Assembly (NCBI GenBank): GCA_913046215.1
Contig: CAJWRJ010000007.1
Location: forward strand, 1-53,905
DNA length: 53,905 bases
From: an uncultured Legionellales bacterium
GTDB lineage: Bacteria > Pseudomonadota > Gammaproteobacteria > Eutrophobiales > Eutrophobiaceae
Direction: 5' to 3'
The position numbers were made by a program, and so were the translations under genes. The notes beneath the pieces were generated by a model. It made no database searches. It was not told where the DNA came from and saw only the letters and a program-made list of their open reading frames with translations. Below are positions 1 to 53,905 of this stretch, piece after piece (position 1 is the stretch's first letter; every line of letters starts with the position of its first letter).

Positions 1-100
1 AGAAAAAGGTCGCCAAAAAGAAGGTGACTAAGAAAAAAGCTGCAAAGAAAAAGGTCGCCAAAAAGAAGGTGACTAAGAAAAAAGCTGCAAAGAAAAAGGT
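1..100 (+). repeat. 45-bp perfect tandem repeat encoding Lys-rich tail
   Basis: Bases 1-45 and 46-90 are identical, and a third copy starts at 91 and diverges after about 10 bases. Each unit encodes 15 residues of the pattern KKKVAKKKVTKKKAA. The copy number to the left is unknown because the window starts inside the array. Perfect identity at the DNA level suggests recent expansion or slippage-prone sequence rather than only protein-level selection. Confidence 0.95.
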
Positions 101-599
101 AACTAATAAACTAATACCTGAAAAAAATCCTATTTTTAATAAAAAATTAAAAGTAAGAAGAACGAGTTTAGACAAACCTGATTTCAAGCCATATCAAAGA
201 AAAAAAAATGAATCTTATATGAGTAAGAAACAAATTGAACATTTTCGAGAAATATTAGTAAATTGGAAGACTGACCTTCAGGAAGAAGTTGAAAGAACAA
301 TATCACATATGCAACAAGACGCGAGCAATTTTCCTGACCCAGCAGATAGAGCTACTCAAGAAGAAGAATTTGGTCTTGAACTAAGAACTAGAGATCGTGA
401 AAGAAAACTTTTACGAAAAATTAATGCTGCGATTCAAAGAATAGATGACGGTACGTACGGATATTGTGAAGAAACTGGTGACGAAATTGGTATTAAACGT
501 CTTGAGGCAAGACCAGTCGCAACACTCAGTCTTGAGTCGCAAGAGCGGCACGAATTAAAAGAAAGGCAATTTAGAGACACAATTCACTCTGATAGATAA
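3..599 (+). CDS. dksA: DksA-family RNA polymerase-binding factor, 5' end outside window
   Basis: This is a DksA/TraR-family transcription factor that enters the RNA polymerase secondary channel and works with ppGpp. The reading frame is open to the left edge, so the GTG at 24 is probably an internal valine and the true start lies upstream. The visible N-terminus is a lysine/alanine/valine repeat absent from ordinary DksA. The coiled-coil tip motif DPADRA and the EEEFGLELRTRDRER segment are well conserved. The C-terminal zinc-finger region keeps only one cysteine (YCEETGDEIG); the other three ligand positions read Thr, Ser and Ser. This is the single-cysteine type known from alphaproteobacteria and from zinc-independent paralogues. 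It converges with the adenosyltransferase gene. The family call is firm; the role of the basic tail is unknown. Confidence 0.93.
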   Translation, partial: KKVAKKKVTKKKAAKKKVAKKKVTKKKAAKKKVTNKLIPEKNPIFNKKLKVRRTSLDKPDFKPYQRKKNESYMSKKQIEHFREILVNWKTDLQEEVERTISHMQQDASNFPDPADRATQEEEFGLELRTRDRERKLLRKINAAIQRIDDGTYGYCEETGDEIGIKRLEARPVATLSLESQERHELKERQFRDTIHSDR

Positions 600-622
600 A
601 AAAAATAGTAATTTATAAGTAA

Positions 623-1183
623 TTAAACAGAGTGTTTCAATCTTTCGCTATCCCATAGCACCTCTTTACCACCTTCATCTTGATTTAATGTTCGTGCAAA
701 GACAAAAAGTAAATCTGATAAACGGTTTATGTATCTTAATGTTTCTGAATTAAATGATTCAGTTCGTGCGAGCTTAACAAGAGTGCGTTCTGAACGACGA
801 CAAATAGTTCTCGCAATGTGACATACCGATGCTGATATCGAGCCTCCAGGCAAAACAAACTCCTTTAAAACTGGTAAATCAGAATTAAAACTATCTATAA
901 GTTTTTCGAGTTTTTCAATAGATTCGGGTGAAATCACGGCATTACCCGGAATGGCTAATTCAGCTCCAATATCAAACAGTCTGTGTTGTATGTTTAATAA
1001 ATAGCCAGACATCTCGTTGGAAATATTATTAGCCCTCAAAAGACCGAGTATACTATTCAATTCATCAATATCACCCATTGCCTCAATACGAATATCTGAC
1101 TTATCTATTCGCTCACGATTTGATAGCTCAGTAGTGCCCTCATCGCCCGTTCGGGTATAAATTTTTGTGAGTCTATTTGACAT
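623..1183 (-). CDS. pduO: PduO-type cob(I)alamin adenosyltransferase
   Basis: This enzyme transfers the adenosyl group of ATP to cob(I)alamin to give adenosylcobalamin. The 186-residue length is normal for PduO/MMAB proteins. Diagnostic motifs are the N-terminal TRTGDEGTTEL nucleotide loop, the GDIDELNSILG segment and the RRSERTLV motif near residue 130. It is the last gene of a three-gene minus-strand unit (receptor, membrane protein, adenosyltransferase), 10 bp after the membrane-protein gene, and probably shares the upstream cobalamin riboswitch. The cell therefore appears to salvage and adenosylate B12; no corrin-ring synthesis gene is visible here. Confidence 0.92.
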   Translation of the reverse strand: MSNRLTKIYTRTGDEGTTELSNRERIDKSDIRIEAMGDIDELNSILGLLRANNISNEMSGYLLNIQHRLFDIGAELAIPGNAVISPESIEKLEKLIDSFNSDLPVLKEFVLPGGSISASVCHIARTICRRSERTLVKLARTESFNSETLRYINRLSDLLFVFARTLNQDEGGKEVLWDSERLKHSV

Positions 1184-1193
1184 GAATATGATT

Positions 1194-1739
1194 TTATTTA
1201 GTATCTTTGCCCGACAAGATATATCTTCTTTTCATCAAGACAGTGAGCACATAATAACTACCGAATAAAACAAAAGAGTAAAATAATTCGCTTACCAAGG
1301 TATTCCCAAAGAACGGTATGGCCATTACATAGCATTGTATGAGACCTTCAATGTCAAATGAATAAATTGTTCCTGATAACCATACACCAAAATTACTTAT
1401 GATAAAAAACTGTATTGCAGAAACTACTGCAGCCAAACCTACCCTATTTGGTGTATTTTTATGGCTAAGTAAGATTTTGCCTATAAACGCAGAAATTATA
1501 AAAGAAAAATACACGCACAACATGGAGGCTACATTGTAGAATCCAAGATAGAGATCACTAAGTAACAAGCCAATGATTGGAACCAACCAAAATCTTTTTA
1601 GTGTCAAAAAAGAACCTGCGAAAAGACCAATAGCACCGATTGGAGTAAAATTCGCGGGGTGTGGAATTAATCTTAATATAATTCCAAATACTATTAACCC
1701 GCTGATTAATATATATTGATTTGCTTTTGTTATTTTCAT
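1194..1739 (-). CDS. DUF6580-like integral membrane protein, candidate cobalamin transporter
   Basis: This 181-residue protein has about five hydrophobic helices and an N-terminal motif RLIPHPANFTPIGAIGLFAG that I associate with the DUF6580 membrane family (recalled, not searched). Its size and shape resemble substrate-binding S components of ECF vitamin transporters, but no energising T or A component is encoded nearby. It lies 5 bp after the TonB-dependent receptor gene and 10 bp before the adenosyltransferase gene, behind a cobalamin riboswitch. A role in moving B12 or a corrinoid across the inner membrane is an inference from that context. No BtuCDF genes are in the window. Confidence 0.6.
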   Translation of the reverse strand: MKITKANQYILISGLIVFGIILRLIPHPANFTPIGAIGLFAGSFLTLKRFWLVPIIGLLLSDLYLGFYNVASMLCVYFSFIISAFIGKILLSHKNTPNRVGLAAVVSAIQFFIISNFGVWLSGTIYSFDIEGLIQCYVMAIPFFGNTLVSELFYSFVLFGSYYVLTVLMKRRYILSGKDTK

Positions 1740-1744
1740 TTTGA

Positions 1745-3820
1745 TTAGTTGAATTTATACCTCATTCTAAACGAAAAATTTCTTTCTGGCATCGGTTGCG
1801 CATTAAATCTTGTATGTTCTGCATCAAAAAGCAAGCTATTTGTTGTACCAGTCTCAAAATATTCTTTATTTAACATATTGTTAAGTGAGAAGCCAAAGTC
1901 TAAATTCTTTCTTTCGTAGATTAATTTGATATCTACTGTTGAATGAGAAGGAATTTTGGCAAAAAAAGTATTATCTTGATCATTATCAAAAATTTTATTT
2001 CCAACATAATTCCATAAAACTGAAAAATTCATACCATCAAAAATCTTATAATTAATTAACCAGCTACCCGTATGTTCTGAAACAAGCGGCACCCTATTGC
2101 CTTTGTTAGCTCCTTCATCAAAAGTGGAGCTTGTATATGCGTAATTAAAGTGGCTATACATATTCTTGTATGGTTTAAATTTTAGACTATATTCAACACC
2201 TTTTCTTTCTATTGGTTGGAAATTTCGATTAACTGATCGTGCTGGATCAAAATCAATTTGGTTTCTAATTTTCATAAAGTAAAGACCAACTGATGAACTT
2301 ATATAATTACCTGTATAATTAATACCACTATCAACATACCTGCCTCTTTGTGGCTTAATATTAGAAAAACTTTTTGCAAATGTAACCTCTGCTAATTGAT
2401 TAAAATCATCATTATTTGCAAATCGTATACTTTGACCTGCTGTTACATGTCCCGAAAAATCTGAATTAAAATTATGTTTAAGACCCAAATTTGCCATATA
2501 CCCTCTATCTGATTTATTAAGTGCAGCTCTCTGATTACTATTTGAGCCAAAGTTTAATGTAGCATTTGAATCGAACTGGTCAAATGCATCAACATCAGTA
2601 TGCTGCAAACGTCCACCAATCTGAAAAAATGTTTTATCACTTAATTCAAAAAAGTCATTTAAATAGAATGAATAATTTTCTTGCTCAATATCGATTCTAT
2701 GTTGTGCCTGAGCAATTTCATGATCGGTTTCTGCTGAAGTTCTATTTTCAATATCAAGATTAAATTGATAATGATAAATATCAAAACCTAAATCAATTTT
2801 ATGTTGTTTCTCAAATAGTTTAAATTTCCATTTTAATTTTGGACTAAAATATAGATTAGAGTGATTGGTTGTACGAAATTCTTGATTTGCCTTCAGGAAT
2901 AAATCGGTCTCTTTTGTTTTATAACCCATATCAACTAATAACTCTGTGTTATTATTTATTGATTGAATAAATCCTGCAGTAAAAAAAGTACCATTTTCAA
3001 TAGCAAAATCAAATGGATCATCAGATCCTTTTCTATCGTAGGAAAAATCATCAACACCTGTTGTAAAGTTTACTGATCTATCGCCTGGGAGTCTTAGATT
3101 TTGATCGTTTACTCCAAGTTTTAAAAACAATTCAGTTTTTTGAAAAAAATAACTTATATTTGCTGATAGAGACTGTTGCTCAAGTTTATTATTTACACGA
3201 TATCCATCGCTATGAATGAGATTACCAAAAATGTTCGCTGATATATCTTCATTGTTATATTCTGCATAGACATCTGTTTCTAATGAATCGTATGATCCAA
3301 GTGTCTGCTCTATTGTTATATTTTTTGTCTTGTAGGAAGGAGTTTTTGTAACAATGTTAATTGCTCCACCGACGGCTCCATCTCCGTATAGTACTCCACC
3401 TGAGCCCTTTATAATCTCTATTCTTTCAATATTTTTTATTGGAATAGAACTATAATTAATTGAGGATTGATCATTATCATTGAGACGTTTTCCATCTAAA
3501 AGTATCAATGTATTTTGTGTTCCTGTAATACCAAACCCTCTTATATCAATACTACTTCTGACTGCATTATTTCCAAATTCACTCCGTTTTTGAATGCCGC
3601 TTTCAATTGAAAGTAATTCTGGAATAGTTTTTGATGGATTTAATTTAATTTCTTCAGAACTGATGATTGAGATATTTAATGGTAGGTTTTCAATATCGGT
3701 TTGATCTAATCTTGTTCCATTTACAATTAATCGATCAAACTTTTTTATGTTTTCAGCAAAAGAGCTGATTGAAAATAATAAAATGAAATAAAACAAAAGT
3801 GCACGGCGAAAGATAAGCAT
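1745..3820 (-). CDS. btuB: TonB-dependent outer-membrane receptor, probably for cobalamin (BtuB-like)
   Basis: This 691-residue outer-membrane receptor has a signal peptide (cleavage near SFA/EN, residue 22) and a TonB-box-like stretch, DRLIVNG, at about residues 29-35. A plug domain follows, with IERIEIIKGSGGVLYGDGAVGG at about 130-153 and then GGAINIVTK. The rest is a beta-barrel ending in YKFN. The family imports scarce metal chelates and vitamins using TonB energy. Substrate assignment to cobalamin rests on the riboswitch directly upstream and on the downstream adenosyltransferase gene. The gene is first in its operon. General TonB-receptor identity is certain; B12 specificity is likely but not proven from sequence. 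Confidence 0.85.
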   Translation of the reverse strand: MLIFRRALLFYFILLFSISSFAENIKKFDRLIVNGTRLDQTDIENLPLNISIISSEEIKLNPSKTIPELLSIESGIQKRSEFGNNAVRSSIDIRGFGITGTQNTLILLDGKRLNDNDQSSINYSSIPIKNIERIEIIKGSGGVLYGDGAVGGAINIVTKTPSYKTKNITIEQTLGSYDSLETDVYAEYNNEDISANIFGNLIHSDGYRVNNKLEQQSLSANISYFFQKTELFLKLGVNDQNLRLPGDRSVNFTTGVDDFSYDRKGSDDPFDFAIENGTFFTAGFIQSINNNTELLVDMGYKTKETDLFLKANQEFRTTNHSNLYFSPKLKWKFKLFEKQHKIDLGFDIYHYQFNLDIENRTSAETDHEIAQAQHRIDIEQENYSFYLNDFFELSDKTFFQIGGRLQHTDVDAFDQFDSNATLNFGSNSNQRAALNKSDRGYMANLGLKHNFNSDFSGHVTAGQSIRFANNDDFNQLAEVTFAKSFSNIKPQRGRYVDSGINYTGNYISSSVGLYFMKIRNQIDFDPARSVNRNFQPIERKGVEYSLKFKPYKNMYSHFNYAYTSSTFDEGANKGNRVPLVSEHTGSWLINYKIFDGMNFSVLWNYVGNKIFDNDQDNTFFAKIPSHSTVDIKLIYERKNLDFGFSLNNMLNKEYFETGTTNSLLFDAEHTRFNAQPMPERNFSFRMRYKFN

Positions 3821-3911
3821 ACCTTTAAAGACTCCTCTGACAGTAATAGATTGATATTGTCTGCGAACGAGGAATCAGATACGTAATGCACGCACCACGC
3901 ATAAAAATTAT

Positions 3912-4097
3912 ATAGTTGATTCCAAACTGCCGCCCGCAGTGTGCTATATAAGTAAAAGGCCGGTATCCGGGCTTATGAGCATGCTTAGCATCGATTCATT
4001 CGCCTTCCCATGACATACACAGTGGCTTATCGAATGATCTCTAACTCATCTACCGTTGCGGGGGCAGCGTTGGAATTTGACCAACTTCCCGTTTAAC
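3912..4097 (-). promoter_or_regulatory. Cobalamin (B12) riboswitch
   Basis: Reading the minus strand, the region contains the conserved cobalamin-riboswitch blocks in order: GGTCAAATTCC followed by GCTGCCCCCGCAACGGTA (4080-4052), AAGCCACTG (about 4029-4021), and AAGCCCGGATACCGGCC (the B12 box, about 3974-3958). A downstream hairpin with loop GGGCG (about 3929-3915) can form the kissing interaction with the CCCGC of the core. No intrinsic terminator follows; the leader runs to a GAGGAG stretch before the receptor ATG, so control at translation is more likely. In other bacteria such RNAs shut off uptake genes when adenosylcobalamin is plentiful. Confidence 0.93.
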
Positions 4098-4242
4098 TAA
4101 ACTACTATAAATTAAACAGTTAGCACCTAATACTTTCAATTGCTTATAATAGTGTTTATCCTACGCACCTACAAATATTTTTTCACAAAATCTTTGCATA
4201 AGAATAATAGAGTAAGGATATAATTTAAGGGGGAGTCTAGTC

Positions 4243-5928
4243 ATGCTAGATATTTTATCCAAAAAACATATCGTAGCAAAAGAAGGTTTTAATCGTTGGT
4301 TAATAGCCCCTGCTGCTCTGGGAATTCACCTTTGCATAGGTTCTGTGTATGCATGGAGTCTTTTTAATCCTGCCTTGATTAAACGCCTTGGTGTAGTTAC
4401 TAGTGCCGCAGATGACTGGACACTAAAAAGTGTAGTTTGGATCTTCACTGTCGCAATTGTTTTTCTTGGTTTAGCCGCTGCTGTTGGCGGTAAATGGCTT
4501 GAAAAAGTTGGTCCAAGAATGGTTGGAACAGTTTCTGCTATTTGCTGGGGTGGTGGATTTCTTGTTGGCGGAATAGGAATATTAACCGGAAAACTATGGT
4601 TGCTATACCTGGGTTATGGAGTAATTGGCGGTTGCGGTCTAGGGCTTGGCTATGTATCACCAGTTGGGACATTGATCAGATGGTTCCCCGACAGAAGAGG
4701 CATGGCTACAGGTATTGCTATTATGGGTTTTGGTGGTGGCGCCATGATAGCTAAATTTATGATTGAGCCATTTATTAAACTATATTACAAAGCCCCTGAT
4801 TACCTAGGGAATATTGATGCAGTTGAACTCATTACAAAAGAAGGAAGACGTCTCGTCGAGATCGCAGGAGAATTTCAAGAAGTTGTTGTTGTTGGTGCAA
4901 AAGATTTAGCCGGAATGTATGTACCGGGACCTGAAGGAGTCTACCTAGTGGGCACGGGAACAGTTGGTGTTGCTCAAGCTTTTTTTACACTTGGAGCCAT
5001 CTATTTTGTAATTATGATGTGTGCTGCTTTTGGTTATCGTGTTCCACCTGAAGGATGGAAACCTAAAGGATGGGTTCCTCCAAGTGAAGATAAACAAAAA
5101 AGCATGATTACTCAAAATCATGTGCATATTGATGAAGCACTTAAGACACGTCAATTTTATCAACTATGGGTGATATTATGTTTTAACGTCACAGCTGGAA
5201 TTGGAGTTTTAGGCGTAGCAAAAACTATGATGAGCGAAATTTTTGGTAGCACCCTGCCTGGAATTGTCGATGCTGCTTTTGCTTCAACTTATGTGCTGAT
5301 GATTAGTCTTTTTAATATGATAGGCCGTATTTTCTGGGCAAGCTCATCTGACTATATTGGAAGAAAAAATACTTATTGGATATTCTTTGCAGTAGGTATA
5401 ATTTTATACTGTTCAATACCATATACAGCGCAACAAGTTAGTGTAAATCCAAGTGTTGTATGGCTAATCTATTTCTACGCTGCAACAATGCTAATATTTA
5501 CAATGTATGGTGGTGGTTTTGCTACAATTCCAGCCTACTTAGCAGATATTTTTGGTACTAAATACGTTGGCGGTATACATGGTCGTCTTCTTACAGCGTG
5601 GGCAAGCGCTGGTGTTTTTGGTCCACTCGCAATAACATCGCTAAGAGAAATATCCGTTAATAATGCTATCAATGATCTAGTCGAAAAAATTAATCCGGTT
5701 ACTTTTCAAGAAAAGTTTGGTGCTAGCATAGACCAGCTTGAAGAATTAGTATCTGCAAAGACAGTAACAATAAATAAATTAATGGAAATAGCGCCCTATG
5801 GTACTGTTGATCCAACCTCAAGTCTTTATAATACAACGATGTATCTGATGGCTGTTGTACTATTTGTAGCATTAATTATGAACGCAACAATGCGTCCTGT
5901 TGACCCTAAACATCATATGAAAGAATAG
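4243..5928 (+). CDS. OFA-family MFS transporter (oxalate/formate antiporter-like)
   Basis: This 561-residue major facilitator has 12 predicted membrane helices. The opening NRWLIAPAALGIHLCIGSVYAWSLFNPAL and GLGYVSPVGTLIRWFPDRRGMATG segments are typical of the oxalate:formate antiporter group. It is longer than most MFS proteins because of a soluble insert at about residues 187-240 between helices 6 and 7, and another near 475-530. A strong ribosome site (AAGGGGGAG) precedes the ATG, with a TATAAT at 4219-4224. A carboxylate such as formate is plausible in a formate-producing methylotroph, but the substrate is not shown by sequence. The family includes many transporters of unknown substrate. 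Confidence 0.85.
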   Translation: MLDILSKKHIVAKEGFNRWLIAPAALGIHLCIGSVYAWSLFNPALIKRLGVVTSAADDWTLKSVVWIFTVAIVFLGLAAAVGGKWLEKVGPRMVGTVSAICWGGGFLVGGIGILTGKLWLLYLGYGVIGGCGLGLGYVSPVGTLIRWFPDRRGMATGIAIMGFGGGAMIAKFMIEPFIKLYYKAPDYLGNIDAVELITKEGRRLVEIAGEFQEVVVVGAKDLAGMYVPGPEGVYLVGTGTVGVAQAFFTLGAIYFVIMMCAAFGYRVPPEGWKPKGWVPPSEDKQKSMITQNHVHIDEALKTRQFYQLWVILCFNVTAGIGVLGVAKTMMSEIFGSTLPGIVDAAFASTYVLMISLFNMIGRIFWASSSDYIGRKNTYWIFFAVGIILYCSIPYTAQQVSVNPSVVWLIYFYAATMLIFTMYGGGFATIPAYLADIFGTKYVGGIHGRLLTAWASAGVFGPLAITSLREISVNNAINDLVEKINPVTFQEKFGASIDQLEELVSAKTVTINKLMEIAPYGTVDPTSSLYNTTMYLMAVVLFVALIMNATMRPVDPKHHMKE

Positions 5929-5945
5929 TTTTTAAGGAGATTCGC

Positions 5946-6209
5946 GTGTCAATTTCATTTAGTAATTCGACAGATGTTTTTATTTTTATAATTTTTTGCT
6001 CCGTCTATGTTTGTAGCATATTATGGATATATGGTGATGCAGCAACACGAGATATGGGAATAAAAGGAGCTTTGCTTCCACTTATATTTGTAATTGCTGC
6101 AGCACTAGCCTTGACTAAAGGTATGATAATAGCGCTAATTGTCTGGCCGATTGGCTATATTCTATGGTTTTTATTAAGACCAAAAAGTTCGCATGTAATT
6201 ACTGAATAA
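5946..6209 (+). CDS. Small two- or three-helix membrane protein linked to the MFS transporter
   Basis: This 87-residue hydrophobic protein starts at a GTG preceded by AAGGAGA and lies 17 bp after the transporter stop codon, so it is probably co-transcribed and co-translated. Helices lie near residues 9-29, 40-57 and 61-77, with a short polar segment, YGDAATRDMGIKG, between the first two. I do not recognise a named family. Its tight linkage to the transporter suggests an accessory or stabilising subunit; this is inference only. Confidence 0.7.
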   Translation: MSISFSNSTDVFIFIIFCSVYVCSILWIYGDAATRDMGIKGALLPLIFVIAAALALTKGMIIALIVWPIGYILWFLLRPKSSHVITE

Positions 6210-6259
6210 GGAGTAGATTTATAAAATAATCTAAAAAAACCGCACTTCTCTATCTACAA

Positions 6260-6321
6260 ACAGTCATAGCCTCTCCCACGGGTATTTGACTGTGAGAGCT
6301 CACAGTTTATGTTTTAAACTG
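6260..6321 (+). promoter_or_regulatory. Mutually exclusive hairpins in the metH leader
   Basis: ACAGTCA (6260-6266) can pair with TGACTGT (6287-6293). The overlapping ACTGTGA (6289-6295) can instead pair with TCACAGT (6300-6306), followed by TTTATGTTTT. CAGTTT (6303-6308) can also pair with AAACTG (6316-6321). The second stem is 7 bp with a GAGC loop and a T-rich tail, so it may be a weak terminator for the upstream MFS unit or a switchable attenuator before metH. As DNA, TGTGA-N4-TCACA is a symmetrical operator-like site. It does not match a riboswitch class I know. Confidence 0.4.
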
Positions 6322-6362
6322 ATATCCTTGTAAAAACTTATATAAATTGATTACCAATAAGC

Positions 6363-9300
6363 ATGAAAAGAAGGTTTGAGCAATTAAAACAGCTACTAAA
6401 TGAGCAAATCCTTGTTCTAGATGGAGCTATGGGAACGATGATACAGTCCCACAAATTAGAGGAGAAAGATTACAGGGGCGAACAATTCAAAAATCATTCA
6501 TGTGATTTAAAAGGTAACAATGACTTACTATCAATAACACAACCAGAAATTATTAAATCAATTCACAGCGCTTATTTTGAATCTGGTGCAGATATCGTAG
6601 AAACAAATACTTTTAATTCAACAAGTATTTCTATGGCTGATTATCAAATGGAGGACTTGGCATACGAATTGAATAAGCAAGGTGCTTATCTTGCAAGGTC
6701 TGTTGCTGATAAATATGAAAAAAATGATGGCAAACCTCGTTTTGTTGCTGGTGTTCTTGGTCCTACAAATCGTACTTGTTCAATTTCCCCAGATGTTAAT
6801 GACCCCGGCTATAGAAACATAAGTTTCGAGGAGCTTGCTACAAGCTATTCTGAATCTTTATCAGGTCTTGTTGATGGTGGTTCTGATTTAATTCTAGTCG
6901 AAACTATATTTGACACACTAAATGCAAAAGCCGCGTTATTTGCTATTGATAAATACTTTGACGACAAGAGTATAAAACTTCCAATAATGATTTCAGGCAC
7001 AATAACAGATGCATCTGGTAGAACCTTAACAGGACAAACTACAGAAGCATTTTGGAATTCAGTAAGGCACGCTAAACCTCTATCTGTTGGACTAAATTGT
7101 GCGTTAGGTCCTGAAGATTTACGACAATATATCGAGGAACTATCGAGCTTTTCAGACTGTTTTATTAGCGCACATCCTAATGCAGGTTTACCAAATGAGT
7201 TTGGTGAATATGATTTAGATGCTGATGAAATGTGTAAACATATTAAAGAATGGGCAGCCTCCGGTTTTCTTAATATTGTTGGAGGTTGCTGTGGAACTAC
7301 TCCCGAACACATAAAAGAAATATCGAATGCTGTAAAAAAAATACAACCAAGATCTCCATCTAAAATTACTAAGATCCAAAGATTAAGTGGGCTTGAAGCA
7401 TTCAATATTAGTGATGATGTAAATTTCGTAAATATCGGTGAAAGAACAAATGTTGCTGGTTCACCAAAGTTTCTCAAACTTATAAAAGAAGAAAAGGACC
7501 TTGAAAGTGCTCTTGAAATAGCACGACAACAAGTAGAAAACGGCGCCCAGATAATAGATATATGTATGGATGAAGGAATGATCGAATCAGAACTCTTAAT
7601 GGTAGATTTCCTCAATCTTATAAGTTCTGAACCTGATATAAGTCGTGTCCCTATAATGATTGATTCATCTAAATGGTCAGTGATCGAAGCCGGATTACGC
7701 TGTTTACAGGGAAAAGGAATCGTAAATTCAATTAGTCTAAAAGAAGGAGAAGAAAAATTTATCGAACATGCAAAATTAATAAGACGTTATGGCGCGGCAA
7801 CAGTTGTTATGGCATTTGATGAAAAGGGTCAAGCTGATACAACTGAAAGAAGGTTTGATGTATGCAAAAGATCATATGAAATTCTTGTAAATAAAGTTAA
7901 TTTCCCTCCAGAAGATATAATTTTTGATCCAAATATTTTAACTATTGCTACAGGTATGGAGGAGCATAATGATTATGCTGTTTCTTTTTTTGAGACAACA
8001 CAATTATTAAAAAAACATTTCCCCCTTGCGCTTGTTAGTGGTGGTTTAAGTAACGTTTCTTTTTCATTTCGTGGCAACAACTCAGTGCGAGAAGCAATGC
8101 ATACGGCATTTTTATATCACGGAATTCAATCCGGTATGGATATGGCAATTGTAAATGCAGGACAACTTGGTATATATGATGAAATTCCTAATAAACTTCT
8201 TGGTTATATAGAAGATGTTTTACTTAATCGTGATGATAATGCAACGGAACATTTAGTTGATTTTGCAGACACTGTAAAAACAGGAAAAGCAAAAGAAAAA
8301 AAAATAGACGTAGAGTGGCGTAATTCATCTGTACGTGAAAGATTAATTCATGCATTAGTGAAAGGAATTACTGATTTTATAGAAGAAGATACGGAAGAAG
8401 CAAGAACAGAAGCAAAAAAACCAATTGAGGTTATTGAGGGGCCACTCATGGATGGTATGAATGTCGTTGGAGATCTATTTGGTTCTGGAAAGATGTTTCT
8501 CCCGCAAGTTGTAAAGAGTGCGCGTGTTATGAAAAAAGCAGTAAATTATCTAATTCCATTTATCGAATCTGAAAAAGGTGGAAAAAAAATAAAAAGTAAT
8601 GGAAAAATAATTTTAGCAACAGTCAAAGGTGACGTTCATGATATTGGTAAAAATATTGTAGGAGTTGTTTTGCAATGTAACAATTATGAAATTATAGATC
8701 TTGGAGTAATGGTTCCCGCGCAGAAAATTCTTGACACAGCAAAAGAACAGAATGTAGACATTATTGGATTAAGTGGATTAATCACTCCATCCCTAGATGA
8801 GATGGTTCATGTTGCTAAAGAAATGAAACGTCAAAAATTCCAAATTCCCTTAATGATTGGAGGAGCAACTACCTCAAGAACACATACAGCAGTAAAAATA
8901 GACCCTGATTATGATTATCTTGTAGTGCATGTAAAAGATGCTTCTCGAGCTGTTGGAGTATCTACAAAATTACTTAACATTGACATGAAAAAGACCTATT
9001 CAAAAGAAATAAAATCTGAATACGACACTCTAAGAGAACGTCATCAAGGTAAACAAAAAAGAACAGATTGGCTAACTATTGAACAATCTCGTGAAAATCA
9101 GATGAAAATTGAATGGCGCGATTACACGCCAGTTGTGCCTAACAAAATGGGAGTCCAAGTGTTTAAAGATTACCCATTAACCGAATTGATTAAATACTTT
9201 GACTGGACACCATTTTTTATTGCATGGGAGTTAGCTGGTAAATTTCCTAATATTTTAAAGGATGATGTTGTAGGTAAAGAAGCTACACGTCTTTATAATG

Positions 9301-10061
9301 ATGCAGAATTGATGTTATCAAAAATTATAAATGAAAATTGGTTCTCTGCTAGAGCTGTATATGGTCTCTTTCCAGCAAACACCATTAATTATGATGATAT
9401 AGAGATCTACACGAATGAAAAAAGAAATGGACTTTTGACTACAATACATTCGTTACGTCAACAAACAAGAAAACCTCCGGGTAAATATAATTATGCTTTA
9501 GCAGACTTTATTGCTCCAAAAGAAACAAAAAAGAAAGATTATATAGGTGCATTTGCAGTTGCAGCTGGCTTTGGGATGGAAAACAAAATAAAAGAGTTTG
9601 AAAATGACCATGACGACTATAGCGCGATAATGCTTAAAGCTCTGGCAGACCGTTTTGCTGAAGCATTTGCTGAATGCTTACACTTACATGTAAGAAAAGA
9701 TTTTTGGGGTTATGCTCCTAATGAATCGATAAAAAACCAAGAGTTAATAAATGAAAAATACAAAGGCATACGACCCGCACCTGGTTATCCAGCATGCCCA
9801 GATCATACTGAGAAAAAATTATTATGGAATTTGATCGATGTTGAAAAAAATACTGGTATAACACTTACCGAGTCTTATGCGATGTTTCCAACTGCAGCAG
9901 TTTCAGGTTGGTACTTTTCTCATCCTAATTCAAGATACTTTGGTCTTGGAAAAATTAATTATGATCAAGTAAGAAATTACGCACAAAGAAAAGGAGTTGA
10001 CATAAAGATTATGGAAAAATGGCTATCGCCTAACTTAGGTTACAGCCCCGATGAAAACTAA
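6363..10061 (+). CDS. metH: Cobalamin-dependent methionine synthase
   Basis: MetH transfers the methyl group of methyl-tetrahydrofolate through cobalamin to homocysteine, in the cytoplasm. At 1232 residues it is full length (the E. coli protein has about 1227). Domains in order are: homocysteine-binding barrel (residues 1-330; zinc ligands in GLNCALG and [10 protein letters not shown]), pterin-binding barrel (about 350-620), cap and B12-binding domain (about 645-880) with [11 protein letters not shown] supplying the lower ligand His759, and the C-terminal S-adenosylmethionine reactivation domain with [12 protein letters not shown]. Its dependence on B12 fits the uptake unit to the left. It is a monocistronic gene by spacing. 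Confidence 0.98.
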
Positions 10062-10094
10062 AAAAATACACATCCATGTGTAATTAAAGTACGA

Positions 10095-10478
10095 CTAAAA
10101 AAATTCTCTACTTGTTCTTGGGGATGTCACCCATAGATCGTCAATAGGAGCCATCTTTTGTTTTGGTTTTAGACACAAACCCATCGCGAGACTATAAGCT
10201 AATGAAGGATTGTCTATTTGATTTTTCCAGACCAATTGCACCGCCTGAAATGCTCGATGTTTAATACTTCCCGCAACTGGTGCATTCTCGATTAAATTGA
10301 GAATTTCCTCTAGTACAATACCTCTGCGAAATGTATCAGATGCCTGATATGCATCCTCAGCAAATAATTTACATGAATTAACTGTATATGTTCTGGTTGT
10401 ATAATCATTAGCCAAAACATTTATTGGGTTAAGTATCTTCATAAATAATAATATTAAATAGACAATTAAACTTCTCAT
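10095..10478 (-). CDS. Exported protein of unknown function
   Basis: This 127-residue protein has an N-terminal hydrophobic segment ending at NVLA/ND (about residue 24), consistent with a signal peptide. The mature part is mostly helical and has two cysteines (in NSCKLF and MGLCLK) that could form a disulfide. It contains no motif I recognise. It lies about 40 bp downstream of a strong intrinsic terminator preceded by a structured transcript, so its expression may depend on read-through of that terminator. Confidence 0.6.
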   Translation of the reverse strand: MRSLIVYLILLFMKILNPINVLANDYTTRTYTVNSCKLFAEDAYQASDTFRRGIVLEEILNLIENAPVAGSIKHRAFQAVQLVWKNQIDNPSLAYSLAMGLCLKPKQKMAPIDDLWVTSPRTSREFF

Positions 10479-10519
10479 CTTAATTTCTCACTTATTCTAT
10501 GAGCCTCCATATTTTAGGT

Positions 10520-10559
10520 AAAAAAAAAGGCCGCTGGTCAGATAACCTGCGGCCTTTTT
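10520..10559 (-). terminator. Intrinsic terminator
   Basis: AAGGCCGC (10527-10534) pairs with GCGGCCTT (10549-10556) around a 14-nt loop; A and T runs extend the stem on both sides. On the minus strand the hairpin is followed by nine Ts, a strong rho-independent terminator. It ends the structured transcript starting near 10690 and lies just upstream of the exported-protein gene. Confidence 0.9.
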
Positions 10560-10690
10560 AGGATTAGTTAGTTTTTTTAAGTTATTAGATTAATAAAATC
10601 CATTGACGCACAGGTGCCTGTAGCTACCGCACAGGAAGTTGCGGTGCCATATAAATACCTGTTTTGTCATATAACTTAATTTCATAGGAG
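10520..10690 (-). ncRNA. Candidate structured small RNA or attenuator leader
   Basis: No gene explains the 336-bp gap between the exported-protein and Sel1-protein genes. On the minus strand a good sigma-70 promoter leads into about 170 nt ending in a strong terminator. The 9-nt arms TTAAGTTAT (10679-10671) and ATAACTTAA (10585-10577) pair perfectly and enclose two hairpins: ACCGCA/TGCGGT and ACAGG/CCTGT. The layout fits either a free small RNA or a 5' leader controlling the gene at 10478. The only ORF inside (31 codons from 10684) has no ribosome site. It does not match 6S RNA or any riboswitch I know. Confidence 0.55.
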
Positions 10691-10694
10691 CGCG

Positions 10695-10723
10695 ATATTC
10701 TCTATATTTCTGTGTAATGTCAA
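10695..10723 (-). promoter_or_regulatory. Sigma-70 promoter for the candidate small RNA
   Basis: On the minus strand the -35 box TTGACA (10723-10718) is a perfect consensus. A 17-bp spacer separates it from GAATAT (10700-10695), a reasonable -10 box. Transcription would start near 10688. No coding region begins close enough to be its obvious target other than through the terminator at 10520-10559. Confidence 0.7.
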
Positions 10724-10814
10724 GTTAAATATAGAAAAAATCTATATCATTATGATTTTTATTGGGTTTTTAATACGAAAATGCTGCTATCTCTATAGAG
10801 TATATGGTGGTTAT

Positions 10815-11720
10815 TCATTCTTTCACATGTAAATTCCAGAAATTTTTAGCCAATAATCTAGCTTCTATTAGCTGTTCTGAAGTAAATTTTCCTTCAATTT
10901 TATCTCTAATTTCCTCGGCAGGTTTAAAGCCTCTAGCTGCAACAACGCCTGCCCACGCATAAGCTTTTAGATAGTCTCGTTCAATCTTATCACCCAAATA
11001 ATAAAACTCGGCAAGCTTGTATTGGCTCATGATATTATTTTTTTTTGCTGAATTGAAAAACCACTCAAACTGTTCTTTATTTTCCTTGGGAATTCCTAAT
11101 CCTTCGCGATACATACTCATGAGATTAACTTGAGACTCTAAAAATCCTTGGTTAGATGCTTTCTGATACCAAATTATTGCCATATCATAATTTTTTACTG
11201 TCCCTCTACCATTTTGATACATGACTCCTAAATCATGTTGGGCTTTTGCCAACCCCTTTAGCGCAGCTTTTTCATACCACTTTACCGCCTCGTTATAATC
11301 CTGATTTACTCCAATACCATCATGGAACAAATACCCAATACTTGCCTCGGCCTCTGCATTACCCTGAACTGCTGCTTTTCGTGACCACTTCATTGCTTGC
11401 CAATAATCTCTATCTACACCTAAACCAGTTATATATAATTTAGCTAATCTGATTTGAGATTCTGGATAACCTCTTTTTGCTGATTTTTTATACCATCTAG
11501 CTGCTTCTTGATAGTCCTGTATTAAAAATTCACCATTCTCGTACATATATCCTAGATAATATTGCGCTCTAATATCGCCACCATCGGCAAGAAAAGAAAA
11601 CTCTCTATAAGCTCTCTCATAATCGCCTGATTGATAGGCCGTAAATGCAAGATCATAGTTAGATTGCCCACAGGCCAGTACAAAAAACATAAAACTTGCT
11701 AAAGTAAATAAAGATCTCAT
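10815..11720 (-). CDS. Sel1-like repeat lipoprotein
   Basis: This 301-residue protein has a lipoprotein signal peptide with lipobox VLAC, so Cys17 would be lipidated. It then carries about six Sel1-type repeats of roughly 36 residues with recurring motifs such as AQYYLGYMYENG, SQIRLAKLYITG, AEASIGYLFHDG and AQHDLGVMYQNG. Such solenoids mediate protein-protein contacts, often in envelope signalling or assembly. The partner cannot be read from the sequence. It is divergent from ccmA, whose start lies 73 bp away. Confidence 0.88.
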   Translation of the reverse strand: MRSLFTLASFMFFVLACGQSNYDLAFTAYQSGDYERAYREFSFLADGGDIRAQYYLGYMYENGEFLIQDYQEAARWYKKSAKRGYPESQIRLAKLYITGLGVDRDYWQAMKWSRKAAVQGNAEAEASIGYLFHDGIGVNQDYNEAVKWYEKAALKGLAKAQHDLGVMYQNGRGTVKNYDMAIIWYQKASNQGFLESQVNLMSMYREGLGIPKENKEQFEWFFNSAKKNNIMSQYKLAEFYYLGDKIERDYLKAYAWAGVVAARGFKPAEEIRDKIEGKFTSEQLIEARLLAKNFWNLHVKE

Positions 11721-11793
11721 AATTTCATAAGCTTACATAGTTTCTGTAGAATATCGACTATAATAAATCAATATAAATTAGATAAAAAAATAT

Positions 11794-12423
11794 ATGCCAC
11801 AATTTAGCGTGAATCATCTTGAATGTATTCGTCATAATAACATTCTATTTAGTAACCTAAACTTCAATATGAAGGACGGCGATTTGCTGCAGATCAATGG
11901 AGAAAATGGAAGCGGTAAAAGTAGTCTGCTCCAAATTTGCTCGGGACTAGCGGAACCCTCAGACGGTGCAGTCTTATGGAACGATGGTAACATTCGAAAA
12001 TATCGTTATGATTTTCAGAAAAATATGCTCTATTTGGGTCATAAAAACGCAATCAAAGAATCATTAACAGTAAAAGAAAATATGGAAATTATATTTACTC
12101 TTGCAGGTATGGAAAAAAAAGAAGAATTCTCAAAAATTTTAAAAACAATTGGTCTTCCTAATATTACAAATCTATTTGCTAGAAACTTATCTGCAGGTCA
12201 ACAAAGACGTTTAAGCTTAACCCGCTTATTAATGACTAGGTCAAAATTATGGTTACTTGATGAACCATTTAATACATTAGATAAACATGGTAAAAAGATG
12301 ATCGAAAAAATAATTTTTGATCATTGTAATTTAGGTGGAATCGTGATTTTTACGACACATCAAGAAATTGAGTTTAATGAATACCCAATAAAAAATATTC
12401 ATTTGGGAAATAAAAATGTTTGA
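11794..12423 (+). CDS. ccmA: Haem exporter ATP-binding subunit CcmA
   Basis: CcmA is the ATPase of the CcmABCD complex, which releases holo-CcmE after haem loading in System I cytochrome c maturation. The 209-residue protein has Walker A GENGSGKSS (about residues 36-44), ABC signature LSAGQQRRLSL, and Walker B WLLDEPFN followed by the switch histidine in TTHQEI. It opens a complete ccmABCDEFGHI operon and overlaps ccmB by 8 bp. Heavy need for c-type cytochromes fits methanol oxidation in the periplasm. Confidence 0.95.
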   Translation: MPQFSVNHLECIRHNNILFSNLNFNMKDGDLLQINGENGSGKSSLLQICSGLAEPSDGAVLWNDGNIRKYRYDFQKNMLYLGHKNAIKESLTVKENMEIIFTLAGMEKKEEFSKILKTIGLPNITNLFARNLSAGQQRRLSLTRLLMTRSKLWLLDEPFNTLDKHGKKMIEKIIFDHCNLGGIVIFTTHQEIEFNEYPIKNIHLGNKNV

Positions 12424-13090
12424 ATATATTAATATTTTCTGCACTCTACTAAAACGTGATTTAGTAATCGCAATTCGAGATAAAACAGATTTCATTAATT
12501 CGTTAACGTTCTTTGTCATTATAATTTTTCTGTTTCCTTTAACATATGGTACAGATTCAGAATTAATAATGAAATTTACTCCTGGAATGATCTGGATAAG
12601 TGCACTTCTTGCTACCTGTCTATCATTAGAAGGGGTTTTTCGATCTGATTTTGAGGATGGCACAATTGAACAATTAACTCTTTCTCGATACCCTCTAACC
12701 TTAATCTCATCTGCTAAAATAATGGCTCACTGGATCATATATAGTGCTCCTTTGATCGTTATATCTTTATTTATGAGTTTGATATTATCTCTACCAACAA
12801 ATGTAATAATGGTACTTTTTATTACATTATTATTAGGTACGCCAATTCTAAGTCTCATAGGCTCTATTATGGTTGTCCTTACTGTTGGTTTACGGGGCAG
12901 TATGCTACTTAGTTTATTAATTTTACCTCTATCAATGCCTATATTGATTTTTTCAATCTTGGCTATTAATAATGCAGCAATAAACCAATCTACATCCGCT
13001 GAAATCTATTTTCTAGGTGGAATGCTTGTGCTTGCAATAACTTTAGCTCCAATTGCAACTGCTGCTGCTTTACGTGTGAGAATGAGTTAA
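12416..13090 (+). CDS. ccmB: Haem exporter membrane subunit CcmB
   Basis: CcmB is the membrane subunit that pairs with the CcmA ATPase. The 224-residue protein has six hydrophobic helices and a typical CcmB N-terminus (LLKRDLVIAIRDKTDFINSL, then FRSDFEDGTIEQLTLSRYP). Its ATG overlaps the end of ccmA, and ccmC begins 4 bp after its stop codon, consistent with translational coupling. Confidence 0.95.
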   Translation: MFEYINIFCTLLKRDLVIAIRDKTDFINSLTFFVIIIFLFPLTYGTDSELIMKFTPGMIWISALLATCLSLEGVFRSDFEDGTIEQLTLSRYPLTLISSAKIMAHWIIYSAPLIVISLFMSLILSLPTNVIMVLFITLLLGTPILSLIGSIMVVLTVGLRGSMLLSLLILPLSMPILIFSILAINNAAINQSTSAEIYFLGGMLVLAITLAPIATAAALRVRMS

Positions 13091-13093
13091 AAG

Positions 13094-13828
13094 ATGTATA
13101 GATGGATACAACAATTTGGTTCACCGAAATATTTTTATGATATTTCATTAGTCGTGTCAAAATGGATTGGGGTTATTTGCCTCATATGCTTTATTGCAGG
13201 CTTATACGGAGGATTAGTAATAGCACCACCGGATTATCAACAAGGTGATAGTTATAGAATTATATACATACATGTTCCAGCATCGTGGATGTCTCTTTTT
13301 GTTTATATGATCTTAGCTATTTCAGGAGCTATAACTCTTATTTGGCGTATTAAAATCGCCGATTTTGTAGCTAGATCAAGTGCCATAATTGGTGCATCCT
13401 TTACTTTCTTGGCATTAGCAACTGGCGCTATCTGGGGTAAACCAATGTGGGGTACCTATTGGGTATGGGACGCTAGATTAACCTCTGAATTAATTTTGCT
13501 CTTTCTGTACTTGGGTTACATTGCACTTCAATCCTCATTCGAAGATAGACGTGTTGGAGCTCGCGCAGGAGCAATACTAGCTTTAATAGGCGTTATCAAT
13601 ATTCCTATCATCCATTACTCGGTTGAATGGTGGAGTACGCTTCATCAAGGTCCAACTATCTCTAAACTAGATGCACCCTCAATTCACTACTCAATGCTTA
13701 TTCCTTTATTATTAATGGCGATAGCTTATAAAACTTTTTACATATATACCCTTCTAATAAACATAAGAAGTGAAATTATAGAAAGTGAATATAACGCTAC
13801 ATGGGTAAAAAAAATGATAGGAGATTGA
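13094..13828 (+). CDS. ccmC: Haem-handling membrane protein CcmC
   Basis: CcmC presents haem to the chaperone CcmE at the periplasmic face. The 244-residue protein has six helices and the tryptophan-rich WWD-type signature (WGTYWVWDARLTSELILLF). Two periplasmic histidines that flank the haem are visible, in YIHVPASWMS and in IPIIHYSVEWWSTLHQG. It is fourth-base adjacent to ccmB and followed by ccmD after 3 bp. Confidence 0.96.
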   Translation: MYRWIQQFGSPKYFYDISLVVSKWIGVICLICFIAGLYGGLVIAPPDYQQGDSYRIIYIHVPASWMSLFVYMILAISGAITLIWRIKIADFVARSSAIIGASFTFLALATGAIWGKPMWGTYWVWDARLTSELILLFLYLGYIALQSSFEDRRVGARAGAILALIGVINIPIIHYSVEWWSTLHQGPTISKLDAPSIHYSMLIPLLLMAIAYKTFYIYTLLINIRSEIIESEYNATWVKKMIGD

Positions 13829-13831
13829 ATT

Positions 13832-13978
13832 ATGCTATTTGAAAATTTCTTTTCAATGGGTGGGTACGGAATATACGTATGGTCTGCATATGCTATTACG
13901 TTTATTGTGCTAATTTTAAATCTTTTCTTTACTATAAAAAGAGAAAAAAAAATACTTCGTAATTATAAAAAAAAATAA
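13832..13978 (+). CDS. ccmD: CcmD, small haem exporter protein
   Basis: This 48-residue reading frame starts at an ATG 3 bp after the ccmC stop, with GATAGGAG just upstream. It encodes MLFENFFSMGGYGIYVWSAY, then one membrane helix and a very basic tail (KREKKILRNYKKK). The motif GGYGxYVWxAY and the single helix are diagnostic of CcmD, which stabilises the CcmC-CcmE-haem complex. It is easily missed because of its length. Confidence 0.93.
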   Translation: MLFENFFSMGGYGIYVWSAYAITFIVLILNLFFTIKREKKILRNYKKK

Positions 13979-14002
13979 ATCATCATAATAATAAAGAGAA
14001 TA

Positions 14003-14449
14003 ATGTCACCTAGAAAGAAGCGTATTTTTGTTATTTGCATAGTGTTATCTGGTATAACTATATCGGTGGCACTTATTCTTACGGCATTTGAAAAAAACCT
14101 AATGTATTTTTACAGTCCAACAGAGGTCGCTAATGGTAGTGCACCCGAGGTACGTGATTTTCGAATTGGAGGCATAGTGCTAAAAGATAGCGTTAAAAGA
14201 AATGTTGATAATCTTAAAGTGAGTTTTGTGCTAACAGACACAGTTAGTGAAATTGAAGTTCAGTATGAGGGAATACTTCCTGATTTATTTAGAGAAGGTC
14301 AGGGAATTGTTGCTAATGGTAAACTTCAATCAAATAATATTTTTATTGCAAAACAGGTATTGGCAAAACATGATGAAAATTATATGCCACCAGAAGTTGC
14401 AGAAGCCTTAGAAAAAGCAAATTCTCACTTTATGGAACAATATAAATAA
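14003..14449 (+). CDS. ccmE: Haem chaperone CcmE
   Basis: CcmE binds haem covalently in the periplasm and passes it to CcmF/CcmH. The 148-residue protein has one N-terminal membrane anchor (residues 8-28) and a beta-barrel domain. The haem-attachment histidine is His123 in the motif AKHDENYMPPEV, with the conserved Tyr127, matching His130/Tyr134 of E. coli CcmE. This is therefore the classical histidine type rather than the archaeal cysteine variant. Confidence 0.96.
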   Translation: MSPRKKRIFVICIVLSGITISVALILTAFEKNLMYFYSPTEVANGSAPEVRDFRIGGIVLKDSVKRNVDNLKVSFVLTDTVSEIEVQYEGILPDLFREGQGIVANGKLQSNNIFIAKQVLAKHDENYMPPEVAEALEKANSHFMEQYK

Positions 14450-14462
14450 TAAAACGACCGCG

Positions 14463-16436
14463 ATGATACCTGAGCTTGGACATTTTACCTTAATTTTAGC
14501 CTTAGCAATGGCCTTTATACAAAGTAGTTTTCCTTTAGTGGGAGCTACTATTGCTAATCAAACATTCATGGCTTTAGCAAGGCCAGTTGCACGCCTACAA
14601 TTTTTCTTTGTAGTCATCTCATTTTTTATATTGGTATACTCTTTCTTGATCAATGATTTTTCTATATCTTATATCGCAAATAACTCCAATACATTACTGC
14701 CTTGGTACTATCGCTTTTCAGCAGTATGGGGTGCCCATGAAGGATCATTGTTACTTTGGGTGCTTATTTTAAATATTTGGACAATAGCTGTAACTTATTT
14801 CAGCCGTGGTTTACCTGAATATTTTGTAGCTCGTGTTATTGGCGTTATGGGCTTAATCAGCGCTGGCTTTCTTCTATTTATGTTATTTACATCAAATCCG
14901 TTTGAACGGATCTTTCCGATTCCATTAGACGGCGCTGATTTAAATCCTTTACTACAGGATATTGGTTTAATTATACACCCGCCAATTCTTTACATGGGGT
15001 ATGTCGGATTCTCTGTTGCCTTTAGTTTCGCTATAGCAGCACTATTAGATAGCAATCTCGATACAACATGGGCCAGATGGTCAAGACCTTGGACCTTACT
15101 TGCTTGGATATTTCTTACGTTAGGCATCGCGCTTGGTAGCTGGTGGGCCTACTATGAGTTGGGTTGGGGCGGCTGGTGGTTTTGGGATCCCGTAGAAAAT
15201 GCCTCTTTTATGCCATGGCTTATTGGAACAGCACTTATTCACTCTCTTGCTGCTACAGACAAAAGAGGGATATTTAAAAATTGGACATTATTGCTATCTA
15301 TATGCGCATTCGCTCTAAGTTTACTAGGTACTTTCTTAGTACGTTCTGGAGTAATAACGTCAGTTCATGCGTTTGCCACTGACCCAACAAGAGGAATTTT
15401 TATACTTTTATTACTAGGTGTATTTGTTGGAGGCTCACTCGTTCTTTATGCATTTCGTGCGCCTACCATAAAAGCAGGTGGTAAATTTAAATTACTCTCT
15501 CGAGAAACATTTCTACTGCTAAATAGTATTTTATTTTTAGTTGCTATGCTTACGGTGTTACTTGGAACAATTTATCCTTTAATTATTGAAGCATTAAATC
15601 TTGGAAAAATATCTGTTGGTGCTCCCTACTTCAATGCAGTATTTGTTCCAATAATGTCACCTCTTGTTGTTTTTCTTGGTCTAGGAGTTATTACAAAATG
15701 GAAGCAAGATAATCTTTTTCAACTACTCATAAAATTACGATACTTATTAATATCGACATTGTTTATTGGTATTACTATTGTATTAGTATTCTTCGAAAAC
15801 CATCAATTAAAAACATCAATGGGGATTATTGCAGCATTATGGATATCACTGACAACTTTTTACTCATTTTATTTGCGACTTCAAAATAAAAAAAATAAAT
15901 TAGCAGCAATGTTAATAATACCTCGCAGTTACTATGGAATGTTGCTTGCACATCTTGGTTTTTCTGTTTGTATTGTTGGAATAACAATAACAAGTAATCA
16001 TAGTGTAGATATTCATGAACGAATGAAAATTGGAGATACTATTGAATTTTCAAATTACCAATTTAATCTTAGAGACTTAAAGGAAATTTCAGGTCCTAAT
16101 TATAAAGCAACTGAGGCTATCGTAGATGTTAAAAAAAATGAAACTCTTATAACAACACTTCGTTCTCAAAAGAGAATCTATACAGTTCGTGATATGCCAA
16201 TGACTGAAGCCGGAATTGATGCTGGGTTTACAAGGGACATATATATGTCATTAGGTGAACCACTAGATACTGAATCATGGAGCGTGAGATTGTATCATAA
16301 ACCTTTTGTCCGCTGGATATGGTTGGGCTCGATACTAATGGCCATTGGTGGTTTGCTAGCAATATTAGATAAACGCTATCGTACCGCTAAACAAAGAAAA
16401 AAATCGATTATTGTTAACAATGAAGTTGTATCATAA
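14463..16436 (+). CDS. ccmF: Haem lyase subunit CcmF
   Basis: CcmF, with CcmH and CcmI, attaches haem to the CxxCH motif of apocytochromes. The 657-residue length and roughly 14 helices are normal. The WWD domain reads GWGGWWFWDPVENASFMPW, with histidines nearby in GAHEGSLLLWV and IHPPILYMGY. It begins 13 bp after ccmE. A long periplasmic loop lies close to the C-terminus before the last helix. Confidence 0.97.
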   Translation: MIPELGHFTLILALAMAFIQSSFPLVGATIANQTFMALARPVARLQFFFVVISFFILVYSFLINDFSISYIANNSNTLLPWYYRFSAVWGAHEGSLLLWVLILNIWTIAVTYFSRGLPEYFVARVIGVMGLISAGFLLFMLFTSNPFERIFPIPLDGADLNPLLQDIGLIIHPPILYMGYVGFSVAFSFAIAALLDSNLDTTWARWSRPWTLLAWIFLTLGIALGSWWAYYELGWGGWWFWDPVENASFMPWLIGTALIHSLAATDKRGIFKNWTLLLSICAFALSLLGTFLVRSGVITSVHAFATDPTRGIFILLLLGVFVGGSLVLYAFRAPTIKAGGKFKLLSRETFLLLNSILFLVAMLTVLLGTIYPLIIEALNLGKISVGAPYFNAVFVPIMSPLVVFLGLGVITKWKQDNLFQLLIKLRYLLISTLFIGITIVLVFFENHQLKTSMGIIAALWISLTTFYSFYLRLQNKKNKLAAMLIIPRSYYGMLLAHLGFSVCIVGITITSNHSVDIHERMKIGDTIEFSNYQFNLRDLKEISGPNYKATEAIVDVKKNETLITTLRSQKRIYTVRDMPMTEAGIDAGFTRDIYMSLGEPLDTESWSVRLYHKPFVRWIWLGSILMAIGGLLAILDKRYRTAKQRKKSIIVNNEVVS

Positions 16437-16441
16437 CTTAA

Positions 16442-16972
16442 ATGATCCGATATCTTCTTCCACTAACAATTTTTCTTGGAATTACAGTTTTATTCATTTA
16501 TGGACTTCAAAATGATCCAAGATATATTCCATCTCCATTAATAAATCAGTCAGCGCCAGAATTCAATCTGCCCACTCTGCACGAACCAGAATTAAATATT
16601 AAAATGGATACTTTAAAAGGTAAGGTATCGCTTCTAAACGTATGGGCATCTTGGTGCGCAGCGTGTCGCATTGAGCATCCTATATTAAACAATGCTGTCA
16701 GAAATTATGATATAAAACTCTATGGATTAAATTATAAAGATTCAAGGTCAGAAGCCCTTATATGGTTGAAAGATTTAGGTAATCCATATATTGAGAGTGC
16801 TTATGATAAAGATGGCGTTGTCGGGATTGATTACGGAGTTTATGGTGTACCTGAGACATTCATTATAGATAAGCAAGGAATTATTCGATACAAACATATT
16901 GGCCCGATTAACAATGAACAATTTGATAATATTATTATGCCAATGATAAGAAATCTTGAGGAAGAAAAATAA
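16442..16972 (+). CDS. ccmG: Thiol:disulfide interchange protein CcmG/DsbE
   Basis: CcmG is a membrane-anchored thioredoxin that keeps the cysteines of apocytochrome c reduced before haem attachment. The 176-residue protein has an N-terminal membrane segment (about residues 4-22) and a thioredoxin fold with active site WASWCAACRIEHP (Cys72, Cys75). The family-specific cis-proline segment YGVYGVPETFIID is present. It sits between ccmF and ccmH as usual. Confidence 0.95.
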   Translation: MIRYLLPLTIFLGITVLFIYGLQNDPRYIPSPLINQSAPEFNLPTLHEPELNIKMDTLKGKVSLLNVWASWCAACRIEHPILNNAVRNYDIKLYGLNYKDSRSEALIWLKDLGNPYIESAYDKDGVVGIDYGVYGVPETFIIDKQGIIRYKHIGPINNEQFDNIIMPMIRNLEEEK

Positions 16973-16974
16973 TC

Positions 16975-17379
16975 ATGAATAAAAGATTTATGTCTATTCT
17001 AATTCCTATTTTATTTTTTTATGCACAGAATTGTTTTACAAATGATGAGCCGGTAAAATTTAAGAACATTCTTCAAGAGGAACAATACTACAATCTTCTT
17101 GAGGAAGTTAGGTGTCTAGTGTGTCAAAACCAATCACTTGCTGATTCAAATGCCCCACTTGCACAAGATTTAAGAAATGAAATATATGAGATGGTTAATT
17201 CTAAGAAAAATAATAATGAAATTTTGGATTTTTTAGTTAAAAGATATGGTGATTTTGTTTTGTACCGTCCCCCCTTGAAAAAAAATACATGGTTGCTTTG
17301 GTTTGGCCCTTTTCTAATTTTAATTATAGCAATATCTATCGGCATTATAGTTATTAAAAAACAAATAGGTGATAAATAA
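16975..17379 (+). CDS. ccmH: Cytochrome c maturation protein CcmH
   Basis: CcmH is an apocytochrome c thiol reductant and part of the haem lyase. The 134-residue protein has a signal sequence, the redox motif RCLVCQNQSLADSNAPLA with Cys47 and Cys50, a conserved LxxRYGDFVLYRPP segment, and a C-terminal membrane helix. It is the short form; the TPR portion is encoded separately as ccmI. Confidence 0.95.
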   Translation: MNKRFMSILIPILFFYAQNCFTNDEPVKFKNILQEEQYYNLLEEVRCLVCQNQSLADSNAPLAQDLRNEIYEMVNSKKNNNEILDFLVKRYGDFVLYRPPLKKNTWLLWFGPFLILIIAISIGIIVIKKQIGDK

Positions 17380-17397
17380 ATATCACTAAAATAAATT

Positions 17398-18627
17398 ATG
17401 ATTTTATTCTGGTCAATCGCATCAAGTTTTCTATTAATATCAATAATAGTAATTATAAGAACATTATTTAGAAATAATGATGCTAAATATAGTAACAAAG
17501 CTACTCACGATCAAAAATTAAGAGAAATATACATCGATATAGAAAATAAATTAATTTCTGAGAGCGAAGCAAAAGATGCAATTATTGAATTAAAAAAATT
17601 AATACAAAAGGATAGCGAAAATATAGATTTTACAAATTCAAAATTACGCAACCTAAAAATTAGATCAAAAAAAATTATTTCTATACTTATTTTTATATTA
17701 GTACCTGTCTTTGTTTTAACAATATATAGCTATATCGGTAGTTCTAATTCAATAAAACTGCTAGCTACTAATACTAGCTCTCAAGAGCTTAGCAATGACA
17801 ACCTTGTATCAGTCGAAGAAATGCTAAAGGGTGTTGAGAGAAGATTAATTGATGATCCAGATAATGCAAATGATTGGTTAATGCTTGCTAATTCTTATGT
17901 CGTACTAAAACGTTATACGGACGCAATTAGAGCATATGAAAATTTATATCGATTAAACGGCGATGATCCGTCACTTTTATTCCGATATGCAGATGTTCTT
18001 GCAATGGCTAATTCTGGAATTTTTAAGGGCAAACCAACCGAACTCGTTAAGAAAGGTTTGCAGTTAGATCCAGAAAATACAATGGGATTATGGTTAGCAG
18101 GTCTAGCAGAATATGAAGAAGGTAGGATAAATAAAGCAATTGATTACTGGCAGAGAGTTCTACCAAAACTTGAAAAAGGGTCTGATGAAGAGAAAAATAT
18201 AAAAAAATACATTGAGTTCGCTGCTAAAGAAAATAATATTTCATTGGATAATAGTGTTGTTGAAAAAACTAATTTAAGCGAATACTCAATAAAGTTAAAT
18301 ATTGAATTATCTTCGGACTTTAGCGCTGTAGATATAAACAATACAGTCTTTATTTATGCAAAACCGGTAAATAGTAATATTAAAATGCCAATTGTTGTTT
18401 TACGTAAAAAAGTTAGTGATCTTCCATTAGAATTAAGTCTGGATGATTCTATGTCTATGCTGCCGAACAATAAGTTATCTGGTTATGAGTCTGTAATTGT
18501 TTTAGCTAGAATTTCAAAAACTGGAAATGCAAAATCAGAAAAAGGTGACTTAATTGGTGTTAGTAATCCTATTTCAACGAGATCAAAAGAAACGATTAAG
18601 ATTATTATCAATTCAATTGTTGAATAA
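17398..18627 (+). CDS. ccmI: Cytochrome c maturation protein CcmI (TPR protein)
   Basis: CcmI delivers apocytochrome c to the CcmFH lyase. The 409-residue protein has two N-terminal membrane helices (about residues 1-20 and 93-113) separated by a cytoplasmic loop. Tetratricopeptide repeats follow (about 140-275; for example NDWLMLANSYVVLKRYTDAI and TMGLWLAGLAEYEEGRINKAI), then a C-terminal domain ending in a typical VARISKTGNA segment. It closes the ccm operon. Confidence 0.92.
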   Translation: MILFWSIASSFLLISIIVIIRTLFRNNDAKYSNKATHDQKLREIYIDIENKLISESEAKDAIIELKKLIQKDSENIDFTNSKLRNLKIRSKKIISILIFILVPVFVLTIYSYIGSSNSIKLLATNTSSQELSNDNLVSVEEMLKGVERRLIDDPDNANDWLMLANSYVVLKRYTDAIRAYENLYRLNGDDPSLLFRYADVLAMANSGIFKGKPTELVKKGLQLDPENTMGLWLAGLAEYEEGRINKAIDYWQRVLPKLEKGSDEEKNIKKYIEFAAKENNISLDNSVVEKTNLSEYSIKLNIELSSDFSAVDINNTVFIYAKPVNSNIKMPIVVLRKKVSDLPLELSLDDSMSMLPNNKLSGYESVIVLARISKTGNAKSEKGDLIGVSNPISTRSKETIKIIINSIVE

Positions 18628-18650
18628 TCTTATGTATAATCCTGTCTCTT

Positions 18651-19037
18651 ATGAAGTATTTTCGTAATTTACATAAACAATATTTACTGATCTCCATAAT
18701 CTCAATAGGTTTATTAGGTAGAGCCTTTGTTGCATCTGGATTCATGCTTAATACAGATTTAAGTAGTGGAGATTTAATCACTGTTACGCTATGTCATGGT
18801 CCTAATAGCATTAACCAACTTTCTGGTCTTGATAATTCAAAGAATAATAATCCAGAGAATGATAATGAAGAAAATTATTGTAACTTATGGACATCAAGTG
18901 CGACATCACTTGTATTAATAAATTTAATAACAATTGATGAAGAATATTATGTAGATAATCAATTATTGAATTACTATAATGTTTTAACAATACCTGCCAT
19001 TAAATCATCAAAACTTGTTCGCGCACCTCCTGTTTAA
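18651..19037 (+). CDS. DUF2946-like exported/membrane protein
   Basis: This 128-residue protein has an N-terminal hydrophobic segment, the pattern GRAFVASGFML, a LCHGP motif, a central Cys-x-Leu-Trp-Thr, a hydrophobic stretch, and a C-terminal SSKLVRAPPV tail. That order resembles DUF2946 proteins, which I recall as often encoded beside copper-handling genes; it was not searched. It begins 23 bp after ccmI and precedes a Met/His-rich exported protein, so the pair may handle copper for cytochrome oxidases or cupredoxins. Function is not established. Confidence 0.6.
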   Translation: MKYFRNLHKQYLLISIISIGLLGRAFVASGFMLNTDLSSGDLITVTLCHGPNSINQLSGLDNSKNNNPENDNEENYCNLWTSSATSLVLINLITIDEEYYVDNQLLNYYNVLTIPAIKSSKLVRAPPV

Positions 19038-19109
19038 TTTTTCTTAATATGAAACTTTTTGACTAAATTTTTCTCATATATATGTATATATGATTTTATA
19101 GAGGTGCGT

Positions 19110-20213
19110 ATGTATTTATTTAAGAAAAAACTTATTTATTTAATAATTACTGTATTTTCAAGTTTTCATAGCTATGCAAACGAACAATATAGTGATGTGG
19201 GTATCGTATTAGAAAATGGAGAAGTTAAGCCAGTGTATTCTGCTGGCCATGCTCCGGTTGATGTTATGGCTGATCACATGCACAAGAAAGGCGAGTGGAT
19301 GACATCCTATCGTTTTAAACATATGAGCATGGAAGGTAATCGAATTGGAACATCTAAAGTAACCCCGGAATTTATTGTTTCAAATATTTCAAACAGATTT
19401 TCTCCACCAGCAACCTTACGTGTTGTCCCAACAAAAATGACAATGGATATGCATATGATTGGTGCAATGTATGCACCTAGTGATTGGTTAACATTAATGT
19501 TTATGGGTATGTATATGCAAAAATCAATGGATCACATAACATTTCAAGGTGGATCTGGTACTACTCGAAGAGGTGAATTTACTACAACTTCTAGTGGAAT
19601 AGGTGATACAAAAATAACTGGTATGTTTCGTCTGTTAAAAAATAATACAAATAGTCTGCATGTTAATGCCGGAATAAGCCTGCCAACTGGAAGCACAGAT
19701 AAGCGTGACACAATATTAACACCCGGTGGTGCTAGAAATAATGTCGTGCTGCCCTATAGCATGCAATTAGGTTCTGGAACTTATGATTTTCTACCGGGCA
19801 TAACCTACAACGGCCAAAGAAAAAAAATTCATTGGGGTGCTCAATATCTTGGCACACTTAGAATTGGAAGCCATAAAGGATATAGTCTCGGACAAATACA
19901 TGAAATGACGTCATGGTTAACATATCAATGGACGCCACCCATATGTACATCTGTGAGATTATCTTACAAAAACGAAGGAAAGATTGATGGTATTGATGGA
20001 CGAATTTCTCTGCCTGTTCAAACAGCTGATCCAGATAAATATGGTGGTAAAACTGCAAGTTTGCAATTTGGTATGAATCTAGCAGGTCAGACAGGCCTTG
20101 TGAGAGGGCATCGCTTAGCATTAGAAGCAGATATTCCTATTTATCAAGATTTAAATGGTCCGCAAATGGAGACAGATTTTACTGTTACTTTGGGATGGCA
20201 GTATGCGTGGTGA
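19110..20213 (+). CDS. Met/His-rich outer-membrane-type protein
   Basis: The start chosen is the ATG at 19110, because GAGGTG lies just upstream and the product then begins with a clean signal peptide (cleavage about SYA/NEQ). An in-frame TTG at 19059 has no ribosome site. The 367-residue protein is rich in alternating beta-strand patterns and ends in LGWQYAW with a terminal aromatic, as in outer-membrane barrels. Clusters such as ADHMHKKGEWM, FKHMSMEGN, TKMTMDMHMIG and FMGMYMQKSMDH could bind copper or another soft metal. Similar proteins are annotated only as transporter-like. Metal binding is inference. Confidence 0.65.
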   Translation: MYLFKKKLIYLIITVFSSFHSYANEQYSDVGIVLENGEVKPVYSAGHAPVDVMADHMHKKGEWMTSYRFKHMSMEGNRIGTSKVTPEFIVSNISNRFSPPATLRVVPTKMTMDMHMIGAMYAPSDWLTLMFMGMYMQKSMDHITFQGGSGTTRRGEFTTTSSGIGDTKITGMFRLLKNNTNSLHVNAGISLPTGSTDKRDTILTPGGARNNVVLPYSMQLGSGTYDFLPGITYNGQRKKIHWGAQYLGTLRIGSHKGYSLGQIHEMTSWLTYQWTPPICTSVRLSYKNEGKIDGIDGRISLPVQTADPDKYGGKTASLQFGMNLAGQTGLVRGHRLALEADIPIYQDLNGPQMETDFTVTLGWQYAW

Positions 20214-20319
20214 CAGAGAAAACTAACACAAAAACCAATTATTTTTTTTATTAAATTAAATATAAATCATATATTTAAAGACAATATCTAAATTAAATAA
20301 TAATTATCTTAATGGCTTG

Positions 20320-21426
20320 CTATTGCCCCACTGGTCTAATTCTAAATAGCTTGCCGTTAGACTCGTCTGTTATTAGGTATAAAAAACCATCAGGTCCCTC
20401 TTTAATCTCTCTGATTCTTCCTAATTCGCCATTTAGCAGTCTCTCTTCTTTAATTACTCGATTATTTTTAATCTCAAGTCTCGCTAGCTGTCCAAATTTT
20501 AGAGAGCTAACAAAGATATTGCCTTTCCATGCAGGAAATTGTTCCCCGCTATAAAAAATTACACTCGAAGTTGCGATTGATGGCACCCAATAATGTATAG
20601 GTTGCAACATATTTTCCTTATGTGTCCCCTCTCCAATTTTTGTGCCTGTAACATAATTAACGCCATGCGTGATAACAGGCCACCCATAATTCATGCCAGA
20701 TCGAATTAAATTAAGTTCATCGCCTCCCTGGGGACCATGCTCAATTGTCCAAATATTTCCTGTTATAGGATCTGATGCAATTCCTTGTATGTTTCGATGC
20801 CCATATGTATAGATTTCTGGCCTCACATCAGGACGCTCTATAAATGGATTATCTTTTGGCAGCGATCCATCATTATTTATTCTAATGAGAGAGCCTGCGT
20901 GATCATTAAGATTCTGAGCTCGCTCCGGTTCACCTCGATCTCCCAGTGTTATATAAATTCTATTTGTTGTTGTTAATAGTCGGGAACCAAAATGCCGCCC
21001 TCCTCTTGACTTTGGCTTAAGCTGAAACAGCACTTTAATATTTTCAAGTCTATTATCATTTAATTTAGCCTTAATGACTTCTGTTCCAATGCCTAAAAAA
21101 TTTCCTGAAGAATATGATAAATAAATAATTTGGTTATTTTTAAAATTTGGATCCAAAGCAATATCTAGTAGCCCACCTTGTCCGATTGATTCAATCTTTG
21201 GAAGATTTTTAATCGGATCAGATAATTGCCAATTTTCAATAATTCTAAGTTTTCCAGGACGCTCTGTAACTAAAATCTGATTATGACTTAAGAACTCCAT
21301 AGACCACGGATATTCTAAACCTTTAGTAAGCAACTCTACTAAAAAAGAATGCTTCTCTGAAGAGAATTGATCTTCTGCATTAACAAAACTATGTATCGTA
21401 AAAAGTAAAATTATTATTCTAAACAT
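20320..21426 (-). CDS. PQQ-dependent soluble aldose sugar dehydrogenase
   Basis: This is a six-bladed beta-propeller quinoprotein of the Asd/YliI family that oxidises aldoses in the periplasm. The 368-residue protein has a signal peptide (cleavage near VNA/ED). It shows family motifs LEYPWSMEFLSHNQILVTERPG, GQGGLLDIALDPNF, the histidine segment GGRHFGSRL, and YGHRNIQGIA with the following EHGPQGGDELN. It needs PQQ, as the methanol dehydrogenase at the right end of the window does, but no pqq biosynthesis gene is visible. The gene converges with the copper-type protein gene and precedes no operon partner by spacing. Confidence 0.9.
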   Translation of the reverse strand: MFRIIILLFTIHSFVNAEDQFSSEKHSFLVELLTKGLEYPWSMEFLSHNQILVTERPGKLRIIENWQLSDPIKNLPKIESIGQGGLLDIALDPNFKNNQIIYLSYSSGNFLGIGTEVIKAKLNDNRLENIKVLFQLKPKSRGGRHFGSRLLTTTNRIYITLGDRGEPERAQNLNDHAGSLIRINNDGSLPKDNPFIERPDVRPEIYTYGHRNIQGIASDPITGNIWTIEHGPQGGDELNLIRSGMNYGWPVITHGVNYVTGTKIGEGTHKENMLQPIHYWVPSIATSSVIFYSGEQFPAWKGNIFVSSLKFGQLARLEIKNNRVIKEERLLNGELGRIREIKEGPDGFLYLITDESNGKLFRIRPVGQ

Positions 21427-21449
21427 TATATTTTTATATTAGACATAAC

Positions 21450-22427
21450 CTAAGGTTTTTCTGATATTATAATTGTTCTTATTGGTGCAGGGTAACCCTC
21501 TACCGTCTTATTTTTGTCCTTTATATCTAAAAAATCATCAAGCGACTTGAATTCCATCCATTCTGTTACACGTTGCTCGTCTACAGAAGTTTGTTGTGTA
21601 TTGATTACCTTAATATTTTTAAAACCTGTATTTTCAAGCCACTTAGTTAGTAATTTTAAACTCGGTATTGACCATACATTTTTCATTTTTGCATACCTGT
21701 CGTTAGGAATTAATACATCAAGATTTTCAGAATCAATCACAAGAGACTCAATAATTAATTCACCGCTTGATTTAAGATGTTGGAATAGCTGTCTCAAATG
21801 CATTAATGGGTCACGACGGTGATAAATTACGCCCATAGAAAATACTGAATCAAAACATAGGTTTTCATGAGCTATAGATTCAATCCCAAGCGGTACATAA
21901 TCTATATTAGCATCCGGTAAATATTTTTTTGTTGCTATGAACTGAGAATAGAATAATAACGATGGATCAAGTCCTAAAACATACTCTGCTTTTTTACCAA
22001 GCATCCGCCATCCGTAGTATCCATTTCCACATCCGATATCTAACACTAATTTATTTTCAAGTGGCTTTATATGTTCCGCGAGTCTATTCCACTTCATATT
22101 TGATTGCCATTCTGCATCTAAGAATAAACCAAAAATATTAAAAGGCCCTTTACGCCATGGTTTTAATTTCATTAAATTATTTTTTAATATTGCTCTCTCT
22201 TCAATTGAGCAATCAGATTTATCTCCAATTGTAACGGCATCTAATGTAAAATCGAATTTCGAGACAGTTATGTTTGGTAATTCATCAATATATTTCATCC
22301 ATTTAAAATAATCACCATGATTAATGTCGCTAAAAAAAATTGGTAGTTCATTTTTCAGATAATCACTAAAACTACTCATTGAATTACTATCTAGCAGATC
22401 ATAAAGTTTTTGAAATTCCATAAGCAC
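21450..22427 (-). CDS. cmoB: tRNA U34 carboxymethyltransferase CmoB
   Basis: CmoB transfers a carboxymethyl group from carboxy-S-adenosylmethionine to 5-hydroxyuridine 34 of tRNA, giving cmo5U. The protein is about 325 residues. It has an N-terminal CmoB-specific region with LKPWRKGPFNIFGLFLDAEWQSNMKW, and a methyltransferase domain with VLDIGCGNGYYGWRM, GLDPS and FDSVFSMGVIYHRRDPL. Start choice is open between GTG at 22427 and ATG at 22421; neither has a clear ribosome site. It follows cmoA by about 10 bp, indicating one transcript with cmoA and trhO. Confidence 0.95.
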   Translation of the reverse strand: MLMEFQKLYDLLDSNSMSSFSDYLKNELPIFFSDINHGDYFKWMKYIDELPNITVSKFDFTLDAVTIGDKSDCSIEERAILKNNLMKLKPWRKGPFNIFGLFLDAEWQSNMKWNRLAEHIKPLENKLVLDIGCGNGYYGWRMLGKKAEYVLGLDPSLLFYSQFIATKKYLPDANIDYVPLGIESIAHENLCFDSVFSMGVIYHRRDPLMHLRQLFQHLKSSGELIIESLVIDSENLDVLIPNDRYAKMKNVWSIPSLKLLTKWLENTGFKNIKVINTQQTSVDEQRVTEWMEFKSLDDFLDIKDKNKTVEGYPAPIRTIIISEKP

Positions 22428-22436
22428 AACAAGGAA

Positions 22437-23159
22437 TTATTTAAAAGCAATTATTGATGCGAAATTGAAACACTTAAACCACGTGAAATATTTTTCAAAA
22501 CCTATCCGTTTGAGCCTGCTAAAATGTGAATCAATACTTTCGGGCATAAGAACATTCTCCAGGGCCTCTCTTTTTCTTGCTATTTCAGATTCTTCATAAC
22601 CATTCATTTTTTTCATTTGAAAATGTAGCTGAGTCGTAGCATCGTCTTCAAAATCACTATCAGAAAAAATTTTCTCTGAAAGGATGAGTACGCCTCCGGG
22701 CAAAAGTGAATTGAAAATTTTATTTATTAGTTCATCACGCTGTTCTACAGGGATGAATTGCAGTGAAAAATTCATAATAACTAATGACGAGTTTTTAATC
22801 TTGATATTTAATATATCATCAATAATGAATTCAATCGGTAGCTCTACTTTCTTTTTTTCAATATTTTTTTTACAACTATTTATCATAGATTTTGAACTGT
22901 CTATGGCAATAATTTTTATGCCACTGTCAATTATTTTATTTCGTATCGCGAAACTAACAGCTCCTAATGAACAACCTAAATCATAAATACTACTATTACT
23001 CTGGGCATATTTTTCTGCAATCACGGGCATCATAGATGTTATGAGCTCATACCCTGGTACTGAACGATTAATCATGTCAGAGAAAACGGACGTTACTTCG
23101 TCATTAAATTCAAAAGGTTTGATTCTCTCGTTATCTGAGCGATATATTTTATCTTTCAT
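22437..23159 (-). CDS. cmoA: Carboxy-S-adenosylmethionine synthase CmoA
   Basis: CmoA makes carboxy-S-adenosylmethionine from S-adenosylmethionine and prephenate. The 240-residue protein has a class I methyltransferase fold with YDLGCSLGAVSFAIRN (SAM-binding loop), IIAIDSSKSMI, and MNFSLQFIPVEQRDELI. The C-terminal ending FTWFKCFNFASIIAFK matches the family. It lies between trhO and cmoB in the same orientation. Confidence 0.94.
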   Translation of the reverse strand: MKDKIYRSDNERIKPFEFNDEVTSVFSDMINRSVPGYELITSMMPVIAEKYAQSNSSIYDLGCSLGAVSFAIRNKIIDSGIKIIAIDSSKSMINSCKKNIEKKKVELPIEFIIDDILNIKIKNSSLVIMNFSLQFIPVEQRDELINKIFNSLLPGGVLILSEKIFSDSDFEDDATTQLHFQMKKMNGYEESEIARKREALENVLMPESIDSHFSRLKRIGFEKYFTWFKCFNFASIIAFK

Positions 23160-23183
23160 TAGTATCTATCAAGCAAATCATTA

Positions 23184-24104
23184 TCAATCCATTCTTGCTC
23201 CAATATGCTTATCATTTCTCTTTTCTGCTAATTCAACTTGTCGCTGACGCTCACGAAAACTTTCCTTCTTTTTTTCACTTTTTTCATTTATACATTTCGG
23301 ACAAGAAATTCCTTTTTGATATTCACTGGATTTCATGTCTTGTGCTGATAGCGGACGACGGCATGCAAAACACTGCTCATATTTTCCTTCTGCTAGTTCG
23401 TTATCCACTGAAACTCGCGAATCAAAAACGAAGCATTCGCCTTCCCAAAGGCTTTCTTCAGAATCAACTTTTTTAATATAATTTAAAATTCCACCATGCA
23501 ATTGATACACTTTTTCAAATCCCTCTTTTATCATATATGAACTTGCTTTTTCACATCGTATTCCTCCGGTACAAAATAAAGCAATTTTTTTATTCTTTTT
23601 TGATGCTAATGTTTTCTTAATAAATGCAGGAAAATCACGAAAGTTTTTTGTATTTGGTGAAATTGCTTTTTTAAAACTCCCTATTTGATATTCATATTTA
23701 TTGCGTGTATCTATTAAAATTAATTCAGGATCAGATATTAATGAATTCCAATCATTTGGATCAACATGAACTCCCGTAGTGATATTTGGTTCTACACCTT
23801 CTTGGCCTAAAGTAACTATCTCTTTTTTTATTTTTATCTTAAATCTGTGAAATGGTATTTCATCTGCAAATGATTTTTTATAATCAATATCATCAAATCT
23901 TACGTCTTGTTTCAGAAAGGTTAATAACGCAGAGATTGCCTCTCGACTTCCCGCCATAGTGGCATTAATACCTTCCTCTGCCAGTAAAACAGTCCCTTTT
24001 ATGTTCTTTTTAATACAAAAATTACGAATATTTTTTTCAAACAATGTGTAGCTTGAAAATTTCATGAATTTGTAAAAACTAATAATTTGATATTTTTTTT
24101 TCAT
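23184..24104 (-). CDS. trhO: tRNA uridine-34 hydroxylase TrhO (YceA, rhodanese-like)
   Basis: TrhO uses O2 to hydroxylate U34 of tRNAs decoding by cmo5U, forming ho5U, the substrate of CmoB. The 306-residue protein has an N-terminal acylphosphatase-like domain (GTVLLAEEGINATMAGS) and a rhodanese domain with active-site loop CTGGIRCEKASSYM; the nucleophile is Cys178. A C-terminal cysteine cluster (CFACRRPLSAQDM, CPKCINEKSEKK) resembles a small zinc site. It is the first gene of the trhO-cmoA-cmoB unit, so the whole wobble pathway after tRNA transcription is encoded together. Confidence 0.94.
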   Translation of the reverse strand: MKKKYQIISFYKFMKFSSYTLFEKNIRNFCIKKNIKGTVLLAEEGINATMAGSREAISALLTFLKQDVRFDDIDYKKSFADEIPFHRFKIKIKKEIVTLGQEGVEPNITTGVHVDPNDWNSLISDPELILIDTRNKYEYQIGSFKKAISPNTKNFRDFPAFIKKTLASKKNKKIALFCTGGIRCEKASSYMIKEGFEKVYQLHGGILNYIKKVDSEESLWEGECFVFDSRVSVDNELAEGKYEQCFACRRPLSAQDMKSSEYQKGISCPKCINEKSEKKKESFRERQRQVELAEKRNDKHIGARMD

Positions 24105-24283
24105 ATTATTTTTACTATAAAAAACAATGACATATTGGTTAATAAAGCAATTTTCCAGAAATATCCATTTTTTTCAAAAACACGCAAAAAAAAGCGTCTC
24201 TAATAAAATATTAGTGCTTCCTAACATACTAAAAACATAGATTTTTTTCCTTATTCTTACATTTTTATCTATTTTTAAACAAT

Positions 24284-24292
24284 TTATCCACA
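24284..24292 (+). promoter_or_regulatory. DnaA box upstream of nrdAB
   Basis: TTATCCACA is a perfect consensus DnaA box, 222 bp before the nrdA ATG and 30 bp left of the first NrdR box. DnaA sites regulate nrdAB in E. coli, so a link between replication initiation and dNTP supply is plausible. A single box is not evidence of an origin. Confidence 0.6.
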
Positions 24293-24321
24293 GGATATCC
24301 TAAATAAAATCACAGCTCATT

Positions 24322-24369
24322 CCACAAGATATTGTGGTTTAATTAGCGCTTGACCACATCTTATTGTGG
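24322..24369 (+). promoter_or_regulatory. Twin NrdR boxes upstream of nrdAB
   Basis: Two 16-bp near-palindromes, CCACAAGATATTGTGG (24322-24337) and CCACATCTTATTGTGG (24354-24369), are spaced 32 bp centre to centre, about three helical turns. This is the paired arrangement bound by the ATP/dATP-sensing repressor NrdR in front of ribonucleotide reductase genes. The rest of the 409-bp gap (24105-24513) is AT-rich and holds no other gene I can support. Confidence 0.85.
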
Positions 24370-24513
24370 TGTTATACATTCCCTTACGATATAAATCTAA
24401 ACAAATTTCGAGCTATTTTAATCTTGCTGTAACAAAAACAACAATATCGAATAAAAGTAAAGAACTTGAATAGTATTAATTACTAATAAAAACAATAAGA
24501 TAGAGGGTTATAA

Positions 24514-27447
24514 ATGGGAGTAGAATCGAGTGAAGCGCCTACCGATATTGATGCCGCAATTAGTGAGCTGGAAGATGCAATCCAAAGTGATGAAAAAAAA
24601 CAATTAATATCTCAAGAAGAAATTTTTGCAAAAACAGCTGCAGATCATGTTGAAAAAGAATTTCTATCTAGTCATCTCAACAACTATAAAGTAATAAGGC
24701 GCAACGGTAAGGTCACTGCCTTTGATACCAGCAAAATATCAATAGCACTAACAAAAGCCTTTATTAGTGTTGAGGGTGGAACTGCTGCTGCTTCTACACG
24801 CATTCATCAAGCAGTTGAGTCATTAACACAAATCGTAATTAACGCATTTACTCGTCGTTTGCCTGACGGCGGAACTTTACATATCGAAGATATTCAAGAT
24901 CAGGTTGAACTTGCTTTAATGCGTAACGGCGAACAAAAAGTTGCGAGGGCATACGTCTTGTATCGCGAGGAACGTGCTCGTGAACGTGCTGCTGATACAG
25001 ATTTAGATTCACAACCAGTAGAACAGAATGACGCTTCCGTATTAAGCGTAACCCAAACGGATGGTGTAAAAAAACCATTAGACGTAACGCGTTTAAATGT
25101 AATTGTCGAAGAGGCCTGTGATGGACTGGGTCAAGTTGAACCAAAAGCAATTATTGAAGCGACACAAAGCAATCTATTTGATGGTATTGATGAAGAGAAT
25201 GTAGCTCAGGCACTAGTTATGAGTGCTAGAACACTGATAGAGAGAGATCCAAACTATAGTTATGTTGCTGCAGCATTATTGCTTGATCAACTGCGTCAAG
25301 AAGCATTAACTTTTATAAGCGAAGTAAATACTCAAGCAACACATAAAGAAATGAAGATGCTATATCGAGATTATTTCAAAAAATTTATTCATCGCGGGGT
25401 CGAACTTGACTTACTTGATCAAGAACTAACTAAATACGATTTAACTAGACTAAGTGAAGCTTTAAAACCCGATTGCGATCGAAATTTCACCTACTTAGGT
25501 TTACAAACCCTCTATGATCGTTATTTTATCCACTCAATGGACGTGCGTTTTGAATTACCTCAAGCTTTTTTTATGCGTGTTGCTATGGGGCTAGCAATTA
25601 ATGAAGAAGAACGAGATACGCGTGCTATAGAGTTTTATGAGTTACTCTCATCATTTAATTTTATGAGCTCAACACCAACACTATTTAATTCTGGTACTAG
25701 ACGTCCACAACTATCTAGTTGTTATTTAACAACGGTCCCCGATGATCTTGATGGTATTTTTTCTGCAATTAAAGATGATGCATTGTTATCTAAATTTGCA
25801 GGAGGATTGGGAAATGATTGGACGCCTGTTCGTGCGCTGGGAACACACATAAAAGGAACAAATGGTAAATCGCAGGGCGTAGTTCCATTTCTAAAGGTCG
25901 CAAATGATACAGCCGTTGCCGTAAACCAAGGCGGTAAACGAAAAGGAGCAATGTGCGCCTATCTGGAAACTTGGCATCTTGATGTCGAGGAATTTTTAGA
26001 TTTACGGAAAAACACAGGCGATGATCGACGTCGAACACACGATATGAATACAGCAAATTGGATACCTGATCTTTTTATGAAACGTGTCGCGGAAGATGGT
26101 GAATGGACATTATTTTCACCTCATGAAACAAGCGATCTGCATGACTTATATGGAGAAAAATTTGAAAAACGTTACAGTGAATACGAACTTAATGCTAAAA
26201 ACGGAGACATAAAAAATTATAAGACGATAAAAGCTGTCGATCTTTGGCGAAAGATATTGTCGATGCTTTTTGAAACGGGGCATCCATGGATAACTTTCAA
26301 AGATCCATGCAATATACGCTCACCCCAGTCTCATGCCGGCGTTGTTCACTCTTCAAATCTTTGTACTGAAATAACATTAAACACATCAGAAGATGAAATT
26401 GCTGTTTGTAATTTAGGCTCAGTAAATCTTCCTCAACACATAAATGATGATGGTTTAGATGTTGAAAAATTAGAAAAAACTATAAATACAGCAATGAGAA
26501 TGCTTGATAATGTAATTGACTACAACTTTTACAGTGTATCTAAAGCAAGAAGATCTAATCTTCGCCACAGGCCAGTTGGTCTTGGTGTGATGGGATTCCA
26601 AGATAGTTTATATAAGTTACGACTTCCATACAGTTCAGATGAGGCAGTAAATTTTGCTGATAAGAGTATGGAGACAATAAGCTACTTAGCTATAAAAGCA
26701 TCAACTAACTTAGCTGAAGAACGAGGACCTTATTCAACGTTTAGTGGCTCATTATGGAGCAAGGGAATTCTGCCCATTGATTCATTAAAGGTATTGGGTG
26801 AGGAACGTGGAGATTATCTGCAAGTAAACTATGAAACATCAATGGATTGGGAAAATCTACGTCAGCGTGTAATGCAAACAGGAATGCGTAATTCAAATTG
26901 TATGGCAATAGCGCCAACGGCAACAATCTCAAACATTTGTGGTGTAAGCCAATCAATAGAACCTACGTACCAAAATTTATTTGTAAAATCTAATCTTTCA
27001 GGTGAGTTTACTGTTGTTAACCCATACCTTGTTCGTGACCTGAAAGAACGTGAAATATGGGATGAAGTTATGGTTAATGATCTTAAATATTTCGATGGAA
27101 GTGTTCAAAAAATTGATCGTATACCGAGTGAGATAAAAAATATCTACGCAACTGCATTTGAAATTGATCCTCGATGGCTAGTTGAGTCAGCCGCAAGAAG
27201 ACAAAAATGGATTGACCAAGGTCAATCACTAAACCTATACATGGCTGAACCAAGTGGGAAAAAATTAGATAATCTATACAAGCTTGCCTGGGTGCGTGGA
27301 TTAAAAACTACTTACTATCTCAGATCTTTGGGCGCAACACACATGGAAAAAAATGCGAACGAAAAAAATGAAACAAACAACGACAACTCAATTGATGAGC
27401 CAAAAGTTTGTTCGATTATAGATCCAGATTGTGATGCATGTCAGTAA
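24514..27447 (+). CDS. nrdA: Class Ia ribonucleoside-diphosphate reductase, large subunit
   Basis: NrdA reduces ribonucleoside diphosphates to deoxy forms using a radical from NrdB. The 977-residue protein is longer than E. coli NrdA because it has two ATP-cone domains, at about residues 58-150 (VIRRNGKVTAFD) and about 175-270 (VTQTDGVKKPLDVTRL). Active-site features include LSSCYL, NLCTEI and VCNLGSVNL for the redox and radical cysteines. The C-terminal shuttle pair is in DPDCDACQ. Tandem ATP cones are known from Pseudomonas NrdA, where the first gives dATP inhibition. It is co-transcribed with nrdB. Confidence 0.97.
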   Translation: MGVESSEAPTDIDAAISELEDAIQSDEKKQLISQEEIFAKTAADHVEKEFLSSHLNNYKVIRRNGKVTAFDTSKISIALTKAFISVEGGTAAASTRIHQAVESLTQIVINAFTRRLPDGGTLHIEDIQDQVELALMRNGEQKVARAYVLYREERARERAADTDLDSQPVEQNDASVLSVTQTDGVKKPLDVTRLNVIVEEACDGLGQVEPKAIIEATQSNLFDGIDEENVAQALVMSARTLIERDPNYSYVAAALLLDQLRQEALTFISEVNTQATHKEMKMLYRDYFKKFIHRGVELDLLDQELTKYDLTRLSEALKPDCDRNFTYLGLQTLYDRYFIHSMDVRFELPQAFFMRVAMGLAINEEERDTRAIEFYELLSSFNFMSSTPTLFNSGTRRPQLSSCYLTTVPDDLDGIFSAIKDDALLSKFAGGLGNDWTPVRALGTHIKGTNGKSQGVVPFLKVANDTAVAVNQGGKRKGAMCAYLETWHLDVEEFLDLRKNTGDDRRRTHDMNTANWIPDLFMKRVAEDGEWTLFSPHETSDLHDLYGEKFEKRYSEYELNAKNGDIKNYKTIKAVDLWRKILSMLFETGHPWITFKDPCNIRSPQSHAGVVHSSNLCTEITLNTSEDEIAVCNLGSVNLPQHINDDGLDVEKLEKTINTAMRMLDNVIDYNFYSVSKARRSNLRHRPVGLGVMGFQDSLYKLRLPYSSDEAVNFADKSMETISYLAIKASTNLAEERGPYSTFSGSLWSKGILPIDSLKVLGEERGDYLQVNYETSMDWENLRQRVMQTGMRNSNCMAIAPTATISNICGVSQSIEPTYQNLFVKSNLSGEFTVVNPYLVRDLKEREIWDEVMVNDLKYFDGSVQKIDRIPSEIKNIYATAFEIDPRWLVESAARRQKWIDQGQSLNLYMAEPSGKKLDNLYKLAWVRGLKTTYYLRSLGATHMEKNANEKNETNNDNSIDEPKVCSIIDPDCDACQ

Positions 27448-27475
27448 TACAAACTAATTTAAAAATGAGGTAACT

Positions 27476-28636
27476 ATGACAATGTTGGACTGGGATAACC
27501 CATTAGAAACTCAAACACATAATAAGACTGACGTAGATTCAGCTCTTGTTAGTAATACTCTGAGTAGAGCAGCTTCATATAAAGAAGTCCAAACACCCTC
27601 AGAAGAACAGAATTTAAATCAAAATAAATTAACTCCAGTAAATCCTGAAGATAAACGTGTCATTAATGGACAAACAGATATAAATCAATTAGCTCCATTT
27701 AAATATCCATGGGCCTGGAATTTTTTTCTTAATGCAAATAAAAATCATTGGACACCGCTTGATATTAATATGGCACAAGATGTAACAGATTATCGACACA
27801 AGCTTACCGTAGAAGAAAAACATGTCTATGAAAATGTGCTGTCCTATTTAACAACTTCAGATATTCTCGCTATGCGTAATATTGGTCTTGCTGTAATGGA
27901 AAAAATGTCCGCTCCAGAATTACAAATTTATCAAGCAAGACAAGTATACGAAGAATCCCTGCACACTTGGACGTATCAGCATTGCATTGAAACAATAGGT
28001 CTTAATCAGAGTGAGATATATAATCGTTATCGAGTAGTGCCTGAAATTAATCAAAAAATATGCATGGCTAATAACCGCTTAGACTCTGTCTTGCGTTCTG
28101 ATATTGACTTGAAAGATCCCGACGAATTACGTAATTTTGTTCTTTCCTACATGTTCTTTGCCGCGATTTTTGAGGGCTGTTGGTTTTATAACGGATTCAG
28201 CCCAGTTTTCGCACTGCAACGCAGAGGACTAATGAAAGGAACAGCAGAGCAATTTCAATACATCATGCGTGATGAAGTCATGCATGCTGCGTTTGGTATT
28301 CGTGTTGTTAAACAAATTATTCAGGAAGAAAATTTAAAACCCGATAAAAAAGAAATTCGTGAAATGTGGGATGAAGCCTATGAAGCTGAAAAAGCCTACA
28401 CAAATTATATCTTACGTGATCAGATTCTTGGTTACTCTGCAGAGATGCATCTTGGTCAATTTAAATACATAGCAAATAGACGTGCAAACCAACTTGGCTT
28501 GGATGAGGAACCTTTTCCCGAAGCTGAATCAACATTACCTTGGTTAGATGAGCAAGCTAATTTAAGAAAAGAGAAAAATTTCTTTGAAACTCGTGTCACT
28601 GAGTATCAAACGGGTGGCGCTTTGAATTGGGATTAA
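27476..28636 (+). CDS. nrdB: Class Ia ribonucleoside-diphosphate reductase, small subunit
   Basis: NrdB carries the di-iron/tyrosyl radical cofactor. The 386-residue protein contains iron ligands and the radical tyrosine in the arrangement EESLHTWTY (Glu-x2-His-x3-Tyr), plus FEGCWFYNGF and DEVMHAAFG, matching the E204 and E238/H241 sites of E. coli. The C-terminal tail that docks on NrdA is present. The first 60 residues are variable and polar. It starts 28 bp after nrdA and ends before a set of hairpins. Confidence 0.97.
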   Translation: MTMLDWDNPLETQTHNKTDVDSALVSNTLSRAASYKEVQTPSEEQNLNQNKLTPVNPEDKRVINGQTDINQLAPFKYPWAWNFFLNANKNHWTPLDINMAQDVTDYRHKLTVEEKHVYENVLSYLTTSDILAMRNIGLAVMEKMSAPELQIYQARQVYEESLHTWTYQHCIETIGLNQSEIYNRYRVVPEINQKICMANNRLDSVLRSDIDLKDPDELRNFVLSYMFFAAIFEGCWFYNGFSPVFALQRRGLMKGTAEQFQYIMRDEVMHAAFGIRVVKQIIQEENLKPDKKEIREMWDEAYEAEKAYTNYILRDQILGYSAEMHLGQFKYIANRRANQLGLDEEPFPEAESTLPWLDEQANLRKEKNFFETRVTEYQTGGALNWD

Positions 28637-28647
28637 TAGTTTTAGTG

Positions 28648-28719
28648 ACCGCTTCGGCGGAAGTCGAGATGGATACTCGACTATTGCCTGGTATCTCCAG
28701 CCTCTTCCGGATACCAGGC
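28648..28719 (+). other. Three consecutive hairpins after nrdB
   Basis: In order: CCGC-TTCG-GCGG (28648-28659, a stable UUCG tetraloop), AGTCGAG/CTCGACT around ATGGATA, and GCCTGGTATC/GATACCAGGC (28686-28695 with 28710-28719). They precede the final terminator hairpin. They may protect the 3' end of nrdAB mRNA or form a small structured RNA; the sequence alone does not decide. Confidence 0.6.
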
Positions 28720-28734
28720 CTTCTTATTCTTTAA

Positions 28735-28769
28735 CCCAGCTCTTACCTGAGCTGGGATTTTATTTTTTT
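28735..28769 (+). terminator. Intrinsic terminator of nrdAB
   Basis: CCCAGCTC (28735-28742) pairs with GAGCTGGG (28749-28756) over a 6-nt loop, followed by ATTTTATTTTTTT. This is a strong rho-independent terminator in the plus orientation and ends the nrdAB transcript before the convergent mfnE-like gene. Confidence 0.9.
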
Positions 28770-28848
28770 AAGATAAACCATATAGTGTTTAATCACAATT
28801 AAAAAAAGATATATTTTGAATTTGTCTTGAACAAAAAAATTAAAAGAT

Positions 28849-29442
28849 TTATTTTTCAGAAAGTATTGACTCTAATTTATTATATTCGCTTTTATGTAGA
28901 CAAAATAAATCACCTTGATATTTTTCATGCATTGATGCAAAGCCCTTGTCTAGGTCATTGCTTTGTCCATGTTCAGTAATTTTTGATTTATTTAATGTAA
29001 TCTTTTTTGATTTAATAATAATTAATTTTTTAGCGAATAGCTTAGTAGCTAACCATAGCGAGATACTATCTGATGTTATATCCCACGTTTTTGGGATTTC
29101 TAAACTATCATCTAACAGGCTATCTGGTAACCATAAATAAGAATTATAAGAATCTTTCTTTACGGATAAATTATTTATGTTTCTTATTATTTTTATATTT
29201 GAATTAATACTAGTTAAGAAATAACCATATTGAGCCATTGCTAAAAGTGCAAGTTTATGTGCAATCTCATCATTAAAATTACTATTATTTTGTATTTTTC
29301 TTATTGAATCAGCAAACTCACCGCCACCAGGAACTAGGATCAAAATACTATTTCTTTTAACTTGAAAAATAGAATTAAGCCAGTATTGAAGCTCGCTACT
29401 TCTCATCAAACTCCCACCAAGCTTTATTACTGTTAGTGACAA
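28849..29442 (-). CDS. Amino-acid-kinase-family protein, MfnE-like (methanofuran synthesis)
   Basis: This 197-residue protein opens with TVIKLGGSL and has LILVPGGGEFAD, both nucleotide/phosphate motifs of the amino acid kinase fold. It resembles MfnE, which phosphorylates 5-(aminomethyl)-3-furanmethanol phosphate in methanofuran synthesis; the name is transferred by family and context. The only usable start is TTG at 29442, which follows the TAA stop of pabB with no gap and in the same frame. The ribosome site is weak (AAGAG). Coupled re-initiation, or rare stop read-through giving a PabB fusion, are both possible. Confidence 0.7.
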   Translation of the reverse strand: MSLTVIKLGGSLMRSSELQYWLNSIFQVKRNSILILVPGGGEFADSIRKIQNNSNFNDEIAHKLALLAMAQYGYFLTSINSNIKIIRNINNLSVKKDSYNSYLWLPDSLLDDSLEIPKTWDITSDSISLWLATKLFAKKLIIIKSKKITLNKSKITEHGQSNDLDKGFASMHEKYQGDLFCLHKSEYNKLESILSEK

Positions 29443-30807
29443 TTAAACACTCTTCTCTTCTAGCACCTTAAACATCGCTGATGCTTTATCAAAACATTCT
29501 TTGTATTCAGATTCAACAGTAGAATCCCATACGATGCCTCCTCCAACAAAAAAATGAATTTTATTGTTGCAATAAATCAAAGTCCTTATACAAATATTAC
29601 TATCAATATTTCCATCAAATCCTATATAAGCTATTGAGCCACAATATATTGATCGTCTATCTGGCTCAAGTTCATCAATTATTTCCATAGATCTAAGTTT
29701 GGGAGCTCCAGTAATTGATCCTCCTGGAAAACATCCTTCTATGAGGTCAATTGCATCTTTATTTTTGTCAAGACGCCCTGAAATAGTACTCACCAAATGA
29801 TGTACTGTTGAGAAGGTTTCCAATGCAAATAATTTAGGCACATTGACTGTTCCAGATTCACAAGATTTACTAATATCATTTCGTAAAAGATCAACTATCA
29901 TTAAATTTTCAGCACGATCCTTTTCGCTATTAAGCAATGATGCGGCTAGCTCCTTATCTTCATAAGCAAAAACTGAACGATGTTTAGTTCCTTTAATTGG
30001 CTTTGTCTCAACTTGCTTACCTACAAGCTTTAAAAAACGCTCAGGAGAAGAACTAAGAATATTTCCTGACGGTAGATTCATATATGCAGAAAATGGAGCA
30101 GGATTATGTGTTCTTAATTTTTTATATAATGCCCAAGTATCACCCTCAAATTCAGCTGAAAAATGTTGGGCAAAATTCACCTGATAACAGTCACCATTTC
30201 TTATATATTCCTTTATGCTATTGAAAGCTTTTTCATATTCCTTTTTTGAAATATTTGATTTTATTTTTGATTTTATTTTAAAATTATTTTTTTTAATATT
30301 TTTTATTTCAGAAAATATTTTTTGCAAATCATTCCAGATTAATGATGTTGAATGAAACCTATTGAAGCTCGCCAACCATGTTTTTTTCATATGGTGGTCA
30401 ACTATTAACGACCAATCATAAATTCCTATCGCCATGTCAGGCATATCTATATTTTTTTTAGAATTACCGGAAAAATTCTCGACTCTGCGACTTAAATCAT
30501 ACCCAAAATAACCAAGGGCGCCTCCCGCAAAAGGTAATCCGCTCAAATTTTCTTCTTTTTTCCCAAGATTTTCTCTCACCAAGTCAAATGGGTTTTCTTC
30601 GGAGATTACTTTATTACCATCTGATGTAATATATGTTTTCTTATTATAGGTTTCTAGTGTAATTGATGGTCTTCCTGTAATAACATCGTAACGTCCTGTA
30701 TCAATGCGCGGGTAGCCGCTATCAAGAAATATACACCATGGTTCATCTGAAATTAATGAAAAAATTTCTTCTGAATTATCATGGTAAGAAAGTTCTGATA
30801 TTTTCAT
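29443..30807 (-). CDS. pabB: Aminodeoxychorismate synthase component I PabB
   Basis: PabB converts chorismate and ammonia to 4-amino-4-deoxychorismate, the precursor of p-aminobenzoate. The 454-residue protein has the chorismate-binding fold with KPIKGTKHR (the PIKGT motif typical of PabB rather than TrpE), FPGGSITGAPK, and the catalytic C-terminal YIGFDG/IRTLIY/VGGGIVWDS region. p-Aminobenzoate feeds both folate and H4MPT, where MptG joins it to PRPP; placement inside the C1 cofactor cluster suggests a dedicated supply. Its ATG overlaps the mfnF-like stop as ATGA. Confidence 0.93.
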   Translation of the reverse strand: MKISELSYHDNSEEIFSLISDEPWCIFLDSGYPRIDTGRYDVITGRPSITLETYNKKTYITSDGNKVISEENPFDLVRENLGKKEENLSGLPFAGGALGYFGYDLSRRVENFSGNSKKNIDMPDMAIGIYDWSLIVDHHMKKTWLASFNRFHSTSLIWNDLQKIFSEIKNIKKNNFKIKSKIKSNISKKEYEKAFNSIKEYIRNGDCYQVNFAQHFSAEFEGDTWALYKKLRTHNPAPFSAYMNLPSGNILSSSPERFLKLVGKQVETKPIKGTKHRSVFAYEDKELAASLLNSEKDRAENLMIVDLLRNDISKSCESGTVNVPKLFALETFSTVHHLVSTISGRLDKNKDAIDLIEGCFPGGSITGAPKLRSMEIIDELEPDRRSIYCGSIAYIGFDGNIDSNICIRTLIYCNNKIHFFVGGGIVWDSTVESEYKECFDKASAMFKVLEEKSV

Positions 30808-31844
30808 TTTATTTGTGATATGCGATTCAATTGTGCAATAGAGACTGCTGAGGCACAGATGTTACTTTTATACTTATTCTCAATACTGCAGTCTACTAAG
30901 TCACTAAAATTAATACAGGGTATATCTAGCTTTTCAGCAATAATTTTAACTAAAAATTGACCAACTCCAGCACAGATAATATATTTATTTTTTTCAGGCA
31001 ACTTTAACAAAACTTTTTTCACTGCATTTATTATCATTTCTATTTGTACTTCATGAAAATATTTAGCAAGATCGGTACAAGATCTATCATCATTCACATC
31101 ACATAAATCTAAACCAATCATTCTTGCAAGTCTGCACTTACTATCAATAACTGACTTGCCCTTTCCATCTGCAGCGTCCATTAAATCATCAGAATCGTTT
31201 AGATAGCCCAATATTCGATATATATCTGCTGTGTTGGCAAAATTTTCAGAGACTATTCCTTGCTCATTTCCATTAAACTTAACTCTTGTTGTTAATGACA
31301 TCAATGGAGTTCTTATTACTCCGGTATAAACTAATTCATTGGAGCATAGTCTTGAAAAATCATTTAAACCATCTGGACAAGATTTATTATTAGCAAATGG
31401 AATAATATCTGTTGTTGTACTACCAATATCAATTAATAACCCAGACTCTATTAATGTTGCAACATAGCTAGCGCTTGCGTGCCAATTTGCTGAAGCAATA
31501 TTAGTATAATTTTTCTCTATATTGTTTATCTTCCCTAACCCATAATTAGTTGAATAAAAGAAAGTATTTTTTCCTAGTATTTTTTTACATAAATCTATCA
31601 CCTTGGCTACACCATCTTTCCTGCTGTTAAAAATATCGACTAATTCTGCTGTCATCGTTAATCCATGAGATATTCTCTCTTTTGGTAATTGCTGTTCAAT
31701 ATAGTTTAATTGATCTTCTAGAATTGAAAATCCCTTCCATATGGGAGTTGCATACTGTTCAGCATATAAAACTTTTCCAATGTTATTTACATTAGCTACT
31801 TTTATATGAGCACCGCCAATATCCCAACCGATATAATTAGACAT
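30804..31844 (-). CDS. H4MPT-linked C1-pathway protein, MfnF-like
   Basis: This 346-residue protein belongs to the hydantoinase/ASKHA-type family annotated as H4MPT-linked C1 transfer protein, equivalent to MfnF, which condenses the aminomethylfuran and tyramine-glutamate parts of methanofuran in methanogens. Motifs are YIGWDIGGAHIKVANV (phosphate loop), LLIDIGSTTTDIIPF and CAGVGQFLVKIIAEKL. It overlaps pabB by 4 bp and follows the ATP-grasp gene by 12 bp. Family call is strong; the precise bacterial reaction is inferred. Confidence 0.8.
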   Translation of the reverse strand: MSNYIGWDIGGAHIKVANVNNIGKVLYAEQYATPIWKGFSILEDQLNYIEQQLPKERISHGLTMTAELVDIFNSRKDGVAKVIDLCKKILGKNTFFYSTNYGLGKINNIEKNYTNIASANWHASASYVATLIESGLLIDIGSTTTDIIPFANNKSCPDGLNDFSRLCSNELVYTGVIRTPLMSLTTRVKFNGNEQGIVSENFANTADIYRILGYLNDSDDLMDAADGKGKSVIDSKCRLARMIGLDLCDVNDDRSCTDLAKYFHEVQIEMIINAVKKVLLKLPEKNKYIICAGVGQFLVKIIAEKLDIPCINFSDLVDCSIENKYKSNICASAVSIAQLNRISQIK

Positions 31845-31856
31845 ACTATTAATTCA

Positions 31857-32834
31857 CTATAATAATTTTATTTTTACTGGTATTGCATTTTCTATATTTA
31901 TATCTTGTATCTCATTAGTTAAAAATGTTTTTAATATTTTTTCTGTTACATTAACACCTAATGATTCTGAAATTCCCACTAGTGATGTTGTAAACCTAGG
32001 GTTTATATCTATTACAAATAATTTCTCGTTTGATCTTATTAAATCAATACCTATATATCCTGAAAAACCAGGTATACATTCGACTACATTTTCTGCTAAT
32101 TCCCTCATTTCATTTTTATAAGATAAATACTCATTGACAATAATACTATCTAAGTAGATTAACTTATTTTTTATTTTTATCTCTAGTTTATTACAAGATA
32201 ACAATTTAACTCTATTTTTATAAACCAATACTGAAATACTTATATTCTCCCCGTTTAAATATGGTTGTACTACATAATTATCGTTATTTTTTGTCAAAAA
32301 ATCCTTAATCTCGCTTTTACTTTTAAAATAACAACAATCTTGCGCTCCAACACCATCATCTGGCTTAACAACCCACCCAAGCTTACTATCGGGAATATCA
32401 TCCCCTAAAATAATTGTTTCAGGGGTGTGGATATTCGCACTCATCAATGTCTTGTTTGTCTTTAATTTACTAGATGTTAGTTCAACTGACTTTAGATCGG
32501 AACCTATATAAGTCTTTGCATTTTTTATAAATAATTCAGATAAATTATATAAATAATTGTTAGTTTCTGGCGCTATTAAACAAGATACATCTGATTCCTT
32601 TATAAATTTGATTAGTGCATGATGGTATGAGCTGTCAATTACATGTTGTGATACATTCCCTTTAAATGGCTCTACTCGATAGTCTCTTGTGATAATTACC
32701 TCTGCATCACAACAAGAGTTTAGCTCATCAATCAACGTCTGAAGCATATGAGTAGCTTCTCTAACAAGAGAATTTGATAAGCTTTCTCCGATTAGGCCTC
32801 CGCCTGTGATAAACTCAAATAAAAAATACTTCAT
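31857..32834 (-). CDS. ATP-grasp ligase, MfnD-like (tyramine-glutamate ligase family)
   Basis: This 325-residue protein starts with MKYFLFEFITGGG, characteristic of the MfnD-type ATP-grasp group, and has WVVKPDDGVGAQDCC, VVQPYLNGENISISVLV and VIDINPRFTTS, which form the ATP and metal site. MfnD attaches glutamate to tyramine in methanogen methanofuran; here the neighbours (mfnF- and mfnE-like) support a comparable role in making the bacterial methylofuran chain. Its start is only 5 bp from that of the divergent HisA-like gene, and neither has a ribosome site. Confidence 0.72.
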   Translation of the reverse strand: MKYFLFEFITGGGLIGESLSNSLVREATHMLQTLIDELNSCCDAEVIITRDYRVEPFKGNVSQHVIDSSYHHALIKFIKESDVSCLIAPETNNYLYNLSELFIKNAKTYIGSDLKSVELTSSKLKTNKTLMSANIHTPETIILGDDIPDSKLGWVVKPDDGVGAQDCCYFKSKSEIKDFLTKNNDNYVVQPYLNGENISISVLVYKNRVKLLSCNKLEIKIKNKLIYLDSIIVNEYLSYKNEMRELAENVVECIPGFSGYIGIDLIRSNEKLFVIDINPRFTTSLVGISESLGVNVTEKILKTFLTNEIQDINIENAIPVKIKLL

Positions 32835-32839
32835 ATATA

Positions 32840-33538
32840 ATGTTAATAATTCCAGTAATTGACATCAGTCAAGGTGTAGTTGTTCAGGCTACGAAGAGTG
32901 ATCGTAAATCCTATAAACCGATTAAATCATCAATATCTGATAATCCAGACCCAGAATCAATACTAACCTCCTATTTAAAATTATATCCCTTCAAAATCAT
33001 ATATATTGCTGATCTTGATGCGATAGAAGGTAAAAAAAATCAATCAAAACTAATAAATAGGCTCACTTCAAAATATAAGGATTGCGAATTCTGGTTAGAT
33101 GCAGGAATCGAACAAATATATAATAAATTTCAATATAAAAGCAATAATTTAAGATATATTTTAGGAACAGAAAATGAATTTTCGATAGATGAATTTAGAA
33201 AATTAATTGACAATAATCCAGAGATAATTTTATCAATTGATATTAATAAAAAAGGAAATTTTTATAATTCAGACATATTAAACTATTCAGATGAATGGCC
33301 AAAAAAAGTAATAATTATGATGCTACATCTAGTCGGATCTGGAGAAGGAATTGATATTTCAAATATTGAAAAAATTATAAAATATGATAGTAGCTCTGAA
33401 CTATTTGTTGCAGGTGGTATAAATAGTGCTTCAAATATAAAAAAATTAAAATCGATGGATATAAAAGGCTGTTTAATTGCATCAGCATTACATCAAAAAA
33501 AGATATCAAGAAAAGATCTAATTGAATATAACAACTAA
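32840..33538 (+). CDS. HisA/HisF-like TIM-barrel protein in the C1 cofactor cluster
   Basis: This 232-residue barrel resembles HisA: LIIPVIDISQG at the N-terminus with Asp8, YIADLDAIEG, a second aspartate in ILSIDIN, and the phosphate-binding FVAGGIN. It lacks the usual HisA RLVQGD segment, so it is unlikely to be the histidine enzyme. It sits alone on the plus strand between H4MPT/MFR genes, and HisA-like paralogues are known in such clusters. A sugar-phosphate or aminoaldose isomerisation in cofactor synthesis is an inference. Confidence 0.65.
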   Translation: MLIIPVIDISQGVVVQATKSDRKSYKPIKSSISDNPDPESILTSYLKLYPFKIIYIADLDAIEGKKNQSKLINRLTSKYKDCEFWLDAGIEQIYNKFQYKSNNLRYILGTENEFSIDEFRKLIDNNPEIILSIDINKKGNFYNSDILNYSDEWPKKVIIMMLHLVGSGEGIDISNIEKIIKYDSSSELFVAGGINSASNIKKLKSMDIKGCLIASALHQKKISRKDLIEYNN

Positions 33539-33541
33539 CAT

Positions 33542-33572
33542 AAAAAAATGCCCCATGATATGGGGCATTTAA
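33542..33572. terminator. Bidirectional intrinsic terminator
   Basis: AAATGCCCCA (33546-33555) pairs perfectly with TGGGGCATTT (33561-33570) over a 5-nt loop, with an A run on the left and a T run on the right. It can end the HisA-like gene transcript from the left and the fae transcript from the right. Confidence 0.9.
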
Positions 33573-33618
33573 TTAGTTGCTAAATCACAACTCCAGCATA
33601 GACTTTTATTATTATTTA

Positions 33619-34131
33619 TTAGTCATGTGCTGCAAACGGGTGTGATTGCGAACCTTTCTGACTAACAACATCTGCAGCTTTCGGTTCACCTGCTATTGCG
33701 CGTTGAATTGATTCCTTAGTTGCTTGATAGTTATAGTCTTGGATCTTTGCGTCATCCTCAGCAAGCCAATGAATGAAAACACCGACAGAAATGAAGATAT
33801 CATCTGCTTCATTTGCCGGAATAGTGCCATCTTCAACACTATCCATTACTGCCATAGAAACCGCGCGTTGTGCAGGACCGAACATTTGTACAGCCTGTTT
33901 TGAACCTTTGATTGTTACTTTATTAAAAAGTATGGTGTTAGGTTTGCATGCTAAATTTGGTGCAACAACCGCTAACAAAGATGTAAAACCATCCTTATTG
34001 TTGGTTAGAGCATTACAAAATGCTGACTCTGCTGCGCTGCCACGTGGACCCATAATTAAATCTACATGGGCTACTTCATTACCGTCGCCCACTAATGATT
34101 CACCTACTAATACTTTGTTAATGACCGCCAT
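33619..34131 (-). CDS. fae: Formaldehyde-activating enzyme Fae
   Basis: Fae condenses formaldehyde with H4MPT to methylene-H4MPT, the entry step of the C1 pathway. From the ATG at 34131 the protein is 170 residues, the usual length, and begins [25 protein letters not shown]. Conserved segments are [39 protein letters not shown] and [24 protein letters not shown] precedes this ATG. A second in-frame ATG at 34176, also with a ribosome site (AGGTGG), would add a short N-terminus, [14 protein letters not shown]. The leader up to 34308 has an AGGGT/ACCCT hairpin and the palindrome CTAACGTTAG (34194-34203). Confidence 0.97.
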
Positions 34132-34308
34132 TTTGTCTCCTCCTAAAAAGCCAAAGAGTTTTCCTAATATCGACATTTCTGCCACCTATTTTGCTAACGT
34201 TAGTAAAACTTAAGGGTAGAGTTCCCTCACCCTATTCCAAATACTGCTGAAAACCTAACAGGCTTATCAGCTGTATACCCTAAAAATCAAGACGACTAAT
34301 TTAACAAA

Positions 34309-35148
34309 CTAAGTTTTTAGTAAGTAATAAACCAAAAGACTTGCGGCTGTTAAATCAGCGCTTGTGCCAGGATTATAGTTTTTTGTCTTTAGTTCCCTAT
34401 CAAAATCCTTTAAAAATCTCAGTAAGATTTTAGGATCTATAGAATTATTAAATTTCTCAACAATAATCCCACTTTTTATTTTTATTTGTTCGGCTATTTC
34501 ACTTCCATACTTTCGCTCGATATGTGTATCCCTCATCGAACTCAGAAAAGTCAAATAGCACGAAACTGCAGACCATTTTACACTATTCCACCGTTTGTCA
34601 AAATATTTAATGGTTTCAAAACCTACATTAAAAACCTCTGAAAAGTTATTTGAATATTGCAAAGCAACTGAATCACGCTGACTCGCCTGTTTCATCGCCT
34701 GTTTTAATGAGCAATCAGGGGTTTTCATTACATCATTTGTATCGGAGGAACCCAACCCCCCAGGATTTGCTATACGAATTGCCTCAAATACTTTATTTAC
34801 ATCATCTTTTGTGAGTAAAGTTAATGTATTTTCTAGGTTTGCAGTTAATTTCTCAATATTTTCATAGCCTTGCTCTGCAGCCATAATAATAGGTGTAAAA
34901 AGTAGGATCATCCCTAAATTTGTATTGCAAGATACGGCTTTCTGCGTGGCATTAACGCTACTTAAAATTCTTTCTCCTAATGAAAAATCTCTCCGGCATA
35001 GTATTGGGGTTGAAACTTCAGCGCTTCGTATGAAATCACTAGCTATCATATCGTGACCACTGCTATAAAAACTGATATTCCCTGGTTTAAAAGCCTCAAC
35101 ATCTTTTCTAAAACTTTCCATTACAGCTAATTCTATAGGTGAAGTCAT
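34309..35148 (-). CDS. CitG-family (triphosphoribosyl-dephospho-CoA synthase-like) protein
   Basis: This protein of about 279 residues belongs to the CitG/MdcB family that transfers triphosphoribosyl groups to dephospho-CoA. Features include an early KPGNISFYSSGHDM segment, a SVNATQKAVSCNTNLGMILLFTPI region and GGLGSSDTND. In methylotrophs members of this family sit in H4MPT clusters, where they are thought to serve cofactor synthesis rather than citrate lyase; no citrate or malonate lyase genes are here. The ATG at 35148 lies 2 bp after the ligase stop codon; a TTG 6 bp upstream is the alternative. Confidence 0.72.
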   Translation of the reverse strand: MTSPIELAVMESFRKDVEAFKPGNISFYSSGHDMIASDFIRSAEVSTPILCRRDFSLGERILSSVNATQKAVSCNTNLGMILLFTPIIMAAEQGYENIEKLTANLENTLTLLTKDDVNKVFEAIRIANPGGLGSSDTNDVMKTPDCSLKQAMKQASQRDSVALQYSNNFSEVFNVGFETIKYFDKRWNSVKWSAVSCYLTFLSSMRDTHIERKYGSEIAEQIKIKSGIIVEKFNNSIDPKILLRFLKDFDRELKTKNYNPGTSADLTAASLLVYYLLKT

Positions 35149-35150
35149 TA

Positions 35151-36074
35151 TCAATTAGTGCAAGCTGATAGAGAATTATTTTTTGTTATTTTTTTGATAA
35201 ATGACTTAATTAAACAGTCTGAAACATTAAAATTAACTACTTTCTGTAAACCGAACCAAGCAGGAATACTATTAACTTCAATGATATGTAATGAGCCATT
35301 TTTATCCTCTATAAGATCTACACCTGCATAATCAATATCAAGAACCTTACAAGCGGTTTCACTTAAATATGATAATTTTTCATTTAATTCTAATAGCTCG
35401 CAACTAGCGCCACGTGCACGATTTGTAATCCAGTCATTGCTATGCCTAGTCATCGCGGCTTTGGCTGTTCCGTCAACTACTAATACTCTAATATCTTTAA
35501 AATTATCGTCTTTACGTTCAATATATTCTTGCAAATAATATACGCCAGCAAATTTTTCATCATAAATCAAACCTGTTGCTTGATCGATTAAGTGAATCCC
35601 TATACCTTGAGAACCAAATAGAGGTTTCTGTATTATTTTATTATTTTTAATCCATTCCTTTTCTACAATCTGATTTGCTTGTTTTGTTGACTCACAGATC
35701 CATGTTTTAGGAGTTGGAAGCCCGCTATATGCTAGCGTAATACTTGTATATGGCTTATCTACGGTTCGTTCAATTGCCTTTGGTGAGTTGTAAACTACGA
35801 TACCATAATTGTTTAATGTGTGGAGAATGTTAAGTCTAAAAATAACTTGTTCTAAGGTGCCTCCTGGTACGCCTCTAACAAAGACACCAAGAGGAAGAGT
35901 ATCGAAATCAGGTAACTTAATAGTACTATTTTCTCCAGCAATCTGAAGTGAACAATTAGTTAAGGACAAATAACTTGATTCTAAACCATAATTATTCAGT
36001 GATGACTTCAATTGTTCGCCATGCCATCCTGGATCATCGGTAATTATTGCAACTTTTCTACCGATTTTTTTCAA
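35151..36074 (-). CDS. RimK-type ATP-grasp ligase, MptN-like
   Basis: This 307-residue ATP-grasp protein resembles RimK and MptN ligases that add alpha-linked glutamate to tetrahydromethanopterin or related cofactors. It has an N-terminal Rossmann-like part (RKVAIITDDPGWHGEQLK), KPLFGSQGIGIHLID as the ATP-binding loop, YLQEYIE, and VDLIEDKNGSLHIIEVNSIPAWFG carrying metal ligands. It lies 4 bp after mch and 2 bp before the CitG-like gene. The exact substrate in bacteria, which make dephospho-H4MPT, is inferred. Confidence 0.75.
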   Translation of the reverse strand: MKKIGRKVAIITDDPGWHGEQLKSSLNNYGLESSYLSLTNCSLQIAGENSTIKLPDFDTLPLGVFVRGVPGGTLEQVIFRLNILHTLNNYGIVVYNSPKAIERTVDKPYTSITLAYSGLPTPKTWICESTKQANQIVEKEWIKNNKIIQKPLFGSQGIGIHLIDQATGLIYDEKFAGVYYLQEYIERKDDNFKDIRVLVVDGTAKAAMTRHSNDWITNRARGASCELLELNEKLSYLSETACKVLDIDYAGVDLIEDKNGSLHIIEVNSIPAWFGLQKVVNFNVSDCLIKSFIKKITKNNSLSACTN

Positions 36075-36078
36075 AATA

Positions 36079-37050
36079 TTAGCTGTATGATTTATCTAAT
36101 AAATCAAGATCTATTTTTCCAGCATGAAATGTATGGCCTGTAGTTAGTGATGACACAGAGACTTTTGCTGGACTAAATAACATTGGATCAATCTTATAAA
36201 AATCATAATTAACATCTTTAAAAATTTCTCCAAAAGGCTTCCCATAATCTTTTGAGGTGCTACTAGGTAAAGCATTTGCAAGCTCCTCTGCATCTTCATC
36301 AGTTGCTTCAACAAATAATTGAATTTGTCCTGCAAACAATATTGAATCATTAGTACGGCTCATTGCTGTTAAAAAATCATTCGAGGGAGGGCATAAAGGA
36401 GCACTTCCTGCCCCATCGATAATATTTTCAAGAGGAAAATGTAATTCATGAGCTTTATGTAATGAAGTCTCTAGAACTCTACTTATAATCTGAACAGTAC
36501 CCGCTAGACTCGATGTTGGTGTTAAAATTACAGTTAATTCATTATTTTGAACATTACACATTTTTGCTATTTTTGAAGTTAATTCAACCGGCGGGATTCT
36601 ATCCACTTCAATTACGATACATGTTTTACTGGTTGAATCATGATATTTAAGCTCATCAAATAAGGGTTCATTACTACCCGATGTTCTTGCTGGCCCGGAC
36701 CCTAATGCATGAAATGCATCTTTACCTTCTCCATGACTCAAACTCCAGCCTGCATATTGACTTGCAAGGCAAGCCATAACAGGATTTGAACTATGCACGT
36801 CAACATGCCATGACCAATGATGAAAATTAGTTGAGGCGCGTAATTTAACAACACCAAGTCCACCCATGCATATCTCGGCAATTAACCTACCAGCCTCGAT
36901 ACCACCTTTAGCATTAATACCGGCATCAATAATACGTGTACCATCATTAAGATTAGATACATCCAGTCGTAATGATTCGGCATTTACAATCAAATTTTCG
37001 ACCAATGGTGCTGTTAATTTATTTAGACTTAAATTTGTATTTTTACTCAC
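36079..37050 (-). CDS. mch: Methenyl-H4MPT cyclohydrolase Mch
   Basis: Mch interconverts methenyl-H4MPT and N5-formyl-H4MPT in the cytoplasm, between the methylene-H4MPT dehydrogenase and the formyltransferase. The 323-residue length is normal. Conserved segments are DAGINAKGGIEAGRLIAEICMGGLG, WSWHVDVHSSNPVMACLASQYAGWSL, ALGSGPAR and GAGSAPLCPP. The start is GTG at 37050, preceded by GAGG. It sits between two ATP-grasp genes in the biosynthetic operon. Confidence 0.97.
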   Translation of the reverse strand: MSKNTNLSLNKLTAPLVENLIVNAESLRLDVSNLNDGTRIIDAGINAKGGIEAGRLIAEICMGGLGVVKLRASTNFHHWSWHVDVHSSNPVMACLASQYAGWSLSHGEGKDAFHALGSGPARTSGSNEPLFDELKYHDSTSKTCIVIEVDRIPPVELTSKIAKMCNVQNNELTVILTPTSSLAGTVQIISRVLETSLHKAHELHFPLENIIDGAGSAPLCPPSNDFLTAMSRTNDSILFAGQIQLFVEATDEDAEELANALPSSTSKDYGKPFGEIFKDVNYDFYKIDPMLFSPAKVSVSSLTTGHTFHAGKIDLDLLDKSYS

Positions 37051-37081
37051 CTGGCTTCCTCAAAAATAAATTTATTGTATT

Positions 37082-38278
37082 TTACAGTTTATTTGTAGAT
37101 TTAATAGATAGCTCAATCTCTTGTAAACGATGAAATAGTAAGTTTTTTACCTCATCTAACGTATTGGCTTCAGCATATACGCTACACACTGGGTTTCCTG
37201 CTGAAATCATATCTTGAATTTGTAGATCATTATTTTTTAATTTCATTCTTGGTATATCTTTAACCCAATTTGGAAAGTTAGGGGCCCTAAAAAGATCTTT
37301 TTTTGCATAGTAGATTGCATGTCCGTGAATTTTATTGCAATTATATGAAACATTTCTTGGTAGCTTTCCTTGAAAGCAATCAATATGCGCTGCAAATAGT
37401 GAGTATTCATTTTCATGCAGTTCAAATGTAGAGGGTGGACGTGGATTTACATCAATAACATAAATATTATTTGATTCATCAATAATAAAATCCAATCCAC
37501 ATAAACCAAATAATTTTGTTATTTTTGTGAGTTTATTAATTATACAATCTATTTCTTCTTTCTTATCTTTCTGCAGATTCGTAGTAATTGCACCTTCATA
37601 CAAGAATGGCTTTGAAGAAATTTGACTTGGTTTCAGATGTTGATTAATACCAATTAGTTTGGCTTCTTTTCCATTAGCTAAAAATACTGCGCTATAAACT
37701 ATGCCTTTTATATATTCCTGATAATAATACTCACTGCCAGATAATAATTTATCATTAATATCTGATTCAAAAACAACATGCCCTCCTCCCATTCCAGCAA
37801 TTTCCTTAATTAAAAATATAGCATTATCTTTAAAATCAGTCTTACATAATGATGTGAAAGGATGCATAACAGATTCTTTGTTTAGTATATTTGTTAAACT
37901 GACTGGATTCTTAACAAGGTTGATTGTTTCAAGATTGTTACTCAGTACAGGAATATATTCACGAATCTTTTCAATACGATTTGGATTTTTTTCAAAACCA
38001 GAGCCAATGACAACAAGATGTTTGTTTGAATCTTTACTTAATTCTTCGATATATAAATATAATTTACTCTCACTTAAGAAATTATCTATGTGGGGACCAT
38101 TATAAATATGGACTTTTTCTGATAATGATACAGTATCACTGTCCGCATACCGATCAATAATACTAACTTTATATCCAGCCTTTTTGGCAGAAGCCGCTAA
38201 TGCGCGGCCAGATTCAGAAATAATAAGGTAATCGACACTTGAGTGAATCTTATTATTATATTGAGCTGCGGTAACTAT
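37082..38278 (-). CDS. ATP-grasp protein of the H4MPT cluster, no canonical start codon
   Basis: The frame is open from a stop at 38297-38299 down to 37082, and encodes an N-terminal pre-ATP-grasp domain (DYLIISESGRALAASAKKAG, then a nucleotide-like VSIIDRYADSD segment) joined to an ATP-grasp domain (IKEIAGMGGGHVV, YYQEYIKG, IYVIDVNPRPPS). The first in-frame ATG (37867) would remove the whole N-terminal domain, and no GTG or TTG lies before it. The best candidate is ATA at 38276-38278, overlapping the TAG stop of mptG as ATAG, with AGAGG about 10 nt upstream; ATT at 38246-38248 is an alternative. From ATA the product is 398 residues. Likely role: a ligase in H4MPT/MFR synthesis. Confidence 0.7.
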   Translation of the reverse strand: MVTAAQYNNKIHSSVDYLIISESGRALAASAKKAGYKVSIIDRYADSDTVSLSEKVHIYNGPHIDNFLSESKLYLYIEELSKDSNKHLVVIGSGFEKNPNRIEKIREYIPVLSNNLETINLVKNPVSLTNILNKESVMHPFTSLCKTDFKDNAIFLIKEIAGMGGGHVVFESDINDKLLSGSEYYYQEYIKGIVYSAVFLANGKEAKLIGINQHLKPSQISSKPFLYEGAITTNLQKDKKEEIDCIINKLTKITKLFGLCGLDFIIDESNNIYVIDVNPRPPSTFELHENEYSLFAAHIDCFQGKLPRNVSYNCNKIHGHAIYYAKKDLFRAPNFPNWVKDIPRMKLKNNDLQIQDMISAGNPVCSVYAEANTLDEVKNLLFHRLQEIELSIKSTNKL

Positions 38279-39309
38279 AGACTCTTTACCTCTTGATTAT
38301 TATTTTTTTCTAATATTTTCTTATTGCTTACTATAATGCCTGCTTGATTATTGTTTCCTTTACACATAACAAATCTAATTCTTGATTCTGATTGCCATTC
38401 ATTACGTATTTTTTTAAGTGCCTGAAAAGCGATAGTTTCATTAGCGAAAATAGCGAAACCAGTTGGACCCCATGAACTCTGACCGATTCCGCTAGCTCCT
38501 TCTGAATTCAATCTATCAAGTATTGATTTTAAAAAAGGTGAGGTATAGCGCCCTCCTTGTGCTTGCGAAAAATAATCTCCTACAATATTTTGTATTTCTG
38601 TTATTCCCTTACCGAAATCATCACAATTCTTTTCCATAATAGCTGGAAGTATTTGCATAAGCGCTAAACGACATAATGTACCGGAAATATCTTTTTTCAT
38701 TTTAGGTAGTAAATTAAAGACTGCGCGCTCTTTACTTCCATTGATGCCTTGCAGTTCATCATCAAAAATTAAAACTACTCTCCAATGCTCTGGAAATGGT
38801 AAGCGTGTAATGACCGGAGGAATATCTGTATTTTCAGCGCGTCCACCATCTATGACAAAACCACCCTGCATAAAAGTGCCGATTCCAATTCCAGATCGTG
38901 CACCACGGTGCAATATGCTTGCAAAATTTCTTGGATTATAGTCAGTCAAATTATATAAACGGCTTATCGCACATGCGATGGCTAGTGATAATTGTGTCCC
39001 TGAACCAAGTCCAGCATGCTCTGGAATCAGAGAACTAATTGAAAGCTTAACGCCACCATCAATACCAAAATGTGACAAAATCTGTTCTGCATAAGTATCA
39101 GCTCTTTTCGAAAAAATCCCTTTAATATCAATATCATCTGAATAAGATGCGGTTAAAGAGGTCTCGATAGCGGATACAGCAAGACCAATACTGCCAAATT
39201 TTCTTCCCAATCCCCCATGTAAATCCAAAAAACCTAAATGTAGGCGTGCTGGAGCTATTACGCTGACATATTGAGATTTTGCATTTGTTTTTCTCTTATC
39301 CTTGTTCAT
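38275..39309 (-). CDS. mptG: Beta-ribofuranosylaminobenzene 5'-phosphate synthase MptG
   Basis: This enzyme joins p-aminobenzoate (from PabB) to PRPP with loss of CO2, committing to H4MPT. The 344-residue GHMP-fold protein has VIAPARLHLGFLDLHGG, IPEHAGLGSGTQLSLAIACAI (the GHMP glycine-rich loop), RSGIGIGTFMQGGFVIDGG and GIGQSSWGPTGFAIF, all typical of RFAP synthase. It is the first gene of a long minus-strand operon (mptG, ATP-grasp, mch, mptN-like, CitG-like) and is divergent from fmdD, with 95 bp between. Confidence 0.95.
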   Translation of the reverse strand: MNKDKRKTNAKSQYVSVIAPARLHLGFLDLHGGLGRKFGSIGLAVSAIETSLTASYSDDIDIKGIFSKRADTYAEQILSHFGIDGGVKLSISSLIPEHAGLGSGTQLSLAIACAISRLYNLTDYNPRNFASILHRGARSGIGIGTFMQGGFVIDGGRAENTDIPPVITRLPFPEHWRVVLIFDDELQGINGSKERAVFNLLPKMKKDISGTLCRLALMQILPAIMEKNCDDFGKGITEIQNIVGDYFSQAQGGRYTSPFLKSILDRLNSEGASGIGQSSWGPTGFAIFANETIAFQALKKIRNEWQSESRIRFVMCKGNNNQAGIIVSNKKILEKNNNQEVKSL

Positions 39310-39404
39310 CGGTTATAATCACGCTCTCAGAAAATTCCCTTATTATACAGAATGTTGTAGCAATGAGATACCAAAGATATAATAAGAAGAGCGGAGGCAA
39401 AATT

Positions 39405-39752
39405 GTGAGTTATAAAATGATGTTGATTCCAGGTCGTTCTGCTAAACAAGGAACGTCTTTAAATCAAGGAAAACTTAAGGAAGAGTACAAAGAAGTAACG
39501 TCAACATTAGAGATGAATACAGATGATATGAAAAAAATAGGACTTGTCGATGGAGACAAAGTTCGACTATCAAATGACATAGGAGAAACAGTAGTAAGTT
39601 GTATCGGAAAAAAACCAGAGGATTTATCTGAGGGTGTTCTATTTATCCCTTACGGTCCGCCTTCAAGTCAGTTAATGGAAAGCGATACAGCAGGTAGCGG
39701 AATGCCCTTATCCAAACACATGATGGTTGATGTTGAAAAGATAAAAAATTAA
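39405..39752 (+). CDS. fmdD: Formylmethanofuran dehydrogenase subunit D-like (molybdopterin-dinucleotide-binding)
   Basis: I place the start at GTG 39405, because GGAGG lies 7 nt upstream; earlier in-frame starts run into the divergent mptG. The 115-residue protein matches archaeal FwdD/FmdD along its length: MLIPGRSAKQG, MNTDDMKKIGLVDGDKVRL, a GETVV turn, EGVLFIPYGPPSS and SGMPLSKHMMVDVE. FwdD binds the pterin guanine dinucleotide together with FwdB. It precedes fmdB by 28 bp. A separate D subunit is not part of the Methylobacterium-type FhcABCD complex as I recall it, which makes its presence informative. Confidence 0.88.
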   Translation: MSYKMMLIPGRSAKQGTSLNQGKLKEEYKEVTSTLEMNTDDMKKIGLVDGDKVRLSNDIGETVVSCIGKKPEDLSEGVLFIPYGPPSSQLMESDTAGSGMPLSKHMMVDVEKIKN

Positions 39753-39780
39753 TAACGTTAAATAAACAAGAAACAAAACT

Positions 39781-41184
39781 ATGACTGAACAAAAAAGTAA
39801 TAAAAAAACAGAAGAGCAAAATAAAAATATTAAGATTGTCAAAGATGCGACCTGCACATTCTGTGGTTGTGTATGTGATGATATGGAATTACATGTAGAT
39901 CTTGATGAAAAAAGAATTATAAAAGCAAAAAATGCGTGCGTACTTGGACGTGCGTGGTTTGCTGAACATACAATTGAAGATGCACCAGCTGCATTGATTG
40001 ATGGTAAAGAAGTATCAGTAGAAGAAGCGGTAGAAGAAGCAGCGCAAACATTAGTTAAAGCAAAATTTCCGATTACCTATGGTCTAAGTGATACTACCTC
40101 TGAAGCCCAAAAACAGGCAGTTGCAATAACAGATTATATAAAAGGTAATATAGATACTACGACTTCTGTGTGTCACGGACCAAGTGGTCTTGCATTTCAA
40201 GGTGTAGGTGAAAGTACGAGCACACTAGGTGAGGTTAAAAATCGTGCAGATTTAGTTATCTACTGGGGAGGTAACCCCGCAGAATCACATCCTAGACATT
40301 TCGGACGCTATGCTGTCACGCCAAAAGGAATGTTCACACCAAATGGTAAGAAAGATCGGACTATAGTGCTAGTAGATGTAAGAAAAACAAAAAGTGCGGG
40401 TGTTGCTGATATTCTTATACGACCAAAACCCGGAAAAGACTTTGAAGTATTATGGGCACTTCGCGCTCTTGTAAAAGGAATTAGTATATCAACAGACATC
40501 GAAAAAGAAACGGGTGTTCCTTTAGAAGTATTAACAGACCTTGTAGAGCGAATGAAAAATTGTCGATTTGGAGTGCTCTTTTTTGGTATGGGGTTAACCA
40601 TGACGAGAGGTCGACATTTTAACTCGGGTGCTTTGCTCGCACTTGCAACTGACCTCAATGAGTACACACATTTCGTCGCTAAACCCGTACGTGGTCATGG
40701 TAATGTTACTGGAGCTGATAATGTAGTCTCATGGCAAACAGGATATCCATTTGGTGTTAATTTCAGTCGTGGCTACCCAAGATTTAATCCGGGTGAATTC
40801 ACAACAGTTGACACATTATCAAATGGAGATGCAGATGCCGCAATGATTATTGCCAGTGATCCTGGTTCAAATTTCCCTAAAAAGGCAATTGAGCATCTAA
40901 AAAATATTCCTGTTGTTGTGCTTGATACTAAAAGTACTGACACAACGAAGCTTGCGCATGTTGCCTTTAAAACTGCAACCTATGGAATAAATACTGGTGG
41001 TACTGTCTATCGTATGGATGATGTCTCTATTCCATTGAGACCTGCATTTGAATCACCTTTTCCTGATGATGAAACAATACTCAAAGCCATAAAAAAACGT
41101 GTGCACGAATTAATATTAAAGAAAAATGATTCTAGAGGTGCTTCAGGAGAAGCAAAAGTAGCAGCAGCAGTAAACCCGCTCTAA
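39781..41184 (+). CDS. fmdB: Formylmethanofuran dehydrogenase subunit B (molybdo/tungstopterin subunit)
   Basis: This 467-residue protein holds the Mo/W active site in archaea, interconverting CO2 and formate. The four [4Fe-4S] ligands are present: Cys25, Cys28 and Cys32 in CTFCGCVCDDM, and Cys53 in NACVLG. The metal-ligand cysteine is Cys131 in SVCHGPSGLA. Long archaeal-like stretches follow: GEVKNRADLVIYWGGNPAESHPRH, FGVLFFGMGLTMTRGRH and PVRGHGNVTGADNVVSW. Bacterial FhcB is usually thought to have lost redox function, so the intact set here is unusual. About 20 polar lysine/glutamate-rich residues precede the domain. Confidence 0.93.
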   Translation: MTEQKSNKKTEEQNKNIKIVKDATCTFCGCVCDDMELHVDLDEKRIIKAKNACVLGRAWFAEHTIEDAPAALIDGKEVSVEEAVEEAAQTLVKAKFPITYGLSDTTSEAQKQAVAITDYIKGNIDTTTSVCHGPSGLAFQGVGESTSTLGEVKNRADLVIYWGGNPAESHPRHFGRYAVTPKGMFTPNGKKDRTIVLVDVRKTKSAGVADILIRPKPGKDFEVLWALRALVKGISISTDIEKETGVPLEVLTDLVERMKNCRFGVLFFGMGLTMTRGRHFNSGALLALATDLNEYTHFVAKPVRGHGNVTGADNVVSWQTGYPFGVNFSRGYPRFNPGEFTTVDTLSNGDADAAMIIASDPGSNFPKKAIEHLKNIPVVVLDTKSTDTTKLAHVAFKTATYGINTGGTVYRMDDVSIPLRPAFESPFPDDETILKAIKKRVHELILKKNDSRGASGEAKVAAAVNPL

Positions 41185-41247
41185 GTCTTATGTACCAGCG
41201 TTAAACTGCAACTATAATAAGAATTACTAAATAGAGGGGTACATTTG

Positions 41248-42888
41248 ATGTCTGCAACAATGCGCATCGTTAATGGTCAGGTATATGATCCAAAAAATAA
41301 TATTAACGGTGAAATAAAAGAGATCTGCATTCAAGATGGGAAGATTGTTGACGCCGTAGATGATGATGCAACAATTATTGATGCAAAGGGCATGGTTATT
41401 ATGCCTGGTGGTGTTGATATTCACTGTCATATTGCTGGACCAAAGGTTAACTTAGCAAGAAAATTAACGCCTGAAGCACGTCGTCATGATGTGCATCCTT
41501 CAACTCCTTTTACTCGCTCAGGTTCTGGCGGCACAACACCATCAACATTTGCAGCAGGATACCGATACGCAACGTTAGGGTATACCACCGCAATGGAAGC
41601 AGCTGTTTCTCCTATAGGTGCGCGGCATGTATTAGAAGAATTTGAAGATACGCCAATCATTGATAAAGGATTCTATGTACTTTTAGGAAATAATATATTT
41701 CTTCATAACTTAATACGCGAAAAGCGTTTTGAAGAATTTGAACAAGCAGTTGCATGGTGGGTAAATGCAACAAAAGCGTACACTGTAAAACTTGTAAATC
41801 CAGGCGGTGATGAAGCATGGAAAGGTAAAAAAAACTCAAATGTAACAGATATAGATGAAAAAACTGGGCCATCTAGTGATATATCTCCGAGACAAATAAT
41901 AGAGGCTTTTGTAAAAACTGTTAATAAACAGGGTTACCCTCACCCACCTCATATTCATTGTAATAATCTTGGTCATAGTGGAAATTACATAACAACACTT
42001 GAAACCATGAAGACTGCGGGTGATCTGCGCGCCCATATCGCACATATTCAATTTCATAGTTACGGAGGGGTAGTTGGTAAAAATCCAATATCAAAGGCTG
42101 CTGAAATAGCTGACTATGTAAATAAGCATCCAAATATAACCTGTGATGTTGGGCAAGTGATGTTTGGTGAATCAACTATTATGACTGCCGATGCTCCTCT
42201 AGCATATGTGCTTAAAGGTCACACTAAAGGTAAATGGGTTAATGCAGATACAGAATGTGAAAGCGGCTGCGGTATTCTTCCTTTCGTTTACCAAGAACAT
42301 CTCTACATGCATACGCTCCAGTGGGCAATTGGATTAGAGTTATTCTTATTATCGGAAGACCCGTGGCGAATAATTTTGTCAACAGATCACCCTAATGGTG
42401 GTTCTTTTATGGCTTATCCCAAACTTATAAAACTTCTAATGGATGAAAAATTCCGTCATGAAGAAATGAAACGAGTTAATCAAAAAGCCTTGCTAAAATG
42501 CTCTCTTCCCGAATTAAAAAGAGAGTACACATTGTATGAAATTGCAATCATTACAAGAGCGGGTCCAGCAAAGGCGCTAGGTTTAGAAACAAAGGGTCAC
42601 CTAGGTGTAGGGGCTGATGCTGATATTACAATTTATGATTTAATGGATGATAAAGAAATGATGTTTAGCACTGCACGATATGTATTTAAATCTGGTGAGC
42701 CAATGATTGCGAATCACGAATTTACAACTGACTCTAAAGGTAAGGTTTACCATATCGCTCCTACATACGATAATAAAATTGAAGAAGTTCTTAAACCATT
42801 TTTTGAAGATTTTTATTCTATAGAATTCTCTAATTATCCTGTTGATGATCATTATCTACATCAACATGAAATTATTAAAACACGATGA
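41248..42888 (+). CDS. fmdA: Formylmethanofuran dehydrogenase/hydrolase subunit A
   Basis: FmdA/FhcA is an amidohydrolase with a dinuclear metal site that interconverts formylmethanofuran and formate. I choose the ATG at 41248 (AGAGGGG upstream) over the TTG three bases earlier. The 546-residue protein has the metal ligands GVDIHCHIAG, the carboxylated lysine Lys181 in YTVKLVNPGG, HPPHIHCNNLGHSGN, IAHIQFHSYGG and STDHPNGG. The formate made here can pass to FmdBD or be released for the formate dehydrogenase encoded downstream. Confidence 0.96.
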   Translation: MSATMRIVNGQVYDPKNNINGEIKEICIQDGKIVDAVDDDATIIDAKGMVIMPGGVDIHCHIAGPKVNLARKLTPEARRHDVHPSTPFTRSGSGGTTPSTFAAGYRYATLGYTTAMEAAVSPIGARHVLEEFEDTPIIDKGFYVLLGNNIFLHNLIREKRFEEFEQAVAWWVNATKAYTVKLVNPGGDEAWKGKKNSNVTDIDEKTGPSSDISPRQIIEAFVKTVNKQGYPHPPHIHCNNLGHSGNYITTLETMKTAGDLRAHIAHIQFHSYGGVVGKNPISKAAEIADYVNKHPNITCDVGQVMFGESTIMTADAPLAYVLKGHTKGKWVNADTECESGCGILPFVYQEHLYMHTLQWAIGLELFLLSEDPWRIILSTDHPNGGSFMAYPKLIKLLMDEKFRHEEMKRVNQKALLKCSLPELKREYTLYEIAIITRAGPAKALGLETKGHLGVGADADITIYDLMDDKEMMFSTARYVFKSGEPMIANHEFTTDSKGKVYHIAPTYDNKIEEVLKPFFEDFYSIEFSNYPVDDHYLHQHEIIKTR

Positions 42889-42895
42889 TTGTTTC

Positions 42896-43795
42896 ATGAA
42901 AATAAAATCTACTGAAATTGATGATACATTTGCTGAAGCTTTTAAAATGTTCGGTAGTAGAATAATTATCACTGCTGAAACAAAGGAATGGGCAATAGCG
43001 GCAGCACAATCAGTAACTGGTTTTGCTACTTCAGTTATAGGGTGTAAATGTGAAGCAGGTATTGAAACTGAAATTTTGCCAGAAAACTCTCCAGATCAAA
43101 GACATGGTGTTAGTGTTTTATTCTTTGCGATGGATAGTGAAAGCTTAGGTAAACGATTAGTTGAGCGTATTGGTCAATCTGTAATGACCTGCCCTAGCAC
43201 ATCTTGTTTCAACGGTATTGATGATGGAAATGAAGTTGGAGTAGGAGGACAGCTTCGATATTTTGGTGACGGTCACCAAATCAGTAAAAAAATACTGAAT
43301 AAAAGATTATGGCGAATACCTGTCATGGATGGTGAGTTTCTAGTTGATGATATTTTTAGAGTAAAAGAAGCAGTTGGTGGTGGAAATATACTTATCATGG
43401 CTAAAGATCAAAACACAGCATTAAAAGCAGCAAAATCTGCAGTGAAGGCAATGCGTGAAGTACAAAATATCATCCTACCTTTCCCAAATGGTGTTGTGAG
43501 AAGCGGAAGTAAAGTTGGCTCTAAGTACAAAGCATTAATTGCTTCTACTAATGACGCATATTGCCCTACCCTATCAAGTGTAGTTGAAAAAACAGAAATT
43601 GGAGAAGGAGTGAACTGTGTTCTTGAGATTGTTATTGATGGTTTAGGGCTTGAGGATGTTGAACAAGCAATGCGTGTTGGTGCTGAAGCAGCCATAAAAC
43701 CAGGTGTAAAGAAAATATCAGCAGGAAATTATGGTGGCGGATTAGGTCAGTATAAAATACATTTACATAAATTATTAGCGAAAGGTGAAAAGTAA
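42896..43795 (+). CDS. ftr: Formylmethanofuran:H4MPT formyltransferase Ftr (FhcD)
   Basis: Ftr moves the formyl group between formyl-H4MPT and methanofuran. I choose the ATG at 42896, giving KIKSTEIDDTFAEAFKMFGSRIIITA, the normal N-terminus, 7 bp after the fmdA stop. The track of conserved segments includes GFATSVIGCKCEAGIE, GQSVMTCPSTSCFNG, LGGQLRYFGDGHQ-like VGVGGQLRYFGDG, and SAGNYGGGLGQYKIHLH near the C-terminus. The protein is 299 residues and its stop overlaps the fmdC start by one base. Confidence 0.96.
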   Translation: MKIKSTEIDDTFAEAFKMFGSRIIITAETKEWAIAAAQSVTGFATSVIGCKCEAGIETEILPENSPDQRHGVSVLFFAMDSESLGKRLVERIGQSVMTCPSTSCFNGIDDGNEVGVGGQLRYFGDGHQISKKILNKRLWRIPVMDGEFLVDDIFRVKEAVGGGNILIMAKDQNTALKAAKSAVKAMREVQNIILPFPNGVVRSGSKVGSKYKALIASTNDAYCPTLSSVVEKTEIGEGVNCVLEIVIDGLGLEDVEQAMRVGAEAAIKPGVKKISAGNYGGGLGQYKIHLHKLLAKGEK

Positions 43796-44613
43796 TGCCC
43801 TTACATCTCAAGCTACATACGCAGCCAGAAGTGCCCTTAGAGGCTGATTGCATTTGTCCCGATAAAATACAATCTTTAAAAGGTAGTGAAATTTCCTCAA
43901 TGATTGTTTTTCATGGAAACCGTCAAGTAAAACTTGGTGAGTTTTTTGATTGCAAGGGTGAGTTTGATGGCGAAATAATTATTGATGGTGATTTAAACAA
44001 TGTGAAACATGTCGGTGCCTCAATGACATTTGGCAAAATCATAATTGAAGGAAATATTGGTCTGCATACTGGAGCAGCTATGCAGGGAGGCGAAATAATA
44101 ATTGAGGGTAACGCGGCTGACTGGTTGGCTGCAGAGATGCAAGGAGGAAAAATCACAGTTAAGGGAAATGCTGGTCATATGACAGGTAGTGGTTACCGAG
44201 GTAGTACTGTCGGTATGCAAGGCGGAGAAATTTTCATTCATGGTAACGTGAAAAATGAGACTGGACATGTAATGCGAAGAGGTTTAATTGTTGTCGGCGG
44301 TGATTCAGGCGATTTTACTGGTGTAAATATGATAGCAGGAACAATTATTGTACTGGGCAATATGGGAATACGAACTGGAGCTGGTATGAGGCGTGGCTCA
44401 ATAATTTGCTTTAATGAGGCGGAAATACTACCAACATTTACACGAAATTGTGTGTACAAGCCCTCATTTATAAAGTTTTATATCAATTATTTAGAAAAAA
44501 ATGGTTTTTCGATTGATTCGTCATATACAAACGGCACTTTTGAACGATGGAGTGGTGATTCAATTGAATTAAATCGTGGAGAAGTCCTTTTATCGCAATA
44601 TAAAAACAAATAA
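43795..44613 (+). CDS. fmdC: Formylmethanofuran dehydrogenase subunit C
   Basis: FmdC/FhcC is a right-handed beta-helix subunit related to the C-terminal domain of glutamate synthase. The 272-residue protein shows repeats of the pattern GxxGxxMxxGxIxIxGN: MQGGEIIIEGN, MQGGKITVKGN, MQGGEIFIHGN, MRRGLIVVGGD and MIAGTIIVLGN. Structural scaffolding for FmdA and FmdB is its known role. It is the last fmd gene before the ferredoxin gene, 51 bp away. Confidence 0.96.
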   Translation: MPLHLKLHTQPEVPLEADCICPDKIQSLKGSEISSMIVFHGNRQVKLGEFFDCKGEFDGEIIIDGDLNNVKHVGASMTFGKIIIEGNIGLHTGAAMQGGEIIIEGNAADWLAAEMQGGKITVKGNAGHMTGSGYRGSTVGMQGGEIFIHGNVKNETGHVMRRGLIVVGGDSGDFTGVNMIAGTIIVLGNMGIRTGAGMRRGSIICFNEAEILPTFTRNCVYKPSFIKFYINYLEKNGFSIDSSYTNGTFERWSGDSIELNRGEVLLSQYKNK

Positions 44614-44664
44614 AATTAGTATATATCACTATAGTATCTACCTGCTTAGGTAGAGGAGGAAACG

Positions 44665-44970
44665 ATGACAACAATCGTAACAGACAATTGTAAAGGCTGT
44701 AGATTTACTGACTGCGTATCGGTCTGCCCAGTAGCTTGCTTTCACTACGATGATGAGATGTTATATATAGACCCAGATACCTGTATTGACTGTAGCGCGT
44801 GTATTCCAGAATGCCCTGTTGAGGCAATTTATGAGGGGGATGATATCCCAGAAGGACAGGAACACTGGATTGAGATTAATGCTGAAAAAGCAGCAGAACT
44901 ACCAGTTATTGAAGAACAAATGGAGCCCCTGCCAGGCGCTGAAGATCGTAAATCTGAACTGGGCTTTTAA
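44665..44970 (+). CDS. fdxA: Ferredoxin, seven-iron (FdxA) type
   Basis: This 101-residue ferredoxin has two clusters: Cys9, Cys12, Cys17 and Cys21 in CKGCRFTDCVSVCPV plus Cys25, and Cys40, Cys43, Cys46 and Cys50 in CIDCSACIPECPVEAIY. The pattern matches FdxA-type [3Fe-4S]/[4Fe-4S] ferredoxins, apart from an extra cysteine at position 12 that may allow a second [4Fe-4S]. An acidic C-terminal tail follows. Strong AGAGGAGG precedes the ATG. It is placed to carry electrons between FmdBD and the ferredoxin reductase encoded next. Confidence 0.92.
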   Translation: MTTIVTDNCKGCRFTDCVSVCPVACFHYDDEMLYIDPDTCIDCSACIPECPVEAIYEGDDIPEGQEHWIEINAEKAAELPVIEEQMEPLPGAEDRKSELGF

Positions 44971-45017
44971 AGTCGCGTTTAAACAGCAAAAAAGATACAA
45001 TCGCACTATGATTTAGG

Positions 45018-45087
45018 ACAGGCGGTGCCGAATCATATAATGACTGTGTAATCTACGTTACGAGGTAAGAAATAGATGGCCGCCTGT
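45018..45087 (+). promoter_or_regulatory. Long-range stem in the leader of the ferredoxin-reductase gene
   Basis: ACAGGCGG (45018-45025) pairs perfectly with CCGCCTGT (45080-45087), enclosing about 54 nt and followed by TTTTGT. It may be a loose terminator after the ferredoxin gene or a structured leader. A second hairpin, ATCTCT/AGAGAT (45140-45158), sits directly before the next ATG and would bury its AGAG ribosome-like sequence. The 196-bp gap contains no supported gene. Confidence 0.45.
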
Positions 45088-45166
45088 TTTGTGGAAGAAA
45101 ATAAAACGATAAGAATAATCTGTTCTTGTCTTCATTTGGATCTCTCATTCAAAGAGATTTTGATCC

Positions 45167-46549
45167 ATGTCTAATCTGGGTACTTCAGAAAACCCTCTAT
45201 TGGTGGCGATTGTAGGGTCTGGCCCAAGTGGGTTTTATGCTGCCGAAGCGCTAATAAAATCTGAAGTCGTTGCTAAAGTTGATATCATTGAACGCCTCCC
45301 AACACCATATGGACTTGTTCGAAGTGGTGTAGCGCCAGATCACCCAAAACTAAAAACGGCAATAAATCTTTATAAAAAAATAGCTGATGATCCAAATTTT
45401 AATCTTATTGCTAACGTTACTATCGGAAAAGATCTTTCTATTGAAGAGCTGTGCGAATCTCATCACGCAGTAATCCTTACATATGGGGCAGAAACAGATA
45501 GAAAACTTGGCATACCAGGAGAGGATCTTAAAGGGAGTCATACTGCAACCGAATTTGTCGGTTGGTATAACGGCCACCCTGACTATAGGGAATTAGAATT
45601 TGACCTCTCGCAAGATGTTGCCGTCATAATCGGACAAGGTAATGTTGCAGCTGATGTGAGCAGAATACTATCTAAAACTGTTGATGAACTGAAACATACT
45701 GATATTGCTCAACATGCACTTGATGTTTTAGCTGAAAGTAAATTGAAAGAAATTCACGTAATTGGGCGTCGCGGCCCTGCTCAAGCTAAATTTACACCAA
45801 AAGAATTACGTGAGTTCGGGGAATTATCTGATTGCAACCCAATTATTCTTGAAGAAGATTTACAATTAAATATTGAGAGTGAAAAGGAATTAGAGGATAA
45901 AACTAATTCTACCAATAGAAAAGTCTATGAAGAATTTTCTAAATTCTCAAAAAGAGATATGGATTCAAGTAAATCAAAAAAATGTTATTTTAGATTTCTA
46001 ATGAGCCCCAAAGAAATAATCGGAACAACCGCTATAGATAAACTAATTATTGAAAAAAATAAATTATCTGGCGAACCTTTCAAGCAGTCAGCAAGAGGAA
46101 CCGACGAAACAATTGAAATTGATACTGGTATTTTGTTTCGTAGTATTGGCTATCATGGTATCCCAATACCAGGCGTACCCTTTCATGAAAGTTGGGGGAC
46201 CATTCCAAATGAAAAAGGACGAGTCACTGAAAATGATGGCTCTGCAGTTAATCAACTTTACACTGGTGGATGGATTAAACGCGGACCTAGCGGGATAATA
46301 GGTACAAATCGTGCTTGTAGTGTGGAAACAATTGAATGCTTACTTGCTGACATTAATAAACTTGATACTGGCAAGAAAAAGAATGGCGCTAGCGAATTAT
46401 ACGCAAAATTAAATAGTAACGATGTCCGCCACATCAACTTTGATGAATGGTCAAAAATCGATGCTAAAGAGGTTGAGCTCGGAGAAACAAAAGGTAAACC
46501 TCGTGAAAAATACACGTACATTGAAGAGATGCTTTCTGTTATTAAATAA
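45167..46549 (+). CDS. FAD-dependent ferredoxin-NADP reductase (adrenodoxin reductase/FprA type)
   Basis: This 460-residue flavoprotein moves electrons between NADP(H) and ferredoxin. Motifs are VAIVGSGPSGFYAAEALI (FAD fold), TPYGLVRSGVAPDHPK (family signature), VIIGQGNVAADVSRIL (NADP fold), and TGGWIKRGPSGIIGTNRACS. It resembles mycobacterial FprA and mitochondrial adrenodoxin reductase rather than bacterial Fpr. Its location between ferredoxin and formate dehydrogenase genes suggests it serves the C1 module: either reducing ferredoxin for CO2 reduction at FmdBD or draining ferredoxin to NADPH. Direction cannot be read from sequence. Confidence 0.92.
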   Translation: MSNLGTSENPLLVAIVGSGPSGFYAAEALIKSEVVAKVDIIERLPTPYGLVRSGVAPDHPKLKTAINLYKKIADDPNFNLIANVTIGKDLSIEELCESHHAVILTYGAETDRKLGIPGEDLKGSHTATEFVGWYNGHPDYRELEFDLSQDVAVIIGQGNVAADVSRILSKTVDELKHTDIAQHALDVLAESKLKEIHVIGRRGPAQAKFTPKELREFGELSDCNPIILEEDLQLNIESEKELEDKTNSTNRKVYEEFSKFSKRDMDSSKSKKCYFRFLMSPKEIIGTTAIDKLIIEKNKLSGEPFKQSARGTDETIEIDTGILFRSIGYHGIPIPGVPFHESWGTIPNEKGRVTENDGSAVNQLYTGGWIKRGPSGIIGTNRACSVETIECLLADINKLDTGKKKNGASELYAKLNSNDVRHINFDEWSKIDAKEVELGETKGKPREKYTYIEEMLSVIK

Positions 46550-46565
46550 ACTCTGATTACATCTT

Positions 46566-48269
46566 ATGAAACGAACTCGTGGAAAGAAAGGTCGTATCTC
46601 AGGTCGCGTAATCGATCATAATGCTATTTCTGAAATAAAAAAACTTATTGGTAATCAATCAGTTAAAAGAGATATGCTCATCGAACATCTTCATAAGATT
46701 CAGGATAAGTACCACCATATATCAAATCGCCATATTATGGCGCTTGCAAAAATAATGAATTTATCAATGGCAGCTATTTATGAGACTGCTACATTTTATC
46801 ATCATTTTGATGTTATTAATGACAATGAAAACCCGCCACCCAATATAACTGTACGCGTCTGCGATTCAGTAACTTGTGAAATGTTTGGCGCGAAGAAATT
46901 AATAAATGAATTAAAACTCGCAACAGATTCAACGAAGGTTCGTATACAACCTGTTCCTTGCGTTGGTAGATGTGATAATGCTCCTGTAGCTATTGCTGGA
47001 ACTCACCCAATTGGAAATGCAAAAACAGACAATATTTTGTCTGCACTTAATAAAAAACAATTATCTGATGTTTTACCCAAAAACTATATTAATTACGAAA
47101 AATATAAAAAAAATGGTGGCTATAATCTATTAATTGACTGTATTAATGGAAAATATAAGCGTGAAAATATCATAAGTATTCTTGAAGATTCTTCACTAAG
47201 AGGTTTGGGAGGCGCTGGATTCCCCACGGGAAAAAAATGGCGAATCCTGAGTGAAAAAAAATCACCAAAAATGATCGCGATAAATATCGATGAAGGTGAG
47301 CCAGGTACATTTAAAGATCGTTATTATCTAGAAACTGACCCACACCGTTTTATTGAGGGAACCTTGATAGCTCATTGGGCGATTAATGCAGATGATGTTT
47401 ATATATATCTAAGAGATGAGTACGCTGGTTGTAGAATGTTACTTGAGAAAGAACTGAATTCTATCCAAAAGACACCGCCTTGCAAGCTTCCGAAAATCCA
47501 CTTACGAAGAGGTGCGGGTGCTTATATCTGTGGTGAAGAATCTGCAATGATTGAATCAATTGAGGGTAAAGCGGGTATGCCTAGATTACGACCGCCGTAT
47601 GTTGCTGATGTGGGTCTTTTCGGATTCCCTACTCTAGAACAAAACATGGAAACAATGCATTGGGTAAGAGATATTATCGAAAATGGTCCCGAGTGGTTTT
47701 CATCAAATGGCAGAAGAGAAAGAAAGGGATTAAGATCTTTTTCCGTTAGCGGACGAATTAATAACCCAGGCGTACATATAGCGCCTGCAGGTATCAGTAT
47801 TAAAGAATTAATTGAAGAATATTGTGATGGAATGCTTGAAGGACATGAATTTTATGGCTATTACCCAGGTGGTGCATCAGGAGGAATACTGCCCGCATCA
47901 CTGGAAAATGAACCGTTAGACTTCGACACGCTCCAAAAACATGGGTGTTTTATTGGTTCGGCAGCTATAATCGTACTGTCTGACAAAGACAAGGTTAAAT
48001 CGCTAGCTACTAATTCAATGCGATTTTTTGAGCATGAATCTTGTGGTCAATGTACACCTTGTCGCGTTGGTACTTCAAAAGCGATACAATTGATGGAAAA
48101 TGAGGAGTGGAATAAAGATTTATTAGAAGAATTATCTATTGCGATGTGTGATGCATCGATATGTGGTTTAGGACAGGCGGCGCCAAACCCAGTCAAGTGT
48201 GCAATAAGATATTTTCCAGAGGAATTTAAAAAGTGGCCGCCAACCCAAAACAAGCAAACGAAAAAGTAA
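46566..48269 (+). CDS. fdhB: NAD-dependent formate dehydrogenase, beta subunit (NuoE-NuoF fusion)
   Basis: This 567-residue subunit passes electrons from the formate dehydrogenase alpha subunit to NAD+. The N-terminal NuoE-like part (about 1-170) binds [2Fe-2S] with cysteines in VRVCDSVTCEMFG and PVPCVGRCDNAP. The NuoF-like part has GLGGAGFPTGKKW (FMN), RRGAGAYICGEESAMIESIEG, and ESCGQCTPCRVGTSKA with a later Cys in ICGLGQAAPNP for [4Fe-4S]. It matches the Fdh1/FdsB type of soluble formate dehydrogenase. A basic N-terminus (KRTRGKKGRISGRV) is present. It overlaps fdhA by 37 bp. Confidence 0.93.
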   Translation: MKRTRGKKGRISGRVIDHNAISEIKKLIGNQSVKRDMLIEHLHKIQDKYHHISNRHIMALAKIMNLSMAAIYETATFYHHFDVINDNENPPPNITVRVCDSVTCEMFGAKKLINELKLATDSTKVRIQPVPCVGRCDNAPVAIAGTHPIGNAKTDNILSALNKKQLSDVLPKNYINYEKYKKNGGYNLLIDCINGKYKRENIISILEDSSLRGLGGAGFPTGKKWRILSEKKSPKMIAINIDEGEPGTFKDRYYLETDPHRFIEGTLIAHWAINADDVYIYLRDEYAGCRMLLEKELNSIQKTPPCKLPKIHLRRGAGAYICGEESAMIESIEGKAGMPRLRPPYVADVGLFGFPTLEQNMETMHWVRDIIENGPEWFSSNGRRERKGLRSFSVSGRINNPGVHIAPAGISIKELIEEYCDGMLEGHEFYGYYPGGASGGILPASLENEPLDFDTLQKHGCFIGSAAIIVLSDKDKVKSLATNSMRFFEHESCGQCTPCRVGTSKAIQLMENEEWNKDLLEELSIAMCDASICGLGQAAPNPVKCAIRYFPEEFKKWPPTQNKQTKK

Positions 48270-51061
48270 CCAGTTTTTTACTTGACGATAAGGAGGTTAA
48301 CTCCTTTGGTGACGAGTCAATACTTCAAGTTGCTAAGCGTAATAATATAGAAATTCCCCACCTTTGCTATAAAGAAGGATATCGTCCTGATGGTAATTGC
48401 CGTGCATGTGTAGTTGAAATTGAAGGTGAGCGTGTTTTAGCGCCATCATGTTGTAGAAAACCAACCGAAGGAATGAAAGTTAATAGTTCTAATGAAAGAG
48501 CACGTTTATCTCAAAAAATGGTGCTTGAATTACTGCTTTCTGATATGCCACAACAAGGAAAATCTCCATACAAGCTTGATTCTGAATTAGACTATTGGTC
48601 GGCAAAATTATCACTATATAACCCTCGATTTGAAGAACGAAATCAGCTAAAGGCAGATGTTTCTCATCCGGCTATTGCTGTTAATCTTGACGCATGTATT
48701 CAGTGCACTCGATGCGTACGTGCCTGTAGAGAGGAGCAAGTAAACGATGTTATAGGTTATGCTTTTAGAGGAAAAAATTCGAAGATTGTTTTTGATACAG
48801 ATGAGCTTATGGGAGAAAGTACATGTGTAGCTTGTGGTGAATGTGTTCAAGCTTGTCCCACTGGCGCACTAATGCCTGCTAAAAATGTAGGATTAGTTGA
48901 ACCTGACAAAAAAATCGATTCAGTTTGTCCTTATTGTGGTGTTGGCTGCTTGTTATCATTCAATATCAAAAATAATCATATTCAATATGTTGAAGGAAGA
49001 GATGGCCCCGCCAATAAAAGTCGTCTGTGTGTTAAAGGTAGATATGGATTTGATTATGTTCATCATCCTGATCGATTAAAAAAACCAATGATCAGGCGTG
49101 AGAATTCAATCAAAACGCCAGAGGTTGTTAAACCTGAAGATATGCATAAGTTTTTTCGTGAAGCTACATGGGATGAAGCGCTTGAATTTTCAGCACAAGG
49201 ATTTAATAAATTAAAAAAAGAAAAAGGTTCTCAATCGTTAGCAGGTTTTGGTTGCGCTAAGGGAAGCAATGAAGAAGCATATTTAGTTCAAAAATTAGTT
49301 AGGACCGGATTTAATAATAATAATGTTGATCACTGTACTCGATTGTGCCATGCATCATCCGTTGCTGCATTATTAGAAACTATTGGTTCTGGTGCAGTAT
49401 CTAATCAGGTGTCAGATGGATCTTATGCTGATGTCATTATTGTTATTGGCTCTAGGCCACATGAAAATCATCCAGTAGCCGCGACATTTTTAAAAAATGC
49501 ATCTGAGCGAGGAAGTAAACTTATTTTCATTGAGCCTTATCAATCTGATATTGCTTTACATGCAAGTCATTTTTTACAGCTTAGGCCTGGTACTGATGTA
49601 CTTCTACTCAATGCAATGATGCATGTCATAATCAATGAGAAAATTCATAATGAAAAATTTATAAACGAACATACAAAAGGATTTGAAAATATTTCTAAGG
49701 TTGTAAAGGATTACTCACCAGAAAAAGTTTCTCCAATCTGTGGGATCGATGCCGAACTTATAAAAGAAGTTGCTAGATTATATGCAACCTCAGATTCATC
49801 AATTATTTTTTGGGGTATGGGAATTTCGCAACATATTCATGGAACTGATAATGCGCGGTGTCTAATCTCACTTGCTCTTATGACTGGCCAAATAGGTCGT
49901 GAAAGCACAGGACTTCACCCATTACGTGGACAAAATAATGTTCAAGGTGCATCTGATGTAGGATTAATACCTATGGTATACCCTGACTATCAACCTGTTA
50001 CAGATAAATCTGTTAGAGATAAATTTGAAAAGCTCTGGGGTCAAAGTCTTGATCCTAATAATGGAAAAACAGTCGTTGAAATAATGCACGCGATTCATAA
50101 CGAAGAAATCAACGGTCTTTATATAATGGGTGAAAACCCTGCAATGTCTGATCCTAATCTAAATCATGCAAGAGAAGCACTCTCAAAACTCGAACATATG
50201 GTAGTACAGGATATATTTTTTACAGAAACCTGTGGTTATGCAGATGTAATACTGCCAGCATCTGCTTTTCCTGAAAAAAATGGTACGTTTACTAATACAG
50301 ATCGAAGAGTCCAGCTTGGGAGACAAGCACTTAATCCTCCAGGTGAAGCCAAACAAGACTTATGGATTATTCAGGAAATAGCTAAACGTATGGGTCTGAA
50401 TTGGAATTATGAAAATACAAAGGATGTTTTCAATGAAATTAGATTGGCAACACCAAGTATGGCAGGGATAACTTGGGAAAGATTAGAGAATGTTGATTCA
50501 TTAACATACCCACTAACTAATGTTGGTGATCCAGGAGAGCCAATTATTTTTAAAGATGGAGTTTTTCCAACAGATGATGGCAAAGGACGATTCGTTGCCG
50601 CTGAATATACAAAGCCGGCTGAACTTCCAAATAATGATTTTCCATTTGTATTTATGACAGGTAGACAACTTGAACATTGGCATACGGGTACAATGACTCG
50701 TCATTCTAGAGTACTTGATGCAATTGAACCAGGTCCTTGTGTGCTTATTAATCCAGAAGACCTTAAATTACTTTCACTTAAATCTGGAGATATGTTAATC
50801 ATAGAGTCACGGAGAGGAAAAATATCAGCAACAACTCGAGCAGATGAAGGGATGCAGCGTGGTGTGGTGATGATGCCCTTTTCATTTAATGAGGCAGCAG
50901 CCAACTTAATAACAAACGAAGCACTAGACCCAGTTGGAAAAATCCCCGAGTTTAAATATTGTGCGGTTACCCTAAAAGCGGGTCAACGTCCGGGTGATAT
51001 CATCGATAAAAAACAAATCAAAAACAAAAAATCTGATATCAGTTATCTATATGGTTCGTAG
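48233..51061 (+). CDS. fdhA: NAD-dependent formate dehydrogenase, alpha subunit
   Basis: This 942-residue cytoplasmic subunit oxidises formate to CO2 at a Mo/W-bis-pterin site. In order: an N-terminal [2Fe-2S] ferredoxin domain (IPHLCYKEGYRPDGNCRACVVEIEG), two [4Fe-4S] sites (CIQCTRCVRACREEQ, CVACGECVQACPTGAL), a further [4Fe-4S] (CPYCGVGC), and the molybdopterin domains. The catalytic residues are Cys372-His373 in CTRLCHASS; cysteine, not selenocysteine, is used. The C-terminal pterin-binding domain contains FVFMTGRQLEHWHTGTMTRHSR. The start is GTG 48233, with AGAGGAAT upstream. Confidence 0.95.
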   Translation: MAANPKQANEKVTSFLLDDKEVNSFGDESILQVAKRNNIEIPHLCYKEGYRPDGNCRACVVEIEGERVLAPSCCRKPTEGMKVNSSNERARLSQKMVLELLLSDMPQQGKSPYKLDSELDYWSAKLSLYNPRFEERNQLKADVSHPAIAVNLDACIQCTRCVRACREEQVNDVIGYAFRGKNSKIVFDTDELMGESTCVACGECVQACPTGALMPAKNVGLVEPDKKIDSVCPYCGVGCLLSFNIKNNHIQYVEGRDGPANKSRLCVKGRYGFDYVHHPDRLKKPMIRRENSIKTPEVVKPEDMHKFFREATWDEALEFSAQGFNKLKKEKGSQSLAGFGCAKGSNEEAYLVQKLVRTGFNNNNVDHCTRLCHASSVAALLETIGSGAVSNQVSDGSYADVIIVIGSRPHENHPVAATFLKNASERGSKLIFIEPYQSDIALHASHFLQLRPGTDVLLLNAMMHVIINEKIHNEKFINEHTKGFENISKVVKDYSPEKVSPICGIDAELIKEVARLYATSDSSIIFWGMGISQHIHGTDNARCLISLALMTGQIGRESTGLHPLRGQNNVQGASDVGLIPMVYPDYQPVTDKSVRDKFEKLWGQSLDPNNGKTVVEIMHAIHNEEINGLYIMGENPAMSDPNLNHAREALSKLEHMVVQDIFFTETCGYADVILPASAFPEKNGTFTNTDRRVQLGRQALNPPGEAKQDLWIIQEIAKRMGLNWNYENTKDVFNEIRLATPSMAGITWERLENVDSLTYPLTNVGDPGEPIIFKDGVFPTDDGKGRFVAAEYTKPAELPNNDFPFVFMTGRQLEHWHTGTMTRHSRVLDAIEPGPCVLINPEDLKLLSLKSGDMLIIESRRGKISATTRADEGMQRGVVMMPFSFNEAAANLITNEALDPVGKIPEFKYCAVTLKAGQRPGDIIDKKQIKNKKSDISYLYGS

Positions 51062-51064
51062 AAA

Positions 51065-51883
51065 TTATGAATCTAAATTCTTAACGTCAATTAATCTTAG
51101 TGTTTCTTGAACTAGCGGATCAGCTGTTTCATCAGCTTTATTTCTAACCACTGTCTTAATCTGATAAAGTTTTCCAGGAATCTGATCAGAAAATATAAAT
51201 TCGTAATATTTATCTGCAAATTGCTCAAAATCACGACGATGAGGATCGTTTACATAGGGAGTAAAGGATACTTTCTCACCGCTATACTCTTTTCCGTTAT
51301 ATGTAAAAGTAGTTGCTTCTACGCTTGCACTTTCTCTTAACGCCACTTTGATTGCCTTAAGAAAATGTCTATAACGATTACTTTTTCCGCCAGTAATACG
51401 AGCCATATCATAGACATCACCTGTCATATACACACCAACCACTGGATTTGACACTACGCCAGTAACATTGGCTTTATTTACAGCTTGTTTTCTCTCAGCT
51501 GTAAAAAAATCTAATAATGTATTTTTAGAACCGTCTTCATTTAACTCGATAATTTTTAAGTATACTGAATCCGTAAAACCATCCTCATAGGTACCTGATT
51601 TTACAAACTCATAATATAAGCTTAGTGGTTCATTTATATTTCCAAGATGATGATCTAACCACAACTTAGTTTCAGCTGTTGCAAACTCAAAATCCTCGGG
51701 AACTTCATCCACTTCACCATAACGACCAATACTCTTATCGAGTTCCTGTTCATTTAATGGTTCGCCACCTCTTATTACATTTGATTTTTCTGGCGCCTCT
51801 TTACTCTCATCTTCTGAATAAACAAAAGAGGAATATGTTGAGACTGTCAGTATCAAAAATAAAGTAATTATTCTGTAACTCAT
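51065..51883 (-). CDS. Exported protein of unknown function near xoxF
   Basis: This 272-residue protein has a signal peptide (cleavage near VYS/ED). The mature form is acidic at first (DESKEAPEKSN), then mixed alpha/beta, with no cysteines. It carries a repeatedly charged segment (DHHLGNINEPLSLYYEFVKSG) and a GKEYSGEKVSFTPYVNDPHR region. I do not recognise the family. It lies 13 bp after the xoxJ-like gene on the same strand, so it is probably the last gene of a xox-associated transcript. Confidence 0.6.
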   Translation of the reverse strand: MSYRIITLFLILTVSTYSSFVYSEDESKEAPEKSNVIRGGEPLNEQELDKSIGRYGEVDEVPEDFEFATAETKLWLDHHLGNINEPLSLYYEFVKSGTYEDGFTDSVYLKIIELNEDGSKNTLLDFFTAERKQAVNKANVTGVVSNPVVGVYMTGDVYDMARITGGKSNRYRHFLKAIKVALRESASVEATTFTYNGKEYSGEKVSFTPYVNDPHRRDFEQFADKYYEFIFSDQIPGKLYQIKTVVRNKADETADPLVQETLRLIDVKNLDS

Positions 51884-51896
51884 GCGTTTAATCCTT

Positions 51897-52727
51897 TTAT
51901 TTTACTAATGGAATATTATAATCAATTAATATATTTTCAATTTCAGTTTTATTTTCTTTGATGAGCTTATCTATGGTCGCCTTCCATGGTTTTTCTCTGT
52001 AACGAACTGCCATTGAAAAACTAAATGTAAGTCTTATATTGTTTTCTGGGTCATCTTTAAGTGGCAACACTACAAGATCTGCTTTATCTTTATATTGTTT
52101 CGCCCAATATCCAGCACTCTGTCCCATAACGATGGTAGCATCTATGTTTCCTGCTACAATTTCATCGATCAAAATCTTAGAAGGATTCGCTTTTGGATCC
52201 CCCGGCTGTCCTTGATATGGGCTCATGTATGACATTAAACCATGCTTAAAAACCCAAAGTTGTGCGGCACCAATATCGCTCAAACCTATCTTAATCTTTT
52301 CTTTACTTGCCTTTGCCGCATCCAAAAGTAACGATGGGTCCGTAACTGAATCTAGATTACGCCCCTTAGCATAAACTAGTGCATATGATGTTGTGTAGTA
52401 TGGTTCGGTTGTATCCGCAAGCTCAAAACTTGAGGGTACATTCATTACAATATCACACTTATAACCTATTCCATTTGATTCAGCTCTTAAAGTATTTCTA
52501 ATAAAACCTATGCGTTGAGGAAAATATTCATACTTTATTTTTAAACCAAGCTTACTAGCCAAAAGTTCAGCAATTTTATTTTCGAACCCTTCGCCTTTTT
52601 CATTAGACATAGGCAGCATATACGGATCAGCGCAAACTTTAAAATACTCTTTGTCAGCTAAATGATCGTCTGCCAAAAGAGAATTAGCGACAAAAACCAA
52701 AAGAATGAAAAATATTTTTATTTTCAT
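51897..52727 (-). CDS. xoxJ: XoxJ/MxaJ-like periplasmic binding protein
   Basis: This 276-residue periplasmic protein has a signal peptide (cleavage near LLA/DD) and a solute-binding fold: YFKVCADPYMLPMSNEKGEGFENKIAELLA at the start, KIKYEYFPQR, and DIGAAQLWVFKHGLM. It belongs to the quinoprotein-dehydrogenase-associated binding-protein group (MoxJ/MxaJ/XoxJ). Such proteins are thought to help activate or mature PQQ methanol dehydrogenases rather than import a nutrient. It follows a cupredoxin gene and precedes the unknown exported protein gene. Confidence 0.87.
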   Translation of the reverse strand: MKIKIFFILLVFVANSLLADDHLADKEYFKVCADPYMLPMSNEKGEGFENKIAELLASKLGLKIKYEYFPQRIGFIRNTLRAESNGIGYKCDIVMNVPSSFELADTTEPYYTTSYALVYAKGRNLDSVTDPSLLLDAAKASKEKIKIGLSDIGAAQLWVFKHGLMSYMSPYQGQPGDPKANPSKILIDEIVAGNIDATIVMGQSAGYWAKQYKDKADLVVLPLKDDPENNIRLTFSFSMAVRYREKPWKATIDKLIKENKTEIENILIDYNIPLVK

Positions 52728-52777
52728 ATAAGCAGAACCTTTTTTCTAACAGGCTTAATCCTCGTTATTATTAAAAA

Positions 52778-53221
52778 TTACTTCGCTTTAATCTTATTTA
52801 TTTTACCAATAAGGCGCTTAAAAGGTCCTTGAAGCTCTGCCATTGCTTTTTCTTTTGTTGCAGCTTTTTGATCAGCGCTTACATCGCCTACAACAATAAC
52901 GCCAACCATTCCAAAACCAATATGGGGTTCACATACATAACCAAAGATTCCATTAGTTTCTAGCGGTGGTGTAACCATTGTAGCGCCAGCCATCTTACCT
53001 TTTTCTCCAAAATTTACACCGCCATCAGGCACTAGATAAGTAACCGCGTTATGAGAAGTCATATTGATAAATTTTACTGTATCTCCAGGCTGTACATAAA
53101 CAATTGCTGGTTTAAATTCTCTTGCAGCAGCATTAACAACATGTTCTTCTGCGTTGACAATGTTAGGAATCGCAAAAGTTAACATGCTCAGTGCGAATAC
53201 CATATTCCTTACTTTTATCAT
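52778..53221 (-). CDS. Type-1 copper cupredoxin (pseudoazurin-like)
   Basis: This 147-residue periplasmic blue-copper protein has a signal peptide (cleavage near VNA/EE, residue 24). The copper ligands are His57 (TSHNAV), Cys97 and His100 (YVCEPH), and Met105 (GFGM), the pseudoazurin/plastocyanin set. A lysine-rich C-terminus (KRLIGKINKIKAK) could dock an acidic partner. It lies between xoxF and the xoxJ-like gene, where a c-type cytochrome (XoxG/MxaG) is usually found, so it may take electrons from the methanol dehydrogenase. That role is inferred. Confidence 0.92.
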   Translation of the reverse strand: MIKVRNMVFALSMLTFAIPNIVNAEEHVVNAAAREFKPAIVYVQPGDTVKFINMTSHNAVTYLVPDGGVNFGEKGKMAGATMVTPPLETNGIFGYVCEPHIGFGMVGVIVVGDVSADQKAATKEKAMAELQGPFKRLIGKINKIKAK

Positions 53222-53345
53222 TTTAATTTACCCCTTATTTTTTACACTAATTCTAAGACAGAACTATTTGGAACAAGTTCTCACTAATTGTACATAATAT
53301 AACGATTTTTATTCTATATTTATTAACGAATTAACACAAAATCAT

Positions 53346-53379
53346 TAAAAAAAATCCCTGATGCCGAGGCATCAGGGAT
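53346..53379 (-). terminator. Intrinsic terminator after xoxF
   Basis: ATCCCTGATGCC and GGCATCAGGGAT form a long stem (53354-53379) with a very short loop, and nine As on the plus strand (53346-53354) give a T run on the minus strand. It ends most xoxF transcription before the cupredoxin gene, whose expression then needs read-through or a promoter in 53222-53345. Confidence 0.9.
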
Positions 53380-53405
53380 CTAACAAACTTACGTCTGTTT
53401 ATTGC

Positions 53406-53905
53406 TTAAGGTAGGCTAAACACCATTAATACACCACTATTACGTGATGAATTAAGAAGTTTACGATAACCACCTACAGCACCAAGAGCAGCATCATCTG
53501 GAGCTGCAGCTAAGCCTTCAATAGACACAACTGCGCCAGCCCAACCGCCGATGCCTGAAAGAACACCAACGTATTGCTTACCCTTATGAGCCCATGAGTT
53601 GAAGTTTCCGATAATTCCTGATGGAGCTTTGAACTTCCATAGTAATTTACCAGTCTTCGCGTCAACAGCTTTAGCATATGCGTCAAGAGTTCCGTAGAAC
53701 ACGACGTCACCAGCTGTAGCTAGAACACCAGACCATACAGACCATTGTTCAACAATGTTCCAAACAATCTTACCTTTGCCAGCATCCCATGCCAACATGT
53801 TACCCATGTTGTCATTTTGAGCATTATTATTAGGACACTCTGGGCAAACTGCACCAGCAGGATACATAGTTAGAGCAGCGTTAACATAAGCCGCACCAGC
53901 TGTGT
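53406..53905 (-). CDS. xoxF: PQQ methanol dehydrogenase, XoxF type (C-terminal part)
   Basis: Only the last 166 residues are in the window; the gene continues to the right. The quinoprotein beta-propeller is clear: MGNMLAWDAGKGKIVW, SVWSGVLATAGDVVFYGTLDAYAKAVDAKTGKLLWKF, PSGIIGNFNSWAHKGKQYVGVLSGIGGWAG and GAVGGYRKL. LSGIGGWAG is closer to lanthanide-type XoxF than to calcium MxaF. The lanthanide-ligand aspartate lies outside the window, so metal preference is not shown. A short insert with CPECPNNNAQ precedes the final blades. It supplies formaldehyde or formate for the C1 island. Confidence 0.9.
   Translation of the reverse strand, partial: TAGAAYVNAALTMYPAGAVCPECPNNNAQNDNMGNMLAWDAGKGKIVWNIVEQWSVWSGVLATAGDVVFYGTLDAYAKAVDAKTGKLLWKFKAPSGIIGNFNSWAHKGKQYVGVLSGIGGWAGAVVSIEGLAAAPDDAALGAVGGYRKLLNSSRNSGVLMVFSLP

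Follow-up and report, generated by a model that had tools for sequence, protein, structure and literature searches.

A conserved AUA codon overlapping the mptG stop as the probable start of a myfA-like gene in a genus of uncultured Legionellales

Where do ribosomes begin on a gene that has an intact enzyme frame and no standard start codon ahead of its conserved core? The question is raised by a minus-strand gene for an ATP-grasp protein directly behind mptG, in a stretch of 53,905 nucleotides from an uncultured Legionellales bacterium (the whole stretch is called the window here, and its genome G000). Our answer, to which we give a probability of about 65%, is that this is a functional myfA-like ligase gene of a methylofuran/H4MPT operon, and that it starts at an AUA codon on which ribosomes finishing mptG would restart at low yield.

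An ATP-grasp gene behind mptG

Preceded by a TAA, the frame of this gene is open from a TCA codon at 38296 down to a TAA at 37084-37082, and it lies at -1 relative to mptG, which ends CTA TAG at 38275. There is no in-frame ATG, GTG or TTG ahead of the conserved core; the earliest is the ATG at 37867 (37865..37867, minus strand), which is internal to the fold and stands 121 codons past the core column. An earlier note, made from the letters of the sequence, had reported both the open frame from 38296 and this first ATG, along with an ATA at 38278-38276 that overlaps the mptG stop as ATAG, and all of these coordinates proved exact on re-reading; the AGAGG that it placed upstream of the ATA is present at 38293-38289. 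It had also described the conserved N-terminal domain as encoded from 38296 down, a description that can be made more precise: counted from the ATA, 16 codons come before the first core strand (YLII), and this stretch is an N-terminal extension and not part of the conserved domain (38231..38278, minus strand). Provided that the ATA (38276..38278, minus strand) is the start, it shares bases with the mptG TAG (38275..38277, minus strand) in a four-base overlap, and the gene occupies 37082..38278, with 398 codons and a TAA stop. A start at the ATG at 37867 would give a protein of 261 residues.

The identity of the gene was judged from the open frame, the protein family and the predicted fold. The window protein has a Pfam ATP-grasp_3 match (E = 6e-22) and a partial match to the tyramine-glutamate ligase MfnD whose score of 41 bits is far under the threshold of 400, as expected of a relative. 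An AlphaFold (AF2) model built from a 14-row alignment has a mean pLDDT of 81.8; its first strand is formed by residues 16-21 counted from the ATA, while residues 1-12 have a pLDDT under 50. A Foldseek search of this model against the PDB returned ATP-grasp enzymes, with the L-amino acid ligase 3vot at the top and PylC and PurK among those that followed, and in its core the protein can be aligned with orthologues in which an ATG lies shortly ahead.

MyfA (OrfY), of which the M. flagellatus protein is the one tested, is described, in excerpts of one report (PMC8141765), as an ATP-grasp protein from an "archaeal-like" gene cluster that has part similarity to MfnD and adds the second glutamate to methylofuran; according to the same excerpts, a myfA deletion was unobtainable in M. 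extorquens and appears lethal. The window gene is like it in its ATP-grasp family, its partial MfnD similarity and its cluster type, which includes a MyfB-like gene. From family, modeled fold and neighborhood, we take the window gene to be MyfA (OrfY), the candidate ligase for the second glutamate of methylofuran.

The surrounding genes, all on the minus strand, place myfA within an H4MPT/methylofuran cluster. Upstream, mptG (38275..39309) belongs to the beta-RFAP synthase family (TIGR00144 passes its cut-off with 180 bits; the equivalog BetaRFA-P_synth scores 197 bits where 328 are required). On the other side lie mch, encoding methenyl-H4MPT cyclohydrolase (36079..37050; TIGR03120, E = 9e-120), a RimK/MptN-like ligase gene that is a MyfB/Orf5 candidate (35151..36074; rimK_fam over the cut-off, MptN_Meth at 221 bits and short of the 350 required), a gene for a CitG-like protein (34309..35154; PF01874, E = 2e-59) and fae, for the formaldehyde-activating enzyme (33619..34185; TIGR03126, E = 1e-73). 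The gene mch was found in 101 of 105 loci with a myfA homologue (flanks of 1.5-2 kb, duplicates included). In three loci (L091, L134 and L138), MyfA and Mch share a single continuous open frame of 691-697 codons, possibly a natural fusion, and more open frames of this size were found. A separate observation concerns MyfA of Crenothrix sp. D3 (L108), which carries at residues about 189-214 an insert of 20-odd residues, the sequence of which recurs elsewhere in its own and related genomes.

The mptG-myfA junction in the genus and its sister genera

The genus of the window comprises six genomes (G000-G005), all with myfA, and the mptG-myfA junction can be read in five of them (not in G003). ATAG was observed at the identical place in all five, and ATA is the sole AUN or NUG codon that they have in common upstream of the core. 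Standard starts are missing ahead of the core in four of the five members; in the fifth, G001, a TTG stands 11 codons past the ATA. The myfA proteins of the four relatives are 48-67% identical to that of the window, and the frame is intact in all five genomes, with third codon positions varying most. The records of the relatives differ in accession prefix and isolate name (SP289, MED1261, bins from ERR598946 and ERR599132, and bin9s, which has the broken junction), though two are bins of one pipeline. As read from these sequences, the AUA overlapping the mptG stop is a fixed feature of the genus and not a sequencing error. Comparison with close relatives, which the earlier note had proposed, bears out its observation; of the explanations that it offered, non-canonical initiation gains support from the conserved ATA, and a mutated start private to this genome is refuted by it.

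Two other features of these genomes were noted. In G003 (contig C227, locus L006), unrelated coding sequence stands in place of the myfA N-terminus, probably on a mis-assembled contig. In the comparison of the window with G002 (L034), the fhc-region proteins encoded at 39766-44613 are 93-98% identical, against 72% for the adjacent mptG and 65-68% for myfA, an abrupt change that hints at recent recombination.

Between the ATA and the core, the extension is 16, 16, 15, 16 and 16 codons long in the five genomes and contains no in-frame stop in any of them. By dinucleotide shuffling, the chance of such an open stretch is 0.12 to 0.43 per genome, and the product of 0.0008 that would apply to independent genomes overstates the support because the five are related; the true coding support for the extension is weaker than this product. 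Its amino acids are hardly conserved outside the pair G000/G002, as expected for a disordered tail.

Upstream of the ATA lies an SD-like AGAGGT (38288..38293, minus strand). Its AGGT is separated from the ATA by 9 bases in each of the five junctions, a constancy partly explained by mptG coding. The predicted duplex with the standard anti-SD is -7.1 kcal/mol in G000 and ranges from -3.9 to -7.2 kcal/mol across the five, G005 pairing weakly at -3.9 kcal/mol. A search of the window's genome for its 16S gene, as the source of its own anti-SD, did not find one, and the standard anti-SD was used in its place. Pairing at least as strong as at the G000 site was seen for 7.7% of 324 20-mers from the upstream coding region. 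The TAG stop of mptG is also kept in all five genomes, which counts for little, as stops are conserved in other genes too.

In the sister genera, another gene starts directly behind mptG in 19 of the 21 loci that have mptG. It is an open frame of 303-305 codons with a stop in L010, L012, L013 and L025 and of 302 codons in L022, and Pfam Mpt_N identifies it as a methylene-H4MPT dehydrogenase gene (E = 7e-32, one locus tested), which we take to be mtdB-like. The earlier note had expected related operons to show ATGA at the position of the window's ATAG; the genus relatives show ATAG, and sister genera mostly have this other gene there. (At two sister loci, L021 and L025, the start of the mtdB-like gene itself overlaps the mptG stop as ATGA, which is the canonical counterpart of the window's ATAG.) In most sister-genus loci myfA follows the mtdB-like gene, whereas the window gene follows mptG, and an in-frame ATG stands just ahead of the myfA core in 23 of the 24 family loci (L010-L033), the exception being L024.

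In the window's genus, by contrast, the mtdB-like gene is gone from the junction. The only mtdB-like matches in the genus were to a paralogue, about 30% identical and located elsewhere, in four of the six genomes; the other two gave no match, and not all of the six are complete. While the gene orders themselves are observed, we infer that the mtdB-like gene was lost together with the original start of myfA, which would explain the layout. Loss of the mtdB-like gene alone does not force a weak start, because the sister locus L027, where mptG adjoins myfA with no mtdB-like gene between them, retained its ATG. The sister genera also bear on how the conserved ATA is to be read: nine of their 21 mptG genes, each followed by another gene, end (T/C)TA TAA and likewise spell ATA in that frame, and because the mptG ending partly dictates ATA, the fact that it is conserved does not independently prove that it is used. 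The case for the ATA as the start is mostly one of elimination, place and conservation combined.

Alternative readings and non-standard starts elsewhere

One alternative would make a start codon unneeded, in that ribosomes slipping by -1 shortly before they finish mptG would produce an MptG-MyfA fusion. In keeping with this, the myfA frame is shifted by -1 relative to mptG and becomes open 19 or 22 bases ahead of the mptG stop in the five genomes, each of which contains a slip motif (A_AAG in G000, G002 and G004, A_AAA_AAG in G001, A_AAT_TTA in G004 and G005), and frameshifting appears to be in use in the same genome, in a gene that is presumably prfB. However, the motif and its position vary among members, G000 and G002 have A_AAG alone, and there is no shared slippery site; such motifs are also frequent at ORF ends, with A_AAR in 48 and a heptamer in 19 of 137 (last eight codons). 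The junction was folded in four of the genomes. That of G002 beats all 200 shuffles (z = -3.25), but G000 (z = 0.14, and z = -1.10 for its downstream part) and G005 (z = -0.21) give no signal; G004 gives z = -1.56, and no structure common to these four was seen. We consider a frameshift unlikely.

Equally unlikely, in our estimate, is a start at a near-cognate codon after the ATA, which in the window genome would be the ATT at 38248-38246 (38246..38248, minus strand). The earlier note had named this ATT as the other choice, and it has some claim to be one: ATT is a known weak start, this one is also present in G002, and it is closer to the core, as the ATG is in sister genera. Nevertheless, ATT is absent from that place in G001, G004 and G005, on reading no SD-like sequence precedes it, and a start there would leave the open extension upstream unexplained, so that it is the weaker choice.

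Far less probable still is a start at the ATG at 37867, with the upstream part unmade or the gene decaying. This ATG is the first standard start, but it would cut off an N-terminal domain that is present in aligned homologues, and for that loss of a conserved domain we rejected it. The first standard start past the core is moreover scattered among the members, at 121, 113, 35, 10 and 90 codons in G000, G002, G001, G005 and G004, and the intact frame with its variable third positions argues against decay. Least credible of all is an ATG hidden by a base-call or assembly error, a possibility raised by the earlier note; the window does come from a draft assembly of 52 contigs, but a shared base-call error is refuted by the identical codon in five genomes of different species.

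As far as can be told from sequence, non-standard starts exist in this genome and genus but are rare. The missing standard start of the window myfA nevertheless goes beyond chance. Among 378 non-overlapping ORFs of at least 100 codons in 454 kb, made up of the window and another 400 kb and amounting to roughly a third of the genome, six have their first standard start at least 40 codons in, and the window myfA is one of them. On reading, three of the other five have a plausible later ATG, one has a frameshift motif and one has a CTG. The ORF with the frameshift motif (G000:C4:38580-39623, minus strand, in L232), which we take to be the prfB mentioned above, contains the usual AGGGGG...CTTTGA site. 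The ORF with the CTG (G000:C2:33651-34523, minus strand, in L224), presumably HpnK-like, is without ATG, GTG or TTG near its N-terminus, and a CTG after GGGAG looks like its start. In addition, infC was found in four of the six genus genomes (L041, L042 on G000:C29, L043 and L044), and in all four an ATT or ATC stands behind GGAGG at the expected start, just past the upstream stop; in the infC of G004 (L041) a TTG follows two codons further on.

Loci of myfA that lack a standard start also occur beyond the genus. A single count was made of 200 myfA loci, from which 25 duplicates, three loci without an N-terminal hit and two running off an edge were removed, leaving 170. Some ATG, GTG or TTG lies between the upstream stop and the core in 157 of these; the codon nearest the core, which is not necessarily the true start, is ATG in 95, GTG in 33 and TTG in 29. 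The 13 loci without a standard start include four of the window's genus, with ATA, and nine others in about four lineages. Three of the nine (L024, L091 and L104) each represent a single MAG, in which errors may be present: L024, the family member outside the genus, has ATA four codons before the core, L091 has ATT, and L104 has CTG or ATC in place of a standard start. The remaining six (L108, L117, L127, L133, L211 and L212) have CTG and lie close to Crenothrix sp. D3, with 71-74% identity to L117; a standard codon is present in at least two members of this Crenothrix-like group, L115 and L130. One methanotroph family contributed 90 loci to the count, six of them without a standard start and one without a recognized core. 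Four further loci had been flagged as start-less and were rejected: L073 and L078 were artefacts of the core-column screen, with TTG and GTG present, L053 (the same as L006) has its N-terminus missing, and L066 duplicates L024.

For mch, used as a control, 118 loci, a few of them duplicates, were given and 112 judged, none of which lacked a standard start. The contrast of 13/170 for myfA with 0/112 for mch (Fisher P = 0.002) is suggestive only, because the 13 genes stem from about five lineages. The gene mptG was unusable as a control, as its N-terminus is missing in most loci and all five cases without a standard start begin at the edge of a stretch. Standard starts missing repeatedly from myfA, and not from mch, point to selection on dose or to a tolerance made by coupling. 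It is possible, though we think it rather less than an even chance, that the myfA start has been weakened repeatedly in evolution and that a low MyfA dose was selected, for instance to keep in check the addition of glutamate to the methylofuran core. If so, the AUA of the genus within the mptG stop would serve as a restart of low gain, sensitive to IF3, by which the MptG:MyfA ratio is set, the Crenothrix-like group would mostly use CTG, and single lineages would use ATT, ATA or CTG.

A proposed restart on AUA and its counterparts in known systems

For the reading that we prefer, a restart on the AUA, the following course of events may be proposed. In the ancestor of the genus, the mtdB-like gene between mptG and myfA would have been lost along with the original ATG of myfA, and the downstream frame would have become continuous with an AUA that the final codon of mptG forms together with its stop. 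Post-termination ribosomes at the mptG UAG would be retained briefly by the weak SD-like AGGT inside mptG, allowing fMet-tRNA to re-pair with the overlapping AUA and translation to restart. The yield would be a small fraction of that of AUG, which would link a low dose of MyfA to the translation of MptG, and, if other bacteria with AUA or AUU start codons are a guide, it should rise when IF3 discrimination is low.

Such a start would matter for annotation, as myfA belongs to cofactor synthesis for formaldehyde oxidation, and gene finders that allow ATG, GTG and TTG only would trim MyfA to 261 residues or miss a marker of the methylotroph pathway. A genus-wide AUA stop/start overlap would also provide a natural test of whether ribosomes relax their choice of start codon after termination.

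AUN codons serve as starts that limit expression in infC and in E. coli pcnB, which have AUU or AUH. The window myfA differs from these in its codon, while the infC of the genus itself seems to start with ATT or ATC; to our knowledge, a stop/start overlap of the ATAG kind is not part of the infC or pcnB cases.

AUA starts are documented for infC, ccpN and citZ of Staphylococcus aureus in one study (PMC13009471), which gives the reporter yield of the ccpN and citZ AUA as ~10% of that of AUG in poor medium, and up to 30% for ccpN in rich medium, and the ccpN start as also conserved in B. subtilis. The window myfA would resemble these genes in using AUA as a start, with the low yield measured for ccpN and citZ as its counterpart. 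According to that study, however, an extended SD precedes infC and ccpN, whereas the SD-like sequence before the window myfA is weak and the AUA overlaps the upstream stop. ATT is a weak codon comparable to ATA, and its yield in E. coli, ~0.3% of that of ATG according to Hecht et al. (cited in PMC10666635), counts against an AUA restart.

Four-base overlaps with termination-reinitiation are general, and ATGA and GTGA pairs are the ones treated in the sections seen of two studies (PMC6728339, PMC10666635). "ATAG" has 0 occurrences in the main text of either, and a literature search limited to open-licence papers found no ATA start inside a stop overlap. The window junction is like the ATGA and GTGA pairs of those sections in its four-base overlap, its downstream frame at -1 and its candidate SD-like site within the upstream gene, and it differs from them in its TAG stop and its proposed AUA start. 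AUA starts are already known, and the window case is a variant in which the AUA lies inside a stop/start overlap.
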